Assembly (NCBI GenBank): GCA_947494565.1
Contig: CANLVG010000005.1
Coordinates: forward strand, 1-64,000
DNA from: an uncultured Flavobacteriaceae bacterium
GTDB lineage: Bacteria; Bacteroidota; Bacteroidia; Flavobacteriales; Flavobacteriaceae
DNA: 64,000 bases
Reading direction: 5' to 3'
Position numbers and translations under genes: made by a program
Notes under the pieces: generated by a model
Database searches by the model: none
What the model saw: only the letters and a program-made list of their open reading frames with translations
What the model was told of the DNA's origin: nothing
Shown: positions 1 to 64,000 of the stretch, one piece after another
Layout: the number at the start of each line of letters is the position of its first letter
How positions within the stretch are numbered: position 1 is the stretch's first letter

Positions 1-24
1 AGTGGGAGAGTAGGTCGCCGCCTT
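1..24 (+). rRNA. rrf: 5S ribosomal RNA, 3' end (partial)
   Basis: The first bases (GGGAGAGTAGGTCGCCGCC at about 4-22) match the conserved 3' strand of bacterial 5S rRNA as found in Flavobacteriia. The gene is cut by the window edge, so only the tail is visible. A strong intrinsic terminator follows at once, as expected at the end of an rRNA operon. The exact 3' end is uncertain by a few bases. Confidence 0.8.
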
Positions 25-29
25 GCTCG

Positions 30-69
30 AAAGGTCCGTGCATCAATAGATGTTCGGACCTTTTTTTTT
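30..69 (+). terminator. Terminator of the rRNA operon
   Basis: The stem AAAGGTCCG (30-38) pairs with CGGACCTTT (55-63), extended inside by GCATC/GATGT-type pairing around an AATA loop. A run of nine T follows. It sits directly behind the 5S tail. Confidence 0.9.
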
Positions 70-113
70 ACCGGAACAAACCCTTTTCGCTATATTTATT
101 GAAAAGGGATACC

Positions 114-1703
114 ATGCTATATCGAACAACCTTCTTTCTTACCTTGTTATTCACATTATTTCAGTCGGCTTGTAAAGAGGTGCCGCCAATAGTGAAGAAA
201 AAACCAAATGTAGTTTTTATCCTTGTAGATGATCTCGGACTTGTCGATTTAGGGGTAACGGGAAGCAGCTACTACGAAACACCACATATCAACGGCTTGG
301 CCAAGCAGGGAATGATTTTCACCCAAGGGTACGCGGCAAGTAGGGTTTGTAGTCCGTCAAGAGCCAGTATCATGACAGGTAAATTCACTGCACGCCACGG
401 TATTACCGACTGGATCGGTGCCAAATCTGGAGAGGCATGGCGTGAACACAATAGACATGATAAGTTACTTCCGGCAGCATACGTTCATAATTTACCGAAA
501 GACGATATCAGCTTGGCCGAAGCGATGAAAGATGGAGGGTATGCCACTTTCTTTTCAGGAAAATGGCATTTGGGAAGCGAAGGTTCTTATCCTGAAGATC
601 ACGGATTCGATAGTAATGTCGGGGGTTGGGACAAGGGGAGTCCTATTGGAGGGTATTTTTCCCCTTGGGAAAATCCCAAATTGGAAAACAGAAACGATGG
701 TGAAAATCTTTCGATGCGCTTGGCGCAAGAAACCGCTTCATTCATAAAAAAGAATACAGAGGTTCCGTTCTTTGCTTTTCTATCATTTTATGCCGTTCAT
801 GGACCTATTCAGACCACAAGGGCCAAATGGCAAAAGTATCGTGACAAGGCAAATGCATCGGATATTGCCGATAAAGGATATCAAATGGAACGCGTATTGC
901 CTATCAGAGTTGTTCAGGATAATCCCATTTATGCCGGACTTGTTGAAAGTATGGATGAAGCGGTCGGGTTAGTTTTAAACACCTTGGTCGAAGCAGGTAT
1001 CGATGATAATACTATTGTCATCTTTACTTCCGATAATGGTGGGGTGGCATCGGGTGATGCTTTTTCCACTTCGAATTTACCGCTACGTGGGGGCAAGGGG
1101 TACCAATGGGAAGGAGGAATACGCGAACCATATTTTATAAGAGTACCCTGGCTGCGGTCTAAGGGAATCGAGAATGATTATCCGGTAACCGGTGCCGATT
1201 TCTATCCTACGATATTGGATTTGGTTGGTTTGGATCCTCTTCCGGATCAACATGTTGATGGAATTAGTCTGAAGCCCGTATTGGAAGGGAAGAAGATGAC
1301 CGTAAAGCGTCCCTTGTATTGGCATTATCCACACTACGGAAATCAAGGTGGTGAACCTTCATCCATTCTTCAGGAAGCCGGTTGGAAACTCATTCACTAC
1401 TGGGAAGATGATCATGATGAACTCTATCAACTTGCTACCGACGTGGAAGAACGAAATGATTTGGCTGAAGCGTATCCGGAAATGAAAATCGCTATGCGCC
1501 AGAAACTGATGGAATGGCTCACCCAGGTCGGCGCAAATCTTCCTGAAAAAGATTTGGATTACGATGCTGAAAAAGCGGCGCAGCGTTCCAGAGACATGGT
1601 AGAGAAAAAATGGCCTTCCTTGGAAAAGCAACGATTGGATTTTCTCTCAACAGACTTCGAGCCCAATGCGGATTGGTGGGGTAGCAAGGTTACCAAAGAT
1701 TGA
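114..1703 (+). CDS. Sulfatase, Cys-type S1 family, predicted lipoprotein
   Basis: A 529-residue formylglycine-dependent sulfatase that should hydrolyse sulfate esters, probably on sulfated polysaccharides or their oligosaccharides. Visible motifs are the metal-binding pair DD at 39-40 (VFILVDDLG), the CSPSR signature with C79 as the residue converted to formylglycine and R83, the FSGKWHLG lysine motif, and TSDNGG. The N-terminus is hydrophobic and ends in FQSAC, a loose lipobox with C20, so the enzyme is probably lipid-anchored. The ATG at 114 is chosen over an in-frame TTG at 99 because it starts directly at the signal peptide. The maturase is not in this window. The gene stands alone between the rRNA operon and convergent gltD (8 bp apart). 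The substrate cannot be read from sequence. Confidence 0.9.
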   Translation: MLYRTTFFLTLLFTLFQSACKEVPPIVKKKPNVVFILVDDLGLVDLGVTGSSYYETPHINGLAKQGMIFTQGYAASRVCSPSRASIMTGKFTARHGITDWIGAKSGEAWREHNRHDKLLPAAYVHNLPKDDISLAEAMKDGGYATFFSGKWHLGSEGSYPEDHGFDSNVGGWDKGSPIGGYFSPWENPKLENRNDGENLSMRLAQETASFIKKNTEVPFFAFLSFYAVHGPIQTTRAKWQKYRDKANASDIADKGYQMERVLPIRVVQDNPIYAGLVESMDEAVGLVLNTLVEAGIDDNTIVIFTSDNGGVASGDAFSTSNLPLRGGKGYQWEGGIREPYFIRVPWLRSKGIENDYPVTGADFYPTILDLVGLDPLPDQHVDGISLKPVLEGKKMTVKRPLYWHYPHYGNQGGEPSSILQEAGWKLIHYWEDDHDELYQLATDVEERNDLAEAYPEMKIAMRQKLMEWLTQVGANLPEKDLDYDAEKAAQRSRDMVEKKWPSLEKQRLDFLSTDFEPNADWWGSKVTKD

Positions 1704-1711
1704 ATTGAATC

Positions 1712-3178
1712 CTATATTCTTGGTAGATCGCCTTCTCCTTTAAGGGGTAACAACGATTCTCCCATTAAGTATTTATCTACATGATAAGCAGCTTGCCTGC
1801 CCTCCGAAATCGCCCAGACAATCAATGATTGGCCTCGACGTTGGTCACCAGCGGCAAAAACACCTGGAACATTGGTCATGTAATCGTTTTCCGATGCCTT
1901 TATATTGGTTCTTGAATCGGTTTCAAGGCCAAGTTGTTCAGCAATGCTCATTTCAGAACCAGTAAATCCGAGCGCCAATAGCGCCAACTCACACTTCCAT
2001 TCTTTTTCTGTACCCTCGATTTCCTTCAATTGAGGTCGCTGCCCAGGAACTTTAATCCATTCTACTTCAGCGGTTACAAGACCTTTTAGGTTTCCTTTTT
2101 CATCACCAAGAAACCGTTTGGTCGAAATACTAAAGAATCGTTCGGCACCTTCCTTATGGGAAGAACTTGTGCGCAGACGCATAGGCCAAAAGGGCCATGG
2201 TTGGTTTTCGGGTCTTTCCGTAGTGGCCATCGGCATAATCTCGAAATTGGAGACCGATTTTGCCCCGTGTCGAAACGAAGTACCGATACAATCCGATCCC
2301 GTATCACCACCACCGATAACGATTACATCTTTGTCGGTTGCTTTGATTTCTTTCTTAAAGTTCGTGACTCCATCGACACGTCTATTATTTTGGGAAAGAA
2401 AATCCATAGCCTGTACAACGCCATTTAGGTCGGCCCCTTCTATAGGGAGTTTTCGTCGTATGGTAGCACCTCCTGAGAGCACTACGGCATCAAAATCATT
2501 GTTCAGTTCATCGGCCCTGATGTCTTTACCGACATGTATACCACATTTGAAAGTGATTCCCTCTTCCTCCAAAACGTTCAATCTGCGATCGATAACGTGC
2601 TTTTCCATTTTAAAATCAGGGATACCGTAGCGCAATAATCCGCCTGGTTTTTCGTCCCGTTCAAAAACGGTCACTAAGTGACCCGCCCGATTTAATTGTT
2701 GGGCAGCGGCCAGTCCCGCAGGACCTGAACCGACAACGGCCACCTTTTTACCTGTCCTTACGGCAGGGGTTTGTGCGGTAATCCAGCCTTTTTCAAAAGC
2801 GGTTTCGACAATATTTTTTTCAATATTCTCTATTGATACCGGGTCTTCATTGATACCCAATACACATGCTTCTTCACATGGGGCGGGGCACAGCCTGCCA
2901 GTAAACTCTGGGAAGTTGTTGGTAGAATGTAAGATGTGGGCCGCCTTTTCCCATTTCCCTCTATAAACCGCGTCATTGAAGTCGGGAATCAAATTGCCAA
3001 GCGGACAACCACTATGACAAAAAGGAATACCGCAATCCATACATCGCGCACCCTGATCTTTGAGTTCTTTTTCCGGCATGGGAATCGTGAACTCTTTATA
3101 ATTCTTTACCCGCTCTTCAACCGGGGCATATGCTTCTACTTTTCTATCGAACTCCAAAAATCCTGTAATCTTTCCCAT
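1712..3178 (-). CDS. gltD: Glutamate synthase (NADPH) small subunit
   Basis: A 488-residue beta subunit of GOGAT. It passes electrons from NADPH through FAD and Fe-S centres to the large subunit, which makes glutamate from glutamine and 2-oxoglutarate in the cytoplasm. The N-terminal Fe-S domain has cysteines C46, C49, C54, C58 and C97, C101, C105. An FAD-binding GSGPAG motif lies at about 150-155 and an NADPH-binding GGGDTG motif near the middle. Length is normal for the family. It lies 8 bp downstream of gltB and is surely co-transcribed with it. Confidence 0.97.
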
Positions 3179-3186
3179 GTCTCGAT

Positions 3187-6100
3187 TTATATAGTTTCCA
3201 ATTTTTCTTTCTCCAAACGAATCAAGGCCTGTTTGTATTCCTCAGGGAATACCTTGATGAATTTCGGAAGGTACTCTTCCCAGTTTTCCAAAATGCGCTG
3301 GGCTAAGGGACTCATGGTATAGTTATAATGACTTTCGATAAGGTCCTTTAACTGCGCAATATCCTTATCTTCTTCCACTTTTAGTAAATTGAGGGAATCA
3401 GAGTTGCATTTTGTCCTAAAGGTATTTTTCTCGTCGAAAACGTAGGCGATACCGCCACTCATTCCCGCACCAAAATTTCTTCCTACGTCACCTAAAATAA
3501 CGGCCACCCCTCCGGTCATATATTCACAGCCATGGTCACCGATACCTTCAACAACGGCCTTTGCACCCGAATTTCGAACGCAAAAACGCTCCCCGGCTTT
3601 TCCGTTAATGTAGGCCCTTCCTGCTGTGGCTCCATACAACGTCACGTTGCCTGTTATCACATTGTCTTCGGGAATAATGGTGGCGCCATCGGGTACTTTG
3701 ATAACCAATTTGGCGCCCGACAAGCCCTTTCCAAGATAATCGTTCGTATTGCCGTTTACGGTCAAGGTCAGTCCTCTTGTGGCGAAGGCCCCAAAACTCT
3801 GGCCGGCCGAGCCTGTAAAGTTGAGGCGCAGGGTATTGATGGGTAGCCCCTGTGCTCCGTAAACCTTGGAGATTTCATTACTGATTATGGCTCCTACTGC
3901 GCGATCCGTATTTTTTATGGGATAGTCCAATGTCAATTTTTCTTTGCGAAATAATGATGGATTGGCCTTGCCAATAATATCAAATTCAATGGATTTATCC
4001 ACATCATGTTGCTGCGGTTGGGTATTGTAAAATTTAGTTCCCGCTGGCACATCTACTTGATGTAGAATCGGTGTTAAGTCGATTCCAGCAGCCTTGTAGT
4101 GATCAAGGGCCTTCTTCCGGTCTAACTTCTCTACCTGGCCTACCATTTCATTGACGGTTCTAAACCCTAACTGCGCCATGATTTCCCGAAGCTCTTGGGC
4201 CACGAAATACATGTAGTTCACGACGTGTTCCGGTTTGCCCTCGAATTTTTTGCGCAATTCAGGATTCTGCGTTGCGATACCTACGGGACAGGTGTTCAAA
4301 TGACAGACACGCATCATGATACAACCTGAGGCTACCAATGGAGCGGTCGCAAAACCGAACTCTTCGGCTCCCAACAAACAGGCAACGGCAACATCTCTAC
4401 CAGTCTTCAACTGACCATCACACTCTAATACTATTCTATTGCGAAGGTCGTTCATGACCAGCGTCTGCTGTGCTTCTGCAATTCCTAACTCCCAAGGCAG
4501 TCCGGCATGCTTCAGTGATGTTAATGGAGAAGCACCGGTACCCCCGTCGAAGCCCGAGATCAATACCACATCCGCCTTTGCTTTGGCAACACCGGCAGCA
4601 ACGGTACCGACACCTACTTCGGACACCAATTTGACATTGATCCTCGCTTTGCGGTTAGCTGATTTCAAATCGTAAATCAGTTGGGACAAATCTTCAATGG
4701 AATAAATATCGTGATGTGGCGGTGGCGAAATCAATCCAACGTAAGGGGTGGAATTTCTAGTTTTGGCGATAGCCGGATTTACCTTAGGTCCCGGAAGTTG
4801 TCCTCCTTCCCCAGGTTTTGCCCCTTGGGCCATTTTAATTTGTATCTCTTGTGCGTTGGTCAGGTAATTCGATGTTACCCCAAAACGTCCTGAAGCTACT
4901 TGCTTGATGGCACTGTTGCGCCAATCACCGGTCGCATTTCTATAAAACCGTTCTTCCTCTTCACCCCCTTCACCGGAATTACTCTTCCCGCCGATACGGT
5001 TCATCGCGATTGCCAAGTTTTCATGTGCTTCCTTACTAATAGAACCGTAAGACATCGCACCGGTTTTAAAGCGCTTGACAATTTCTGTCCAAGGCTCTAC
5101 CTCTTCAATTGGAATAGGGTCATATTTAGAAAACTCGAATAAGCCTCGAATGGTCATTAGGTTTTTCGATTGCTCGTTCACCATATCGGAGAATTCTTTA
5201 TAACTGGCCGGTTCATTGTTCCGGACCGCATTTTGAAGTTTTGCAATTGACAACGGATTGAACATATGCTTTTCGCCATCTCGCCTCCAACGGTATTCCC
5301 CACCCATCTCCAAGTCGAGATTGGCGGCAACTTCTTTTTTGGCAAAGGCCTTCGCGTGACGTTTCGCAATTTCCTTTTCTATTTCATACAGTCCGATACC
5401 CTGAATTCTGGTCGGTGTATTGGGGAAATACTTTTCTACCACTTTGGTGTTGATTCCGATACATTCAAACAGTTGTGACCCCCTATAGGAGTTCAAAGTA
5501 GAGATTCCTATTTTATTCATTACTTTGAGAATACCCTTTCCAACCGCCTTATTATAATTCTCTATGGCTTCATCAAAGGTGTACTCGGTAATATCCAATT
5601 CCTCTATTTGTTCTCCAATGATTTCGTTGACCAAGTACGGATTAATAGCACTTGCCCCGAAACCGAACAATAGGGCGAAATGATGCACTTCACGAGGTTC
5701 AGCCGATTCGATAATGATACTGAGCTTCGAACGTTTGCCCAATTTTTGCAACCCACTATTTACGTATGACAATGCCAAAAGCGGTGGAATGGGAGCTTCT
5801 TTTTCATTTACATTTCTGTCGGATAATATGATGATGTTCGCTTCATCGTCGACTGCTTCGGAAGCTTGCTTTAGAATAGATTCCAGAGCATCTTCCAATC
5901 CATTGTGTCCCCTTTCAATTTCGTAAAGTGTCGGAATGGATACTACTTTGTAATCGGGACTAACATCATAGTTTTTGATTTTATCCAAATCTTCTTTGGA
6001 GATGACCGGATTCTGAATTTTAAGTTTTCTACAATGCAGTTCGTTGAAATCAAAAATATTGTAGTCGCTACCTAGAGTAAGACTGATGTCGGTAATCAAC

Positions 6101-7695
6101 TCTTCTCGAATACCATCAAGCGGAGGGTTGGTGACCTGCGCGAAAAGTTGCTTAAAATAGTTGTAAATGAGTTGTGGCCGTTCCGATAAGACGGCAATCG
6201 GGGTGTCCGATCCCATCGAACCAATAGGTTCTTTGGCATTTTTTCCCATGGGAAGAATAATGGTATTAATATCTTCCAAGGTATAGCCAAAAACCGATTT
6301 CCGCTTCTCTAAAGTTGCTTCACCTAGGAAGAGCGGGCAATCGTTATATGGAATGTCCTTTAAGTGCACTAAATTCTTATCCAACCACTTTTTGTATGGA
6401 TGTCTCTTCGCGATATCCTCCTTGATTTCCTCATCGTTTACGATTCGGCCTTCCTCCATGTTCACCAAGAACATTTTTCCAGGTTCTAGCCTTCCATGGA
6501 ATTCTACATTTTTAGGTTCGATATCCACGACTCCTACTTCAGATGACATGATTACATAATCATCCTTCGTAACGGTGTATCGGGAAGGCCGTAGTCCGTT
6601 TCGATCCAAAACGGCCCCGATATAATTTCCATCTGTAAAAGGTACCGAGGCTGGCCCATCCCACGGTTCCATCATGCACGAATGATATTCATAGAAAGCC
6701 CGTTTGGCTTCAGACATGTTGTCATTCTTTTCCCAAGCTTCAGGGACCAATATCATCATGACTTCAGGCAATGAGCGGCCGGTCATTAGTAATAGCTCGA
6801 CAACCATATCCATTGTGGCGGAATCCGATTTTCCCGGGAGTATAATGGGAAGAATATTCTTGATCTCTTCTCCAAACCAATCGCTTTTGAGCAGTTCTTC
6901 CCTCGAGCGCATCCGAGATACATTACCTCTTAGGGTATTGATTTCCCCATTGTGGCACATATACCTGAAGGGCTGGGCCAGATCCCAAGTTGGGAAGGTG
7001 TTGGTAGAAAATCGTTGATGTACCAAAGAAAGCCTTGTAACGACCCTAGGGTCCATGAGGTCTTTATAATACAGGCTGATGTCCTTGGGCATCAATAGAC
7101 CTTTGAAAATGATAATTTTCGTAGATAAGCTGGGGAGATAGAAAAACTGACTTTCGGAAAGTTTAGAGTTGATAATATGATGTTCCGTAACCTTTCTAGC
7201 TATAAAAAGTTTGAGATTGAATTGAAATTCATCTTGATTCTTGTTTTCCTTTGCGACGAACAGTTGTTTGACAAAGGGTTCCGTTTCCATGGCGATTCGA
7301 CCCGGTACCGATCGATTGACCGGAACATCGCGCCAACCTAGAAGCTGAAGCCCTTGTTCTTTAATGTTCTTTTCGAAAACGGAAATGCAATACTCTCGCT
7401 GATTCTCTTTCTGCGGTAAAAAGACATTGCTGACAGCATAATCTCCTGGTTCGGGAAGTTCGAAACTGCAAACGTCCTTAAAAAAATTATGTGGGATATC
7501 AATTAGAATTCCTGCGCCATCACCCGTTTTTCCATCTGCGCTAACCGCCCCGCGATGTTCTAGCTTGTCCAAGATTTCCAAAGCCTTATGAATTATGTCA
7601 TTCGACTTTTTACCCTTCAAGCTACATATGAAACCTGCTCCGCAATTGTCATGTTCAAAATCTGGCAGGTACAATCCTTGTTTTCTCAATGTCAT
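3187..7695 (-). CDS. gltB: Glutamate synthase large subunit
   Basis: A 1502-residue alpha subunit of GOGAT. The class II glutamine amidotransferase domain is N-terminal, with a short propeptide ending before catalytic C18 in the DNCGAGF motif. The central and FMN-binding synthase domains follow (GGKSNSGEGG motif), and a 3Fe-4S cysteine cluster CxxxxxCxxxxC (CHLNTCPVG region) lies near residues 1124-1138. The C-terminus holds the glycine-rich beta-helix domain. Ammonia released by the first domain is channelled to 2-oxoglutarate. It is first gene of the gltBD operon. I found no clear TAnnTTTG promoter in the 216 bases upstream. Confidence 0.97.
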   Translation of the reverse strand: MTLRKQGLYLPDFEHDNCGAGFICSLKGKKSNDIIHKALEILDKLEHRGAVSADGKTGDGAGILIDIPHNFFKDVCSFELPEPGDYAVSNVFLPQKENQREYCISVFEKNIKEQGLQLLGWRDVPVNRSVPGRIAMETEPFVKQLFVAKENKNQDEFQFNLKLFIARKVTEHHIINSKLSESQFFYLPSLSTKIIIFKGLLMPKDISLYYKDLMDPRVVTRLSLVHQRFSTNTFPTWDLAQPFRYMCHNGEINTLRGNVSRMRSREELLKSDWFGEEIKNILPIILPGKSDSATMDMVVELLLMTGRSLPEVMMILVPEAWEKNDNMSEAKRAFYEYHSCMMEPWDGPASVPFTDGNYIGAVLDRNGLRPSRYTVTKDDYVIMSSEVGVVDIEPKNVEFHGRLEPGKMFLVNMEEGRIVNDEEIKEDIAKRHPYKKWLDKNLVHLKDIPYNDCPLFLGEATLEKRKSVFGYTLEDINTIILPMGKNAKEPIGSMGSDTPIAVLSERPQLIYNYFKQLFAQVTNPPLDGIREELITDISLTLGSDYNIFDFNELHCRKLKIQNPVISKEDLDKIKNYDVSPDYKVVSIPTLYEIERGHNGLEDALESILKQASEAVDDEANIIILSDRNVNEKEAPIPPLLALSYVNSGLQKLGKRSKLSIIIESAEPREVHHFALLFGFGASAINPYLVNEIIGEQIEELDITEYTFDEAIENYNKAVGKGILKVMNKIGISTLNSYRGSQLFECIGINTKVVEKYFPNTPTRIQGIGLYEIEKEIAKRHAKAFAKKEVAANLDLEMGGEYRWRRDGEKHMFNPLSIAKLQNAVRNNEPASYKEFSDMVNEQSKNLMTIRGLFEFSKYDPIPIEEVEPWTEIVKRFKTGAMSYGSISKEAHENLAIAMNRIGGKSNSGEGGEEEERFYRNATGDWRNSAIKQVASGRFGVTSNYLTNAQEIQIKMAQGAKPGEGGQLPGPKVNPAIAKTRNSTPYVGLISPPPHHDIYSIEDLSQLIYDLKSANRKARINVKLVSEVGVGTVAAGVAKAKADVVLISGFDGGTGASPLTSLKHAGLPWELGIAEAQQTLVMNDLRNRIVLECDGQLKTGRDVAVACLLGAEEFGFATAPLVASGCIMMRVCHLNTCPVGIATQNPELRKKFEGKPEHVVNYMYFVAQELREIMAQLGFRTVNEMVGQVEKLDRKKALDHYKAAGIDLTPILHQVDVPAGTKFYNTQPQQHDVDKSIEFDIIGKANPSLFRKEKLTLDYPIKNTDRAVGAIISNEISKVYGAQGLPINTLRLNFTGSAGQSFGAFATRGLTLTVNGNTNDYLGKGLSGAKLVIKVPDGATIIPEDNVITGNVTLYGATAGRAYINGKAGERFCVRNSGAKAVVEGIGDHGCEYMTGGVAVILGDVGRNFGAGMSGGIAYVFDEKNTFRTKCNSDSLNLLKVEEDKDIAQLKDLIESHYNYTMSPLAQRILENWEEYLPKFIKVFPEEYKQALIRLEKEKLETI

Positions 7696-7911
7696 GTTCT
7701 AAATCTTTATCGCTGCACCGTCATTATTTTTTGACGACGACAGCTTATAAAAATATCACTTTTGTTGAACTATCCATGAAGATTAACATGGAATACAACA
7801 AAAAACACAACGATTGTAATATATCATAAGAAAATCTTAAAATTCGAAATTTTATCCCCTAAAAACTGAGATTATGATAATGCGATTTATCGGTTTTGAG
7901 TTAACTAGAGG
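7696..7911. other. Intergenic region upstream of gltB
   Basis: AT-rich and without a gene. It must hold the gltBD promoter, but I see no clean TAnnTTTG element on the minus strand and no convincing terminator for the acyl-CoA dehydrogenase side. Nothing else stands out. Confidence 0.4.
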
Positions 7912-9054
7912 TTAGTCTTTTAAAATACTCCTAGAGATGACGATTTTCTGGATTTCGGAAGTGCCCTCATAGATCTGCGTTATTTTCGCGTCACGCATCA
8001 GACGTTCAACATGATAGTCTTTTACGAACCCGTTACCACCATGTATCTGAACGGCTTCTACAGTCGTCTCCATGGCCACTTGGGAGGCATAGAGTTTGGC
8101 CATCGCACCGGAAAGATCATAATTGTGGTCATTATCTTTGTCCACTGCAGCTTTATAGACCAAATGTCTTGCAGCCTCGATTTGGGTATGCATATCGGCT
8201 AGTTTAAAGGCAATGGCCTGATGGTTGCTAATTTCGGTACCGAATGCCTTTCGTTCTTTAGAATACTTGAGCGCTAATTCATAGGCTCCTGCAGCAATGC
8301 CTAGTGCTTGGGCGGCGATACCGATTCGGCCGCCCGCCAGTGTTTTCATCGCGAATTTGAATCCGAAACCGTCTGCGCCGATTCTATTGGCCTTGGGTAC
8401 TTTCACATCATTGAATATCAAAGAATGCGTGTCACTGCCACGAATACCTAGTTTATTTTCTTTTGGGCCTATTTCAAAACCTTCCATACCCTTCTCAACA
8501 ATAAGTGCATTGATGCCTTTATGGCCTTTTTCCCTATCGGTCTGGGCTATGACGAGATACACTTCTGCGGTATTTCCATTGGTGATCCAGTTTTTGGTTC
8601 CGTTCAAGATATAGTGGTCACCTTTATCTATCGCAGTGGTTTTCTGTGATGTAGCATCACTACCTGCTTCCGGTTCCGATAGGCAAAAAGCACCTATTAC
8701 TTCGCCTGAGGCTAATCGGGTCAAGTACTTTTGTTTTTGTTCTTCCGTGCCATAGGTTTCCAGGCCATAGCATACCAATGAATTATTCACGGAGACCACT
8801 ACGGAAGCCGAGGCGTCTATTTTGGAAAGCTCTTCCATTGCGATGACATAGGAAAGGGTGTCCATGCCGCTACCGTTGTATTTAGGGTCCACCATCATCC
8901 CCATAAAACCAAGTTCGCCCAATTTCTTTACTTGCTCAACGGGAAAGCGTTGTTCTTCATCTCTTTCAATGACCTCGGGAAGCAATTCTTGCTGTGCAAA
9001 ATCCCGTGCGGCCTGCTGTATCATGAGGTGTTCTTCTGACAATGAAAAATCCAT
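7912..9054 (-). CDS. Short-chain acyl-CoA dehydrogenase
   Basis: A 381-residue FAD enzyme that introduces the trans-2 double bond into acyl-CoA thioesters and passes electrons to electron transfer flavoprotein. It has the full family pattern: N-terminal helical domain, FAD-contacting GAFCLSEPEAGSD and WITNG segments in the middle, and the IYEGTSEIQ motif at the C-terminus with the catalytic base E364. This resembles butyryl-CoA dehydrogenase. The ATG at 9054 is preferred over one 27 bases upstream, because MDFSLSEEH is the usual start and a TAnnTTTG element overlaps the upstream ATG. Its redox partner genes etfAB lie at 57.7-59.5 kb. Confidence 0.95.
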   Translation of the reverse strand: MDFSLSEEHLMIQQAARDFAQQELLPEVIERDEEQRFPVEQVKKLGELGFMGMMVDPKYNGSGMDTLSYVIAMEELSKIDASASVVVSVNNSLVCYGLETYGTEEQKQKYLTRLASGEVIGAFCLSEPEAGSDATSQKTTAIDKGDHYILNGTKNWITNGNTAEVYLVIAQTDREKGHKGINALIVEKGMEGFEIGPKENKLGIRGSDTHSLIFNDVKVPKANRIGADGFGFKFAMKTLAGGRIGIAAQALGIAAGAYELALKYSKERKAFGTEISNHQAIAFKLADMHTQIEAARHLVYKAAVDKDNDHNYDLSGAMAKLYASQVAMETTVEAVQIHGGNGFVKDYHVERLMRDAKITQIYEGTSEIQKIVISRSILKD

Positions 9055-9078
9055 AGTATAATTCTTTTTGAGTATGTG

Positions 9079-9086
9079 CAAAGATA
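9079..9086 (-). promoter_or_regulatory. -7 promoter element for the acyl-CoA dehydrogenase
   Basis: Read on the minus strand this is TATCTTTG, an exact match to the Bacteroidota -7 consensus TAnnTTTG, 24 bases before the chosen start. No clear TTG is seen at the -33 spacing, so only the -7 box is supported. Confidence 0.45.
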
Positions 9087-9165
9087 CATTTATGACCTAA
9101 AAAGCCGATGATTTGACCGAAGCTTTTTATAGCCGCATTTTTTTCTTCAGGAGTCAATTAAATTA

Positions 9166-9196
9166 TTGGCAAAACCCTAGCTATCATTTATATTTG
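9166..9196 (+). promoter_or_regulatory. Promoter of the amino-acid dehydrogenase-nhaD operon
   Basis: A -33 TTG (9166-9168) and -7 TATATTTG (9189-9196) are separated by 20 bases, the expected Bacteroidota layout. Transcription should begin near 9203, leaving a leader of about 137 nt before the start codon at 9340. Confidence 0.75.
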
Positions 9197-9202
9197 CCTG
9201 CA

Positions 9203-9339
9203 ACGCCGGTTTTAAATTGATTTAATATAAATACGCGATGAGGCAGCACTAACCCCTTTTGGGGGACAATGAAATTCTTGCATAGGAAACCGTTCAAAGC
9301 GGTAGTAATCGAATATTGGAATTAAATCAAAAGTAAAGA
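9203..9339 (+). promoter_or_regulatory. Long 5' leader with possible mini-ORF and hairpins
   Basis: The predicted untranslated leader contains a four-codon frame ATG-AGG-CAG-CAC-TAA (9238-9252). It runs straight into the hairpin CCCC-TTTT-GGGG at about 9253-9264. A second small stem ACCG/CGGT lies at about 9289-9303. No U-run follows the first hairpin, so it is not a classical terminator, and I do not recognise a riboswitch class. Confidence 0.3.
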
Positions 9340-10572
9340 ATGAAAGAGTTATTAAGTGCCTACGAAAACAAACCTCCTGAAATCGTATTTAACTGGAAGG
9401 ACCCAGAAACAGAGGCCGAAGGCTGGACGGTAATCAATTCACTTAGAGGTGGAGCTGCTGGAGGGGGTACCCGAATGCGGGAGGGTCTCGATATGAACGA
9501 GGTATTATCGTTAGCCAAGACGATGGAGGTAAAATTTACGGTTTCGGGGCCGCCTATTGGGGGTGCGAAATCGGGTATTAATTTTAACCCCAATGATCCT
9601 AGAAAGAGCGGGGTCTTAAAACGCTGGTATCATGCGGTAGCCCCATTACTTAAAAGTTATTATGGTACTGGTGGTGACTTGAATGTGGATGAGATCCATG
9701 AAGTCATTCCAATTACGGAAGATGCCGGGGTCTGGCACCCTCAGGAAGGTGTATTTAATGGACATTTTAGACCGACCGAAGCTGATAAAATCAATCGTAT
9801 CGGTCAGTTAAGACTCGGCGTAATAAAGGCCTTGGAAAGCCCGAAACTTTCACCCGACATTTCTAGGAAATATACCGTAGCTGATATGATTACAGGCTTC
9901 GGTGTGGCAGAAGCCGTACGTCATTATTATGCCATTTATGGGGGTAATGTAATGGGTAAAAAAGCTGTTGTCCAGGGTTTTGGCAATGTTGGAAGTGCTG
10001 CCGCCTACTATCTTTCGCAGATGGGCGCGAAGATTGTCGGAATTATAGATAGAGCAGGGGGAGTCATCAATGAAGAAGGCTTTTCTTTCGAAGAGATTCA
10101 GGAATTCTTTCTGAACAAAAAAGGCAATAGTCTTATGGCCAGTGCGGATGAGATGATTCCTTTTGATGAAATCAAGGAGCGGATATGGACACTTCAGACC
10201 GAGATTTTTGCTCCATGTGCGGCTTCAAGATTAATTACCAAAGAACAGATAACCCAGATGATCGATACCGGTTTGGAAGTAATCTCCTGTGGTGCCAATG
10301 TTCCTTTCGCGGATAAAGAAATATTTTTCGGCCCCGTAATGGAGTACACTGATGGTAGGGTCAGCTTGATTCCTGATTTCGTTTCCAACTGTGGAATGGC
10401 TCGTGTTTTTGCCTATTTCATGGAAAAAAGAGTAGGTATTGATGATGAATTGATATTTAAAGATACTTCAGATACCATTCGAAAGGCAATTTTAAATATC
10501 TTTAAGCAAAATCCCTCGAAAACCAATTTGAGCAAAACCGGATTTGAAATAGCATTGAAACAATTAATCTAA
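9340..10572 (+). CDS. Glu/Leu/Phe/Val family amino-acid dehydrogenase
   Basis: A 410-residue NAD(P)-dependent oxidative deaminase of the glutamate/leucine/phenylalanine/valine dehydrogenase superfamily. The substrate domain shows the glycine-rich SGPPIGGAKSG motif with lysines K65 and K77 and the GGDLNVDE motif. The Rossmann domain carries GFGNVGS at about 209-215. Substrate is not certain: the N-terminal part differs from classical hexameric glutamate dehydrogenase, and a branched-chain or other amino acid is possible. Only 13 bases separate it from nhaD, so the two are co-transcribed from the promoter at 9166-9196. Confidence 0.85.
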   Translation: MKELLSAYENKPPEIVFNWKDPETEAEGWTVINSLRGGAAGGGTRMREGLDMNEVLSLAKTMEVKFTVSGPPIGGAKSGINFNPNDPRKSGVLKRWYHAVAPLLKSYYGTGGDLNVDEIHEVIPITEDAGVWHPQEGVFNGHFRPTEADKINRIGQLRLGVIKALESPKLSPDISRKYTVADMITGFGVAEAVRHYYAIYGGNVMGKKAVVQGFGNVGSAAAYYLSQMGAKIVGIIDRAGGVINEEGFSFEEIQEFFLNKKGNSLMASADEMIPFDEIKERIWTLQTEIFAPCAASRLITKEQITQMIDTGLEVISCGANVPFADKEIFFGPVMEYTDGRVSLIPDFVSNCGMARVFAYFMEKRVGIDDELIFKDTSDTIRKAILNIFKQNPSKTNLSKTGFEIALKQLI

Positions 10573-10585
10573 ACCAACTAACTAT

Positions 10586-11980
10586 ATGGAATCAGCAATT
10601 ATCCTCGTTTTCGTTTTGGGTTATTTAGCGATAACCCTAGAGCACAATCTAAAAATCGATAAGTTAATACCAGCTTTGGTCATGATGGCTATTTGTTGGG
10701 CGCTGATTGCATTGGGAATAGATGGCTTTACGACTTGGTTTGATTCGGGGGCCCATGCGCTAGTTGACAATTTTGCAGGAATGGATCATGAAGGGAAGCT
10801 CCATTTGATGGAGGAGACCCTGCTGCATCATTTAGGAAAGACGGCAGAGATATTGGTCTTCCTTTTAGGGGCAATGACTATTGTGGAAATCATTGATTAT
10901 TTCGATGGTTTTGCGACGATCAAGGGTTTTGTGAAGACAAAAAGCAAGAGCAAGATCTTATGGATTTTCTGTTTTTTGGCTTTTATCCTATCCGCAATAA
11001 TCGATAACCTTACGGCTACCATCGTGCTGATTTCCATCTTGCAGAAAATCGTAAAGGAACGAGATGTCCGTATCTGGTACGCCGGTTTGATTATTATTGC
11101 CGCTAACGCCGGTGGTGCTTGGTCTCCAATTGGAGACGTGACTACTACCATGCTTTGGATCGGAAATAAGGTGTCAACTGTGAAATTGATTAGTTACCTA
11201 TTGATTCCCTCCTTACTTTGTATGTTGGTTCCTGCCTTTGTGGCCTCGTTTCTACCAGCTTTCAAAGGCAACCTAAACACTTCGGACGAAGAAGATAAAC
11301 CCGCGGGCAAGTTAAGTGCAAGAATGTTGTATTTGGGTCTTGGGGCGATTGTTTTTGTGCCGATATTTAAGACGGTGACACACTTGCCACCTTATGTGGG
11401 CATGATGCTTTCTTTAGGAGTGGTGGCAACATTTGCGGAAATTTACAGTAAGAGTAAGTTCAATATTAGTAGTGTTCATGACGATGATGGCGAACATATA
11501 TCGGCCCATCATAGCCCAGTACATCATTCGTTATCTAAAATAGAGTTGCCGAGTATTCTATTCTTTCTAGGTATTTTGATGGCCGTAGCCGCTTTAGAAT
11601 CTTTGGGTCAGTTATTTGGTTTCGCCTCTTGGTTGCAAGAGAGCACACCAATGTTAGGAAGCGAAATGGTAGGTACCCGTGTTTCGGATTTGGTCGTACT
11701 GTTATTGGGGGTCGGATCCGCGGTAATTGACAATGTGCCATTGGTAGCCGCGAGTTTGGGGATGTTCTCTGAACCCCTTGATGACCAGTTATGGCATTTC
11801 ATTGCGTATTCTGCGGGAACCGGGGGTAGTATGCTGATTATTGGATCTGCCGCAGGTGTTGTAGCCATGGGTATGGAAAAAATCGATTTTTTCTGGTATT
11901 TGAAAAAAATCTCGTGGCTCGCTTTTATCGGGTTTTTGGCCGGGGCACTGACCTTTATTTTAATGCGACAATTTATTTGA
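10586..11980 (+). CDS. nhaD: NhaD-type Na+/H+ antiporter
   Basis: A 464-residue polytopic inner-membrane protein of the NhaD/ion-transporter superfamily, which expels Na+ in exchange for protons and is typical of marine bacteria. The first helix begins near residue 3. Family-typical segments IIDNLTATIVL, ANAGGAWSPIGDVTTTMLW and AVIDNVPLVAASLGM contain the conserved Asp, Asn and Thr residues of the transport site. A histidine-rich hydrophilic loop (HxxxDDDGEHxxAHHSPVHH type) lies at about residues 294-312 and could sense pH or bind metal, which is inference. It follows the dehydrogenase by 13 bases. Confidence 0.9.
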   Translation: MESAIILVFVLGYLAITLEHNLKIDKLIPALVMMAICWALIALGIDGFTTWFDSGAHALVDNFAGMDHEGKLHLMEETLLHHLGKTAEILVFLLGAMTIVEIIDYFDGFATIKGFVKTKSKSKILWIFCFLAFILSAIIDNLTATIVLISILQKIVKERDVRIWYAGLIIIAANAGGAWSPIGDVTTTMLWIGNKVSTVKLISYLLIPSLLCMLVPAFVASFLPAFKGNLNTSDEEDKPAGKLSARMLYLGLGAIVFVPIFKTVTHLPPYVGMMLSLGVVATFAEIYSKSKFNISSVHDDDGEHISAHHSPVHHSLSKIELPSILFFLGILMAVAALESLGQLFGFASWLQESTPMLGSEMVGTRVSDLVVLLLGVGSAVIDNVPLVAASLGMFSEPLDDQLWHFIAYSAGTGGSMLIIGSAAGVVAMGMEKIDFFWYLKKISWLAFIGFLAGALTFILMRQFI

Positions 11981-12041
11981 GGCCAGATAATTTAATAGAT
12001 AAAACACCGTTATAAAGGCAACACTAATACTGTAAAAATTT

Positions 12042-12734
12042 ATGTTGTTATTTCAAGACCTTGCGCAAGACCCAGAAATGGGGGATGTACTATCCGAGGA
12101 AAAGACACTTTCAGTAATTGATCTGATATTTAATGGGGGCACTGGTAGCGTTGTTATCATAACTGTGCTCTTTATCATGCTTTTTATTGCTTTGTATATT
12201 TATTTTGAGCGCATCTTTGCGATAAAGGCAGCCTCCAAAATAGACAGCAATTTCATGAACCAGATTCGTGACCACGTTTCAGGCGGAAAGCTCGATGCCG
12301 CAAAAATGCTGTGCGCCCAAACTGATTCGCCGGTTGCGAGATTGACCGAAAAAGGAATTTCAAGAATCGGAAAACCTCTGGATGACATCAATACCGCGAT
12401 AGAAAATGCGGGCACTCTTGAGGTCTATAAATTGGAGAAAAACGTAAGCATATTGGCCACTGTTGCAGGTGCTGCGCCCATGATCGGATTCTTAGGGACA
12501 GTAATTGGTATGATTTTGGCATTCCATGAAATGGCCACAAGTGGTGGTCAGGCAGAAATGGGGTCTTTGGCTTCAGGTATTTATACCGCCATGACTACTA
12601 CCGTTGCAGGTTTGATTGTTGGTATAATCGCTTATATAGGCTATAATCACCTCGTCAACCGAACAGATAAGGTGGTGCATAAAATGGAAGCCAATGCTGT
12701 TGAGTTTTTGGATTTACTGAACGAACCGCTTTAA
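12042..12734 (+). CDS. exbB: MotA/TolQ/ExbB proton channel protein
   Basis: A 230-residue inner-membrane protein with three predicted helices (about 36-56, 140-162 and 182-204) and the large cytoplasmic loop of the ExbB/TolQ family. The conserved segment ATVAGAAPMIGFLGTVIGM and the Thr-rich MTTTVAGLIVG stretch are clear. With ExbD it should form a proton-driven motor that energises outer-membrane transport through a TonB-like protein, whose gene follows. It starts 61 bases after nhaD and may share its transcript. ExbB and TolQ cannot be told apart from sequence alone. Confidence 0.88.
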   Translation: MLLFQDLAQDPEMGDVLSEEKTLSVIDLIFNGGTGSVVIITVLFIMLFIALYIYFERIFAIKAASKIDSNFMNQIRDHVSGGKLDAAKMLCAQTDSPVARLTEKGISRIGKPLDDINTAIENAGTLEVYKLEKNVSILATVAGAAPMIGFLGTVIGMILAFHEMATSGGQAEMGSLASGIYTAMTTTVAGLIVGIIAYIGYNHLVNRTDKVVHKMEANAVEFLDLLNEPL

Positions 12735-12743
12735 TCTTCTAGG

Positions 12744-13130
12744 ATGAAATTGAAAGGAAGAAATAAGGTAAGCCCTGACTTTAGTATGTCTTCGATGACG
12801 GATATCGTTTTTCTGTTATTGATATTTTTCATGCTCACAGCGAACTCCCCAAATGCCTTGGATCTTTTATTGCCTAAGGCAAAAGGAAAATCAACGAATA
12901 CACAGAATGTTTCCGTAAGTATTGACAAGAACCTTCAATACTTTGTGAATAACCAAAGGATTAACGGAGACTATATTGAAATTGAATTAAAAAAAGCACT
13001 GGAAGGTCAAGATAAACCTACAATTATCCTAAGGGCGGAAGAAAGTGTCGCCATTAAAGAGGCTGTCAACGTTATGGATATAGCCAATAGGAACAATTAC
13101 AAAGTTATTTTGGCCGTGCGACCCAATTAG
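12744..13130 (+). CDS. exbD: ExbD/TolR biopolymer transport protein
   Basis: A 128-residue bitopic protein. The single N-terminal helix holds the conserved proton-carrying aspartate D20 in the motif SSMTDIVFLLLIFFML, followed by a small periplasmic domain. It works with the ExbB-like protein encoded 9 bases upstream to couple the proton motive force to the TonB-like protein encoded 3 bases downstream. Length is normal. Confidence 0.92.
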   Translation: MKLKGRNKVSPDFSMSSMTDIVFLLLIFFMLTANSPNALDLLLPKAKGKSTNTQNVSVSIDKNLQYFVNNQRINGDYIEIELKKALEGQDKPTIILRAEESVAIKEAVNVMDIANRNNYKVILAVRPN

Positions 13131-13133
13131 CGC

Positions 13134-14081
13134 ATGTCCTTTTTAGATACGAGACACAAGAAAAAGTCCTTTACACTTACTACATTATTGTTAAGTGTGC
13201 TCCTGCTTGTATTATTCTACATCGGGCTCACTTACATGGATCCTCCAATTGAGAACGGTATTTCGGTCAATTTCGGCACAACGGACTTTGGAAGTGGAAG
13301 AGTGCAACCCAAAGAAAAAATTCGATCTGAACCGATGAACACACCACCTGTGGAACCTGTTAAGCAAGAAGAGGTACAAGAGGAAGTAGTGGAAGAGGAG
13401 GTCATAGAAGAAGTGCCTGAAGAGGTCACCGCCAAAGAAGCTCCGGCCGAGAAAGTATTGACTCAGGAAAATGAAGAGTCTGTAAGGATAAAAAAGGCCC
13501 GTGAAGAAAAGAGAAGAGCTGAGGATGCGGCCAGGGAAGAACAAAAACGAAAAGAGGAGGCGCTCAAAAGGGAGAAAGCAAAAGCCGCTAAACTAGCGCA
13601 GCAGAAAAAAGAAGCCGAAGAGAAAGCCAGGAGAGAACAAGAAGCTAAAAAGAAGAAGCTCGATGAAATGATGGGTGGTCTGAATAAGTCCGACGGCACA
13701 GCATCGGGTTCGGAGGGTGACGATGACAGGGCCGGCGACAAAGGCCAACCAGGAGGTGATCCCTATGCTACGAGTTATTACGGTAGTCCGGGTTCCGGTA
13801 GCGGAACCGGTGGGTACGGGCTTAATGGACGTTCTCTTGTGAACAAGGGAAAAGTGAAACAAGAATGCAATGAAGAAGGAAGGGTGGTCGTGAAGATCAT
13901 AGTAGATAAAAATGGTAGGGTGGTCAGTGCCACTCCAGGAGTAAAGGGTACCACGAACAATAGTCCTTGTTTATTAGATCCGGCCAAAAAGACTGCCTTT
14001 ATGCACAAATGGAACCTCGATTCAAATGCTCCTAGTCAACAAATAGGTTTTGTGGTCGTCAATTTCAAACTAGGGGAATAA
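13134..14081 (+). CDS. TonB/TolA-like energy transducer
   Basis: A 315-residue protein with a short cytoplasmic N-terminus, one helix at about 14-34, a long Glu/Lys/Ala-rich charged region predicted as extended or coiled coil (about 60-185), a Gly/Ser-rich linker (about 190-232), and a C-terminal domain with VVVKIIVDKNGRV typical of TonB_C-like folds. The order ExbB-ExbD-this protein supports a role as the periplasm-spanning arm that drives outer-membrane receptors. The charged middle resembles TolA, so a Tol-like function is the main alternative. Its stop codon abuts the folC start. Confidence 0.82.
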   Translation: MSFLDTRHKKKSFTLTTLLLSVLLLVLFYIGLTYMDPPIENGISVNFGTTDFGSGRVQPKEKIRSEPMNTPPVEPVKQEEVQEEVVEEEVIEEVPEEVTAKEAPAEKVLTQENEESVRIKKAREEKRRAEDAAREEQKRKEEALKREKAKAAKLAQQKKEAEEKARREQEAKKKKLDEMMGGLNKSDGTASGSEGDDDRAGDKGQPGGDPYATSYYGSPGSGSGTGGYGLNGRSLVNKGKVKQECNEEGRVVVKIIVDKNGRVVSATPGVKGTTNNSPCLLDPAKKTAFMHKWNLDSNAPSQQIGFVVVNFKLGE

Positions 14082-15293
14082 GTGACCTATCAAGAAACCT
14101 TGGATTGGATGTTTTCACGACTTCCAATGTATCAGCAAAAGGGCAAGAGTGCTTATAATGGAAAATTGGAACCCATTAAGAAGTTTGCCGCTTTTCTAGA
14201 CCATCCCGAGAATAAATTCAAGAGCATTCATGTAGCCGGCACCAATGGCAAAGGCTCGAGTAGTCACATGCTGGCTTCCATACTTCAAGAAGCCGGGTAT
14301 CACGTGGGCCTATATACCTCTCCCCATCTAAAGGATTATCGCGAACGTATTAAAATCAATGGCCAACCCATTTCGGAGTCCGCGGTCATTGAGTTTATTT
14401 CGGATAATAAATGGTTTTTAGAAGAAAATGAGCTTTCCTTTTTTGAGATGAGCGTAGGTCTCGCCTTTGACTACTTTGCCAATCAAAACGTCGACATAGC
14501 AATTATTGAAGTAGGCCTCGGAGGACGATTGGATTCTACCAATATAATTACCCCTGAGGTATCGTTGATTACGAATATCGGTTTGGACCATGTTGATATT
14601 TTGGGAAAGACCTTAAAGGAAATCGCTTTCGAGAAGGCCGGAATCATTAAGGAAGGGGTGCCCGTAGTTATCAGTGAGCGACAAGATGAGCTGGTAGGAA
14701 CGTTTGAATCTGTTGCAAATAGTAAAAACACAACGGTTGTTCTTGCTGAACGTACAGTAATTACGGAGTACAAAACGGGTTTATTGGGCGACTACCAAAA
14801 AAAGAATATGAAAGGGGTAATCGCTACGCTTCGTGAATTAAGGGAATTCAAAATAAACGAAGCCCATATCAAGGAGGGTTTTTTAAATGTGATAACAAAT
14901 ACGGGTATCTTAGGCCGTTGGCAGATACTTCAAGAAAACCCAAAAGTAGTTTGTGATACTGCCCATAATACAGAAGGATTGTGCTTAGTACTAGATCAGA
15001 TAAAAGAACAGGACTATGATAAACTGCATATGGTATTGGGTTTTGTGAAAGATAAAGACCTTGAGGCGATTCTTCCTTTATTTCCCCAAAAAGCAAGCTA
15101 TTATTTGGCGAAACCGAATATTCCAAGAGGATTGGAGGTTGAAAAATTACTTGAAAAAACCCGCGGATTCGGTTTGACAGGAGAATCGTTTGATTCCGTT
15201 AAGAATGCCTTGGAATCGGCGCTTCAGGCCTCCAAAAAGGATGATTTCGTTTTTGTCGGTGGTAGTACATTCACGGTGGCTGAAGTTGTCTAA
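14082..15293 (+). CDS. folC: Folylpolyglutamate synthase / dihydrofolate synthase
   Basis: A 403-residue Mur-ligase-family enzyme that adds glutamate to dihydropteroate or to folates in the cytoplasm. The ATP-binding loop AGTNGKGSSS lies near 51-60. The family motifs FFEMSVGLAFDYF, EVGLGGRLDSTN and DTAHNTEGL follow in order. The start is GTG, directly after the stop of the TonB-like gene, with no intergenic base; no ATG start would preserve the conserved TYQETLDWMF beginning. Translational coupling with the upstream gene is likely. Confidence 0.93.
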   Translation: MTYQETLDWMFSRLPMYQQKGKSAYNGKLEPIKKFAAFLDHPENKFKSIHVAGTNGKGSSSHMLASILQEAGYHVGLYTSPHLKDYRERIKINGQPISESAVIEFISDNKWFLEENELSFFEMSVGLAFDYFANQNVDIAIIEVGLGGRLDSTNIITPEVSLITNIGLDHVDILGKTLKEIAFEKAGIIKEGVPVVISERQDELVGTFESVANSKNTTVVLAERTVITEYKTGLLGDYQKKNMKGVIATLRELREFKINEAHIKEGFLNVITNTGILGRWQILQENPKVVCDTAHNTEGLCLVLDQIKEQDYDKLHMVLGFVKDKDLEAILPLFPQKASYYLAKPNIPRGLEVEKLLEKTRGFGLTGESFDSVKNALESALQASKKDDFVFVGGSTFTVAEVV

Positions 15294-15311
15294 TATTTTC
15301 TATTTTTTTCT

Positions 15312-15342
15312 TTTGGTCAAAGAAAAAACAATCCTATATTTG
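15312..15342 (+). promoter_or_regulatory. Promoter of tRNA-Val(UAC)
   Basis: A -33 TTTG (15312-15315) and -7 TATATTTG (15335-15342) are spaced by 19 bases, the consensus arrangement. Transcription should begin about 6 bases before the tRNA body at 15355. Confidence 0.8.
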
Positions 15343-15354
15343 CAATCCCTTTTG

Positions 15355-15429
15355 GGGCTCTTAGCTCAGTTGGTTCAGAGCACCTGCCTTACAAGCAGGG
15401 GGTCACTGGTTCGAATCCAGTAGGGCCCA
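15355..15429 (+). tRNA. tRNA-Val (anticodon UAC)
   Basis: A full cloverleaf can be drawn. Acceptor GGGCTCT (15355-15361) pairs with AGGGCCC (15422-15428), using one G-U pair. The D stem is GCTC/GAGC, the anticodon stem CCTGC/GCAGG with loop CTTACAA, giving anticodon UAC. The T arm is ACTGG-TTCGAAT-CCAGT. The discriminator is A at 15429, and CCA is not encoded. Confidence 0.97.
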
Positions 15430-15443
15430 CATGGTAAACAAAG

Positions 15444-15470
15444 GCCTCCGAGAAATCGGAGGCTTTTTTT
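15444..15470 (+). terminator. Terminator after tRNA-Val(UAC)
   Basis: The perfect stem GCCTCCGA (15444-15451) and TCGGAGGC (15456-15463) has a GAAA tetraloop and is followed by seven T. Confidence 0.93.
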
Positions 15471-15812
15471 GATTCATGTTTTTTGTAGAAAAATGAACCA
15501 TCTTTTTCTTAACCGAGATACTTTTCTGAATTAAATGACGTTAGGGATAAATCTAAAAGAAATCTTAACGTTTTTGACCATTCATCGATCTTTTATCTTT
15601 TTTTATGTATTTCGTAGTCCAAAAGGATACTTTCGTCGTATAAATAGGGATTTAAGGAGCTAATATCTCCTTAAACAAAAATGTTATAAAAACATAGTTT
15701 AACCTGATTTGTTAAAATTTGCTTCTTGGAAACTTAGATATTCTACAAAGCCGGTTTTGATGAATCTTTTATTTTGTAAAATAATTTTAACTCCACTAAA
15801 CCCTTTTTTACT
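15471..15812. other. Noncoding AT-rich region with a hairpin
   Basis: About 340 bases with no gene. The only structure I see is an inverted repeat, TTTAAGGAG (15651-15659) with CTCCTTAAA (15667-15675), with no U-run behind it; it could be an operator or a leader hairpin of the downstream secreted protein. A near-consensus promoter box TATTTTG lies about 40 bases before the start codon. Confidence 0.4.
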
Positions 15813-18020
15813 ATGAGATTAAAAACTACTTTATTTTTATTTACTGCCCTTCTGTACTTTACTCAAGTTGAGGCCCAGTCATGTAATGGCGCCGATTTTG
15901 AGGAAAGAAACGGAATAGCGATCCTTGAATTGGACTCTAAAGTCTCAGGTTCTTGGAGAAAAGAGAATATTTCTGGAGCATCTGGTGGTCAAGCTTTGAC
16001 TTACAGAGGGTCTGATAAATTTAATACCCCTGGCACCTCAGAGATAGTGTATAAAGTCAAAATCAATTCTCCTGGAACCTACAGATTCAAATGGAGAAAT
16101 AAGATTAGCATCATCGGAACAGGTAGTGAGCCTGCAAATACAGAGCACAATGATTCTTGGTTGAAAATCGATGCATCGGATTTTTACGGTGCTACAGGCA
16201 ACACTAGGGTTTATCCTGGGGGGTCTGGTAAAAAACCTGTTGCCAAAGGGTCTACTTCTGGGGGTTGGTTCAAGATTTACACGAACTCAATTGGATGGAG
16301 TTGGATAACACGTACCAGTGATTTTGAGAATCACGATATCTATGCGAAATTTAACAATGCAGGTGTTTATAACATTCGAATTTCTGCACGTTCCAAAGGT
16401 CACACCGTTGATAGAATGGTTCTTTATAAGGAAAATCAATACTCTAATGCACAATCGGAGAGCTTATCAAGAGCAGTAACGAGTTGTTCTGGCGGTACAA
16501 CTCCTGACAATAATGCGCCAACGGTAAATATTACCAACCCTGATAATGGTCAGCAATTTGACGAGGGAGATAATATTGCGGTAAGACTAAACTCCAATGA
16601 TTCTGACGGTAATGTGACGAAACATGAAATTTTTATAAATGGTACCAGGGTTTCAAATCAAGGCAGTGATTATTCACCATATGTTTTGAGAAATGCAACC
16701 CCTGGTAATTACACCATTCAAGCCACGGTAACGGATAATGATGGTGCGAAATCTTCAAATACAGTGAATGTTTCGGTTGGAGAAAATACGCCACCACCTA
16801 CCGGGAATAACGCACCGACCGTTAGTATCACAAGTCCTAATGATGGTCAGAACTTCGATGCTGGTAGCAATGTTCCGGTGAGATTATCGGCCAACGATTC
16901 CGATGGTAGCATCAAGAAGCACCAGATTTTTGTTAACAATAAGTTAGTTGATACTGATGGAGCTGGCTATACACCACATGTTATCCAAAATATTAAACCG
17001 GGTAATTATGCGATAAAGGCCACGGTGACGGATAATGGTGGAAAGACTGCTTCGAAAACAGTGAACATTGTGGTAGGAGATGATGACACCCCTCCACCAT
17101 CTGGAAATCAGGCTCCGACCGTTAGTTTCACAAACCTATCGAATGGCGACCAGGTAGAAGTAGGAAGCAATGTTGTGGTAAGAATTAGTGCTAATGATAG
17201 TGATGGACGCATAGTCAAGCATCAGGTTTTCGTTAATGGGAAGTTGGTTGATACAGATGGTGCTGATTATACTCCGCATCCAATAAAAAATGTTACTGCA
17301 GGTTCGTATAAAATTAAGGTCACCGTAACGGATAACCAAGGAGCAACAGGTTCTAGCACTATTGATATTACCGCTGGAACGGGAACACCACCTCCAACTA
17401 CGTCTAACATTAGTTTTAATTTAATAAATGCGGCAACAAATAGTAATATCGGCGCAATTACTGACGGTACTACGATTAATTCATCAAAAGCTCAAGGTAT
17501 TAATATTAAGATCAATGCGCCTGAAGGAACAAAAAGAGTAAGCTATGGGCTTTATAGTAACGGTTTCGAAGTTAGTGTTGGTATTGAGGAATTCGCTCCC
17601 TATGCGGTGTTTGGTGATACTAACGGAAATTATTTTTCCGAAACATTGAGCAGTGGCTCTTACAGATTGTTAGCCGTGGCTTATTCAAGTGCGACGAATA
17701 ACAATAGTGTCATTGAGCGCAAAACAATTCGGTTCACTGTAGGGTCAAGTTCCGGTAAATCGGCAATTTTGTTCCCTAACCCAGTATCTACTGACGGCAA
17801 GGTATCCTTAAGGTTGCCTGAAGGTGCTTCTGGAAAATATGAATATAGTGTAACAAACTCTTTAGGGGTTCAGGTAGAAAAAGGAACATTTGACGCTGCA
17901 TCTTCTCAGAGAGATGTAGAGTTGAGTCTGTCCAATATTGGCAGACAAGTTCAAGGTGTCTACTATATGACACTTAGTTCATCAGGATCCAAAGAAACGA
18001 TTCCTCTTATTAGAGAATAA
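15813..18020 (+). CDS. Secreted multi-domain protein with Ig-like repeats and T9SS sorting domain
   Basis: A 735-residue exported protein. Residues 1-22 form a signal peptide ending VEAQ. Residues about 23-225 form a Trp- and Tyr-rich module that looks like a beta-sandwich carbohydrate-binding domain, which I cannot assign to a family. Three related Ig-like repeats of about 99 residues begin near 232, 332 and 431, each with an APTVxxTxPxxG opening and an NDSDGxxxKHxxFVN core. A further beta domain spans about 530-648. The end (from about 649, LFPNPVS) is a type A T9SS C-terminal domain, so the protein should be secreted by the type IX system and possibly anchored. No catalytic domain is visible, so adhesion or polysaccharide binding is the likely role. 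Strong terminator follows. Confidence 0.85.
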   Translation: MRLKTTLFLFTALLYFTQVEAQSCNGADFEERNGIAILELDSKVSGSWRKENISGASGGQALTYRGSDKFNTPGTSEIVYKVKINSPGTYRFKWRNKISIIGTGSEPANTEHNDSWLKIDASDFYGATGNTRVYPGGSGKKPVAKGSTSGGWFKIYTNSIGWSWITRTSDFENHDIYAKFNNAGVYNIRISARSKGHTVDRMVLYKENQYSNAQSESLSRAVTSCSGGTTPDNNAPTVNITNPDNGQQFDEGDNIAVRLNSNDSDGNVTKHEIFINGTRVSNQGSDYSPYVLRNATPGNYTIQATVTDNDGAKSSNTVNVSVGENTPPPTGNNAPTVSITSPNDGQNFDAGSNVPVRLSANDSDGSIKKHQIFVNNKLVDTDGAGYTPHVIQNIKPGNYAIKATVTDNGGKTASKTVNIVVGDDDTPPPSGNQAPTVSFTNLSNGDQVEVGSNVVVRISANDSDGRIVKHQVFVNGKLVDTDGADYTPHPIKNVTAGSYKIKVTVTDNQGATGSSTIDITAGTGTPPPTTSNISFNLINAATNSNIGAITDGTTINSSKAQGINIKINAPEGTKRVSYGLYSNGFEVSVGIEEFAPYAVFGDTNGNYFSETLSSGSYRLLAVAYSSATNNNSVIERKTIRFTVGSSSGKSAILFPNPVSTDGKVSLRLPEGASGKYEYSVTNSLGVQVEKGTFDAASSQRDVELSLSNIGRQVQGVYYMTLSSSGSKETIPLIRE

Positions 18021-18040
18021 GTAGATTCCTAGTATATTAA

Positions 18041-18074
18041 AATCGGCTCCTTTTTTAAGGAGCCGATTTTTTTT
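18041..18074. terminator. Bidirectional terminator
   Basis: The stem AATCGGCTCCTT (18041-18052) and AAGGAGCCGATT (18057-18068) has a TTTT loop and T-runs on both strands. It lies between convergent genes ending at 18020 and 18094 and can serve both. Confidence 0.92.
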
Positions 18075-18093
18075 GTTCTAGTTCAAATTATAC

Positions 18094-19257
18094 TTATTTC
18101 TGAATAAGATGATTAGGAAAATCTTGGATGTTTTCGCAGCAAATCTGTTCCATCACCTGTTGTAATTGCGCTTTTAACAGAGAAATAGTGTGGTTTCCAC
18201 CTTCAGCGCCTAATGCCGCTACTCCGTACATAAAAGAACGACCCATAAAAGTGAATTTGGCACCACTGGCCATTGTTCGGGCGATGTCAGGGCCAGATCT
18301 AAGACCACTATCCATCATGACCTCAATTTGGCTGCCATAGGCCTCAGCGATACGTGCTAATGGTCGAATGGTCGACTCACCAGCGTCCAACTGACGCCCA
18401 CCGTGATTGGATACGATGACTCCGTCCAAACCGAGCTGAATGGCTTTCTTAACATCGGCTTCACAAGCGACACCCTTCAAAACCAACTTTCCTTTCCACA
18501 TGTCTCGTATAGGCTTGATACGCTCCTCATTTAAGCGACCTGAGAAGGTTTGGTCCATAAATTGTCCCAGTTGCTTTAAATCCAAATTCTTTGGCATGTA
18601 AGGTCTTAGGGTCTCGAAATTAGGTTGTCCGTGCCTAAGGGTTTGAAGTGCCCAATTAGGCTTACCCATAATTTGTAAGATATTGGCAATCGACATTTTT
18701 GGAGGCATGGCCAAACCGTTGCGGATGTCTCTAGGTCTAAAGCCAAAAGTGGGTACATCCGATAGGATAACTAGAACGGGGCACTCAGCAGCTGCCGCAC
18801 GTCTAATGATATCGTCTCTCAGTTCGGTTTTGGCGGGATGATAGAGTTGAAACCAGGCTTGTCCTTCTGTAATTTCGGAAATACGTTCAATGGCACTGGT
18901 CGATACCGTACTGAGCACGAAAGGAATATTGTGTTCGAAGGCGGCTTTTGCTAAGATTTCGGGAGAGTTTGGCCACATTAAGCCTTGAAGTCCTACAGGG
19001 GCAATACCGAAGGGTGCATCGTACGAATGACCAAAGAGCTTCGTCTTCATATTTGATCCGCTGTGTTTGCTCAGGTAATAGGGGAGGAGCTCCACCTCTC
19101 GAATTTCAGCTGTATTCTTATGTAGGTTGATATCCTCGTTACATCCCCCGTCTAAATATTCAAAAGCGAATTTTGGAATTCTTTTTTTGGCTTTGGCTCT
19201 CAGGTCCTCTACAGATGGGTATCGACTATCGAAGTTTGATTTTCCTTTTTTCGGCAT
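18094..19257 (-). CDS. FMN-dependent alpha-hydroxy-acid dehydrogenase (L-lactate dehydrogenase type)
   Basis: A 387-residue member of the FMN-dependent 2-hydroxy-acid oxidoreductase family (lactate dehydrogenase LldD, glycolate oxidase, lactate oxidase). The TIM-barrel motifs are present: FEYLDGG near the start, PFGIAPVGLQGL, and SNHGGRQLD near residue 283 with the catalytic histidine, then DSGLRSGPDIARTMASGA and FMGRSFMYG for FMN phosphate binding. It oxidises an L-2-hydroxy acid to a 2-oxo acid; acceptor (quinone, cytochrome or O2) is not visible. It is last in a five-gene operon with two cytochrome-motif proteins, 12 bases after its neighbour, so a cytochrome-linked role is plausible. No signal peptide is seen. 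Confidence 0.88.
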   Translation of the reverse strand: MPKKGKSNFDSRYPSVEDLRAKAKKRIPKFAFEYLDGGCNEDINLHKNTAEIREVELLPYYLSKHSGSNMKTKLFGHSYDAPFGIAPVGLQGLMWPNSPEILAKAAFEHNIPFVLSTVSTSAIERISEITEGQAWFQLYHPAKTELRDDIIRRAAAAECPVLVILSDVPTFGFRPRDIRNGLAMPPKMSIANILQIMGKPNWALQTLRHGQPNFETLRPYMPKNLDLKQLGQFMDQTFSGRLNEERIKPIRDMWKGKLVLKGVACEADVKKAIQLGLDGVIVSNHGGRQLDAGESTIRPLARIAEAYGSQIEVMMDSGLRSGPDIARTMASGAKFTFMGRSFMYGVAALGAEGGNHTISLLKAQLQQVMEQICCENIQDFPNHLIQK

Positions 19258-19269
19258 AAGTCTCTCGGT

Positions 19270-20643
19270 TTATCCTTGGCCAATAATTAACTGGAGTTCT
19301 TCATTATTGTCTTGCAAAGCCTTGGCTTTATTCGAAGTTATTTCGGTTTGCCATAAATATACCCGTCTTAGGCCTTCCATTTTTTCAAGGTCGGTCAAAC
19401 ATTCGTCGGTTACTTTTGTACGATACAGATTCAAAGACTCAAGGTGTTTTAGTGCTGATAAAGCCGCTACACCCGGATCACCAATATTGGTTTTTTCTAA
19501 TTGCAGGCGAGTAAGGTTCTTGAAATTTGCGATGGTCGCGAGTCCTTCATCCGTTATGTTCGTATTGGCCAAAGAGAGCCAGGTAATGTGCTCTGCTGCT
19601 GGCTCAAGACTCCTTAACTGTTCATCGGTCAGATCGGTACCTGAGAATTTGACATCCAAAAGCGGATTGGTCGCACCTAGAATCTTTACGGTGAAACCAT
19701 TTTCCTCAACATTGGCAATGGTAACACTGTCCAAGGGTGGGATATTGACCGTTTCATAGTAGGGTTTCGGATTTGTGTCTAAACTATAGCGCCGGAGTAG
19801 TGTAGGCTTAATGCTCTCGGGGACCTCCAAATCAGTTAACGATTTGTCCGCCGCCGCTCCAGAAGCGATCCACCACTCCAAAACCTTAATTTCGTCATAG
19901 GTCAATGGATCCCCAACAGGAGGCATAAATTTGATATTTTTCTGTGGTAGGGTTACCCGTCGGAATAATTCACTTTCGATAACGTTGCCCGATAAAAATG
20001 CAGGACCTCCGTCGCCTCCGACAAGCATTGAATCTATCGAAGCCATGTTCAAACCACCTCGCTGTACTTTATTATCGTGGCAAGCAAAGCATTTTTGTTC
20101 AAAAATGGGTTGTACCAGATCGTTGTATACAATAACGGAGTCTGCAGCGGAAAAATCCATGATATCCGATTCTTCGTTCAACATAAGATTTTTAATGGGT
20201 TCTGGAGCATATTCGAATAAATAGGATGCGCCGTGGGTAAGATTTCCTCCTAAATGCCCTTCGAAAATCAAAAGTCCCAGAATCAAAAGGTTGGTAATGC
20301 GATGTGTTGCTGCCGAATGTCTAGTCGAATCTTTTTTCAACCACCATCCTACCAAGGAAATGATTACAATAAGAATGCCTACCCAACGATGCAGGAAGAG
20401 ATCGTCTTCGAAGTAAAGACCTGTTTCTCCCAACCACCATCCACAGAAGGCTGCGAAGGCTCCACCGATAGCTCCTAAAAGCCAGGCGTAGCCAATAAGA
20501 TCGCTAAGTTTTTCGGTTTTTTTCCAACGTTGATACCATTCCATTAGAATTCCTAAAAGCAAGAATCCTATCGGGAGATGTACTAGTATCGGGTGAAAAC
20601 GACCAACAAAATTGGTAAAGTCAAATGCAAGAAATAGGTTCAT
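19270..20643 (-). CDS. DUF2231-like membrane protein with cytochrome c motif and leucine-rich repeats
   Basis: A 457-residue protein with three parts. Residues about 15-140 hold four hydrophobic helices with FHPILVHLPIG, the opening of the DUF2231 family. Residues about 168-265 form a Planctomycete-type cytochrome c domain with heme motif CFACH (C185, C188, H189) and a distal MPP loop that could give the second ligand. Residues about 330-440 are leucine-rich repeats of about 24 residues. The cytochrome and LRR parts should face the periplasm. It lies 17 bases after the beta-propeller gene. Heme binding is inferred from the motif, and the partner recognised by the LRR part is unknown. Confidence 0.82.
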   Translation of the reverse strand: MNLFLAFDFTNFVGRFHPILVHLPIGFLLLGILMEWYQRWKKTEKLSDLIGYAWLLGAIGGAFAAFCGWWLGETGLYFEDDLFLHRWVGILIVIISLVGWWLKKDSTRHSAATHRITNLLILGLLIFEGHLGGNLTHGASYLFEYAPEPIKNLMLNEESDIMDFSAADSVIVYNDLVQPIFEQKCFACHDNKVQRGGLNMASIDSMLVGGDGGPAFLSGNVIESELFRRVTLPQKNIKFMPPVGDPLTYDEIKVLEWWIASGAAADKSLTDLEVPESIKPTLLRRYSLDTNPKPYYETVNIPPLDSVTIANVEENGFTVKILGATNPLLDVKFSGTDLTDEQLRSLEPAAEHITWLSLANTNITDEGLATIANFKNLTRLQLEKTNIGDPGVAALSALKHLESLNLYRTKVTDECLTDLEKMEGLRRVYLWQTEITSNKAKALQDNNEELQLIIGQG

Positions 20644-20660
20644 TTATACTATTTACGGAT

Positions 20661-21716
20661 TTATATTCTATTTAATTTTATAGGATAGGTCTTATTCGAT
20701 GCCCATTGCGGTACATATAGATTACCATCGCCATCAACAAGCACGTCATGGGGATTCTTGAAAGTACCTCCGTCATATAGCGGTGTGTCAAGTATACCGT
20801 CTGAATACCGAGGCTTATCTCCTCCTGGAAAAGAAAGGACTTTGTTGTTTTTGTCCAAGACGGCCAACATGCCGTCCCAGGTATCCCAGGTTTTTGTCAC
20901 GATTACCGCAAAATAGAGGTTCTCGCCATGAATAACGGGTCGACAAATGGAGCATCCAGGAAGGGAAATCGTCTCTAAATGTTCACCGTCCAGCGAAAAA
21001 CGTTTGAATTCCTGACTGGCCCTAGAAGTAATTAGGAGGGTTGGATTTTCCTTGTTCCGCGTATCCAATGTAATGCCATGGCAGCAATTGAATTGATCGT
21101 CGGCCTCGCCAGTTCCACCAAAATGGGAAATGTAGTCGCCTTTCGCGCTATATTTTATGATGAAGTTTTTGCCATAGCCGTCGGCTACATAAAAATCGCC
21201 ATTTGGAAGTATGGCCGTTTCGGTAGGCTTAAACTGATCATCGCTTGTATATCCTGAAACTTCCTTAGGGCGTTCGAGGGTCATGAGAATTCTTCCGTCC
21301 AAAGTGGTTTTGCTTACTTTGTGAGAATCTGGATCGGTAATAAAAAGAAACTGGTCTTTACCCTCACCAGTAATAGATAGGCCATGTGCTCCTGGAAATT
21401 CGGTTCCCCATGATTCCAATACTTTTCCGGATTTGTCATACACCAAAACGTTATTGTTGTTCGCGCCGGTGGTAGTCATTAAAATACGGCCTTGGTCATC
21501 AAGTACCATTTCATGACAGTCGTTAACAGGAATTTTCGAGGGGTCTTGAATACCCCATTCCTGATCCACCGTATACTGAAAATCACCATGTCCTACTCTT
21601 TTCGCAGCACCTCCTCTCTTTGTAATGATTCCGAAAGAATAGTCAGGTAGGGCAATACTAGCTGCTGAAGCGGCCAAGGTTTTTTTAATAAAAATTCTTC
21701 TTGTATTGGGTTTCAT
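20661..21716 (-). CDS. Tat-exported NHL/six-bladed beta-propeller protein
   Basis: A 351-residue protein with a twin-arginine signal (TRRIFIKKT at residues 5-13, then an Ala-rich helix ending near SFG). The rest is a series of beta-propeller blades of NHL type, with recurring patterns such as NDCHEMVLDDQGRILMT, GAHGLSITGEG, NGDFYVADGYG, CCHGITLD and NPHDVLVDGDGNLYVPQW. This family includes peptidyl-alpha-hydroxyglycine lyase-like propellers and binding scaffolds, and the histidines at similar blade positions could coordinate a metal. The ATG at 21716 is chosen over one at 21776, which overlaps the upstream gene and places the Tat motif far from the N-terminus. Enzyme activity is not established. 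Confidence 0.8.
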   Translation of the reverse strand: MKPNTRRIFIKKTLAASAASIALPDYSFGIITKRGGAAKRVGHGDFQYTVDQEWGIQDPSKIPVNDCHEMVLDDQGRILMTTTGANNNNVLVYDKSGKVLESWGTEFPGAHGLSITGEGKDQFLFITDPDSHKVSKTTLDGRILMTLERPKEVSGYTSDDQFKPTETAILPNGDFYVADGYGKNFIIKYSAKGDYISHFGGTGEADDQFNCCHGITLDTRNKENPTLLITSRASQEFKRFSLDGEHLETISLPGCSICRPVIHGENLYFAVIVTKTWDTWDGMLAVLDKNNKVLSFPGGDKPRYSDGILDTPLYDGGTFKNPHDVLVDGDGNLYVPQWASNKTYPIKLNRI

Positions 21717-21738
21717 GTTCCTTGTTTTTTGTGAGTTA

Positions 21739-23205
21739 TCATGCCAGTATTTCTTTAACGACTTCACCATGCACATCGGTAAGTCGATATCGTCGTCCCT
21801 GAAATTTGAATGTCAGTCGTTCATGGTCTATGCCAAGCAAATGCATTAAGGTGGCTTGAAAATCGTGCACGTGTACCGGTCTTTGGACTACGTTGTAACC
21901 AAAATCATCCGTGGCACCCAGAGAGAATCCTTTTTTGATTCCGGCACCGGCCATAAAGATGGTAAAGCATTTAGGATGATGGTCACGACCGAAATTGGTG
22001 TCGGTAAGTTGGCCTTGAGAATAGTTGGTTCGGCCGAACTCTCCCCCCCAGATGACCAAAGTATCTTCGAGCATGCCGCGTTGTTTCAAATCGGTTATCA
22101 ATGCTGCTGTGGCCTGATCGGTCTCTTTACATTGAACTTTTATAGCACTGGGTAAGTTGCCGTGTTGGTCCCAACCTTGGTGATAGAGTTGTATAAATTT
22201 CACATCACGCTCTGCCAAGCGCCTCGCCAAGATGCAGTTGGCCGCAAAAGTCCCAGGTTTTCGACTATCCTCTCCGTACATATCATAAATATAATCGGAT
22301 TCATCCGTTGTATCCATGATTTCAGGTACTGAGGTCTGCATTCTAAAGGCCATTTCGTATTGGGCCATTCTAGCCAAAATCTCAGGATCTCCCAAATCAT
22401 CATGGTTTATCTTTTCGAGACGTTGTAACTGATCCAATTGTTCACGTCTGGTCTTTCCGTCGATGCCGGGTGGATTGGTTAAATAGAGTACTGGGTCTTT
22501 TCCTGCCCTGAATTGTACCCCTTGATGTTGAGAAGGTAGAAAGCCATTCCCCCACGCTCGCGAATATAGGGGTTGTCCGAATTTGTCTTTCGTGACGAGG
22601 ACCACGAATTCAGGAAGGTTCTTATTATCCGTTCCAAGGCCATAACTTACCCATGAGCCAATTGAAGGCCGACCGGGAAGTTGGGATCCTGTTTGAAAGA
22701 AGGTTACGGCCGGATCGTGATTGATCGCTTCCGTATACATTGATTTGATAAAGCAAAGATCGTCGACTATTTTCGCGGTATGCGGCATAAGTTCGCTCAT
22801 AAGGGCGCCGCTATCTCCATGTTGCTTGAAAGAAAATGGCGATCCGGCAATGGGTAAAGTGGCTTGACCAGAGGACATTCCTGTCAATCGCTGCCCCTGT
22901 TGAACACTTTCGGGCAGATCTTGACCATTCATTTTATTTAGTAATGGCTTATGGTCGAACAAATCTATTTGCGAGGGTGCTCCACTCTGAAATAGGTAGA
23001 TAACACGTTTTACTTTAGGTGGAAAATGGGCCTGCCCCAGGACGCCGCCGCCATTGAGATTTGGAATGCCGGAAAGTGATTTCTCTTTTCCAAAAAGACT
23101 CATAGGGTCAAGCATTGAACCCATAGTCAACGCTCCCATTCCTAAGGTGGTCTTGGTGAGGAAATCTCTTCTCGTATAATTTTTTTTATGCTCGTGGGTA
23201 CACAT
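21739..23205 (-). CDS. Tat-exported DUF1501 family protein
   Basis: A 488-residue protein starting with a twin-arginine signal (TRRDFLTKT at residues 11-19). The body matches the DUF1501 family, a sulfatase/alkaline-phosphatase-like fold common in Planctomycetes, with typical segments LFQSGAPSQIDLFDHKP, SYGLGTDN, LYHQGWDQHGNL, WGGEFGRTNYSQG and GRDHHPKCF. Conserved His/Asp/Gln residues suggest a metal site, but no formylglycine cysteine motif is seen. Biochemical function of DUF1501 is unknown. It starts 4 bases after the DUF1549/DUF1553 cytochrome gene, a pairing common in Planctomycetes and marine Bacteroidota. Confidence 0.88.
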   Translation of the reverse strand: MCTHEHKKNYTRRDFLTKTTLGMGALTMGSMLDPMSLFGKEKSLSGIPNLNGGGVLGQAHFPPKVKRVIYLFQSGAPSQIDLFDHKPLLNKMNGQDLPESVQQGQRLTGMSSGQATLPIAGSPFSFKQHGDSGALMSELMPHTAKIVDDLCFIKSMYTEAINHDPAVTFFQTGSQLPGRPSIGSWVSYGLGTDNKNLPEFVVLVTKDKFGQPLYSRAWGNGFLPSQHQGVQFRAGKDPVLYLTNPPGIDGKTRREQLDQLQRLEKINHDDLGDPEILARMAQYEMAFRMQTSVPEIMDTTDESDYIYDMYGEDSRKPGTFAANCILARRLAERDVKFIQLYHQGWDQHGNLPSAIKVQCKETDQATAALITDLKQRGMLEDTLVIWGGEFGRTNYSQGQLTDTNFGRDHHPKCFTIFMAGAGIKKGFSLGATDDFGYNVVQRPVHVHDFQATLMHLLGIDHERLTFKFQGRRYRLTDVHGEVVKEILA

Positions 23206-23209
23206 GGTC

Positions 23210-26200
23210 TTATCTTTTCATATAGGCTTCGTCATGGTTCAGCATCGTATTGGCTACCATGGTCAATGCTGCTGTTTTTGTTTTGTCCAAATTGTCTTCC
23301 AGTTGCTGTTGGCCTACGGATAACAGTTGGTCAGCTTCTTTCGGAGCCTTTTTGAAACGCCTTTGTTGTGTTTCGAAAATTTCCTTGAAAATCGTCTTTT
23401 CTTCTTCTTTCGGATAACGGCTTACTGCTAATCGAAAACCGTAGGTGATCTGTTCATCCAATGATGTTCCACCTTCTTTTTGCATTCTAGAGGCAAGAAC
23501 TTTAGAAGCTTCCACAAATTGGGTGTCGTTCATTAGAACCAATGCCTGAAGTGGTGTGTTGGTATTTTCCCGTTGCACAGTGCAAACCTCTCGGCTGGGC
23601 GCGTCAAAAGCGGTCATCGCCGGATGGGGCGATGTGCGCCTTATAAATGTGTACAGCCCTCTTCGGTAAAGGCTATCGCCCTGTGATTCTTTATAGTTCA
23701 GTAATTTATGCGAGAAACTGTTCTTTTCGATCCATAGCTTGCCTGGTTGATATGGTTTTACACTTTCTCCACCTACTTGTTGAACCAAAAGTCCACTTGC
23801 CGCCAACGCATTGTCTCGAATCATTTCTGCCGGTAAACGATAACTGTTGCTCCTTGCCAAATAAAAATTATTGGGATCTTTTTCTCTCATTTCTTCGGAA
23901 ACTTGGGAAGACTGACGGTAGGTATGCGACATCACCATTGTTTTCAAAAGCGCCTTGACATCCCATCCACTTTCTATGAATTCTACGGCCAACCAATCAA
24001 TCAATTCAGGATGCGAGGGTAAAGCTCCCTGAACTCCAAAATCTTGGGGTGTATCTACCAAGCCTTTACCAAATAACATTTGCCAGTAACGATTCACCGT
24101 AACTCTGGCCGTCAATGGGTTTTCTTCGGAAAAAAGCCATTTGGACAAGCCCAATCGATTTTTTGGATAGGCGTCGGAAAACTTGGGCAATACTTCAGGT
24201 GTATTGGGTTCAACTTGATATATGGGTTGCGAATAGTCTCCACGATTATAGGCATATGCAGGTCTGTTTTGAGGCATTTCTTCCATGACCATAACTTCCA
24301 TCACCGGCATCATCAGTTGCAACCACTCGTTTCTAAGTTCTTTAAGGTCGGCCGCTATATTACGAACTTCGGGAGATTGGTTGATCTTATACTCTTGTAC
24401 CAGCTTTTTTTCCGGAGCTTCTTTTGAAGAACCATCTTTGGTAAGCAGTAATACTTCCAACGGTGTCAATTCTTTTGAATACATTCGAATATCATCAAGG
24501 GCACCTTTGAAAATTCCATTTTCTCCCGTAAAGCCCCTGTAACTTTTCGCTACTCTGACGGGTTGCTTATAAAGGGTATGAACCGCTGACCTTATGGTTT
24601 TGATGGATTTATAAAGATTATCATGACCTACTTCACTTTCCACTTTCTTTCCATCGATAAACAATGATAACCCTTGGGCCTTACCGGATCCATTGTATGA
24701 AAATGCAACATGTTGCCATTCATTTGTTTTAAGAGAGTCTTTCGATTTTACGTGAATATAGTTGTGCGGCAAGGAGTGAATCAATCTAGCATTTAGGTAG
24801 TTCAGGCTGTCAAGATAAAAGTCCCATCCACGCCAAAAATTATTTTTTTCGCCTGACGTGCCCATCAGTGTTTGCGTTTTCAGCTTTTCTCTTTTGGTGG
24901 TTTTCAGCCATAGACTTCCAGAGAAGGTATCTGTCCACTCGAAATTGGGAATGTTATTCAGATATACTTCATCGTACTCCCCCGTAAACACCAGGGCATT
25001 CCCTTTTTTACCCTCAATGATTCCAGGAGCTTTGGATGCCGTTGCATTCGTAGTGCGGTCTATGACATAGGTGTCGCCTTGTCGGGCTACCTTATCGAAA
25101 GGATAATGGCCCAAAAGCTCTTTTTTGGTTGCATCTTTAGGTAAGGTTGTGATATAGGTTTCGAGATTGGCAAGTTCTTTTTTGGTCAACTCAAGTGTTT
25201 GCTCTTTTGCGGTAATTAGTTTTTCTAATTTGCCTAGTTTTTCCTCCGTTTCAGTGTCTGGTAAGGCAAGCATCGGACCATAATTGCCATCATCACCGGT
25301 CATACCCAGTTCTTTTACATTGTTGAAGAATGCAGTTAACCTATAGTAGTCTTTTTGGGAAATGGGGTCGAACTTATGATCGTGACAACGGGCGCAGGAA
25401 ACTGTTAGGCCCATAAGCGCTGTTCCAACCGTTTCTGCACGGTCCCAAACGTAATTTAATCTGAACTCTTCCTCGATGGCTCCTCCTTCTGCTGTCATTG
25501 GATGGTTTCGGTTGAAAGCCGTTGCCAGTTTCTGTTCTTTGGTAGCTTTGGGAAAAAGATCCCCGGCCAACTGCCAAGTAACGAACTGATCATAAGGCAT
25601 ATTCTCTTTAAAGGCATTGATGACCCAATCGCGCCATGGCCACATAAGTCGCCAACCATCAGCATGCAGGCCGTGAGAATCGGCGTAGCGAGAGATGTCC
25701 ATCCAGTCTAGGGCAAGACGTTCCGCAGTGGCATCCGTTTGTAACAGTCTATCCACTACCTTCTCATAGGCATCAGCGCTTTTATTCTCTAAAAATAAAT
25801 CGAGTTCCTGTACCGTTGGAGGGAGTCCGGTCAAATCCATACTCACTCGACGGAGCAATCGTTCTCTGTCGGCCTCTGGGGCAGGCTGATATCCTTTTTG
25901 CTTCAATCGCCCTTGAACGAAACCATCGATTGGGTTATAGCTCGGCCAGTTGTCATTGCCGATCTTGTGGTTTGGTCTTTCGGGTTTAACAAAGGCCCAG
26001 TGGTCTTTCCATTCTGCTCCTTGTTCGATCCATTTGATGATCATTGCCTTTTCATTTGGTGATAAGGACAAATTTGATTCAGGTGGAGGCATTTGAATTT
26101 CGGGATCATTGCTCAATATGCGCTGCACACTTGAACTACGTTCGGGTTTGTTTGCGACAAAAGCCCGTGCTCCGCTGGATAAGGTTGAAAATGCCTCTTC

Positions 26201-26431
26201 GGCCAGATCTAATCGAAGTCCTGCTTTTCTTGTGTTCTCATCCGGCCCGTGACAATTAAAGCAACGGTCGGAAAGAATAGGTTTGACATGAAAGTTGAAA
26301 TCTACGATTTCAGGAAGGTCTTCGTAGGCATCGGCCACTTCGCTGGGCAAATCAGGCCCACATGAAATCACCAGTAGGCAGACCCAAAGAGCTATGGTTT
26401 CCGAAAAACTTATTTTTTTAAGCGGTAGCAT
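23210..26431 (-). CDS. DUF1549/DUF1553 cytochrome c lipoprotein with a LamG domain
   Basis: A 1073-residue protein. A lipobox LLVISC places the lipidated cysteine at C24. The Planctomycete cytochrome c domain follows, with CFNCH (C57, C60, H61) and a MPPP segment as likely distal ligand. The DUF1549 domain begins near residue 165, and a second heme-type motif CARCH lies at about 345-349. About residues 430-690 contain a LamG/concanavalin-like domain, inserted before DUF1553 (about 760-1070, with TARVTVNRYWQMLFG and SHTYRQSS). It is first in a five-gene operon. The architecture suggests an exported redox or carbohydrate-active protein, but no activity is known for DUF1549 or DUF1553. Confidence 0.88.
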   Translation of the reverse strand: MLPLKKISFSETIALWVCLLVISCGPDLPSEVADAYEDLPEIVDFNFHVKPILSDRCFNCHGPDENTRKAGLRLDLAEEAFSTLSSGARAFVANKPERSSSVQRILSNDPEIQMPPPESNLSLSPNEKAMIIKWIEQGAEWKDHWAFVKPERPNHKIGNDNWPSYNPIDGFVQGRLKQKGYQPAPEADRERLLRRVSMDLTGLPPTVQELDLFLENKSADAYEKVVDRLLQTDATAERLALDWMDISRYADSHGLHADGWRLMWPWRDWVINAFKENMPYDQFVTWQLAGDLFPKATKEQKLATAFNRNHPMTAEGGAIEEEFRLNYVWDRAETVGTALMGLTVSCARCHDHKFDPISQKDYYRLTAFFNNVKELGMTGDDGNYGPMLALPDTETEEKLGKLEKLITAKEQTLELTKKELANLETYITTLPKDATKKELLGHYPFDKVARQGDTYVIDRTTNATASKAPGIIEGKKGNALVFTGEYDEVYLNNIPNFEWTDTFSGSLWLKTTKREKLKTQTLMGTSGEKNNFWRGWDFYLDSLNYLNARLIHSLPHNYIHVKSKDSLKTNEWQHVAFSYNGSGKAQGLSLFIDGKKVESEVGHDNLYKSIKTIRSAVHTLYKQPVRVAKSYRGFTGENGIFKGALDDIRMYSKELTPLEVLLLTKDGSSKEAPEKKLVQEYKINQSPEVRNIAADLKELRNEWLQLMMPVMEVMVMEEMPQNRPAYAYNRGDYSQPIYQVEPNTPEVLPKFSDAYPKNRLGLSKWLFSEENPLTARVTVNRYWQMLFGKGLVDTPQDFGVQGALPSHPELIDWLAVEFIESGWDVKALLKTMVMSHTYRQSSQVSEEMREKDPNNFYLARSNSYRLPAEMIRDNALAASGLLVQQVGGESVKPYQPGKLWIEKNSFSHKLLNYKESQGDSLYRRGLYTFIRRTSPHPAMTAFDAPSREVCTVQRENTNTPLQALVLMNDTQFVEASKVLASRMQKEGGTSLDEQITYGFRLAVSRYPKEEEKTIFKEIFETQQRRFKKAPKEADQLLSVGQQQLEDNLDKTKTAALTMVANTMLNHDEAYMKR

Positions 26432-26633
26432 CCTTTAAAAATACATTTTTTTCTAAGATTACTTGGTGAATTAGAAGGAGTAGATCATATCTATTATCAA
26501 TATGCTCATATATGACTCACTTCTTTAAACTTTTGCCAAGAAGGGTCTGCCGGTTTGATAAAGTTTGAGGAGAGATTGGTGTTTGGTCTTAGGGATATCA
26601 AAAATATGTTTTACTTTTACCAACTCTTAAAAA

Positions 26634-26708
26634 GGGATATTAGCTCAGTTGGTTTAGAGCGCTGCCTTGACAGGGCAGAGGTCACTGGTTCGAATCCAGT
26701 ATATCCCA
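26634..26708 (+). tRNA. tRNA-Val (anticodon GAC)
   Basis: Acceptor GGGATAT (26634-26640) pairs fully with ATATCCC (26701-26707). The D stem is GCTC/GAGC, the anticodon stem CTGCC/GGCAG with loop TTGACAG, giving anticodon GAC, hence valine and not aspartate. The T arm ACTGG-TTCGAAT-CCAGT equals that of the other valine tRNA in this window. The discriminator is A and CCA is not encoded. A near-consensus box TACTTTTA lies at 26612-26619. Confidence 0.96.
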
Positions 26709-26849
26709 CATTTTTCTTCTCTCATAGTAAGGAATCCAATCTCAGGATTTGTTTTTACCTAAAATTTTCATTTTTTTTTCAAATTAATTGTGACCTCTAT
26801 AAGAAAGCTGTGTCTTAAGAAATGTAACCATTTAATAGAGAACCTAACG

Positions 26850-26981
26850 ATGTTGAACTCACTACTGCTTGATCTTTTTTTTGGAGGGGGCATTCTCATT
26901 TTTTTAATAACAATTGGCACAATTTGGCCCTCACTGTTTCTAGAAAGAAGTAAGAAAGGAATAAAGTCAGGAGCTAAATGA
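26850..26981 (+). CDS. Possible small membrane peptide (43 residues)
   Basis: An ATG frame encodes a 43-residue peptide with one strongly hydrophobic segment (about residues 4-30, with LFFGGGILIFLITIGTIWP) followed by a basic tail (ERSKKGIKSGAK). This pattern fits a small bitopic membrane protein with the positive end inside. No ribosome binding site, promoter or known family supports it, and the base composition of the region is low-complexity. An overlapping minus-strand frame competes for the same DNA. Confidence 0.25.
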   Translation: MLNSLLLDLFFGGGILIFLITIGTIWPSLFLERSKKGIKSGAK

Positions 26982-27181
26982 TGGCTCGTTTCAGTAATAC
27001 AAGCGATGTCCAAATGAATCATTTGTTTTGAAAATCGTTTAAACGTTATGTACAGCCAGGTTTTCTCAATTAAGTCTATGATAAGGGACGGCAATTTTCT
27101 TTTGAAATTTGTAAGGTCGTAAAATTGGTTAGTTTGCGACATTTATAGACTTGTTGTTTTTGTAGGTTAATTTGGTTGTCA

Positions 27182-27210
27182 AAGCCCCGATTTTATCGGG
27201 GCTTCTTCTA
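27182..27210 (+). terminator. Terminator-like hairpin
   Basis: The perfect stem AAGCCCCGAT (27182-27191) and ATCGGGGCTT (27195-27204) has a TTT loop. The downstream tract CTTCTATTTT is only partly T-rich, so termination on the plus strand is likely but weaker than for the other terminators here. No annotated gene clearly needs it. Confidence 0.6.
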
Positions 27211-27396
27211 TTTTGATTTCTTTGTTCATATTATTGATTAACAAAAATGTAGGTTAATTCTGTAATTTATGAAGGTTTTTACCGTTGTAAGGATTCGAGT
27301 TTCTCATTTACTAAGTCCTTGAAAACATAAAGTGTTAAAAATGTGACTTTTTCTTGAAAAAGGTGTCTAATATGAATATCGAACCAGAAGATTGAT

Positions 27397-27969
27397 TTGG
27401 AAACGAAAGAAGCATTCGGTGATTTAACGGACAAAGCGTTGGTTAGAAAAATCGTCAAAACGAAAAATACCGAATTATTTGGAGTGTTATATGATCGATA
27501 TTCTAAGGCAGTTTACAATAAGTGCTATAGTTTTTCGAAATCACATTCTGAAGCGGAAGACCTTACCCAAGATGTTTTTTTGATGTTATATGTGAAATTG
27601 GGTAGTTTCAAAGGGCGGTCTAAGTTTTCAACATGGTTGTATTCGTTTACGTATAATTTCTGTGTGAATTATGTAAATCGAAATAAACAGCGGAAAATCA
27701 GTGAGGCTTCCGAAAGCCTAAGCGAAGAAGATTTAAGCTTAAATGAAGAGGTTGGCGATCTTAGTATTTATGAGATGCGAACAGGAATCTTAAAAAAAGC
27801 ATTGGGTTTAATTCGTGCGGAAGAAAAAAGAATACTCCTTTTAAAATATCAGGACGGGGTCACTATCAAAGAACTAACCGAAATATTGGGCCTGAGTGAA
27901 AGTGCCGTCAAAATGAGGCTCATGCGTGCCAAAGCCTCGCTCTTGAAAACCTACAATAAAATAGCTTGA
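27397..27969 (+). CDS. ECF-type RNA polymerase sigma factor
   Basis: A 190-residue sigma-70 family factor of extracytoplasmic-function type. Region 2 spans about residues 25-95 (LYDRYSKAVYNKCY, DLTQDVFLMLYVKL, FSTWLYSFTYNFCVNYV) and region 4 about 130-185 (RILLLKYQDGVTIKEL, LSESAVKMRLMRAK). The start appears to be TTG at 27397, because the frame has a stop at 27373 and no ATG before region 2. A seven-codon ATG frame at 27372-27395 ends just before the TTG. The following 60-residue gene is one base away, and an MscS channel follows. The controlled genes are unknown; a cell-envelope or osmotic stress role is inference. Confidence 0.9.
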   Translation: METKEAFGDLTDKALVRKIVKTKNTELFGVLYDRYSKAVYNKCYSFSKSHSEAEDLTQDVFLMLYVKLGSFKGRSKFSTWLYSFTYNFCVNYVNRNKQRKISEASESLSEEDLSLNEEVGDLSIYEMRTGILKKALGLIRAEEKRILLLKYQDGVTIKELTEILGLSESAVKMRLMRAKASLLKTYNKIA

Positions 27970-27970
27970 A

Positions 27971-28153
27971 ATGTCAAAGAAAATTAAGAACCCGTTCGAG
28001 AAAATGGAGCAATCCTGGGAGGAGGCCCCTCCTCATTTGAAAAACAAGGTGATGAATGATATTGCCATGGCCAAACTACTAACCGAAATGGCGTCTTTGT
28101 TTACCTGTAATTATAAAGAAACCATTAACGAGATGATGAAAACAAATTCTTGA
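27971..28153 (+). CDS. Small hypothetical protein downstream of the ECF sigma factor
   Basis: A 60-residue soluble protein, mostly helical by composition, with a charged N-terminus (NPFEKMEQSWEEAPPHLKNKV) and no membrane segment or zinc motif. It starts one base after the sigma factor stop, so translation is probably coupled. That position is where an anti-sigma factor usually lies, but classical anti-sigma factors in this phylum carry a membrane helix or a larger domain. It may bind the sigma factor directly. I do not recognise its family. Confidence 0.7.
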   Translation: MSKKIKNPFEKMEQSWEEAPPHLKNKVMNDIAMAKLLTEMASLFTCNYKETINEMMKTNS

Positions 28154-28188
28154 TCGTAATAACTAACTAACCAAAATACCTTTGACTT

Positions 28189-29013
28189 ATGAATAAACTA
28201 GCGGAATGGAAAGACCTCACCTATGAAACACTTTCGCCTGCACTTGGAAACATTGCTTCCGCAATACCTAATATACTAGGCGCGATTGTCGTATTGATTA
28301 TCGGATGGTTCGTTAGAAAGGCGGCCCGCTTTGCATTGAAAAAACTCTTTAAGTTGGCCAAGGTCAATCGTCTTTCAGATAAGATCAACGATGCCAAATT
28401 GTTGGGTGATGGTAACCTCAATATCGATATTGAAAAAATAGTTCTTGGTTTTGTCAAGTGGTTGTTGCTACTTGTTTTCGTGATTATCGCGGCTGACATG
28501 GTCAAATTGACCATTATCTCAAATGAAATAGCCAACTTACTGCGCTATCTGCCGGTTTTGTTAAGTGCTATTGTGATATTGGTAGTCGGCCTGTATGTGG
28601 CCAGCATGATACGCACTACTCTGGTCAAAGTATTTAAATCAATGGCTTTTACGGGGTCGAAAGTAGTAAGTTCCGTGGTGTATTATATCATGGCCGTTTT
28701 CGTCACGATTACAGCTTTGAATCATGCCGGTATCAACACCACCATTATTACGAATAATTTCACGATAATATTAGGTGCGTTTCTTTTGGCGTTTGCACTC
28801 GGCCTCGGTTTAGGGTCTAGAGATGTAGTCGCCAGCTTGCTTAAAACCTTTTATGCCAGGAAAAAGTACAATCCAGGTGAGGAAATAAAAGTGAATGGGG
28901 TCATTGGTACCATTGAATCCATTGATCATATGTTCTTGACCTTGAAGACTGCGAAGGGTCGATTGGTACTCCCTATAAATGAAGTAGTTGAAAACCGTGT
29001 GGAATTGGACTGA
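28189..29013 (+). CDS. MscS-family mechanosensitive ion channel
   Basis: A 274-residue inner-membrane protein with about five hydrophobic segments (near 25-42, 83-105, 115-135, 158-178 and 186-210). The last segment, with the small-residue pattern GAFLLAFALGLGLGSRDVVASLL, corresponds to the pore helix, and the start of a cytoplasmic beta domain follows (NPGEEIKVNGVIGTIESID). The extra helices before the pore resemble conserved TM-helix MscS relatives. It should open on membrane tension to release solutes. Placement after a sigma factor and a small protein, 35 bases on, suggests joint expression in osmotic or envelope stress. Convergent with murF. Confidence 0.88.
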   Translation: MNKLAEWKDLTYETLSPALGNIASAIPNILGAIVVLIIGWFVRKAARFALKKLFKLAKVNRLSDKINDAKLLGDGNLNIDIEKIVLGFVKWLLLLVFVIIAADMVKLTIISNEIANLLRYLPVLLSAIVILVVGLYVASMIRTTLVKVFKSMAFTGSKVVSSVVYYIMAVFVTITALNHAGINTTIITNNFTIILGAFLLAFALGLGLGSRDVVASLLKTFYARKKYNPGEEIKVNGVIGTIESIDHMFLTLKTAKGRLVLPINEVVENRVELD

Positions 29014-29035
29014 TGATGGTGGTGTGTGTTCAAGT

Positions 29036-30313
29036 TCAAAGGAGCTTCAATAATCGCTCTAATGCCATGCCTCTTGACCCTTTGATCAATATGTGGCATT
29101 TTCTGTCCACAGGGTTGTTCTCCAGGTATCTTGAAATGGTGTCGAAAGAAGGAAAGGTCTGTAAAGGCGTGTCGATGGCATTGAAGTTTTCACCAATAAG
29201 ATATAGTTCTGAAAAATGCAGCTTACTGGCAAAATCGGCAATATCTTGATGTTCTTGGTAAGCAGCCTCCCCCAATTCGAACATGTCTCCAAGAAAGACC
29301 ACTTTGTTTTCCCCTTTCATGCAACTGAAGTTTTCAAGAGCGGCTTTCATACTAGTAGGATTGGCATTATAGGCGTCAAGAATGATTTCATGACCATTTT
29401 TCTTTACTATCTGTGATCGATTGTTTTCCGGCACATAGCCTTCAATGGCAGTTTTGATAGCGGCTAATGGAACATTAAAATATTTCCCCATTACTACCGC
29501 GATGGCGCAATTGGTGAAATTATAACTGCCTATCAACTGTGACGCTATGTATAGATCCTCCACTTCAAGTCGCACGAACGGATTCGCGCTTATGAACTTA
29601 ATTTGATAATAATGCGGGTTGGTTGTGCTAAAGCCAAACTTTTTGACATAGGCCCCAAGCTTTTCTAACTGAATAGGGTCGTCGGCATTTAAAAAGACCG
29701 ATTTATTTAGCGCCATCAAATAGTCATACAACTCACTCTTTCCTTTGATGACGCCTTCTACGCCACCAAAACCTTCTAAATGGGCTTTGCCAAAATTAGT
29801 GATATACCCAAAATCAGGTTCTGCAATGGTACAGAGAAAAGCGATTTCTTTTTGGTGATTGGCCCCCATTTCGATGATGGCCAATTCGGTGTCTTGTTTG
29901 ATATTGAGAAGCGTCAGGGGTACTCCGATATGGTTATTGAAGTTGCCTTTGGTCGAAACGATTTTATATTTTTTTGACAGTACCGCGGCAATCAATTCTT
30001 TGGTAGTGGTTTTACCGTTACTACCGGTTAAACCGATTACCTTGGCCTGACAGGATCTTCTATGATAGGTAGCAAGCTTCTGTAAGGTGGTCAGTACGTC
30101 TTCAACTACAATGTGGTGATTTGATTTTTTATAATCGATATCGTCTATAACCGCCCATTCCGCACCTTTCTCCAAGGCTTGCGAAGCATAGCTGTTTCCA
30201 TCGAAATTATCGCCTTTGAGTGCAAAGAAAATACAGCCTTTTGTGATTTTTCTTGTATCCGTCGATACAGTGGGAAACTTCAGAAATAGCGCGTGTAATT
30301 CGGGTATGGTCAT
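29036..30313 (-). CDS. murF: UDP-N-acetylmuramoyl-tripeptide--D-alanyl-D-alanine ligase
   Basis: A 425-residue Mur ligase that adds D-Ala-D-Ala to the UDP-MurNAc-tripeptide, the last cytoplasmic step of peptidoglycan precursor assembly. The ATP-binding loop TGSNGKTTT lies at 96-104. The N-terminal uridine-binding part shows STDTRKITKGCIFFALKG, the central domain shows IIEMGANHQKEI, and the C-terminal domain shows LDAYNANPTSM. Length and start are normal. It follows gldJ on the same strand but is separated by a strong terminator (30333-30358), so it may rely on readthrough or its own promoter. Confidence 0.95.
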   Translation of the reverse strand: MTIPELHALFLKFPTVSTDTRKITKGCIFFALKGDNFDGNSYASQALEKGAEWAVIDDIDYKKSNHHIVVEDVLTTLQKLATYHRRSCQAKVIGLTGSNGKTTTKELIAAVLSKKYKIVSTKGNFNNHIGVPLTLLNIKQDTELAIIEMGANHQKEIAFLCTIAEPDFGYITNFGKAHLEGFGGVEGVIKGKSELYDYLMALNKSVFLNADDPIQLEKLGAYVKKFGFSTTNPHYYQIKFISANPFVRLEVEDLYIASQLIGSYNFTNCAIAVVMGKYFNVPLAAIKTAIEGYVPENNRSQIVKKNGHEIILDAYNANPTSMKAALENFSCMKGENKVVFLGDMFELGEAAYQEHQDIADFASKLHFSELYLIGENFNAIDTPLQTFPSFDTISRYLENNPVDRKCHILIKGSRGMALERLLKLL

Positions 30314-30325
30314 ATGCGGTAAAAA

Positions 30326-30358
30326 TACAAAAAAGCCCTAACAGTACTGTTAGGGCTT
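30326..30358 (-). terminator. Terminator between gldJ and murF, perfect 26-bp palindrome
   Basis: The half-site AAGCCCTAACAGT and its exact complement fill 30333-30358. Read on the minus strand, six T follow and then another T-rich tract. It should end most gldJ transcripts about 15 bases before the murF start. Confidence 0.88.
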
Positions 30359-30381
30359 CTTGATCTTTATATAGCAATTAA

Positions 30382-32052
30382 TTATTTTGCCTTTTTACCT
30401 CTCGGGGTTTTGTTCTTTGTTTTCGACTTAGAACCTACCCTAGACATTGCGCATCGGAAGCCGATATAATCGGTAGCCATATATTGTGGCAAATACCTTC
30501 TTTGTGCAGGGTCTAACCAATAGGCACGATCTCTCCATGAACCACCTTTGAATACGCGAACTTCATCATTGATCAATGAGGTTCTGTTGTTTGATTTGTC
30601 ATACTGACGTACGATGCTGCCAGCAGAATCACGTTCTACCTTGTGTCTTGGAGAATCATACATTTTTCTTGCGGTCGCAGGATCTTCATCATCACTGAAC
30701 TGATCGAAGAATCTAGAAGAACCTGGGTCGCCATCTCTATATCCTCTGTTATCACTAGTGTCAAAATTGGTTCTCAAATAGGTTTCTTGTTCATCAACAG
30801 GCACCATTTTGATTTCACCAGGAAGATTGACTGCTACTACTTTTCCATTAGGTAGGGTGTCATACACTACCGAATCTCTTAAGATGTTGACCTTGCCATC
30901 TTCGCCAATGGCGGTTTTCATGTAAATATTTCCTCTGTAATAGTTGAAATCACTCACTTCATCATCAACTATAGGACGGTAAACATCGGCAACCCATTCA
31001 GCTACATTACCGGCCATATCATAAAGGCCTAGGTCGTTTGGCTTGTAAGACATCACCTGAGCGGTAATATCGGCTCCATCGTCAGACCATCCCGCAATTC
31101 CGCCGTAATCACCTTTTCCTTGTTTGAAGTTGGCCAATTGATCACCACGACCAACACGTTGACCGTTTCTGGTGTAATCACCCTCCCAAGGATATTTTTT
31201 TCTACCTCTATAATTGTTATATTCTCGAGCCCCTTGATTCGCTTGGGCCGCGTATTCCCACTCGGTCTCAGTCGGCAATCTGTATTCAGGCATAATCACC
31301 CCACTGCTTCTTTTAGCGAAGGTGCTGACACTATCTTTTTTCATTTTGCCTTGTAACGAATCGATTTGACCGTTGTAGACCGATTCTGGTCGGTTCAAAT
31401 AGGCCTCTGTACTAAACGTACCTGCTACTTCACCACTGGCCGCCTGATATTTGGCATCTTTTGCCAAGTACCCTTCTCTTTCCAGCATTACTTCGTTCAC
31501 TCGATCTGTTCTCCATTCCGCAAACTGTGTCGCTTGAATCCAGTTGACTCCTACCACGGGATATTCGGCATAGGCAGGATGGCGTAAATAGTTATTGGTC
31601 ATGGTTTCGTTGAAACCCAATCGATTTCTCCATACTAAAGTATCCGGTAATGCACCTTTGTAAATATTGGCGTATTGCGGATTTTCCGGAGGGTAAACAC
31701 TCTTCAAATAGTCAAGATATTCCAAATACATCACATTCGTCACCTCCGTTTCGTCCATATAGAATGACTGTACATGTTGCGAGGTAGGGGTGTTGTTCCA
31801 GTCGTGCATTACATCATCTTGTACCTTACCTTTTGTAAATGTACCTCCCTCAACGAAGACAAGGCCCGGGGCCGTTTCTTGCTCCTTGAAATCGGTGTTA
31901 TATTGAAAGCCACCTTCTTTGGCATTTATTTTCCAACCTGTAGCTCTTGATACATTTTTGGAAGAAGACGAAGAGTTTTTACAGCTGGTAACCGTAAAAC
32001 CTCCCGCTATAACTGCGCAAGAAAGTGCAACTTTAAGAAACTGTTTTTTCAT
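30382..32052 (-). CDS. gldJ: Gliding motility lipoprotein GldJ
   Basis: A 556-residue lipoprotein with a signal peptide and lipobox VTSC (C24), then a serine-rich tether. The body is a formylglycine-generating-enzyme-like (FGE-sulfatase) domain with typical segments TKGKV, FYMDETEVTNVMYLEYLDYL, YRLPTETEWEYAA, LYDMAGNVAEW and FKGGSWRDRAYWLDPAQRR. It matches GldJ, which in Flavobacterium johnsoniae stabilises the GldKLMN motor components of the T9SS and is needed for gliding. The C-terminus is Lys/Arg-rich. It is divergent from porV, with a 458-base gap in which I find no porU. Confidence 0.95.
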   Translation of the reverse strand: MKKQFLKVALSCAVIAGGFTVTSCKNSSSSSKNVSRATGWKINAKEGGFQYNTDFKEQETAPGLVFVEGGTFTKGKVQDDVMHDWNNTPTSQHVQSFYMDETEVTNVMYLEYLDYLKSVYPPENPQYANIYKGALPDTLVWRNRLGFNETMTNNYLRHPAYAEYPVVGVNWIQATQFAEWRTDRVNEVMLEREGYLAKDAKYQAASGEVAGTFSTEAYLNRPESVYNGQIDSLQGKMKKDSVSTFAKRSSGVIMPEYRLPTETEWEYAAQANQGAREYNNYRGRKKYPWEGDYTRNGQRVGRGDQLANFKQGKGDYGGIAGWSDDGADITAQVMSYKPNDLGLYDMAGNVAEWVADVYRPIVDDEVSDFNYYRGNIYMKTAIGEDGKVNILRDSVVYDTLPNGKVVAVNLPGEIKMVPVDEQETYLRTNFDTSDNRGYRDGDPGSSRFFDQFSDDEDPATARKMYDSPRHKVERDSAGSIVRQYDKSNNRTSLINDEVRVFKGGSWRDRAYWLDPAQRRYLPQYMATDYIGFRCAMSRVGSKSKTKNKTPRGKKAK

Positions 32053-32510
32053 AATTAGGACTTGAGTTCAAATGGTTAAACTACGTTGCTTAAGTAGTTT
32101 GGAATTGTATTTTGATTCAATTAATAGGTCATTCGGCATATAAAACGACGATTTATATATAATATTTCATCGGGTTTAAAATTATTTGCCATATGACGGG
32201 AACATTATAGCAACGGCTTATGTTCTAAAAGTCATAACGGTATAAATTCAATAATAGTATGGATAGTTGGTCTTTTCTGAGGAGTCTAATTTTGTGATGC
32301 AGCTCTACAAAAATAGCCTACCGGATGTCTTTGGAAACGGACGGTTTATTTTCCATGATTTTAATACTATAATAAGGTGTATTTCGAAAAAATAATCCCT
32401 TTATTGCACAAGATATTTTTAAAATACCCGTTTACGTGTCATACGTCCAATATATTTTAGCTTTTGGGTGTAATTTTAAATATTTGCCAATTCAACTTAG
32501 CTATTTAGAA
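32053..32510. other. gldJ-porV divergent intergenic region
   Basis: A 458-base AT-rich region without a gene of any useful size. On the plus strand TTG (32267-32269) and TAATTTTG (32287-32294), spaced by 17, form a possible porV promoter, which would give a leader of about 210 nt. On the minus strand TATTTTTG (32308-32315) is a possible gldJ -7 box. No trace of a broken porU reading frame is evident. Confidence 0.4.
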
Positions 32511-33659
32511 ATGAAGAAAATTCCAATACTATTTGCACTTATTTTCGTAGGTAAATTTTATGCCCAGAATAACGATAGGGTAATTACTACTGCGGTTCCT
32601 TTTTTGACTATTGCGGCCGACGCAAGATCTGCTGGAATGGGTGATATGGGTGTGGCAACTTCAACTGATGCCTTTTCCCAACAATGGAATCCGGCGAAAT
32701 TCGCCTTTGCCGACAGAAAAATAGGAATAGGTATAAGTTACACGCCTTATCTGGAAAGCATTATCACCGACATTTCCCTTTTGAATGCCAGTTTTTATAA
32801 TAAAATCGATGACCAAAGTGCATTTGCCTTGAGTTTAAGATACTTTACTTTGGGGGAGATTGAATTGCGACAATTTGCGAACGATCCAGGTACCTTGGCG
32901 AAGCCGAATGAATTGGCCTTTGACGGTTCCTATTCATTGAAGTTAAGTCAAACCTTTTCGATGTCGGTCGGTGGTCGTTTTATTCGGTCCAATCTCAAAT
33001 TACCTCAAAATGGCGATGTAGATTCGCAAGCGGCCAGTTCATTCGCAGTAGACGTTTCGGGTTTCTATAGATCTCGTGAAATCGCTTACAATAGTTTTGA
33101 CGGACGTTGGAGAGCCGGTTTCAATTTTTCGAATTTAGGTGGTAAGATTCAATATGACGAAGGCGGACAAGAGAACTTTTTGCCTACCAACTTAAAAGCA
33201 GGTGTAGGTTTTGATTTTATCTTGGATCAAGATAACGTTATTGGTTTGACTACTGAATTCAATAAGTTACTTGTGCCTACTCCGCAAGATTTTAATGGTG
33301 ATGGCACCATTGATGCACTTGATAATGATGAGTACCAGCAAATAGGTTTCTTCAGCGGTATCTTTGAATCCTTTGGAGATGCGCCCGACGGTTTTGGAGA
33401 AGAGCTAAAGGAATTTACTTGGGCCCTTGGTGCCGAGTATGTCTATCAAGATTCTTTTATGATTCGAACAGGATATTTCAACGAAAGTGAAGAAAAGGGT
33501 TCCCGAAAATTCTTTACCCTTGGAGCAGGTTTCCGATTTAAAGCTGCCCAAATCGACCTTTCCTATTTGTTCTCTACTTCGCAAGTGAGAAATCCTTTGG
33601 AAAATACATTGCGTTTTTCCCTGACTTTCAATTTAGGAGAAGAATACTTCAATGATTAA
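32511..33659 (+). CDS. porV: Type IX secretion outer-membrane protein PorV
   Basis: A 382-residue outer-membrane beta-barrel protein. The signal peptide is residues 1-19 (ending FYAQ), followed by TTAVPFLTIAADARSAGMGDMGVATS, the hallmark opening of the PorV/LptO family, and alternating amphipathic strands to a C-terminal aromatic/asparagine end. PorV shuttles T9SS substrates bearing sorting domains to the attachment complex. The ATG at 32511 is used because it begins the signal peptide; an upstream in-frame GTG at 32436 would add 25 unrelated residues. Terminator follows at 33679-33702. Confidence 0.93.
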   Translation: MKKIPILFALIFVGKFYAQNNDRVITTAVPFLTIAADARSAGMGDMGVATSTDAFSQQWNPAKFAFADRKIGIGISYTPYLESIITDISLLNASFYNKIDDQSAFALSLRYFTLGEIELRQFANDPGTLAKPNELAFDGSYSLKLSQTFSMSVGGRFIRSNLKLPQNGDVDSQAASSFAVDVSGFYRSREIAYNSFDGRWRAGFNFSNLGGKIQYDEGGQENFLPTNLKAGVGFDFILDQDNVIGLTTEFNKLLVPTPQDFNGDGTIDALDNDEYQQIGFFSGIFESFGDAPDGFGEELKEFTWALGAEYVYQDSFMIRTGYFNESEEKGSRKFFTLGAGFRFKAAQIDLSYLFSTSQVRNPLENTLRFSLTFNLGEEYFND

Positions 33660-33678
33660 ATAAAATAGTGTGACATAT

Positions 33679-33702
33679 AAAACCCGCCATCGAGCGGGTT
33701 TT
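33679..33702 (+). terminator. Terminator after porV
   Basis: The stem AAAACCCGC (33679-33687) and GCGGGTTTT (33694-33702) has a CATCGA loop. A T-rich tract follows that also carries the next promoter box (33705-33712). Confidence 0.85.
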
Positions 33703-33704
33703 GT

Positions 33705-33712
33705 TATTTTTG
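33705..33712 (+). promoter_or_regulatory. -7 promoter element for cdd
   Basis: TATTTTTG matches the -7 consensus TAnnTTTG and lies 23 bases before the start codon at 33736, just past the porV terminator. No clear -33 TTG is visible, so this may partly be a chance product of the T-tract. Confidence 0.4.
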
Positions 33713-33735
33713 GTCAGAACCAATGGAAATGGGTC

Positions 33736-34218
33736 ATGGAGAAAAAAAAGATTTCTTTTGATTTATCTGTTTATGATGCAGTTGAAAGTCTGCCGGATGA
33801 TGAACTTAAGTTGATGCAGGCCGCTATTGCGGCCAGAAAGAATGCCTATGCTCCTTACTCCGATTTTTATGTAGGCGCAGCCGCTCTTCTTGAAAATGGT
33901 GAAGTGGTCATTGGTAATAATCAAGAGAATGCTTCTTTTCCTGCCGGACTTTGTGCTGAAGGAGTGGCGGTGTTTCAAGCCGGATCACGATTTCCTGGTG
34001 TTGTTATCAAAACTATCGCGATTTCCGCAGCTTCGAATAAATATGTGGTGGATAAGCCTACTGCTCCGTGCGGCATTTGCCGGCAATCGATTTCCGAATA
34101 CGAGAATCGTCAAAAGACCCCGATTTCATTGCTGATGGCAGGTGAAAAAGGATCTGTGTTCAAATGTGAATCCGTAGCTGATATTCTTCCCCTAGGTTTT
34201 GATAGCTCTTATTTATAG
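33736..34218 (+). CDS. cdd: Cytidine deaminase
   Basis: A 160-residue zinc enzyme that deaminates cytidine and deoxycytidine to uridine in pyrimidine salvage. The zinc and catalytic residues are visible: C73-A-E75 (the glutamate is the proton shuttle) and P-C112-G-I-C115. Length and motif spacing fit the homotetrameric bacterial type. The ATG at 33736 is preferred to an in-frame start at 33670, which would lie inside the porV terminator region. The order porV-cdd-pdhA-pdhC is familiar from Flavobacteriaceae. Confidence 0.94.
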   Translation: MEKKKISFDLSVYDAVESLPDDELKLMQAAIAARKNAYAPYSDFYVGAAALLENGEVVIGNNQENASFPAGLCAEGVAVFQAGSRFPGVVIKTIAISAASNKYVVDKPTAPCGICRQSISEYENRQKTPISLLMAGEKGSVFKCESVADILPLGFDSSYL

Positions 34219-34333
34219 ATAGTTTTTTTTAATTAAAGGTGCTTTCTCAAGACCTGAATTCGATTTTCGAAATCCTCAAAAAACACCCATTATTTTTCAT
34301 TAAACCTTATTTTTCCACTATTGATTTAATACG

Positions 34334-34341
34334 TATTTTTG
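34334..34341 (+). promoter_or_regulatory. -7 promoter element for pdhA
   Basis: TATTTTTG matches TAnnTTTG and lies 44 bases before the pdhA start codon. No consensus -33 element is seen at the expected distance. Confidence 0.45.
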
Positions 34342-34385
34342 TTTTCCGTTTTCATAGGAAATGGCACGAAAAAAATAAGTAATTC

Positions 34386-35384
34386 ATGGAAAAAATCACC
34401 AAAGAGGTCTACCTGAAGTGGTATGAGGATATGCTGTTTTGGAGAAAGTTCGAAGACAAGTTGGCAGCAGTATACATTCAACAAAAGGTGCGCGGGTTTT
34501 TGCACCTTTATAATGGCCAGGAAGCCGTTTTGGCCGGAGCACTTCATGCTATGGACCTGACCAAAGACCGAATGATCACGGCCTACAGAAATCACGTTCA
34601 GCCCATCGGTATGGGTGTTGATCCTAAAAAGGTGATGGCTGAATTATACGGTAAGGTAACGGGTACTTCCATGGGGATGGGAGGCTCTATGCATATTTTT
34701 TCAAAGGAACATCGTTTTCATGGAGGTCATGGAATTGTGGGAGGACAGATTCCTCTAGGAGCAGGAATGGCTTTCGGCGATAAGTATTTTGGCAGAGACA
34801 ATGTGACCCTTTGCTATATGGGAGATGGTGCCGTGCGACAGGGTGCTTTTCATGAAGCTTTGAACCTTGCGATGCTCTGGCAACTACCGGTAGTTTTCAT
34901 ATGCGAGAACAATGGATATGCCATGGGTACCTCCGTAGCCCGAACCGCACATTCAACTGAAATTTGGAAACTGGGCTTGGGATATGAAATGCCATGTGGA
35001 CCAGTAGATGGTATGAACCCGGTGACCGTGGCCGAAGAAATGAGTAAGGCCATTGAACGCGCAAGAAGTGGCGGTGGGCCAACGTTTTTAGAAATGAAGA
35101 CCTATAGGTATCGAGGCCACTCGATGTCCGATGCCCAACACTATAGAACTAAAGAAGAGGTTGAGGAATACAAAAAAATAGATCCTATTACACAAGTACT
35201 CGACGTGATCAAAGAGAAAGCGTATGCTACCGATGATGAAATCACGGCTATTAATAAAGGAGTAAAGACCAGAGTCGCTGAATGCGAAAAGTTCGCCGAA
35301 GAATCAGATTATCCTCCGGTACAACAATTGTACGACATGGTTTACGAGCAAGAAGATTTTCCTTTTGTACAACATAAAGCATAA
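34386..35384 (+). CDS. pdhA: Pyruvate dehydrogenase E1 component, alpha subunit
   Basis: A 332-residue thiamine-diphosphate-dependent subunit that, with E1-beta, decarboxylates pyruvate and acetylates the lipoyl group of E2. The ThDP motif starts at GDGAVRQGAF (about 146) and ends at ICENNGYAMGT. The phosphorylation-loop-like segment TYRYRGHSMSDAQHYR lies near 240. It lies 4 bases before pdhC, but the E1-beta gene is 24 kb away at 59654-60631. Confidence 0.95.
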   Translation: MEKITKEVYLKWYEDMLFWRKFEDKLAAVYIQQKVRGFLHLYNGQEAVLAGALHAMDLTKDRMITAYRNHVQPIGMGVDPKKVMAELYGKVTGTSMGMGGSMHIFSKEHRFHGGHGIVGGQIPLGAGMAFGDKYFGRDNVTLCYMGDGAVRQGAFHEALNLAMLWQLPVVFICENNGYAMGTSVARTAHSTEIWKLGLGYEMPCGPVDGMNPVTVAEEMSKAIERARSGGGPTFLEMKTYRYRGHSMSDAQHYRTKEEVEEYKKIDPITQVLDVIKEKAYATDDEITAINKGVKTRVAECEKFAEESDYPPVQQLYDMVYEQEDFPFVQHKA

Positions 35385-35388
35385 GTAA

Positions 35389-37047
35389 ATGGCAATAGTA
35401 GTAAATATGCCCCGATTGAGTGATACTATGGAAGAAGGCACTGTTGCCGCATGGTTGAAAAAAGTGGGCGATAAAGTAGAAGAGGGGGATATTCTAGCCG
35501 AAATAGAGACCGATAAGGCCACTATGGAGTTTGAGTCTTTTAACGAAGGAACCCTTCTGCATATTGGGGTTGAAGAAGGAGATACGGCACCCGTAGACGT
35601 GTTGTTGGCGATTATTGGTGAAGAAGGAGAAGATATTTCAGGCCTGTTAAACGGAAGTGGAGCTGCGCAAGTTGTGAAGGAAGAAGCGCCAGAACCAAAA
35701 ACCGATGCCGCCCCACCTACGGATTCCGATTCGAGCGCAACGGAAATTCCTGAAGGTGTCGAAGTCATCAAAATGCCGCGACTTAGCGATACCATGGAAG
35801 AGGGTACGGTGGCAACTTGGTTGAAAAAGGTTGGTGATACGGTAGAAGAAGGTGATATCTTGGCGGAAATAGAGACGGATAAGGCTACGATGGAGTTTGA
35901 ATCCTTTTATTCGGGTACGCTTCTATATATAGGAATTCAAGAAGGGGAATCTTCCCCTGTCGATGAGGTATTGGCCGTTATAGGCCCCGAGGGTACTGAT
36001 GTAGATGCCGTTTTGAATGCAGGACCTTCCGAGAATGCTTCACAATCCACAGCTTCTAACGAAACGAAACAGGAAACAACGGCAACTACTGACGATAAGC
36101 CTATTGCCGAAACCAAGGGCGTGCATGACGGGCAACGGATATTTGCTTCGCCATTGGCCAAAAAAATGGCGGCCGATAAAGGTGTTGATCTGGCCGATGT
36201 AAAAGGCTCTGGAGACCATGGTAGAATTGTCAAAAAAGATATTGAGAACTATAGCCCTGCCGCTACGGCTACCGCGGCTATAGCCACTCCTGTTTCTGAG
36301 ACGGTTAAAGATACCATTGACGTATCGGGAAGTGCCATAGCACCTATTCGACTGCCGGTGGGTGAGGAAAGTTCGGAGGAAGTGAAGAATTCGCAGATGC
36401 GGAAAACTATTGCCAAACGTTTGGCTGAGTCAAAGTTTACTGCACCCCACTACTACTTGACTATTGAAGTGGATATGGATAATGCGATCGCATCCCGGAA
36501 ACAGATCAATGAGTTACCCGATACCAAGGTTTCGTTCAACGATATGGTAGTCAAGGCCTGTGCCAATGCCTTGAAAAAACACCCTCAAGTGAATACTACT
36601 TGGAAAGGCGATACAACACAATTCAATCATCATATCAGCGTAGGTGTGGCCGTAGCTGTAGCCGATGGTTTGGTTGTTCCGGTCTTAAAGTTTACGGATC
36701 AGATGAGTTTGACGCAAATCGGATCGGCGGTCAAAGACTTGGCAGGTCGAGCAAGAAATAAGAAATTGACTCCGGCGGAAATGGACGGTAGTACTTTTAC
36801 GGTTTCCAATCTGGGAATGTTCGGTATTTTAGAATTTACGTCCATTATCAATCAACCGAACTCCGCAATATTATCCGTTGGTGCAATTGTTCAGAAGCCT
36901 GTCGTCAAAAATGGGGAGATTGTGGTCGGTAATACGATGAAGTTATGTTTGGCCTGTGACCATAGAACCGTTGACGGTGCTACTGGAGCACAGTTTTTGC
37001 AAACGCTTCGCGCGTATTTGGAGAACCCGGTAACCATGTTGGCCTAA
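35389..37047 (+). CDS. pdhC: Pyruvate dehydrogenase E2, dihydrolipoyl acetyltransferase, two lipoyl domains
   Basis: A 552-residue core subunit that receives acetyl groups from E1 and transfers them to CoA. It has two N-terminal lipoyl domains, with lipoylated lysines K43 and K165 in ETDKATMEFES, linked by acidic Ala/Pro/Thr-rich segments. The peripheral subunit-binding domain lies at about 250-288 (RIFASPLAKKMA) and the catalytic domain runs to the C-terminus, with active-site H525 and D529 in CDHRTVDG. The two lipoyl domains are almost identical in protein but differ at many synonymous codons. A terminator follows. Confidence 0.96.
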   Translation: MAIVVNMPRLSDTMEEGTVAAWLKKVGDKVEEGDILAEIETDKATMEFESFNEGTLLHIGVEEGDTAPVDVLLAIIGEEGEDISGLLNGSGAAQVVKEEAPEPKTDAAPPTDSDSSATEIPEGVEVIKMPRLSDTMEEGTVATWLKKVGDTVEEGDILAEIETDKATMEFESFYSGTLLYIGIQEGESSPVDEVLAVIGPEGTDVDAVLNAGPSENASQSTASNETKQETTATTDDKPIAETKGVHDGQRIFASPLAKKMAADKGVDLADVKGSGDHGRIVKKDIENYSPAATATAAIATPVSETVKDTIDVSGSAIAPIRLPVGEESSEEVKNSQMRKTIAKRLAESKFTAPHYYLTIEVDMDNAIASRKQINELPDTKVSFNDMVVKACANALKKHPQVNTTWKGDTTQFNHHISVGVAVAVADGLVVPVLKFTDQMSLTQIGSAVKDLAGRARNKKLTPAEMDGSTFTVSNLGMFGILEFTSIINQPNSAILSVGAIVQKPVVKNGEIVVGNTMKLCLACDHRTVDGATGAQFLQTLRAYLENPVTMLA

Positions 37048-37079
37048 ACCAAGAAGATCTAAAATCTAATTTTGGAAAA

Positions 37080-37107
37080 GCATCTGCCAACTGGTGGATG
37101 CTTTTTT
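37080..37107 (+). terminator. Terminator after pdhC
   Basis: GCATCTGCC (37080-37088) pairs with GGTGGATGC (37093-37101), including two G-U pairs, around an AACT loop. Six T follow. Confidence 0.88.
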
Positions 37108-37133
37108 GTCTTTAAAACTATAAAACGAATTGT

Positions 37134-38057
37134 ATGAGGTACTTTCTATTCTTGATTATCTGTCTGGCAGTGGGATGCAAGGCGATGCCGGAACCTTCAA
37201 CTGCGGAAAGGGTAGGCGAAATTATGGATTATATGGCCTCTGATGCCCTTCAAGGCCGTGAAGCGGGAACAGAAGGTATCGCCGTTGCAGCGGATTATAT
37301 TGAAACGCTTTTTAAGGAAAATAGAATCGCACCTTATTTTAAAAGTTATCGAGATACCCTTTCGAATTTTGAGGGTGTTGCGTATAATGTAGTGGGTTAT
37401 CTTGAGGGGAAGGATAAAAACCTCAAAGATGAATTTATTATTATAGGGGCGCATTATGATCACATTGGTATTACCAATTCGCCAACTACCGATTCGATAG
37501 CCAACGGGGCCAATGACAATGCTTCGGGCACTACCACGGTTTTAGAATTGGCACGGTATTTTGGCAAAACAAGAACGAATAAGCGTAGTATTATTTTTGC
37601 TTTGTTCAGTGCGGAAGAAAAAGGACTTTTAGGCTCCGCCCATTTGGCCGAAAAATTGAAGGCGGAGAATTTGAACCTGTACACTATGTTGAATTTTGAA
37701 ATGGTGGGAGTTCCCCTCAGGGAAAAAGATTATTTGATGTATGTCACCGGATATGAAAAATCGAACCTAGCGGAAGTAAGTAACAGCTATAGTAATGAGA
37801 AGCTTATAGGATTTTTACCCACTGCGAAAGACTTCAACCTCTTTCAACGATCGGACAACTATCCCTTTCATGAAAAATTCAATGTTCCTTCGCAGACCTA
37901 TTGCACTTTTGATTTTACCAACTTTGAGCACTACCATAAAGTAGGGGACGAAAACGCACTTATGGACTTTGAACATATGGCATCTCTTGTCAATAAGTTG
38001 GTTCCTGTTTTCGTAGGCATCGTTAACGCTCCAAATCGAGAGATAAAATATAATTAG
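37134..38057 (+). CDS. M28 family zinc metallopeptidase, lipoprotein
   Basis: A 307-residue aminopeptidase-type M28 enzyme. The N-terminal hydrophobic stretch ends in AVGC (C15), so it should be a lipoprotein of the periplasmic or outer-membrane face. Metal-binding and catalytic motifs are present: HYDH, GANDNASGT with the bridging aspartate, SAEEKGLLGS with the catalytic glutamate, NFEMVG, and a final histidine in HYHKVGDE. It probably trims peptides taken up from the surroundings. Its stop codon directly abuts the start of the SDR gene, so the two are coupled. Confidence 0.9.
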   Translation: MRYFLFLIICLAVGCKAMPEPSTAERVGEIMDYMASDALQGREAGTEGIAVAADYIETLFKENRIAPYFKSYRDTLSNFEGVAYNVVGYLEGKDKNLKDEFIIIGAHYDHIGITNSPTTDSIANGANDNASGTTTVLELARYFGKTRTNKRSIIFALFSAEEKGLLGSAHLAEKLKAENLNLYTMLNFEMVGVPLREKDYLMYVTGYEKSNLAEVSNSYSNEKLIGFLPTAKDFNLFQRSDNYPFHEKFNVPSQTYCTFDFTNFEHYHKVGDENALMDFEHMASLVNKLVPVFVGIVNAPNREIKYN

Positions 38058-38735
38058 ATGGCAAATGTAATTATAACGGGATCAAGCAGGGGAATTGGCT
38101 TTGAATTGGCAAAACTGTTCGCCGATTCAGGACATCAAGTGTTGGCGCTTTCACGAAATGATAGTCCAATACTTGATTTAGGACACCCGAATATTAGTGT
38201 GTTTCCATTTGATTTGTCTAAGCCCAATGATCTCGAGCGCCTGACCGACTTTCTTCAAAGCTGGGAAACGGTTGATATTCTTATCAACAATGCAGGTAAG
38301 CTTTTGAACAAGCCTTTTTTGGAAACTTCGGCGCAGGAGTTTGAGGAGGTGTACCGTGTCAATGTTTTTGGGGTCATGGCCATGACCCAAGCAGTGCTTC
38401 CAAAGATGCCCAGAACTGGTCACGTGGTGACGATCAGTTCTATGGGAGGGGTTCAGGGTAGTGTGAAATTTCCGGGTCTTTCCGCATATAGTTCTAGTAA
38501 AGCAGCCGTGATTACGTTGACCGAATTGTGGGCCGAAGAGTTCAAGGCGTCCGGTCCTTCTTTCAATGTGTTGGCCTTGGGGGCTGTGCAAACCGAAATG
38601 TTGGAGGAAGCTTTTCCGGGATATCAAGCGCCAATTAGTGCGTTGGACATGGCAAGGTATATCATGGACTTTGCCTTGATTGGATCTAAACTCTATAACG
38701 GAAAGTTATTACAAGTTTCCAGTAGCACTCCTTGA
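38058..38735 (+). CDS. Short-chain dehydrogenase/reductase (SDR)
   Basis: A 225-residue NAD(P)-dependent oxidoreductase with the Rossmann start TGSSRGIGFELAKL, the NNAG motif and the active-site YSSSKAA tyrosine-lysine pair after a catalytic serine in ISSMGG. It is slightly shorter than classical SDRs. Its substrate cannot be deduced. It begins at the base after the M28 peptidase stop codon. Confidence 0.88.
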   Translation: MANVIITGSSRGIGFELAKLFADSGHQVLALSRNDSPILDLGHPNISVFPFDLSKPNDLERLTDFLQSWETVDILINNAGKLLNKPFLETSAQEFEEVYRVNVFGVMAMTQAVLPKMPRTGHVVTISSMGGVQGSVKFPGLSAYSSSKAAVITLTELWAEEFKASGPSFNVLALGAVQTEMLEEAFPGYQAPISALDMARYIMDFALIGSKLYNGKLLQVSSSTP

Positions 38736-38744
38736 TTCGTACGT

Positions 38745-39353
38745 TCATTGTTGAATAATGGATACTCTTTGTATAGTATCTAGCTCGGGAAACGCCTCAA
38801 AATATGTTGTACGATCGTTGTAGAGTAAGTCAAGTTTTGCAGCTGATTTCCCTTCATATCCCGAAAAGAGGGCCGTTACGACCTCCATTCCTTTGGTTAC
38901 TTTTCCAAATGCAGGAAACCCGACTACTCCCTTGTAATTAAGGGTGTCAAGTCTTAGGTTGTCGGTAAGGTTGATATAAAGTTCCGTCGATCTTGTTTCT
39001 ATCCCACTGCGTGCAAAGCTTAGAGTGCCTTTTGTATTGCCTAAAATGACTTTTTCATCTGGAACCTTGATTCGGTTCCAACTCTTTGAACTAAGGGTGT
39101 CACTACTGCCGAACTGGGCGACAAAATTTGGAATCACCCTATAAAACACACCGTTTTCAAAATGCTTATGGTTTACCAGTTGAAAGAACCGATCGGCGGC
39201 TTTAGGACTCCACTTTCGTTGGACCTCAATTTCAAAAATACCTTCCGAGGTCTCAAATCGAGTAATAAAAATCTCAGGAGCTATTTCTTTAGCCCACTTT
39301 GGAAAACCACAACCAATCAATAAAACGGTAAATAAGCCAATGATTGTTTTCAT
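38745..39353 (-). CDS. Cyclophilin-type peptidyl-prolyl isomerase, lipoprotein
   Basis: A 202-residue protein with an N-terminal lipoprotein signal (LLIGC, C15) and a cyclophilin domain (IEVQRKWSPKAADRF, GVFYRVIPNFVAQFG, GTLSFAR, TELYINL, PAFGKVTKGMEVV). It should catalyse proline isomerisation of proteins outside the cytoplasm. Some active-site residues differ from the human cyclophilin pattern, for example GSSD where QGGD is common, so activity may be altered. It converges with the SDR gene. Confidence 0.88.
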   Translation of the reverse strand: MKTIIGLFTVLLIGCGFPKWAKEIAPEIFITRFETSEGIFEIEVQRKWSPKAADRFFQLVNHKHFENGVFYRVIPNFVAQFGSSDTLSSKSWNRIKVPDEKVILGNTKGTLSFARSGIETRSTELYINLTDNLRLDTLNYKGVVGFPAFGKVTKGMEVVTALFSGYEGKSAAKLDLLYNDRTTYFEAFPELDTIQRVSIIQQ

Positions 39354-39381
39354 TTGGAAAATTGGTTCATATGCTTCAAGC

Positions 39382-39810
39382 TTACATCATCTTTTGTCGA
39401 GTCGATAACTTTGAGCCAATTTTTCCGCCTAGCCAGGCCATAGGCAGATAGGCGAGAAGAATATCGGTGATGGCAAACCAAGTCGGCCCGGGAAGCATGT
39501 AGTTAACTATGACTCCTCCAATTAGGAATAAGATCCCAATGCCAATCGCAAATTTCATTTTATGCTTCGTCGCTATCCAACTTGCTATAAAGGCTCCCGT
39601 TAAGGTACCCAAAGCATGGGCCAAGAAGGGAAATAGGAAATATTTGAAATCTAAGGTCGGCAGTACTTCCCCCAAGGCCTGCATGTCGGTGGGGTCAACC
39701 CCTGGAATGGGGAGTATGCTATGGCCTAGGTTAACAAGTGCCATATTAATGGCGCTTCCCCCAAACCAACCAATTACAACAGCTAAAATATTTCTTACTA
39801 CGGAATTCAT
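39382..39810 (-). CDS. Small multi-pass membrane protein of unknown function
   Basis: A 142-residue protein with four hydrophobic segments (about 6-26, 58-80, 84-104 and 110-130), and a basic stretch KHKMK between the second and third. Glycines are frequent in the helices. I do not recognise a family with a known function. It lies 28 bases upstream of the PPIase on the same strand and may be co-transcribed. Confidence 0.75.
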   Translation of the reverse strand: MNSVVRNILAVVIGWFGGSAINMALVNLGHSILPIPGVDPTDMQALGEVLPTLDFKYFLFPFLAHALGTLTGAFIASWIATKHKMKFAIGIGILFLIGGVIVNYMLPGPTWFAITDILLAYLPMAWLGGKIGSKLSTRQKMM

Positions 39811-39992
39811 GGGTGCCCTATTTCAGGTCAAGGTAATAAATTAAAAATTATTGCCCTATGGGATATGAAGGGTTGAACTGTGTAAGGAATACATTGCTAA
39901 GGGCGACTTCATCGCCTTATTCCAAGTATCGATGAAACATGGGCCTTTCACTGTTTTGATACGACAAGATATTCTTTGAGCACTAAATGACT

Positions 39993-40000
39993 TATTTTTG
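39993..40000 (+). promoter_or_regulatory. -7 promoter element for the SprT-like gene
   Basis: TATTTTTG matches the TAnnTTTG consensus. Its predicted start point falls on or next to the ATG at 40006, so the transcript could be nearly leaderless. A -33 TTG at the normal distance is not visible. Confidence 0.4.
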
Positions 40001-40005
40001 ACGTA

Positions 40006-40605
40006 ATGGATGACGTTTTGAAAAAATACCTTCCTGAACGGGCCGTTTCGCCTTGTCTAGCTTTAATCAAGGAGACCGGGGTACATCTAAAAATTGTCAA
40101 TGAACGGGTGACTCGTCATGGAGACTATCGGAAAATGCCCAATGGTCAACACCAGATTACCGTAAATGCCAATCTCAACAAGTATAGGTTTCTCATTACT
40201 CTGGTGCATGAAATAGCACATTTGGTTGCATTCGGCAAGTATGGGCGTCATATCAAACCACATGGTATTGAGTGGAAGAAAACCTTTCAATTCATGATGC
40301 TTCCCTTCATTCGACCTGAGATTTTTCCATCAAAATTGTTGCCCATTTTAGCCAATCATTTCAAAAATCCCAAGGCGAGCAGCGATACGGATGCAAAATT
40401 ATCAGTAGCTTTAAAAAGTTTTGATTTTCGAGACGACTCAAAATCATATGTTTTTGAATTACCATACGGTAGCGTTTTTCGCATGTATAATGGTAAATTG
40501 TTTCAAAAGGGAAAGAAGCGCGTTAAGAGATATGAGTGTATTGAATTGGCTTCGGGAAAAATGTATTTGTTTCAACCAAATGCTGAGGTCGAATTAATGA
40601 ATTGA
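40006..40605 (+). CDS. SprT-like zinc metalloprotein
   Basis: A 199-residue protein with an HEIAH zinc motif (HEIAHLVAF at about 68-76) and a downstream histidine in PHGIEWKK, the SprT-like arrangement. The C-terminal half (YVFELPYGSVFRMYNGKLFQKG...RYECIELASGKMYLF) resembles the zinc-ribbon-like tail of SprT proteins but lacks clear cysteine pairs. Related eukaryotic SPRTN cleaves DNA-protein crosslinks; the bacterial role is unknown. Confidence 0.82.
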   Translation: MDDVLKKYLPERAVSPCLALIKETGVHLKIVNERVTRHGDYRKMPNGQHQITVNANLNKYRFLITLVHEIAHLVAFGKYGRHIKPHGIEWKKTFQFMMLPFIRPEIFPSKLLPILANHFKNPKASSDTDAKLSVALKSFDFRDDSKSYVFELPYGSVFRMYNGKLFQKGKKRVKRYECIELASGKMYLFQPNAEVELMN

Positions 40606-40640
40606 ATCCTTTTTTACTAGAACAGAACACTGTATTAATA

Positions 40641-40674
40641 GGGGTAGCACTGATGAAAACTGAAGCGCTACCCC
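40641..40674. repeat. Hairpin upstream of the mannose-1-phosphate guanylyltransferase
   Basis: GGGGTAGC (40641-40648) and GCTACCCC (40667-40674) are perfect inverted copies with an 18-base loop. No T-run follows on either strand. It could be a weak terminator of the SprT-like gene, a stabilising leader structure, or a protein site. Confidence 0.5.
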
Positions 40675-40692
40675 GCTCGTAATATTGAATAA

Positions 40693-41772
40693 ATGAATAA
40701 AAACTATTACGCCGTTTTAATGGCCGGGGGAGTGGGATCCAGATTTTGGCCTATCAGTACCTCAGCGTATCCGAAACAGTTTCATGACATGTTAGGTACT
40801 GGCGATACCCTGATACAAAAGACATTTAAGCGTTTGAATAGGTTTGTTCCAACGGAAAATATTCTGATTTTGACCAATGAGCGCTATAATGATTTGGTCT
40901 TGGAGCAATTGCCCGCGGTCAAACAAGAGCAGGTGGTTTTAGAGCCTGCGATGCGAAATACGGCACCTTGTATCTTGTACGCCGCTTTGAAAATCCATAA
41001 AATGAATCCTGATGGGGTCATGATAGTAGCTCCTAGTGATCATTGGATCGAGAATGAGAAAGCATTCGAGACTGATGTAGTTAGCTGTTTTGATGCCTGC
41101 GAACAAGAAGCTGCACTCTGTACTTTAGGGATCACACCTACCTTCCCGAATACAGGTTTTGGGTATATTGAATTTGAAAAGGAGGGAAAGACTAACTTGA
41201 AAAAGGTAGATCAGTTTCGTGAGAAGCCGAACTATGAAACGGCCAAAGACTTTTTGAACCAAGGTAATTTTCTTTGGAACGCGGGTATTTTTATGTGGAG
41301 TGTAACCACTATCATCAATGCGTTTAAAACGCATCAAAAAGAATTATATGAACTTTTTGAAGAAGGTATTTCTGCTTATAATACTGATGCGGAAGCAACT
41401 TTCATTAAGGAGAATTACCCAAAAGCCGAGAATATTTCCATCGATTACGCCATTTTAGAAAAGTCGAAGTCGATCTACGTACTTCCGGCATCCTTTGACT
41501 GGAATGATTTGGGCACATGGGGTTCGTTATATGAGAAGCTCGACAAGGATCCGGAGCGTAACGCTGTAGTCAATGCAAGGGTACTTGCAGATGAGGCACA
41601 TGGGAACATGATACGTAGCTCAGGAGACAAAATTGTGGTGGTCGACGGATTAGATGACTATATCATTGTAGATAAAGAAAATGTACTTTTGATTTATCCA
41701 AAAGCCAAGGAACAAGATATCAAACAAGTCTTGAATGCGGTACGTGCCAAGTTCGGAGACGAATACGCCTAA
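40693..41772 (+). CDS. manC: Mannose-1-phosphate guanylyltransferase
   Basis: A 359-residue nucleotidyltransferase that makes GDP-mannose from GTP and mannose-1-phosphate for glycan synthesis. The sugar-nucleotide loop VLMAGGVGSRFWPIS is at about 8-22, followed by the FVEKP-type motif as QFREKPNYE and the NAGIFMW segment. It lacks the C-terminal phosphomannose isomerase domain found in bifunctional enzymes, as is usual in Bacteroidota. It ends 2 bases before the DUF389 gene. Confidence 0.93.
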   Translation: MNKNYYAVLMAGGVGSRFWPISTSAYPKQFHDMLGTGDTLIQKTFKRLNRFVPTENILILTNERYNDLVLEQLPAVKQEQVVLEPAMRNTAPCILYAALKIHKMNPDGVMIVAPSDHWIENEKAFETDVVSCFDACEQEAALCTLGITPTFPNTGFGYIEFEKEGKTNLKKVDQFREKPNYETAKDFLNQGNFLWNAGIFMWSVTTIINAFKTHQKELYELFEEGISAYNTDAEATFIKENYPKAENISIDYAILEKSKSIYVLPASFDWNDLGTWGSLYEKLDKDPERNAVVNARVLADEAHGNMIRSSGDKIVVVDGLDDYIIVDKENVLLIYPKAKEQDIKQVLNAVRAKFGDEYA

Positions 41773-41774
41773 TA

Positions 41775-43244
41775 ATGAGTGAAGAACTTGACCAAAATAA
41801 TATAAGCCCCTCGGAAGAACCGGTTCAAAGCAAAGAAGATGTCAAAAAGGATTTTCAGGGTCTTTTGGGCAGTATCAAGAAGTTTCTATCCGAACTTCTG
41901 GATATTCGAACGAACACCGACCAAGAAGCAACTAAAGAGGCTATTATAGCGGATATTCCTTTTAAAGGACATACCTCGTGGATTCTAATTTGTTCTATTT
42001 TTATCGCGTCGGTAGGACTAAACGCGAATTCTACTGCCGTCGTTATCGGGGCCATGTTAATTTCACCACTCATGGGGCCAATTCTTGGAATGGGTATGTC
42101 TTTGGCGATCAATGACATCGACACGCTGAGAAGGTCCTTGAAGAACCTCGCGGTTATGGTAGTTCTTAGTGTACTTACAGCTTATCTGTTCTTTGCTATC
42201 TTTCCCATAAAAACAGAATCCTCAGAGCTATTGGCAAGGGTCAAACCCGATATAAGGGATGTGCTTATAGCCTTTTTCGGAGGATTGGCACTGGTTATTG
42301 CAAGAGCCAAAAAAGGAACCATTGCCACCGTAATTTTTGGTGTGGCTATCGCCACGGCCCTTATGCCTCCGTTATGTACGGTCGGCTATGGTTTGGCAAT
42401 CGGCAGATGGGATTATGCAGGGGGAGCGCTACTTCTTTTTGGCATCAATACGATTTTTATCGGCCTAGCTACTTTTTTGGTACTTAAAATCTTGCGTTTT
42501 CCTATGGTGCGCTATGCGAACTCAAAGCGACGCCGTTTGATAGCCCGTATGGTTTCAGCGATAGCTTTGGCGGTGATGATACCTGCCGGATATATCTTCT
42601 GGGGTGTTTATCAAGAGTTTCGATTTAAAAGTGATGCCGACCAGTTTATCTCTCAAAATATAATGCCCTATAAGTTTACTAAGGATGGACGTTTCTTGGA
42701 AGATCTTAGTGATATAGAGTTCAACAAGGGAAAAGCACCGACCATTGAATTAGTGTTCATGGGCAGTGAGGGCGTTCCTGAGGGTGTCATCGCAACTTGG
42801 GAAGCCAACAAAGCACAGTTCAAGCATTTGCAGGATTGTGAATTGAAGATCATACAAGGCTCGCAAAATCAACAGGCCACACAGCTGAGATACGTAGAAG
42901 AATTGTACCAATCGCAAAAAAACGAGCTGCTGGGAAAAGATGAAAAAATCAGATTGCTGGAAGCTGAATTGGGGCGTTTGAACAAACTGAATGCACGGCA
43001 GATTCCTTTTCAGGATATTAGTGCCGAAGCACAGACCAATTATGAGAACTTAGAGTATTTGGCCTTTTCCAACGCCATCCGAACCGATTTTAAAAAGTTG
43101 GATACCGTTGCCGTCTTCGAAGCAAAGTGGAAACGCGAGGCGAGGCGGGCCGACGTATTAAGAGATGCCAAAAAACTACATAGTTGGCTAAAGATACGTT
43201 TGAAGGATAGTACCATTCTCTTGACAGAAATCATACAAGATTAA
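41775..43244 (+). CDS. DUF389 family membrane protein with a coiled-coil C-terminus
   Basis: A 489-residue protein. The N-terminal 55 residues are charged and cytoplasmic. Residues about 65-290 hold six or so hydrophobic segments of the DUF389 family (NSTAVVIGAMLISPLMGPILG is the hallmark). Residues about 295-489 form a soluble tail with a long charged helix predicted as coiled coil (about 375-415, LYQSQKNELLGKDEKIRLLEAE). Function of DUF389 is unknown; transport has been suggested for the family but not shown here. It follows manC by 2 bases. Confidence 0.85.
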   Translation: MSEELDQNNISPSEEPVQSKEDVKKDFQGLLGSIKKFLSELLDIRTNTDQEATKEAIIADIPFKGHTSWILICSIFIASVGLNANSTAVVIGAMLISPLMGPILGMGMSLAINDIDTLRRSLKNLAVMVVLSVLTAYLFFAIFPIKTESSELLARVKPDIRDVLIAFFGGLALVIARAKKGTIATVIFGVAIATALMPPLCTVGYGLAIGRWDYAGGALLLFGINTIFIGLATFLVLKILRFPMVRYANSKRRRLIARMVSAIALAVMIPAGYIFWGVYQEFRFKSDADQFISQNIMPYKFTKDGRFLEDLSDIEFNKGKAPTIELVFMGSEGVPEGVIATWEANKAQFKHLQDCELKIIQGSQNQQATQLRYVEELYQSQKNELLGKDEKIRLLEAELGRLNKLNARQIPFQDISAEAQTNYENLEYLAFSNAIRTDFKKLDTVAVFEAKWKREARRADVLRDAKKLHSWLKIRLKDSTILLTEIIQD

Positions 43245-43366
43245 ATAGATAACAAGAAAAAGACTACTTCTTGCTAATTTCATTGCTACGAGGGCTACAC
43301 AGTTTGGCATAATCCCTTTTCAACCAAGATGGTTATCGTATATTATCGGTGCAAAAAATGAGGGTA

Positions 43367-44134
43367 TTAGTTACGCTCTTCGATATACATTTGACGTACC
43401 TTTTTGAAAAGCTCAGAGGAGTAAACGAAATTGGTGACCGCTTGGTTATCCGTTTTAAAGATTTCGTGCTTGGTACCTTCCCATTCTTTCAGACCATCTT
43501 TTAGGAAAATAATCTTTTCACCGATTTCCATGACCGAATTCATATCATGTGTATTGATGACGGTCGTGATGTTATATTCCTCCGTAATCTCTTGGATGAG
43601 GTTGTCGATCAAGATGGCGGTTTTGGGGTCAAGGCCTGAATTGGGTTCGTCACAGAACAAATACTGTGGATTCATGACAATGGCGCGCGCTATGGCAACC
43701 CGCTTTTGCATCCCTCCGGAGATTTCGGATGGATACTTCATATGGGCATCTACGAGATTTACCCGTTTTAAGACGATGTCGACACGATCCTCCATTTCCG
43801 ACTTTGCCAGTTTGGTAAACATTTCAAGCGGAAACATCACGTTTCCGGCGACGGTCATACCATCGAAAAGTGCACTTCCCTGAAAGACCATCCCCATATC
43901 TTGCCTCAAATCACGTTGTTCATCTCCGCTTAATTCCGAGTATTTTTGTCCGTCATAAACAATGCTTCCTTCCTCTGGCGAAAAAAGACCCAACAAGCAC
44001 TTAAGGAAAACGGTTTTTCCCGAACCACTTTGCCCGATAATCAGATTGGTCTTTCCCGTGTCGAATACGGTAGAAATGCCCTTTAGGATATGGGCCTCAC
44101 CGAACGATTTATGAATGTTGTTTACTTCGATCAT
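43367..44134 (-). CDS. mlaF: ABC transporter ATP-binding protein, MlaF/Mkl type
   Basis: A 255-residue ATPase with Walker A GQSGSGKT (about 34-41), signature SGGMQKRVAIARA, and Walker B YLFCDEPNSGLD. The GLDP and MNSVMEIGEKI region are as in the Mla phospholipid and Mce transporter ATPases. With the permease encoded upstream it should move lipids between the membranes. The gene overlaps the permease gene by one base (TAATG), so translation is coupled. The substrate-binding MlaD protein is not in this window. Confidence 0.93.
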   Translation of the reverse strand: MIEVNNIHKSFGEAHILKGISTVFDTGKTNLIIGQSGSGKTVFLKCLLGLFSPEEGSIVYDGQKYSELSGDEQRDLRQDMGMVFQGSALFDGMTVAGNVMFPLEMFTKLAKSEMEDRVDIVLKRVNLVDAHMKYPSEISGGMQKRVAIARAIVMNPQYLFCDEPNSGLDPKTAILIDNLIQEITEEYNITTVINTHDMNSVMEIGEKIIFLKDGLKEWEGTKHEIFKTDNQAVTNFVYSSELFKKVRQMYIEERN

Positions 44135-44871
44135 TAACCTAAGAGTAATTGGGTTAGAATGTAATTTGTGATAATGATCACCACACTGGTCCAGACAAAA
44201 GCTGTGGTACTCGCTTTACCAACCTCTAGGGCTCCTCCACGCATATAAAACCCATGAAAAGAGGGTATCGTTGCTATGATAAATGAAAAGATAAGCGTTT
44301 TGATAAAGGCGTAAGTCACATGAAAGGGAATGAACTCCATGGTGAGTCCCTCCACAAAATCCGCACTCGTCAAAAAACCACCAAAGACCCCGGCGAGCCA
44401 ACCGCCGAAGATACCGACATACATGGCAATAGCTATAGCAAAGGGGTAAAAGAGCATAGCGATTATTTTTGGGAACACAAGATAGTTGAGGGCATTGACC
44501 CCCATTACCTCAAGGGCGTCAATTTGTTCGGTGACACGCATGGTGCCGATACTTGAGGTGATATAGGAACCTACTTTCCCCGCCATTATTATGGAAACAA
44601 AAGTGGGCGCAAACTCGAGTATAATCGATTGTCTAGTCGCGAATCCGATCAGGTTTTTCGGAATAAGTTCACTTGTAAGGTTCAAAGCGGTCTGAATAGC
44701 CACAACAGCACCGATGAAGAAGGAAATAAAAATTATGATACCCAATGACCCGAAGATAAGCTCATCTATCTCTTTCAAGATCAAAGTCCTCATAATCCTC
44801 CATTTGGTGGGTTTTTTGAACACTTCGACAACCATAATCGCATAGCCACCGATATCAGCTAGGTACTTCAT
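44134..44871 (-). CDS. mlaE: ABC transporter permease, MlaE type
   Basis: A 245-residue inner-membrane protein of the MlaE family, with about five hydrophobic helices and the family-typical segments FFIGAVVAIQTALNL, ILEFAPTFVSIIMAGKVG, TEQIDALEVMGVNAL and PSFHGFYMRGGALEVGKASTTAFV. It is the membrane part of a lipid transporter, with the ATPase encoded next. Confidence 0.93.
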   Translation of the reverse strand: MKYLADIGGYAIMVVEVFKKPTKWRIMRTLILKEIDELIFGSLGIIIFISFFIGAVVAIQTALNLTSELIPKNLIGFATRQSIILEFAPTFVSIIMAGKVGSYITSSIGTMRVTEQIDALEVMGVNALNYLVFPKIIAMLFYPFAIAIAMYVGIFGGWLAGVFGGFLTSADFVEGLTMEFIPFHVTYAFIKTLIFSFIIATIPSFHGFYMRGGALEVGKASTTAFVWTSVVIIITNYILTQLLLG

Positions 44872-44957
44872 TAAATGTATTTAGACATCTTGATGTAAAA
44901 ATAGCAATAATGGATTTGGAATTCACCTTCATTTAAAATAATAAGGTTTTATTTAGC

Positions 44958-44965
44958 TATTTTTG
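44958..44965 (+). promoter_or_regulatory. -7 promoter element for pafA
   Basis: TATTTTTG fits TAnnTTTG and lies 17 bases before the pafA start codon. No -33 TTG is seen at 19-21 bases. Confidence 0.45.
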
Positions 44966-44982
44966 TTGTCAAAATCGTATCG

Positions 44983-46653
44983 ATGTTAGGGAAAAAAACG
45001 ACATTCTTCTTTTTGTTCATACTTGTGGCCACAAGCCCGCTCTACTTGGTTTCCCAAAAGAAATCAAAGAACGTAGACGCCACTCAACTCAAGACTTCGC
45101 CCAAACTGGTGGTCGGTATTGTCGTAGATCAAATGCGCTACGACTACCTCACACGCTTTTGGGGTCAATATGATGAAGGTGGGTTCAAAAGACTGATCAA
45201 CGAAGGTTTCAATTGCAAGAACAATCATTTTAACTACGCGCCAACTAGTACGGGACCTGGGCATACCTCCGTGTATACCGGAACAACGCCTTCTAGGCAT
45301 GGTATTATCGGCAACAATTGGTATGACAAGGTGAACGAAGTAGAAGTGTATTGTGCTTCCGATTCAACTTATGCTTCGGTAGGTACCTCTTCCGATGCCG
45401 GGCAAATGTCACCCCACCGTATGAATGTCACGACTATTACTGATCAGTTAAGGCTTCATACCCAAAAGCGCGGAAAAACCATTGCAATTGCTCTTAAAGA
45501 TAGGGGGGCAGTGCTTCCTGGAGGGCATACCGCAAATGCCGCCTACTGGTTTCATGGTGCCGATGAGGGACTGTGGATTACAAGCTCTTATTACATGGAC
45601 CAGCTACCAAAATGGGTAAAGGATTACAATGAGTCCGGTAAGGTCAAGGATTACAAGAAGGCCTGGACAACGATGAAGGATGTTAGTACTTATGTGGAAA
45701 GCGGTTTGGACAAGAATAGGTATGAAGGGCTTTTCGAAACAGAGACCACGGCTACTTTTCCTCACGATACACCGAATATGCTAAATAAAAATGCGGATTT
45801 TGAAATCTTGAAGTATACGCCATATGGAAATAGCATCACTGCCGACTTTGCCATTGAAGCGCTTGAAAAAGAAGGATTAGGATCTGATACCATAACCGAC
45901 TTTTTAGCCATCAGTTTTTCCAGTACGGATTATGTAGGCCATAAATACGGGGTGAACTCAAAGGAAGTAGAGGACACCTATATTCGATTGGACAAAGATT
46001 TGGAACGTCTTTTCAAAGCACTTGATAAAAAAGTAGGAAACGGCGAATACACTGTTTTTCTTACCGCTGACCATGGTGCTGTGGATGTGCCTTCATACTT
46101 GAAGGATATGAAAATACCGGCAGGCTATTTTGACTCGGATGCCATGAAGGAGCGCTTTTCCGAGTTTTTAAAATATACTTTTGGAACTACCGATATTATT
46201 AAAAACTACTCGAACTATCAGTTTTTTCTAGATCATAAGATTATCAAGAACCTAGATATGGACTTGGCAAAGGCAGAAGAGCTAATCGCTAAAGAGTTAT
46301 TGGGTTACGAAGGTGTTGATCAGGTATTCACGGGTCACCAAATGTGGAATAATCATTATACTTCGGGCATTCCTTATATTCTGCAACAGGGATACCATCA
46401 AAAGCGATCAGGTGATATTCTGATGGTTTTAGAACCTGGGGTCGTGACCTATCACGAAACAGGTTCCACCCACGGATCTCCTCAAATTTATGATACACAT
46501 GTACCGCTGCTTTTTTTCGGTAAGGGTGTGAAAAAAGGAAGTACGGTAGCGCGTACCGAAATTCCTGATATCGCTCCAACAATCGCAGCGTTGTTGGGTA
46601 TAGCCTTTCCGAACGGAACTACAGGTAAGCCCATCGCCAAAGTATTGGAATAA
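44983..46653 (+). CDS. pafA: PafA-type alkaline phosphatase
   Basis: A 556-residue exported alkaline phosphatase of the nucleotide pyrophosphatase/phosphodiesterase fold. The signal peptide spans about 1-24. Metal ligand D49 lies in VVDQMRYD, the nucleophile should be T90 in TSTGPGHT, and the ALKDRGAVLPGGH segment carries the Lys and Arg that replace the Mg site in PafA. NNW near 111 supplies the substrate-binding Asn, and TADHGA, SSTDYVGH and TGSTHGS supply the other metal ligands. It releases phosphate from monoesters in the periplasm. The Elizabethkingia homologue is known to work without repression by phosphate. Confidence 0.92.
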   Translation: MLGKKTTFFFLFILVATSPLYLVSQKKSKNVDATQLKTSPKLVVGIVVDQMRYDYLTRFWGQYDEGGFKRLINEGFNCKNNHFNYAPTSTGPGHTSVYTGTTPSRHGIIGNNWYDKVNEVEVYCASDSTYASVGTSSDAGQMSPHRMNVTTITDQLRLHTQKRGKTIAIALKDRGAVLPGGHTANAAYWFHGADEGLWITSSYYMDQLPKWVKDYNESGKVKDYKKAWTTMKDVSTYVESGLDKNRYEGLFETETTATFPHDTPNMLNKNADFEILKYTPYGNSITADFAIEALEKEGLGSDTITDFLAISFSSTDYVGHKYGVNSKEVEDTYIRLDKDLERLFKALDKKVGNGEYTVFLTADHGAVDVPSYLKDMKIPAGYFDSDAMKERFSEFLKYTFGTTDIIKNYSNYQFFLDHKIIKNLDMDLAKAEELIAKELLGYEGVDQVFTGHQMWNNHYTSGIPYILQQGYHQKRSGDILMVLEPGVVTYHETGSTHGSPQIYDTHVPLLFFGKGVKKGSTVARTEIPDIAPTIAALLGIAFPNGTTGKPIAKVLE

Positions 46654-46664
46654 TCCACTCGACA

Positions 46665-47453
46665 ATGAACGAAGGTCCTATTGGTATTTTTGATTCTGGT
46701 GTAGGGGGTACTTCCATCTGGAAAGAGATCAGAAAGCTGATACCCAATGAGGATACCATTTTTTTGGCGGATAGCAAGAATGCCCCATATGGAGAAAAGT
46801 CACAAGATGAAATTCTTAGTTTAAGTATCAAGAACACAGAGCTCTTACTGCAAATGGGATGTAAGCTCATCGTCGTGGCCTGCAATACGGCCACTACCAA
46901 CGCCATTAAGTACCTACGGAGCAATTACCAAGTGCCCTTTATAGGAATTGAACCGGCCATTAAGCCCGCTGCCCTGAAATCGGCTTCCAAGACCATTGGT
47001 GTTTTGGCGACACGAGGTACCCTATCAAGTAGTCTCTTCCATAGTACATCAGAAATTCATGCCAATGGCATAACGATAATAGAACAAGAGGGTACTGGTT
47101 TGGTACAACGTATTGAGCAAGGGGAAGCCCATTCCGATGAGGTCAGGAACTTACTGATGAAATTCATCGAACCTATGTTGCGGAAAGGTATAGACCATTT
47201 GGTGCTGGGGTGTACCCACTACCCATACCTTATTCCCGTGTTGCGTGAATTGTTACCCGAACATGTGACTCTTATAGACTCTGGGGAGGCGGTGGCCCGG
47301 CAAACGAAAAGCGTATTGGAACAAGGTGTTTTGCGCAACCGAACAGACGCAAAAGGCGTATATCGATTTTATACAAATGCGGATGTCGCTATTCTCGATA
47401 CTTTTCTGACGGATGTAAATGTGCCAATAGAAACATCCTTTCTAGAATTTTGA
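46665..47453 (+). CDS. murI: Glutamate racemase
   Basis: A 262-residue cytoplasmic racemase that provides D-glutamate for peptidoglycan. The two catalytic cysteines are in VACNTATT (about 74) and GCTHYPYL (about 184), and the GIFDSGVGG opening is present. It begins 11 bases after pafA. Confidence 0.95.
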   Translation: MNEGPIGIFDSGVGGTSIWKEIRKLIPNEDTIFLADSKNAPYGEKSQDEILSLSIKNTELLLQMGCKLIVVACNTATTNAIKYLRSNYQVPFIGIEPAIKPAALKSASKTIGVLATRGTLSSSLFHSTSEIHANGITIIEQEGTGLVQRIEQGEAHSDEVRNLLMKFIEPMLRKGIDHLVLGCTHYPYLIPVLRELLPEHVTLIDSGEAVARQTKSVLEQGVLRNRTDAKGVYRFYTNADVAILDTFLTDVNVPIETSFLEF

Positions 47454-47457
47454 AGTC

Positions 47458-47955
47458 TTATCGCCTAACGTAGGTCAAATAGGTGAAATCGAAGGCGTGT
47501 CTTTCATCTTTTGGATGGTAGTCTTCTGCAATGAGTTTCCAACTTTCCAAATCTATCTCAGGAAAAAAAGTATCTGCCTCGGAAAAATCCGCATGTATTC
47601 TGGTCAACTCGATTTTAGTAGCGAATTTTAGGCTCTGGGCATAAATCTCTCCACCGCCGATAATATAGGATAATGAGTCTTTTTCAACCGCCTTAAAGGC
47701 CTCTTCTAAGGAATGCACCACACTGCAAGCCTCAAAGTCTACCGCGTAGTTCCGGTCTCTTGTGATAATGATATGTTGTCTTTTTGGCAAGGGTTTTGGA
47801 AAGCTCTCAAAAGTCTTTCTACCCATGATAATAGCATGCCCGGTAGTCAAATTTTTAAAACGCTTAAAATCGTCTGGTAAATGCCACAATAGGTCATTGT
47901 CCTTGCCCAAGGCATTGTTTTCGCTTGCTGCGGCTATTAATACGAGTTCGTTCAC
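47458..47955 (-). CDS. folA: Dihydrofolate reductase
   Basis: A 165-residue NADPH-dependent reductase of dihydrofolate. The motifs LIAAASENNALGKDNDLLWHLPDDF, IIMGRKTFES, ITRD and IIGGGEIYAQSL are as in the family. The start is GTG at 47955, overlapping the stop of the 2TM protein by three bases (GTGA), so it is translationally coupled to that gene. It shares folate metabolism with folC and thyA elsewhere in the window. Confidence 0.94.
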   Translation of the reverse strand: MNELVLIAAASENNALGKDNDLLWHLPDDFKRFKNLTTGHAIIMGRKTFESFPKPLPKRQHIIITRDRNYAVDFEACSVVHSLEEAFKAVEKDSLSYIIGGGEIYAQSLKFATKIELTRIHADFSEADTFFPEIDLESWKLIAEDYHPKDERHAFDFTYLTYVRR

Positions 47956-48338
47956 GCTTTTTTTTTATTGATTTTAGATAATGGAAAATCAGTTTCGATC
48001 TCCTTTTGCAGCTCAGCGATACGTGCTCTTTGTTTGGCTACCAATCGTTCGCGTTGCGATCGTTCCCAGTCTTTGCCCATAAACTTTGATGTCACGAAAA
48101 CATTGAATGCGTGAATGGCAAAAAGAAATGCCCAAGCGGTAATGCCCCAAATAAACCAGTCATAGCTCTCCCCGTATTTCAAGATTTTATTGATTAAGAT
48201 CAAGAAGATACTGCCGATCAAAAAAATAACAAAATGGGTGAAGAGGTTCTTCTTTTGATTGATTCTTTTTTGGGCATGTTCAAGCAGTTCATGTTGCTCA
48301 AGATCTACTGGCGATATGTCCTTTTTCTTAGAAAACAT
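47952..48338 (-). CDS. 2TM domain-containing protein
   Basis: A 128-residue protein with two membrane helices (about 33-53 and 65-85) preceded and followed by charged segments, including KRINQKKNLFTHFVIFLIG and a helical tail with ERSQRERLVAKQRARIAELQKEIE. This matches the 2TM domain family of Bacteroidota, sometimes found fused to histidine kinases. The function of the stand-alone form is unknown. Promoter at 48359-48387. Confidence 0.85.
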   Translation of the reverse strand: MFSKKKDISPVDLEQHELLEHAQKRINQKKNLFTHFVIFLIGSIFLILINKILKYGESYDWFIWGITAWAFLFAIHAFNVFVTSKFMGKDWERSQRERLVAKQRARIAELQKEIETDFPLSKINKKKA

Positions 48339-48358
48339 GGCAATACCTATCTTTACGA

Positions 48359-48387
48359 CAAAGATACTCTAATTCAGTTTTAGCCAA
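48359..48387 (-). promoter_or_regulatory. Promoter of the 2TM-folA operon
   Basis: On the minus strand the -33 TTG (48387-48385) and -7 TATCTTTG (48366-48359) are spaced by 18 bases. It lies just upstream of the divergent aminotransferase-like gene at 48395. Confidence 0.7.
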
Positions 48388-48394
48388 GACTTTT

Positions 48395-49480
48395 ATGGAA
48401 AAGACCCGAAAACTATTTCCCGCCCTTCGCAATCAAGTATATGTGAATACTCCGGTATATGGACCACTTTATGATAACTTGTTGGACTGGCGTCAAGAAC
48501 ATGACCTTGATTTTTTGCTGAAGGCGAGCGAAATGCGGCAAACGAGCCTCAAGGTACTATCCGATACTAGAACCACGGTAGGTCAATTTTTTAACTGTAA
48601 GAGGGAAAATGTAGCATTGATCAATAATTTTTCGACAGGCTTGAACATGCTTTTGGAAGGATTGGATCGTACCAGAAAAGTGGTATTGCTCGAGAATGAT
48701 TATCCATCAGTGGAATGGCCTTTTGCCAGTCGCGGTTTTCCGGTGACTCACGTTAAAATTGATGAGCGGGTCGAACAGGGTATTTGGGAAACGGTGAAAA
48801 AGGAAAATAGTAGCATTTTGGCCCTTAGCATTGTGCAATGGCAAAATGGATTCAAAATAGATCTGGACTTTCTTAAGAAATTGAAAAAGGAATATCCCGA
48901 TGTATTGATCATTGCCGATGGAACCCAGTTTCTGGGAACCACGAATTTTGATTTTGAATCATCGGCAATCGATGTTCTTGGGGCTAGTGCCTATAAATGG
49001 TTGTTGGCCGGTTATGGCTGCGGTCTGATGCTCTTCAAAGATGTCGTAAAAGATGAATGCGACCTAAAGACCATTGGCTTCAATGCCGCTAATGCGCGTC
49101 CTGAAATGGAGAATGAAGTGCGTTTTGCAAGGCGTTTTGAACCCGGACATCTGTCTTGTCTTAGTTTTGGGAGTTTAAAATTCTCGTTGGAATTTTTAAC
49201 GCAAGTGGGCAAAGACGCCATAGCGGAACACAACAAAAAATTGATAAAAAAAGCATTTCTGGAGTTTAATGAACTCGGACTCCTATCCAAGGAGATTACT
49301 ATGCGAAAAGAACACAGTACCATTTTCAATTTCAAGGGTGGAGACACCCTTTTTCGAAGTTTAATGGATAATGCTATTGTTTGCGCCCAGCGCGGAGGTG
49401 GAATTCGTGTTGGTTTTCATTTTTACAACACCGAAGACGATATCGATGCTATTGTAAGAATCTTAAAAACAAGGCTGTAG
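48395..49480 (+). CDS. Class V aminotransferase / cysteine desulfurase-fold PLP enzyme
   Basis: A 361-residue PLP enzyme of the aminotransferase class V group. It has NFSTGLNMLLEG and the helical-turn ADGTQFLG with a conserved Asp, then SAYKWLLAGYGCG with the PLP-binding lysine. It lacks an obvious cysteine-loop of desulfurases. It lies 535 bases from the egt gene group, so an EgtE-like C-S lyase role in ergothioneine synthesis is possible, but that is inference; kynureninase- or isopenicillin-N-epimerase-like enzymes share this pattern. Confidence 0.8.
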   Translation: MEKTRKLFPALRNQVYVNTPVYGPLYDNLLDWRQEHDLDFLLKASEMRQTSLKVLSDTRTTVGQFFNCKRENVALINNFSTGLNMLLEGLDRTRKVVLLENDYPSVEWPFASRGFPVTHVKIDERVEQGIWETVKKENSSILALSIVQWQNGFKIDLDFLKKLKKEYPDVLIIADGTQFLGTTNFDFESSAIDVLGASAYKWLLAGYGCGLMLFKDVVKDECDLKTIGFNAANARPEMENEVRFARRFEPGHLSCLSFGSLKFSLEFLTQVGKDAIAEHNKKLIKKAFLEFNELGLLSKEITMRKEHSTIFNFKGGDTLFRSLMDNAIVCAQRGGGIRVGFHFYNTEDDIDAIVRILKTRL

Positions 49481-49575
49481 CTATTGCCAATCGTGAAAAA
49501 TTCGTATCGCTTTTTTTTGTAGGAGTGTTAAATGTTATCAAATTATTACGAAAATGATAAAAATGACTTTAGTCA

Positions 49576-49607
49576 TTGTAAATGAGCATTTTAATGCTTT
49601 AGCTTTG
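49576..49607 (+). promoter_or_regulatory. Promoter with two inverted repeats, E-set protein gene
   Basis: A -33 TTG (49576-49578) and -7 TAGCTTTG (49600-49607) are spaced by 21 bases. Inverted repeat AATGAC-TTTA-GTCATT (49562-49577) overlaps the -33 box, and AGCATT-TT-AATGCT (49585-49598) fills the spacer, so repressor or activator binding is plausible. Confidence 0.6.
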
Positions 49608-49664
49608 TGCCGAAATTTGAAAGCACTTAAACAAATAATTTATAATCTTTTAAAGTAATTTATC

Positions 49665-49964
49665 ATGGCAATAGCAAAACAGTATTTAAAGACAAAACCA
49701 GTTTGTAAAGTAACTTTTACGGTACCAGCTGAAGAAGCGAAGAAAGTAGCTGTCGTTGGCGATTTCAACAAATGGAAAGCGAATAAGGCAAGTGAATTGA
49801 AAAAATTGAAAAACGGAAACTTCAAAGGAACCTTCGAATTACCAAAAGAATCTACTTTTGAATTCAAATATATCATTGATGGTAACTATGTAAACGATGC
49901 GGAGGCTGATCGTTACCAGTGGAATGAATATGCTGGTTCTGAGAACGCGGTTCTTGAACTGTAG
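49665..49964 (+). CDS. Glycogen-binding-type early-set (E-set) domain protein
   Basis: A 99-residue protein that is a single immunoglobulin-like early-set domain, as in isoamylase N-termini and AMPK glycogen-binding modules. The segments VAVVGDFNKWKA and FEFKYIIDGNYVNDAEA are characteristic, with carbohydrate-binding tryptophans and lysines in the usual places. No signal peptide is present, so it is cytoplasmic. It might bind glycogen or a glucan and regulate it, or bind another partner. A strong terminator follows. Confidence 0.85.
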   Translation: MAIAKQYLKTKPVCKVTFTVPAEEAKKVAVVGDFNKWKANKASELKKLKNGNFKGTFELPKESTFEFKYIIDGNYVNDAEADRYQWNEYAGSENAVLEL

Positions 49965-49982
49965 TTTTAAGCGAAAATCACA

Positions 49983-50017
49983 AAAACCGGAATGTATTTC
50001 ACATTCCGGTTTTTTTA
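49983..50017. terminator. Bidirectional terminator
   Basis: The stem AAAACCGGAATGT (49983-49995) and ACATTCCGGTTTT (50001-50013) has an ATTTC loop and a T-run downstream, and A-runs upstream that serve the minus strand. It lies between convergent genes. Confidence 0.92.
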
Positions 50018-50296
50018 TTCTGTTATCTCAACCCCTTTCCAAAAAGCGACCCTTCCCTTAATACCTTTGGCGAGTTCGCTTACTTCTGGGTAATACCAGG
50101 CTGCATCGGGATTGGTTTTACCATCAACTTCGATTGAATAATACGATGCGACCCCTTTCCATGGGCAAGTGGTATGTGTTTCGCTGGCTTTGAAGTACTC
50201 TTTTTTGATACTTTCCGACGGAAAATAATGATTGTTTTCGACTACGACGGTTTCATCGCTTTCCGCAAGTATGGTGTTGTTCCAAATGGCTTTCAT
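50015..50296 (-). CDS. DUF427 family protein
   Basis: A 93-residue protein of the DUF427 family. The typical motifs are WNNTILAESDETVVVENNHYFP, CPWKGVASYYSI and AAWYYPEVSELA. The fold is a small beta-barrel; the function is unknown. It is the last of a minus-strand run egtB-egtD-methyltransferase-DUF427, 21 bases after the methyltransferase. Confidence 0.85.
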   Translation of the reverse strand: MKAIWNNTILAESDETVVVENNHYFPSESIKKEYFKASETHTTCPWKGVASYYSIEVDGKTNPDAAWYYPEVSELAKGIKGRVAFWKGVEITE

Positions 50297-50317
50297 CCGT
50301 TTTCTTTTAGGTATATA

Positions 50318-51046
50318 TTACTTTGTATTGACATAAATGGAGTAGAAAATGTTGGCTTGAACATGAAGGGCGGTACCCATTGATGCGGTATCTAAGATCC
50401 GCTGAACACTTTCGAACACTTCGTCTGAGCCGAATCTTGATGCCAATTTCCGATAAGACGATTCTTCAGCTAGTATAAGATGTGCCAATTCTGACGAAGA
50501 GACACTTAAGTCAACCACTTCCTTTTCCTCGATTTTTAAATCCAACCTTCCATCAAGTAAACCTGCAAAGTTGACTGCATGATCATATGGAGGTCCAACA
50601 TTTTCCGTGTTCCCTAAGTCGAGTATGGTATCGAAAACTTTCAGTACCACCTCAAAATCGTAAACGATAACTGGTGCACCCTTCTTACTGAGTCGCACCA
50701 CTTCATTATAAAGGTCTTGTGATTTAGAGTAGAACAGTACTCCAGCGAACGTTATGATGTCATAGGAATCCGAACCGAAATCCGATTCTTCGAGAATCGC
50801 GTTGAGGTATTTTATTTTCGGGTTTTGAATCGCCGTGTCTAACATGGCCGAACTCGGATCGATTCCGATTACGGAATCGCAATAGTCCGCCAGAGCAATA
50901 GTAGAGCGACCAGTGCCGCAACCGACGTCTAACCCCGTACCGAAGCGTTCGCCTTCTTCAATACATCTCTCCAGAATAGGCGCATGTAGTGAAGGTCGAA
51001 AAGCGGTATAGTGCCCTGCTGTTATTTTGGAGTATGCTTCGGACAA
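50318..51046 (-). CDS. Class I SAM-dependent methyltransferase near egtD
   Basis: A 242-residue methyltransferase with the SAM-binding GLDVGCGTGRSTIAL motif, and the following acidic GIDPS and SYDIITFAGVLFY. The start is TTG at 51046, one base after the egtD stop codon; there is no ATG in frame nearby, so translational coupling is likely. Its position within the ergothioneine group suggests it acts on a related small molecule, for example methylation of the thiol-histidine, but this is inference. Confidence 0.82.
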   Translation of the reverse strand: MSEAYSKITAGHYTAFRPSLHAPILERCIEEGERFGTGLDVGCGTGRSTIALADYCDSVIGIDPSSAMLDTAIQNPKIKYLNAILEESDFGSDSYDIITFAGVLFYSKSQDLYNEVVRLSKKGAPVIVYDFEVVLKVFDTILDLGNTENVGPPYDHAVNFAGLLDGRLDLKIEEKEVVDLSVSSSELAHLILAEESSYRKLASRFGSDEVFESVQRILDTASMGTALHVQANIFYSIYVNTK

Positions 51047-51047
51047 G

Positions 51048-52019
51048 TTATGCTTTTTTGAAAACGTAATTTTTATACTGTTTTTGAGCGTCAGTGAATT
51101 GAGTTACAATTTGCAATCCTGATTCTTCTGCTAGCCAATGTACTGTTCGGTCATCATATTTTTGAGAAATTTCGGTATGAATGGTTTCCCATGGGTCGAA
51201 ATCGATTTTCAATTCCAATTGCTCAATACTTACCGACTGTTGCGTCGTGGATACCAAATAACTTTTGGCTGTACCCGATTCGGGATTGTACACCTCCCAA
51301 TGAAAAAAGGCATCTAGATTAAAGTTGCCCCCCAATTCCGAATTGATTCGAGTCAAGATGTTTTTATTGAAAGCAGCGGTGATTCCCGTTGCATCGTTAT
51401 AGGCATCCAATATGGTCTGTGGATTTTTCTTTTGATCAAAACCGACAAAAAATAAATCGTCTTCTTCCAACAGGTCTTGCACATTTTTTAAAAAGGTAAT
51501 CGCTTGATCATGTAAAAGATTACCAATGTTGGAGCCTAAGAAGAGAATTACCTTTCTGTTTTTTTGCTGTTGGGCCACCTGGGCCAGCGCTTCAAAATAG
51601 GTGCCTTGAACAGGTTTGACGTTGAGGTTGGGCAACTCTCTTTGCAGTGCATCGTGTAATAAGTCGAGCGCATTTTGGCTGATATCGATAGGTACGTATT
51701 GAAAATCGATGCCCTTCTTATCGAAATGGGATAGTAATACTTTCGTCTTTTTCCCGTCCCCTGCACCCAGCTCCACTAGGTCAAAAGGCAAGTAATCGGA
51801 GGAGAAGAGTTCAGCAATTGCCGTCTTTTGCGCATTGAAAATCTCGTACTCTGCATCGGTCAAATAGTATTCGGGCATATTCATGATGTCTTGAAACAGT
51901 GCATCGCCCTTGACGTCATAAAAGTATTTTGAAGATAGGTGTTTTGGGTAGTCGGTTAACCCTTGATATACTTCGTTTTCAAACGCTGTTTTGAATAGAG
52001 TTGCTGTTTTTTCGCTCAT
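51048..52019 (-). CDS. egtD: L-histidine N-alpha-methyltransferase (ergothioneine synthesis)
   Basis: A 323-residue methyltransferase that converts histidine to hercynine (trimethylhistidine) using three SAM. The EgtD-type segments PKHLSSKYFYDVKGDALFQDI, MPEYYLTDAEYEI, ELGAGDGKKTKVLL, LFLGSNIGNL and FVGFDQKKN are present. It follows egtB by 16 bases, and the pair is the core of ergothioneine biosynthesis. It has no egtA or egtC relative nearby, which fits the route using cysteine directly. Confidence 0.94.
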   Translation of the reverse strand: MSEKTATLFKTAFENEVYQGLTDYPKHLSSKYFYDVKGDALFQDIMNMPEYYLTDAEYEIFNAQKTAIAELFSSDYLPFDLVELGAGDGKKTKVLLSHFDKKGIDFQYVPIDISQNALDLLHDALQRELPNLNVKPVQGTYFEALAQVAQQQKNRKVILFLGSNIGNLLHDQAITFLKNVQDLLEEDDLFFVGFDQKKNPQTILDAYNDATGITAAFNKNILTRINSELGGNFNLDAFFHWEVYNPESGTAKSYLVSTTQQSVSIEQLELKIDFDPWETIHTEISQKYDDRTVHWLAEESGLQIVTQFTDAQKQYKNYVFKKA

Positions 52020-52035
52020 GAAAAGTATGTCGTAA

Positions 52036-53196
52036 TTACTTGGCCAATCTTATCCCAGTGAATTGCCATCTTAAATTTGTTTGAAAGAAATTGCGATAGG
52101 TAGCTCGCGTATGCTTTTCAGGTGTGGCTACCGAACCACCTCGAAGCACTTTTTGATTGACCATGAACTTGCCGTTGTATTCGCCCAAAGCTCCCTCTGC
52201 TTTTTCGTAGTTCGGGTACGGTAAATAGGCGCTTTCGGTCCACTCCCAACGCTTCCCCCAAGGAAAATACCGTTGCGCGGTTTCCCATTCGAATTCGGTA
52301 GGCAAACGGCAATTTTTCCATTGCGCAAAGGCAAAGGCCTCAAAGTATGAAATATGGGTTACAGGGGTATTCCCGTTTAGTTCTTGCAATCCCGATAGGG
52401 AATAATGATACCATCGCCCCTCGATCTTATACCAATATAGCGGGGCTTCAATGTTCTTGTTTGAGATCCAATCCCACCCTTCGGCGTGCCAAAGGTCAAA
52501 CCTCTGATACCCCTCGGCGTCGATAAATTCAATATACTCCTGATTGGTGATCAATTTGTTCGAGAGTTGAAAAGGATGCAGGTATACCTTGTGTCTACCC
52601 AATTCGTTGTCATAACAGAAGTCTTGTGAATCATGACCAATTTCGTAAATACCCTCATCAACAGAAATCCATTCTTGTTCGTGGGTTTCTATAGCATGTT
52701 CCTCAAAATTATTGGCGTAAGGGGGAAGCAACGGATTGTTCCCTAAAATGAATTTAATATCGGTCAGTAAGAGTTCTTGATGCTGTTTTTCGTGATGAAT
52801 ACCAATCTCAAGAATATCGAGCAGCTCTTGTTCTTGATGTGTCGAAAAAAGCCGTTTCATTGCTTGTGTTACGTACTTTCGATAGGCATACACTTTTTCA
52901 ACCGAAGGTCTAGAGAGGTTGCCCCGGTCAGATCGGACGACTCTTTTGCCTACGGTTTCATAATAGCTATTGAAAACGAACGAAAAATCTTCGTCGAAAA
53001 CAGTATAGTCAGTGGCATGAGGTTTTAAAATGAACTCCTCAAAAAACCAGGTGGTATGGCCTAAATGCCATTTTGGTGGAGAGACATCGACTATGGGCTG
53101 CACTACATAGTCTTCAATTTCCAAAGGGGAACAGATGTCTTCGGTGTGCTTACGGGTTTTCAGAAAGAAATCCAATAAAGAGTCGGTAAGAACCAT
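52036..53196 (-). CDS. egtB: Hercynylcysteine sulfoxide synthase (EgtB)
   Basis: A 386-residue non-heme iron enzyme that joins hercynine to a thiol (cysteine or gamma-glutamyl-cysteine) with oxygen. The DinB-like N-terminal domain shows PKWHLGHTTWFFE, with H44 and H47, and HHEKQHQE with likely iron ligands H135 and H139. The C-terminal half is an FGE-sulfatase domain (TNQEYIEFI, CRLPTEFEWE, QKVLRGGSVATP). It lacks the extra methyltransferase domain of OvoA, so an EgtB rather than ovothiol enzyme is favoured. It is first in the egtB-egtD-methyltransferase-DUF427 run. Confidence 0.92.
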   Translation of the reverse strand: MVLTDSLLDFFLKTRKHTEDICSPLEIEDYVVQPIVDVSPPKWHLGHTTWFFEEFILKPHATDYTVFDEDFSFVFNSYYETVGKRVVRSDRGNLSRPSVEKVYAYRKYVTQAMKRLFSTHQEQELLDILEIGIHHEKQHQELLLTDIKFILGNNPLLPPYANNFEEHAIETHEQEWISVDEGIYEIGHDSQDFCYDNELGRHKVYLHPFQLSNKLITNQEYIEFIDAEGYQRFDLWHAEGWDWISNKNIEAPLYWYKIEGRWYHYSLSGLQELNGNTPVTHISYFEAFAFAQWKNCRLPTEFEWETAQRYFPWGKRWEWTESAYLPYPNYEKAEGALGEYNGKFMVNQKVLRGGSVATPEKHTRATYRNFFQTNLRWQFTGIRLAK

Positions 53197-53267
53197 AGGT
53201 ATTTTACTTTCCCTAAAGATAAGAATTTGAGTAGAAGGTATTGATCTTTCCGATTCTTAAAACAACC

Positions 53268-54092
53268 TTAAACCGCAACCACGCCTTTTATGTGAGGGTG
53301 TGGATTGTAATCGACCAAAGTGAAATCTTCGAAGGTAAAATCGAAAATATCCCTTACCTCAGAATTAAGAACCATCTTCGGAAGTGCCCGAGGCTCACGG
53401 CTCAATTGCAGCTGTACCTGTTCCATATGGTTGTTATAGATATGCGCATCACCAAAGGTGTGGATAAATTCGCCGGCCTGGTAACCGCAAACTTGGGCCA
53501 TCATCATCGTAAATAGGGCATAAGAGGCAATGTTGAAGGGTACGCCCAAAAAGATGTCCGCACTGCGCTGGTACAATTGACACGACAGTTTGCCATCGGC
53601 CACATAAAATTGAAAGAACGCATGGCAAGGAGGCAAAGCCGCTTTGCCATTGGCTACATTCTCGGAGAATGATTTTGAGGTGTCGGGCAATACACTGGGG
53701 TTCCATGCGGAAACTAGCATACGCCTACTGTTGGGATTGTTCTTTAAGGCTTGGATTACTTCTTGGATCTGATCGATTTCGTCATTGTTCCAATTTCGCC
53801 ATTGATGACCGTAGACAGGGCCCAAGTCCCCGTTTTCATCGGCCCATTCGTTCCATATTCGTACGCCATTCTCTTGAAGGTAACCGACATTTGTGTCCCC
53901 TTTTAAGAACCATAATAACTCATGTACAATGGATTTCAGATGCAACTTTTTGGTAGTCACCATAGGAAAACCCTCACTGAGGTCGAATCGCATTTGATAT
54001 CCGAAAACACTTACTGTTCCCGTACCGGTACGGTCTCCCTTTTGATTGCCCTCTTTTAAGACATGTTTTAGTAGGTCGTGATATTGTTTCAT
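53268..54092 (-). CDS. thyA: Thymidylate synthase
   Basis: A 274-residue enzyme that makes dTMP from dUMP using methylene-tetrahydrofolate. The opening [13 protein letters not shown], the [14 protein letters not shown] segment, the nucleophile cysteine in [11 protein letters not shown] (about 154) and the [20 protein letters not shown] substrate motif are all present. A -7 type box TAAATTTG (54107-54100, minus strand) lies 8 bases before the start. Confidence 0.96.
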
Positions 54093-54265
54093 AGTAGTGC
54101 AAATTTAAAAGGTAAAGGGTAAAGCAGGCATGTTTTACAACTTTGAGTTATTATATTTTATCAACCAGAAAATTCTTTTCTGCCAAACAAACCTATTTTT
54201 GAACGTTGAAGCAGTTAAATTTGTTCTCAAACGTAACGAAATTTTTTTTGACTCGTCTTGCCGGT

Positions 54266-55480
54266 ATGATAACAGTTTTACGCCTACGATTTTCTACGAT
54301 CCTCCTATTTTTTTCTATTATCGGTTTTGCCCAAGATGTTGAAAAAACCATTATGGGGTCCATTTTAGACAAGCAAGATAAAACTCCTATTTCCTTTGCA
54401 TCCATCTATATTAAAGGTCAGTCAATCGGTACCATTTCCAATGAAGAGGGAAGGTTTGTTTTTCATTTCCCTCATACGGATAATTCAACTATTATTGTGG
54501 TCTCAAGCCTCGGTTATGAGTCCCTTGAAATGAGCATTGATGAATTTAAAACCGGAGAAGCTATTTTTTTGAGTTCTAAGGTCAGTCAGCTTGATGAGGT
54601 AGTGATTACTTCCACGAAAAAGAAGAAACTAACGGCAAGGCAGATTGTAAAGAAAGCCTACAAGACCATTGCCGAAAACTACCCCGTTCAACCTTACATC
54701 CTTGAAGGCTTTATACGTGACCTTCAGAAAGAGGATGATCAGTACGTTGAGTACTTGGAGTGTGCTGCGAAATTCTATAATCAAGCTCATTTTATTAAAG
54801 AGGAGCCGGATGTGGAGTTGGTGGAAATTCGAATAAATAGCATAGCGCAGAAAAACCCATGGAATGAAGAATGGGAAAGAAAAAACTCGATTATGGACCT
54901 AATAGAAGACGACTTCATTCGATTCGATTATGGGCCGATAAGAGCAAAAGGGGGGTGGCAATATGAAATAGAGGATGTTTTGCCTTATGATAGTAGGTTC
55001 GTCTACAAAATAAGGGGTGTTGATGCGCCGTTTCAAGAAACCATATTATATATAGATACGAAGTCTTTTGCTTTTGTGAGAATGGAGCTGACCAGGAAGA
55101 AACACAATAGAAGATCTTGGAAAAGAAGATTGACAAATGGGGAAGAGATTAGTTTTTATCATGTCATTTTTGAATACCAACAGTACCAAGGGAAGATGTA
55201 TTTAAAATATCAAAAAGAAGAGGATACATGGGAGATTTATGATATCGAGGATACCTCTAAATTACTGTTTGTCAAAAATCCTAAAAAGGAGTTGTTTATA
55301 AATAGGATAATCACTGAAGACCTGGCTACTTATTCCTTTCAAGAAAATATGACCAAGGGGAGTAGTATTGAGAATCAGTCGGGAGAATATAACGCCAAAT
55401 TTTGGGCAAACTACAATGCACCTCTGGCAACTAAGAAACTCAGCGAAATCGAGAAATACTTGAAAAGTACTCAAAATTAA
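54266..55480 (+). CDS. Carboxypeptidase-regulatory-like domain surface protein
   Basis: A 404-residue protein with a signal peptide (about 1-22, ending IGFAQ), then a carboxypeptidase-regulatory-like domain (IMGSILDKQDKTPISFASIYIKG...IGTISNEEGRFVF...LGYESLEM), a link LDEVVITSTKK typical of TonB-linked proteins, and a long beta-rich C-terminal region. There is no plug or barrel, so it is probably periplasmic or surface-associated. The ATG at 54266 is preferred over a TTG at 54206, which would place the signal peptide 20 residues inside. Confidence 0.8.
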   Translation: MITVLRLRFSTILLFFSIIGFAQDVEKTIMGSILDKQDKTPISFASIYIKGQSIGTISNEEGRFVFHFPHTDNSTIIVVSSLGYESLEMSIDEFKTGEAIFLSSKVSQLDEVVITSTKKKKLTARQIVKKAYKTIAENYPVQPYILEGFIRDLQKEDDQYVEYLECAAKFYNQAHFIKEEPDVELVEIRINSIAQKNPWNEEWERKNSIMDLIEDDFIRFDYGPIRAKGGWQYEIEDVLPYDSRFVYKIRGVDAPFQETILYIDTKSFAFVRMELTRKKHNRRSWKRRLTNGEEISFYHVIFEYQQYQGKMYLKYQKEEDTWEIYDIEDTSKLLFVKNPKKELFINRIITEDLATYSFQENMTKGSSIENQSGEYNAKFWANYNAPLATKKLSEIEKYLKSTQN

Positions 55481-55519
55481 GTCCCTTCGAAATAGCTGTA
55501 ACCCTATTGAAAAACGACT

Positions 55520-56965
55520 TTATCCCAAAATCATTCCGGCTATAGTGGCAGAGAGGAGCGAGGCCAAAGACCCCCCAAGAACGGCTTTTAATCCGAATTC
55601 GGAAAGTGTTTTGCGTTGCCCCGGGGCCAATGACCCGATACCTCCGATCTGAATACCGATGGAAGCAAAATTTGCAAACCCACAGAGCATGTAGGTAGCC
55701 ATGATAACGGATTTGTTATAGGTAAAATGAGCAGGGTTGGCTACATTCTTCAGGCCGGCCAACTGAATATAACCGACAAATTCACTAGCGGCCAATTTGA
55801 TTCCTAACAATTGTCCCATGAGCATAATGTCTTCATTAGCGACGCCAATAAGCCACATGAGCGGGGAGAAGATAGTTCCTAAGATGGCTTCTAACGAAAG
55901 CTTGTCATACATGCTATTTTCGGCAATTATGGTATTGAGTCCGGTCAAATCACCGATCCAGCCGAAAATACCATTGAACATAGCAATAAATGCTATAAAG
56001 ACAAGGAGCATGGCTCCGACGTTTACCGCTAGCTTTAATCCCTCAGTAGTACCCTTTGCAACAGCATCGAGAAAATTGGCCCCAATCTTTTCGGATGATA
56101 CGGTTACATCCGTATCTATGGACTCGGTTTGGGGAAATAATATTTTTGAAACAACAATTGCACCAGGAGCCGCCATTACGGATGCGGCCAGAAGATGCTT
56201 GGCAAATTTCACCCGTAGAATCGGGTCGTCTCCACCTAGAAAACCAATATAAGCCGCTAGAACAGCGCCGGCAACCGTTGCCATGCCACCGACCATTACA
56301 AGCAATATTTCAGATCGATTCATTTTTTCGAGATACGGCTTGATCAATAAAGGAGCTTCAGTCTGACCTAAAAAAATGTTTCCAGCGATACTAAGACTCT
56401 CCGCACCTGAAATCTGTAAGGCCTTCGAGAGTAACCAAGCGAGTGCTTTAACCACTTTTTGAATAATACCAAGATAAAAAAGAACTGATGTTAGGGCAGA
56501 AAAAAAGATGATTGTTGGCAGTACCTGAAAAGCAAAAATATAGCCGAAAGTGCTCATATCGGCTACTAGTCCTTCGAAAAGGAATTGACTTCCTGCCCGG
56601 GTAAAATCCAGAATATTTACGAATATTTTTCCTATACTTTCAAAAAGGGTTTGTATCAAGGGCACTTTTAGCACTCCTACAGCAATTAGCAGCTGAATGC
56701 TAAGGCCAATACCAACGGTTTTCCAGTTAATGGCTTTGCGGTTAGAGCTAAAAAGAAAAGCGATCAATATAAGCACTAACATGCCGAGAGCCCCGCGTAA
56801 AAAGCTACTCAGTGTAAACCCTTCATTGGGGATTATGGTATCAGCTTCGGTGATCATTCCGGCTTCAACGGCAATTTCAGAAGTAGTGGCTTCTGTAATT
56901 TCTTGGGATAGGGCGGGGAAGGCAATAAATAGAACGCATAAAAGAATCCAGAATTTGGCTTTCAT
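55520..56965 (-). CDS. nupC: Concentrative nucleoside transporter NupC
   Basis: A 481-residue CNT-family transporter taking up nucleosides with Na+ or H+. The hallmarks GQTEAPLLIKPYLEKMNRSE and FVGYIQLAG are present, along with eight or more helices. Unusually, the first 50 residues form a signal-peptide-like hydrophobic segment (1-20, ending ALSQ) and a Thr/Glu-rich soluble linker before the usual N-terminal helix. It follows the bifunctional nuclease by 18 bases, so both are probably co-transcribed. Confidence 0.93.
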   Translation of the reverse strand: MKAKFWILLCVLFIAFPALSQEITEATTSEIAVEAGMITEADTIIPNEGFTLSSFLRGALGMLVLILIAFLFSSNRKAINWKTVGIGLSIQLLIAVGVLKVPLIQTLFESIGKIFVNILDFTRAGSQFLFEGLVADMSTFGYIFAFQVLPTIIFFSALTSVLFYLGIIQKVVKALAWLLSKALQISGAESLSIAGNIFLGQTEAPLLIKPYLEKMNRSEILLVMVGGMATVAGAVLAAYIGFLGGDDPILRVKFAKHLLAASVMAAPGAIVVSKILFPQTESIDTDVTVSSEKIGANFLDAVAKGTTEGLKLAVNVGAMLLVFIAFIAMFNGIFGWIGDLTGLNTIIAENSMYDKLSLEAILGTIFSPLMWLIGVANEDIMLMGQLLGIKLAASEFVGYIQLAGLKNVANPAHFTYNKSVIMATYMLCGFANFASIGIQIGGIGSLAPGQRKTLSEFGLKAVLGGSLASLLSATIAGMILG

Positions 56966-56983
56966 ATGTTCTTGGTTAGTGAC

Positions 56984-57613
56984 TTAGTTGCGTTTGGAGA
57001 TTTCGTCCCTGAGCTTTGCCGCCTTTTCATAGTCTTCATTGGCAACGGCTTTTTCGAGCTCTTTGTTCAATTCATCAATAGTCAATTCAGTATAACCATC
57101 GGTCGCACCTTGTTCGATTTCGACGGTTTCGCCTTCCTGTAAGATCTCATCGACCATAATGCTATCATCACTTTCTTCTTTCTCCTTGTCCTTGGAGGAA
57201 AATTTCAAGAAAATACCCGCTTTATCCAAAATGGTCTTATAGGTAAATATGGGTGCATTAAAGCGAAGGGCCAATGCGATGGCGTCACTGGTTCGGGCAT
57301 CAATGATTTCCTCGATTTTATCCCGTTCACAAATGATACTGGAATAAAAAACACCATCCACTAGTTTATGTATGATAACTTGCTTTACCACGATCTCAAA
57401 GCGATCGGAAAAATTTTTGAACAAATCGTGCGTCAAGGGTCTCGGAGGTTTTATTTCCTTCTCTAGTGCAATGGCGATGGATTGTGCCTCGAAGGCCCCG
57501 ATGACAATAGGAAGCTTCCTGTCGCCATCGACTTCATTCAATATCAGGGCATACGCACCATTCTGCGTCTGGCTGTACGAGATTCCCTTTATTTTCAATC
57601 GAACTAAACTCAT
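56984..57613 (-). CDS. Bifunctional nuclease family protein with UVR domain
   Basis: A 209-residue protein with the DUF151/bifunctional nuclease domain (about 1-130, with LPIVIGAFEAQSIAIALE, RTSDAIALALRFNAPIFT) and a C-terminal UVR domain (about 170-205, LNKELEKAVANEDYEKAAKLRDEI). The plant homologue degrades RNA and DNA; bacterial function is unproven. The ATG at 57613 is preferred over one at 57646, which lies inside the etfA terminator stem. It precedes nupC. Confidence 0.88.
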   Translation of the reverse strand: MSLVRLKIKGISYSQTQNGAYALILNEVDGDRKLPIVIGAFEAQSIAIALEKEIKPPRPLTHDLFKNFSDRFEIVVKQVIIHKLVDGVFYSSIICERDKIEEIIDARTSDAIALALRFNAPIFTYKTILDKAGIFLKFSSKDKEKEESDDSIMVDEILQEGETVEIEQGATDGYTELTIDELNKELEKAVANEDYEKAAKLRDEISKRN

Positions 57614-57628
57614 AGATTTTGAAACTAA

Positions 57629-57674
57629 AAAAGACTGTTTAAACAAGAGGAGGAACCTAGTTGTTTAAACAGCC
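57629..57674 (-). terminator. Terminator after etfA
   Basis: The inverted repeat CTGTTTAAACAA (57635-57646) and TTGTTTAAACAG (57661-57672), with a 14-base loop, is followed on the minus strand by TC and a T-run. It ends the etfBA transcript before the bifunctional nuclease gene. Confidence 0.85.
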
Positions 57675-57700
57675 TCTTAATGAGGGCAAATTAACAAAAT

Positions 57701-58669
57701 TTAAGCGTTCTGGGCTTTAAATGCCTTTAATTTTTCGATAAGCTGCGGTACAACTTCGAAGGCATCCCCTACAATACCGTAGTCGGCCGCCTTGAAGAAC
57801 GGCGCTTCCGGATCCGTATTAATGACCACTTTTACTTTTGAAGAACTTACTCCTGCAAGATGTTGGATGGCCCCAGAGATTCCGATGGCGATGTAGAGGT
57901 TACTGGCCACTGGTTTTCCGGTTTGGCCAACGTGCTCACCATGTGGGCGCCAGCCTAGATCGGAAACCGGCTTTGAACAAGCGGTCGCCGCGCCGAGAAC
58001 ATCGGCTAGCTCTTCGATCATCCCCCAGTTTTCCGGTCCTTTCAAACCCCTTCCCCCAGATACGACGATATCAGCGTCCGCAATGGTCGCTTTGCCCACT
58101 ACTTTGTCGATCTCTACCGACTTAGTTGAGAAATCGGTATCATTCAGTGAAGGGCTAAAATCTTCTATAGCAGCTGAAGTCGCCTCTTCCTTTGCACCAT
58201 AAGCGTTATTGGAAACACCAATTATCTTGACATCGGAAGTGATTTCCGTATGAGCAAAACCTTTGTTGCTAAAGGCGGTTCTTTTTACCGTTAACGGACT
58301 CATTGCAGTAGGTGCTGCAACTACATTGGGTACATAGCCCGCGCCAAGTTTACCCGCAAGAAGCGGAGCCAAGAACTTGGTGTCAGCGCTGCTACTAAGC
58401 ACAATTACTTTCGCCCCCTCTTTTTCCGCTGCCTCGGTTATTGCATGGGCAAAAGCTTTGGCATTGAAGGTTTGAAGTGCCTCGTCCGAGACATTTAGCA
58501 CTTTTGATACACCATAGGTGCCCAACTGAGCGGAATCTTCCGCATTAATTGAAATTGCCGTGGCGCTTGTACCCATTTGCTTTGCTACTGCATGGGCATA
58601 TGAGGCCACTTCAAAGGCATTCTTTTTGAACTTTCCGTTTTCCGATTCGGTATATACTAATACTGACAT
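57701..58669 (-). CDS. etfA: Electron transfer flavoprotein, alpha subunit
   Basis: A 322-residue subunit that, with EtfB, takes electrons from acyl-CoA and other dehydrogenases to the quinone pool. The FAD-binding C-terminal segments [31 protein letters not shown] and IGISGAIQH are characteristic. It lies 77 bases after etfB, and that gap contains an inverted repeat TTCCAATAG-TG-CTATTGGAA (58704-58723). Confidence 0.95.
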
Positions 58670-58746
58670 AAATGGTATCGAATTTCAATTCTCAAAGTGT
58701 GAGTTCCAATAGTGCTATTGGAATTAGACATTGTGAATCTGTTATT

Positions 58747-59487
58747 TTAAATAGCTTTTGCTTCGTTGTGAAGAAGATCGACAAGGTCAGTGACGTTATC
58801 GACCAACTTCACGGCACCTTTGGCCGCCGGTTTTTCGAATTTGGTATCCTGGGTCGCCTTCATGGCATCTGTTGGTTCTACAACATTCAAGGCCTTTTTA
58901 CGCGCCATCATAATGCCCCGCATATTCGGTATTCTGAGGTCACTTTCTTCGACCAATCCCTTTTGACCTCCAATGACCAGAGGTAAGGTGGTTTCGATTT
59001 TTTCTTTTCCACCATCAATTTCGCGCATCGCGGTAGCGGTAGTGCCATCCACTTCTAGGCCGATACAAGTATTGACAAAATTCATATCTAAAAGCGTCGC
59101 AAGAATGCCAGGGACCATACCTCCGTTGTAGTCAATGGACTCTCTTCCTCCGATGACCAGATCATATCCGCCGTTTTTGACCACTTCGGCCAACTGTTGT
59201 GCCACGAAAAAACCGTCGGTCGGCTCTGCATTCACCCGTATGGCTTCGTCTGCACCGATTGCCAAAGCTTTGCGTATAGTGGGTTCGGTCGATGGTCCGC
59301 CTACGGTTGCCACGTGTACGCTAGCCCCTTGTTTTTCTTTGAACCACATGGCTCTGGTCAACCCGAATTCATCATTCGGATTGATTACAAATTGCACACC
59401 GTTGGTGTCGAACTTCGTATCGCCCTCGGTAAAATTTATCTTTGAGGTCGTATCGGGTACGTTGCTTATACAAACTAATATTTTCAT
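58747..59487 (-). CDS. etfB: Electron transfer flavoprotein, beta subunit
   Basis: A 246-residue subunit binding AMP and pairing with EtfA. The NPNDEFGLTRAMWFKE, GADEAIRVN and VIGGRESIDYNGGMVPG segments are typical. It is first in etfBA; its promoter region holds a perfect 28-bp palindrome (59536-59563). The genes are divergent from pdhB. Confidence 0.95.
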   Translation of the reverse strand: MKILVCISNVPDTTSKINFTEGDTKFDTNGVQFVINPNDEFGLTRAMWFKEKQGASVHVATVGGPSTEPTIRKALAIGADEAIRVNAEPTDGFFVAQQLAEVVKNGGYDLVIGGRESIDYNGGMVPGILATLLDMNFVNTCIGLEVDGTTATAMREIDGGKEKIETTLPLVIGGQKGLVEESDLRIPNMRGIMMARKKALNVVEPTDAMKATQDTKFEKPAAKGAVKLVDNVTDLVDLLHNEAKAI

Positions 59488-59534
59488 TATTGTAATGCCT
59501 TTAAAAATGCTGCGCTAAGATAAGTATTAATTTT

Positions 59535-59563
59535 CAAATTTACTATGCGCGCATAGTAAATTT
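59535..59563. promoter_or_regulatory. 28-bp perfect palindrome overlapping the etfB -7 element
   Basis: The half-site AAATTTACTATGCG (59536-59549) and its exact complement (59550-59563) form an uninterrupted palindrome. Read on the minus strand, TAAATTTG (59542-59535) matches the -7 consensus and overlaps it, so a bound dimeric regulator would block etfB. The core TACTATGCG-CGCATAGTA resembles binding sites of TetR- or MarR-type repressors. It is also 48 bases upstream of the pdhB -7 box. Confidence 0.75.
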
Positions 59564-59610
59564 TATAGTTTTTTTGATTCGGTGTTGGAATGTTTTGAGC
59601 AATAATTTGC

Positions 59611-59618
59611 TACTTTTG
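59611..59618 (+). promoter_or_regulatory. -7 promoter element for pdhB
   Basis: TACTTTTG fits TAnnTTTG and is 36 bases before the start codon. A TTG at 59585-59587 is 23 bases upstream, slightly more than ideal. Confidence 0.5.
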
Positions 59619-59653
59619 CATGCGTTTTTAGCACAAATAAGAAACTTGGTTAT

Positions 59654-60631
59654 ATGAAAACATTACAATTCCGTGAAGCCGTTTGTGAGGCGATGTCCGA
59701 AGAGATGAGAAGAGATGAGTCCGTTTATTTGATGGGCGAAGAAGTTGCCGAATACAATGGTGCTTATAAGGCTTCGAAGGGGATGTTGGATGAGTTTGGG
59801 GCCAAACGGGTAATCGATACACCGATTTCCGAATTGGGTTTTGCAGGTATCGGCGTAGGTTCGACCATGACCGGTAATCGGCCCATTATCGAATTCATGA
59901 CTTTTAATTTTGCATTGGTCGGTATTGATCAGATTATCAATAACGCTGCTAAGATCCGTCAGATGTCCGGTGGACAATTTCCTTGTCCCATAGTTTTTAG
60001 AGGCCCTACTGCTTCGGCAGGTCAATTGGCGGCCACGCACTCGCAAGCCTTCGAGAGTTGGTATGCCAACTGTCCGGGCTTGAAAGTTGTTGTGCCCTCT
60101 AATCCAGCTGATGCCAAGGGATTGTTGAAATCCGCAATTCGTGATGATGATCCGGTCATTTTTATGGAGTCGGAGCAAATGTATGGGGATAAAGGTGAAG
60201 TTCCTGAAGGGGAATATACCATTCCATTAGGGGTTGCCGATATTAGAAGAGCTGGCAATGACGTAACCATAGTCTCTTTCGGAAAGATTATTAAGGAAGC
60301 GGACAAAGCTGCCGATGAACTTGAAAAAGAAGGTATTAGTTGTGAGATTATCGACTTGCGTACGGTCAAGCCTATGGATGCCGAGGCCATTCTAACTTCC
60401 GTTAAAAAGACCAATCGTCTTGTTATTCTGGAAGAGGCCTGGCCTTTTGGCAATGTAGCGACTGAAATCACCTATCGGGTGCAACGCGATGCATTCGATT
60501 ATTTGGATGCCCCTATTGTAAAGATAAACACTGCAGACACGCCGGCACCTTATTCTCCTGTGCTTTTAGCTGAATGGTTGCCAGACTACAACGATGTGAT
60601 CGCCGCTGTTAAAAAGGTGTTATATAAATAA
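59654..60631 (+). CDS. pdhB: Pyruvate dehydrogenase E1 component, beta subunit
   Basis: A 325-residue subunit of E1. The N-terminal GEEVAEYNGAYK and DTPISELGFAGIGVGS motifs, the RGPTASAGQLAATHSQAFE loop and the C-terminal transketolase domain VVILEEAWPFGNVATEI-type segment are as in pyruvate dehydrogenase E1-beta. It pairs with pdhA at 34386, 24 kb away. It is divergent from etfBA across a palindromic control region, and a terminator follows at 60657-60694. Confidence 0.94.
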   Translation: MKTLQFREAVCEAMSEEMRRDESVYLMGEEVAEYNGAYKASKGMLDEFGAKRVIDTPISELGFAGIGVGSTMTGNRPIIEFMTFNFALVGIDQIINNAAKIRQMSGGQFPCPIVFRGPTASAGQLAATHSQAFESWYANCPGLKVVVPSNPADAKGLLKSAIRDDDPVIFMESEQMYGDKGEVPEGEYTIPLGVADIRRAGNDVTIVSFGKIIKEADKAADELEKEGISCEIIDLRTVKPMDAEAILTSVKKTNRLVILEEAWPFGNVATEITYRVQRDAFDYLDAPIVKINTADTPAPYSPVLLAEWLPDYNDVIAAVKKVLYK

Positions 60632-60656
60632 GGTATTTCATTTTGTAACGATATGT

Positions 60657-60694
60657 TTGCTTCGCCGACTACACTTGGCGAAGCAATTTTTTTT
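60657..60694 (+). terminator. Terminator after pdhB
   Basis: The stem TTGCTTCGCC (60657-60666) and GGCGAAGCAA (60677-60686) has a 10-base loop and is followed by eight T. It falls in the region of an upstream in-frame start of the next gene, supporting the later start there. Confidence 0.93.
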
Positions 60695-60739
60695 ATGGTA
60701 TACTATTTGATAAAGCAGAAGCGTGATTATAAATACTTA

Positions 60740-63241
60740 ATGAAGCGACTTGTATTAGCCCTTATGTTGATGGTACCGCTAGTCACCTTGGCCCAGACCA
60801 AAGTGGGGGGTACAGTGTCAGATGAAAGCGGAGCGCCCATTGCGTTTGCCAATGTGCTCTTCAAAAATTCCACCGAGGGTACCATAACCAATGAGAACGG
60901 TAGGTTCTACTTTGAATCGGATGCGACTTACAAGACGCTTATCGTTTCCTTTATTGGCTATAGAAGCCAAGAGATCAACTTGCCTTCTCGCGTGAATTAC
61001 GACATGGAAGTTGTTTTGGAAGAAGAAACCGAACAACTTAACGAGGTGGTATTGATTTCGGGGAAACAATCGAAGAAAAACAACCCGGCCGTAGAGATTC
61101 TGAAGAAAATCTGGGCTAAAAAAAGGGAAAATGGTGTTCGAAAGTTTAAGCAATACGCGTACGACAAGTATGAAAAAGTGGAGTTCGACCTGAATACCAT
61201 TGATAGTGCTCTGATGAGGAAAAAGGTTTTCAAGGGATTGGAATTTATTTTTCAAGATTTGGATACTTCCCGAATTACGGGTAAAACGTACCTCCCTATT
61301 TTCTTGAACGAAACCTTCTCCAAGGTACATGGCGACAATATCCTAAAGGAGGAAAAGGAAAATATCTTGGGAAACAAGAATTCAGGATTCGATAGTAACC
61401 AAGCCATAATCGCTTTTGTCGCCGACCTCTATCAAGACTATGATATTTACAATAATTACCTGAAGTTCTTTGACAAGAGTTTTACAAGTCCGCTTTCCCG
61501 AACGGGCGTAGATACCTATAATTATGCGTTGCGCGATAGTGCATTTATCGACAATAAATGGTGTTATAATATTGTATACTATCCACGGAGAAAAAATGAA
61601 TTGACGTTCAAGGGCGATTTTTGGGTGAACGATTCTACCTATGCGATTAAGAACATTAATCTCGAGGTGACCAAAAGCGCCAATATCAATTGGGTAAAAG
61701 AGATTTATATTGAACAGGAATTCGATGTGGTCAACGACTCGGTTTTTCTGTTGAAGCGTGACTATATGTTGAGTGACTTCAGTTATCAGAAAAAGGAAAA
61801 ATCACGCGGCATTTATGGTAAGCGCACCACGGTGTATGATAACTACGAGTTCGATATAGAAAAAACCAAGGATTTTTATAAAGCGGATAAGAATCCATAC
61901 GACCCGAATGCCGTGATACAGGAAGACACATTCTGGGAAAAGAATCGTCTGGAAGAACTGAATAAAGATGAATCTGGAATTTACAAATTGCTCGATACGC
62001 TGAAAACAGTCCCGAAATTCAAATCGTACTACAATCTTGCGAGTATTTTGGGTTCTGGTTATGTGGAAATCGATAAGTGGAATATGGATATAGGCCGCAT
62101 CTACGATGTCTTTGGCTTTAACGATGCCGAGGGTCCACGAGTTCGATTAGGGGCGCGAACCTATTTTGGTGAAAACGACCCTTGGCGTTTGGAAGGTTAC
62201 GGGGCATATGGTTTCACGGATAAAAAGTTCAAATACGGTGCATCCGCTAAATTTCTGTTGGATAAGAAAAACAGATTGATTTTATCTGGGGGCAATCGCC
62301 GTGATGTAGAGCAGTTGGGAGGAAGCCTTACCGCGACCAACGATGTTTTAGGAAGGAGTATTGCCTCTTCGGCAGTACTTACGGTAGGGGCCAACAACCG
62401 ATTGACGAGTATCAACTTAAGCGCTTTGAACCTTGAAATGGAGCCGGTGACCAATTTCCGTATTGGTTTAGGGTCCACCTTTCGAACACTCCGTTCGGCC
62501 TTGCCCGATGCCTTTAGCTTAGATTATGTGGATGCAAGCGCTGATACAGGGGTTTCTTCTGAAATTCGACAGTTTGATGTGAATGCCCTATTGATTTATA
62601 CCCCGGGCAAACGAACGATAGGGTATGGTGTCGAACGTCGCGACATCAATGATGAATACAGCACACTATTATTGAAATACACCAAAGGTATCGATGGTGT
62701 TTGGGATAGCGATTTCAATTATAGCAAGTTGCAGTTCTCTTATAGCCAACCATGGCAAGTAGGAGGTTTTGGGCGTTTGTTCAGTACCGTGGAGGTTGGT
62801 AAAACTTTTGGGGATGTACCCTTAGGTCTTCTGAATGTTGTGCCAGGCAATCAAACTTTTTTCACGACCTATGGCACCTTTGCCAATCTGGATTTTTATG
62901 AATTCGTTACCGATACCTATGCTTCGGTACATTTGGAACATAACTTTAATGGAAGGCTGTTTTCTAGAATACCATTCCTTAGAAAATTCAATCTCAGGGA
63001 GATTATCGGTCTTCGAGGGGTTTGGGGGCAGCTATCCGATTCGAATATGGCCTTGAGTGCACCGGCTACTATAAACACGCCGTTACAAGCACCGGATGAT
63101 AGAATTTATTATGAATACTCATTAGGAATCGGTAATATTTTTAGGATTCTCAGAATCGATTTCAACTTTCGGGGCAATTATTTGGATAGCCCGAATGCGC
63201 GACCATTTGCCATAACAGGTACCTTTGGTTTTAGCTTTTAA
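60740..63241 (+). CDS. DUF5686/carboxypeptidase-regulatory-like outer-membrane protein
   Basis: A 833-residue protein with a signal peptide (1-19, ending TLAQ). Residues about 20-105 form a carboxypeptidase-regulatory-like domain (VGGTVSDESGAPIAFANVLFKNSTEGTITNENGRFYF type). The rest is the DUF5686 domain, beta-rich with a C-terminal aromatic end (FGFSF), as in outer-membrane barrels. Function is unknown. The ATG at 60740 is chosen because the earlier in-frame start lies within the pdhB terminator. Confidence 0.86.
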   Translation: MKRLVLALMLMVPLVTLAQTKVGGTVSDESGAPIAFANVLFKNSTEGTITNENGRFYFESDATYKTLIVSFIGYRSQEINLPSRVNYDMEVVLEEETEQLNEVVLISGKQSKKNNPAVEILKKIWAKKRENGVRKFKQYAYDKYEKVEFDLNTIDSALMRKKVFKGLEFIFQDLDTSRITGKTYLPIFLNETFSKVHGDNILKEEKENILGNKNSGFDSNQAIIAFVADLYQDYDIYNNYLKFFDKSFTSPLSRTGVDTYNYALRDSAFIDNKWCYNIVYYPRRKNELTFKGDFWVNDSTYAIKNINLEVTKSANINWVKEIYIEQEFDVVNDSVFLLKRDYMLSDFSYQKKEKSRGIYGKRTTVYDNYEFDIEKTKDFYKADKNPYDPNAVIQEDTFWEKNRLEELNKDESGIYKLLDTLKTVPKFKSYYNLASILGSGYVEIDKWNMDIGRIYDVFGFNDAEGPRVRLGARTYFGENDPWRLEGYGAYGFTDKKFKYGASAKFLLDKKNRLILSGGNRRDVEQLGGSLTATNDVLGRSIASSAVLTVGANNRLTSINLSALNLEMEPVTNFRIGLGSTFRTLRSALPDAFSLDYVDASADTGVSSEIRQFDVNALLIYTPGKRTIGYGVERRDINDEYSTLLLKYTKGIDGVWDSDFNYSKLQFSYSQPWQVGGFGRLFSTVEVGKTFGDVPLGLLNVVPGNQTFFTTYGTFANLDFYEFVTDTYASVHLEHNFNGRLFSRIPFLRKFNLREIIGLRGVWGQLSDSNMALSAPATINTPLQAPDDRIYYEYSLGIGNIFRILRIDFNFRGNYLDSPNARPFAITGTFGFSF

Positions 63242-63334
63242 CGTTGCCTTACTTTTCCCGACATCTTTGTAAAGGTGGTATGGGTAGTTGAAATGGTTGA
63301 AGACTTTTTTAACCTACATGTAAAACCTATACTA

Positions 63335-63365
63335 TTGTTGTACCTTAAACGTTAGAATATCTTTG
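63335..63365 (+). promoter_or_regulatory. Promoter of ppa
   Basis: The -33 TTG (63335-63337) and -7 TATCTTTG (63358-63365) are spaced by 20 bases. Transcription should begin near 63372, 14 bases before the ppa start codon. Confidence 0.78.
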
Positions 63366-63385
63366 CGGACTAAAAAATAGCGAAA

Positions 63386-63910
63386 ATGCCTAAAAAAGAA
63401 ATAACATTCGATGTGTTGATCGAAATCCCCAAAGGGAGTAGAAATAAATACGAATACGATTTTACCCTTCATAAAATTCGGTTTGACCGAACACTCTTTT
63501 CATCGATGATGTATCCAGGTGACTATGGTTTTGTTCCAGAAACTTTGGCCTTGGATAAAGACCCGTTGGATGTCTTGGTGATGACCACTGAACCGACCTA
63601 TCCCATGGTCGTGATGGAAGTAAAGCCCATAGGTGTTTTTCACATGACCGATGAAAAAGGTCCGGATGAAAAGATTATCTGTGTTCCTGTGAACGACCCT
63701 GTTTGGAACAAGAAGAACGATATCAGCGATATCAATCCACATCGAAAAAAAGAGATTACCCACTTTTTTAAGGTATATAAAGACTTAGAGGAAAAGAAAG
63801 TCGATACCGGAGGGTGGGGCGACGCAAAGGAAGCAATTAAGATTTATCATGAATGTGTGAAGCGTTACGAAGAGAGTGACCACAAAAAGAAACGCACCTT
63901 CACGATTTAA
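63386..63910 (+). CDS. ppa: Inorganic pyrophosphatase, family I
   Basis: A 174-residue soluble enzyme that hydrolyses pyrophosphate and drives biosynthetic reactions. The metal-binding signature DxDPxD is D57-K-D59-P-L-D62. The EIPKGSRNKYEYD segment and the FSSMMYPGDYGFVP strand are family typical. Strong terminator follows. Confidence 0.96.
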   Translation: MPKKEITFDVLIEIPKGSRNKYEYDFTLHKIRFDRTLFSSMMYPGDYGFVPETLALDKDPLDVLVMTTEPTYPMVVMEVKPIGVFHMTDEKGPDEKIICVPVNDPVWNKKNDISDINPHRKKEITHFFKVYKDLEEKKVDTGGWGDAKEAIKIYHECVKRYEESDHKKKRTFTI

Positions 63911-63922
63911 AATTTCAGCTCT

Positions 63923-63959
63923 AAAAAAGCCCCATTTATAGTTAAATGGGGCTTTTTTT
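63923..63959 (+). terminator. Terminator after ppa
   Basis: The stem AAAAAAGCCCCATTTA (63923-63938) and TAAATGGGGCTTTTTT has a TAGT loop and a T-run, strong on both strands. Confidence 0.92.
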
Positions 63960-63976
63960 ATTCTCTATGATTTCAC

Positions 63977-63984
63977 TACTTTTG
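63977..63984 (+). promoter_or_regulatory. -7 promoter element of the next gene, beyond the window
   Basis: TACTTTTG matches TAnnTTTG, 18 bases past the ppa terminator. A -33 TTG is not evident in the terminator T-run. The gene lies outside the window. Confidence 0.4.
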
Positions 63985-64000
63985 CCCCCGTTAGAAAAAA

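Follow-up and report, generated by a model that had tools for sequence, protein, structure and literature searches.

A recurring DUF1549-DUF1501 envelope cassette with an added LldD-type enzyme, and its probable link to fucose-containing glycans in a Flavobacteriaceae genome

The closest described relatives of the cassettes reported here are the Planctomycete-type pairs of PSCyt/PSD (DUF1549/DUF1553) and DUF1501 proteins, which, in the excerpts that we cite, share with them their domains, neighboring sulfatases and a carbohydrate-binding domain (PMC5615132, PMC2754498). In Verrucomicrobia, PSCyt/PSD and DUF1501 proteins have already been suggested to act on imported mono- or oligomers (PMC5615132); section 13 of that paper names no sugar or pathway for the Planctomycete-type pairs. 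The cassettes described here differ in that they belong to a member of the Flavobacteriaceae and include an NHL propeller, a DUF2231-cytochrome-LRR protein and fucose-pathway genes.

Two catabolic routes also bear on this locus, again as given in parts of the sources. Fucose is converted to L-lactate via FucF/FucG in the non-phosphorylating L-fucose pathway (FucM/A/B/C/F/G), which has L-lactate among its end products (PMC11199699). Our genome has a candidate gene for each step, but here the genes occupy four loci, of which three adjoin cytochrome cassettes, and LldD is added. Rhamnose yields L-lactate via RhaEW, and lldD lies in the RhaR regulons of other groups, where L-lactate dehydrogenase carries a deoxyhexose pathway on to pyruvate as we propose here; those regulons are from Actinomycetales and Rhodobacterales (PMC3870299), whereas here the enzyme is from Flavobacteriaceae and concerns fucose as well as rhamnose. 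Within the portions of the open-access literature covered by our search, we found no tie of DUF1549, DUF1553 or DUF1501 to fucose catabolism. Linking three cassette types to L-fucose catabolism would give widespread, unexplained exported heme proteins a named sugar and a testable induction and, if the cassettes act on fucans, would bear on the turnover of slowly degraded algal carbon.

The five genes and their products

The window, by which we mean the whole stretch of 64,000 nucleotides analyzed, carries five ORFs in a row on the minus strand, with intergenic gaps of 4, 22, 17 and 12 bases (Table 1); ORF coordinates and Pfam searches agree with the preliminary description on this layout and on the domains. 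The NHL gene was taken to start at the ATG at 21716; the longest ORF, from 21776, overlaps the preceding gene. Judging from the sequence, the five genes are likely to form a single transcript. Within the unit, the minus strand has just three terminator-like sites of 5-6 pairs each; both strands of the region together have 13, compared with 9.8 in shuffles. The hairpin listed in Table 1 lies between the converging 3' ends of the unit and of the gene at 15813-18020. The -33/-7 motif that we take to be the Bacteroidota promoter is absent upstream of the operon and has 3 matches in the window, with 3.34 expected. A plasmid origin was set aside after megablast gave no match in the plasmid collection. 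The genome encodes TatC and two c-heme assembly genes.

Table 1 Features of the five-gene unit and its downstream end.
Feature	Positions	Strand	Basis
DUF1549/DUF1553 (PSCyt1-PSCyt2-LamG-PSD1) lipoprotein, 1073 aa	23210..26431	-	Pfam
DUF1501 protein, twin-arginine signal, 488 aa	21739..23205	-	Pfam
NHL beta-propeller, twin-arginine signal, 351 aa	20661..21716	-	Pfam, residue alignment
DUF2231 membrane domain, PSCyt1 c-type heme domain and leucine-rich repeats, 457 aa	19270..20643	-	Pfam
FMN-dependent 2-hydroxy-acid dehydrogenase, probable LldD-like L-lactate dehydrogenase, 387 aa	18094..19257	-	Pfam, gene context
Terminator-like palindromic hairpin, 14 pairs	18039..18070		hairpin search

The first protein contains PSCyt1, PSCyt2/DUF1549, Laminin_G_3 and PSD1/DUF1553 domains, with both DUF1549 and DUF1553 above the Pfam cut-off and heme motifs present. 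Its two CxxCH motifs (C57-C60-H61 and C346-C349-H350), along with M114 and H352, are invariant in 30/30 aligned rows (the window and 29 of 36 suitable relatives), and Met114 may be an axial ligand to the first heme. By eye, the N-terminus has a lipobox-like LLVISC. In PDB sequence searches, solved relatives turned up for the LamG part and not for the DUF1549/1553 parts; the heme part gave a weak match to hydrazine synthase alpha (E 0.13).

The DUF1501 protein begins with an RR signal, and its domain is full-length and above the Pfam cut-off (527.3 bits). In a profile comparison, DUF1501 matched six sulfatases (81%, E 1.2e-5), and all 12 weak PDB matches (E 0.03-0.54) are members of the alkaline-phosphatase/sulfatase superfamily. 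The sulfatase FGly motif (C/S-x-P/A-S/A-x-R) occurs in 0 of 32 DUF1501 rows (the alignment took in 31 of 59 suitable ones), and the DNG metal motif of sulfatases aligns to GEFG. The protein probably adopts the fold of this superfamily without the FGly motif; by its residues it falls outside the S1 sulfatases, to which it is kin at the superfamily level only.

Like the PAL domain of PAM (PDB 3fvz), the third protein is an NHL propeller, and three of its histidines (H111, H213 and H323) align with the zinc histidines of peptidylglycine amidating lyase and Y181 with the catalytic Tyr; the third histidine aligns only through a second, weak segment (4.3 bits). All four residues are invariant in 80/80 rows (the window and 79 loci), as is the RR signal. 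By these residues, the protein is a putative PAL-type zinc propeller with a weakly aligned third histidine. Unlike PAL of PAM, it is a bacterial protein of about 350 aa with a Tat signal in another context, and its metal and activity are putative.

The fourth protein combines DUF2231, PSCyt1 and LRR domains by Pfam. Five histidines (H17, H22, H85, H130 and H137), the single CxxCH motif (C185-C188-H189) and M240 are invariant in 24/24 rows, the window and 23 of 39 suitable ones. The protein is a candidate electron carrier on the quinone side. Searched against the PDB, its profile gave 373 matches, the 60 best of which are leucine-rich-repeat matches from residue 257 onward.

The fifth protein is a full-length FMN_dh match over residues 23-386 (E 9.6e-117, 390.4 bits against a cut-off of 24.9), the only one in the genome. 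It carries the catalytic motifs of FMN-dependent 2-hydroxy-acid dehydrogenases, EYLDGG, WFQLY, LVLKG and SNHGGRQLD, at 33, 135, 258 and 283; we take the catalytic residues to be the Y of the first, the Y of the second, the K of the third and the H and R of the fourth. Among solved structures, its best full-length match is (S)-mandelate dehydrogenase (6bfg, aligned over 15-380), a membrane-associated enzyme. Scores are below the NCBIfam cut-offs for L-lactate dehydrogenase (NF033901, 247.8 of 550; PRK11197, 288.8 of 376), and no export signal is visible by eye. LldD most likely delivers its electrons to quinones at the cytoplasmic side of the membrane and not to periplasmic cytochromes.

Recurrence of the cassette and the placement of LldD

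The DUF1549/1553, DUF1501, NHL and DUF2231 genes occur in this order at 35/80 named loci among the best 80 of 572 relatives. In contrast, LldD follows them at only 3/80 of these loci, in three other genomes; named isolates with the five genes are Maribacter algarum RZ26 and Ulvibacterium marinum. We also looked from the LldD side, at 49 other loci in 46 other genomes of 149 sampled (two of the LldDs are just 34-40% identical, and five loci have less than 8 kb on one side). Cassette genes are found in the fetched flanks of 0/49, a count of absence that is incomplete given that contig ends shorten some flanks. The expectation that all five genes travel together did not hold up in this neighborhood comparison.

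The window genome has six further DUF1549-DUF1501 cassettes (ORFs below 120 aa were ignored in surveying them, and below 100 aa elsewhere). Some subtypes adjoin a sulfatase, an SSF transporter, a Na/sulfate symporter or a xylose-isomerase-like barrel. The four genes are a recurring envelope cassette, one subtype of the DUF1549-DUF1501 cassette family, and LldD is an added pathway enzyme, a lodger. The envelope unit of the preliminary description, in which c-type cytochrome proteins are accompanied by proteins bearing Tat signals, does recur, with its motifs and RR signals conserved.

The 49 LldD loci lie near rhamnose genes (21), fucose genes (15), both (1) or neither (12), and many of the orthologues are in sugar operons without a cassette. 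Given that these routes yield L-lactate, LldD is most likely an L-lactate dehydrogenase that ends fucose catabolism; we rejected the alternative that it acts on glycolate or mandelate in the service of the envelope, as gene context favors L-lactate. The earlier proposal of a 2-hydroxy acid as one substrate thus gains a likely identity from gene context. In the LldD tree, the window protein groups with three other cassette LldDs and one from a fucose operon (support 90/84), and U. marinum has a separate second LldD directly behind RhaI-RhaK besides its cassette copy. For LldD itself there is no enrichment close to cassettes: of the 26 copies, among 50 LldD places, that are in DUF1501-bearing genomes, one has a cassette within 10 kb (expected 0.43, P 0.35).

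The site itself is flanked by a gldJ/murF-like pair on one side and by a further Mur-ligase gene on the other. Its content varies, from NHL alone (L150, L152, L154) or LldD alone (L080) to four or five genes; in L156, the syntenic position is occupied by NHL, PfkB and a fuconate dehydratase candidate.

Fucose-pathway genes beside the cassettes

Fucose genes lie beside three cassettes of the window genome: mutarotase-FucP-fucose dehydrogenase-lactonase at C1, 4-dehydrogenase-hydrolase at C7 and LldD at C5. These three cassettes fall in different clades of the DUF1501 tree (FastTree, 96 rows, including 14 of the 80 named loci), which argues that the link between fucose and cassettes arose more than once. 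The 4-dehydrogenase genes adjoin a C7-type cassette again in the sampled genomes G018, G032 and G050, and FucP-dehydrogenase-lactonase a C1-type cassette again in G018 and G001.

For statistics over 10 kb, we used 85 DUF1501 places, 8 of them from the window genome itself, leaving out of these and of the survey the 12 weakest of 97 (E 2e-75 to 1.6e-32). Of 23 copies of the pathway hydrolase, 5 lie no more than 10 kb from a cassette (expected 0.41, P about 5e-5), as do 3 of 35 FucP copies (expected 0.48, P 0.012); these P values are too small, since orthologous cassettes were counted as independent in the expected values. Three of the five hydrolases are direct neighbors at 3.5 kb, one is on the opposite strand and one is just 50% identical. 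A fucose-pathway gene appears in the fetched flanks of just 9/77 other family cassettes and near just 6/80 NHL loci; since several subtypes are without any such gene, fucose is not the substrate of all cassettes.

The pathway assignments vary in strength. FucP of the window genome exceeds the TIGR00885 cut-off (522.3 vs 280.4), and the fucose dehydrogenase is 52% identical to the L063 gene, which passes NF052481 (414.1 vs 300). The lactonase and hydrolase score below their equivalog cut-offs (272.8 of 400; 350.5 of 500); in the rhamnose operon used as reference, isomerase and kinase fall below cut-off too, and the aldolase/dehydrogenase above. One gene shares 85% identity with the candidate fuconate dehydratase from an LldD-linked fucose operon; it matched no fuconate-dehydratase model and other enolase-family models weakly. 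We rejected L-rhamnose as the pathway of this genome because it has no close L-rhamnose isomerase (best 24%).

Proposed working and alternatives

We favor, with a probability of about 0.6, a reading in which a four-gene cassette is combined with a pathway enzyme: this subtype probably works, as do two others of the genome, on fucose-containing (sulfated) glycans, and LldD finishes the fucose route. From the observed gene content, conservation, residues and genomic association, we infer every reaction and electron route as follows. A fucose oligosaccharide would be processed in the periplasm, with at least one oxidative step, by the diheme DUF1549/1553 lipoprotein, the hydrolase-like DUF1501 protein and the zinc-type NHL propeller. 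Electrons would pass from the c-heme of the DUF2231-PSCyt1-LRR protein to a membrane heme and on to menaquinone. Freed fucose would be imported by FucP and converted to pyruvate and L-lactate, the latter being oxidized to pyruvate by LldD.

The preliminary description had instead envisaged one five-part oxidation system in the envelope, with LldD passing electrons from a 2-hydroxy acid to periplasmic cytochromes. The shared strand, the short gaps and the identical order in three other genomes (among the best 80 of 572 relatives) speak for it, but the rarity of the five-gene order there (3/80), the 0/49 LldD loci with a cassette gene, the many orthologues in cassette-free sugar operons and the lack of a visible export signal on LldD make it very unlikely; its four-gene part stands, given the recurrence at 35/80 loci, and LldD is not integral to it. 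It is somewhat easier to imagine, though still unlikely, that LldD serves fucose and landed behind the cassette by chance at a site of gene turnover, with no functional link. The variable content of the site and the lack of family-wide LldD enrichment would fit such a landing; the return of fucose-pathway genes at the site and beside two other cassette types, and the enrichment of the hydrolase near cassettes, would not.

We also doubt a general role of the cassette in periplasmic redox or stress functions, with carbohydrate neighbors that simply reflect glycan-rich genomes. The variety of genes adjoining the subtypes, from sulfatase and SSF transporter to Na/sulfate symporter and xylose-isomerase-like barrel, is consistent with this idea, as is, in the part of the study cited, the rise under three stresses of a Rhodopirellula baltica ECF sigma factor for which control of one DUF1549/1553 gene has been proposed (PMC2754498). 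Particular subtypes, however, repeatedly accompany particular sugar genes, and the first protein has a LamG domain. Our favored reading of a cassette plus a pathway enzyme can be taken a step further, to a more specific and less probable scheme that we offer only tentatively: the cassettes would carry out a cytochrome-wired oxidative dismantling of sulfated fucose glycans in the periplasm. In it, the diheme DUF1549/1553 protein would oxidize a sugar unit to an unstable product that the PAL-like zinc propeller cleaves, DUF1501 would take off a group, and electrons would return to menaquinone through the membrane-bound DUF2231 b/c-type cytochrome, each subtype being tuned to its glycan with the cytoplasmic sugar genes alongside. 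In other subtypes, the cleaver in this scheme would be the xylose-isomerase-like barrel or another propeller.

The five-gene unit in other genomes

Pfam confirmed every domain named in the preliminary description, and its five genes and their gaps were borne out; these gaps require that the NHL gene start at 21716. The first four genes (DUF1549/DUF1553 lipoprotein, DUF1501 protein, NHL propeller, and the DUF2231-cytochrome-LRR protein, DUF2231cyt) are referred to as the cassette; the fifth encodes LldD, an FMN-dependent 2-hydroxy-acid dehydrogenase.

That all five genes travel together was not supported. When we scanned named genomes with the NHL alignment, DUF1549 and DUF1501 were adjacent in 56 of the 80 loci analyzed (the best 80 of 572 relatives), the four cassette genes stood in order in 35, any fucose-pathway gene was present in 6, and all five genes were in order in only 3: Maribacter algarum, Ulvibacterium marinum, and one uncultured Flavobacteriaceae genome. 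These three loci and the window share one syntenic site, close to gldJ- and murF-like genes whose families were assigned by Pfam in the window. Other genomes carry at this site NHL alone, LldD alone (locus L080), or NHL with a PfkB-type kinase and a fuconate-dehydratase candidate (L156). In L080 a Big_7 protein stands beside LldD where the window has its converging Big_7 gene. A 327-aa gene resembling the L156 kinase lies behind LldD in L158 (PfkB by Pfam) and L159.

Features of the window and of related loci (C, contigs of the window's genome; L, single loci)
Feature	Location	Strand	Context
Secreted protein, three Big_7 domains	window 15813-18020		converges on operon
Long hairpin	window 18039-18070		3' end of unit; common to unit and converging gene
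tRNA-Val (anticodon gac)	window 26634-26709	+	just upstream of operon
DUF1549-DUF1501 pair	window	-	downstream: NHL-DUF2231cyt-LldD
DUF1549-DUF1501 pairs	C16; C1		downstream: NHL
DUF1549-DUF1501 pair	C13		downstream: DUF2231cyt-sulfatase
DUF1549-DUF1501 pair	C7		downstream: DUF2231cyt-SDR-FAA hydrolase
Second DUF1549-DUF1501 pair	C7		downstream: xylose-isomerase-like barrel and DUF2231cyt, with Na/sulfate symporter
DUF1549-DUF1501 pair	C4		downstream: Mala_s_1-like protein and DUF2231cyt
Mutarotase, FucP, fucose dehydrogenase, lactonase	C1	opposite to cassette	just behind C1 cassette
AraC-type regulator, fuconate-dehydratase candidate	C3		near sulfatase-like genes
4-dehydrogenase, hydrolase	C7	same as cassette	directly behind C7 cassette
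LldD	window	-	behind window cassette
3-keto-disaccharide hydrolase domain protein, plastocyanin-like protein, DUF7133-cytochrome c protein	L013:506-7297 (C16)		near C16 cassette
NHL, PfkB-type kinase, fuconate-dehydratase candidate	L156:9977-13555		consecutive; syntenic site, Maribacter sp. PFL5

Fucose genes beside three cassette types

In the contigs of the window's own genome (5.39 Mb), a search found PSCyt1 12 times and DUF1501 9 times, the DUF1501 domain being full length in 8; reading the regions gave seven DUF1549-DUF1501 pairs, including the window's, and the eighth full-length DUF1501 gene lies at L024. LldD is the single full-length FMN_dh match, four others being partial. Among the fucose-pathway genes, FucP scores above its NCBIfam cut-off; the lactonase and hydrolase fall below theirs and the dehydratase candidate matches none of the fuconate-dehydratase models, so these three names rest on kinship and company.

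Across the family, there are 97 DUF1501 places in 34 of 149 sampled genomes. Of these, the 77 strong places in genomes other than the window's were surveyed; DUF1549 is present in 76 and a fucose-pathway gene flanks 9. In a DUF1501 tree (one FastTree run, 96 rows), three cassette types form separate clades: that of the window with 11 rows, that of C1 with 13, and that of C7 with 10. The C1 type occurs with FucP, dehydrogenase, and lactonase in the window's genome, G018, and G001; the C7 type with the 4-dehydrogenase in the window's genome, G018, G032, and G050, the first three also having the hydrolase; and the window type with LldD in four cases.

Random placement would put 0.41 hydrolase copies within 10 kb of a cassette, and 5 of 23 lie there; for FucP the figures are 0.48 expected and 3 of 35 observed, and for LldD 0.43 expected and 1 of 26 observed (not significant). 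The P values are too favourable because orthologous rows are not independent. Among the five hydrolases, one is 8 kb away on the other strand and one is only 50% identical, which makes both of them weaker examples. The three separate DUF1501 clades are the better argument for the fucose link. We put the probability that this cassette type has a fucose-glycan role at about 0.6. The authors of PMC5615132 had already suggested (section 13) that PSCyt proteins encoded close to sulfatases have roles connected with carbohydrates.

LldD and deoxyhexose catabolism

LldD has a match in 47 of the 149 family genomes. We took the 49 places outside the window's genome, mostly with about 9 kb per side, and labelled neighbours by BLAST against genes annotated with Pfam and NCBIfam. 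LldD lies near rhamnose genes (bifunctional rhamnulose-phosphate aldolase/dehydrogenase, isomerase, kinase) in 21, near fucose genes (fuconate-dehydratase candidate, 4-dehydrogenase, diketo hydrolase, lactonase, fucose dehydrogenase, FucP) in 15, near both in 1, and near neither in 12; DUF1549, DUF1501, NHL, and DUF2231cyt appear in none of these 49 flanks. Passages in the literature give L-lactate as a product of the fucose route via FucF/FucG (PMC11199699) and of the rhamnose route via RhaEW (PMC3870299); the latter paper also reports that rhamnose regulons in Actinomycetales and Rhodobacterales include lldD.

The LldD tree joins the window's protein with the three further LldDs that stand behind a cassette and with one from a fucose operon (support 90/84); its deeper order is only tentative. 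G001 and G129 each carry two copies, one in a fucose operon and one in a rhamnose operon, and Ulvibacterium marinum has, about 21 kb from its cassette LldD, another directly behind RhaI-RhaK. The cassette LldD thus seems to take the position of the fucose copy. The second copy in Maribacter algarum, 73% identical, speaks against a strict exchange. Taken alone, LldD is very probably the L-lactate dehydrogenase of fucose catabolism.

Possible activities of the cassette proteins

In the DUF1549/DUF1553 lipoprotein, both CxxCH motifs and Met114 are invariant in 30 of 30 rows; the protein also has a LamG domain, outside which a PDB sequence search found no solved relative. Comparison of profiles relates DUF1501 to sulfatases (81%, E 1.2e-5), and its PDB matches, 12 in number and all weak, comprise only sulfatases, ENPP4, and an LtaS-type enzyme. 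None of the 32 DUF1501 rows has the sulfatase nucleophile motif, so the protein may belong to the superfamily as a different kind of hydrolase.

The NHL protein matches the PAL (peptidylglycine alpha-amidating lyase) domain of PAM at E 1.9e-12; NHL propellers of the TRIM type also match, one of them slightly better. PAL residues 94, 199, and 295 (counted along the chain of PDB 3fvz; spacing 105 and 201) align with H111, H213, and H323, the last within a weak segment of its own (4.3 bits), and Y163 with Y181. We take the rat PAM zinc ligands to be H585, H690, and H786, with the same spacing of 105 and 201, and Y163 to be the catalytic Y654. H111, H213, H323, and Y181 are invariant in all 80 rows (the window's protein and those of 79 loci).

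Five histidines in the hydrophobic part of the DUF2231 protein are invariant, and some of them could hold b-heme; its c-heme motif and Met240 are invariant as well (24 of 24 rows in each case). The genome carries TatC and two genes for c-heme assembly. Tentatively, the cassette might carry out a periplasmic oxidation, with electrons passing to the DUF2231 protein and then to menaquinone. The genes listed near the C16 cassette perhaps represent an oxidative glycoside route.

As far as the literature searched goes, what is new is the pathway for a named sugar next to cassettes of three types, the frequency of LldD in deoxyhexose operons of Flavobacteriaceae, the putative PAL-like residue set, and the invariant DUF2231 histidines.

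Other subtypes were also seen. A xylose-isomerase-like barrel (AP_endonuc_2) is third in the cassette across genera (L011, L287, L280, L285, L290, L294); the gene after it, of 476 aa, encodes a Na/sulfate-type symporter in L011. In L244, L247, L255, L261, L236, and L237, NHL is followed by two consecutive DUF2231cyt-type genes.
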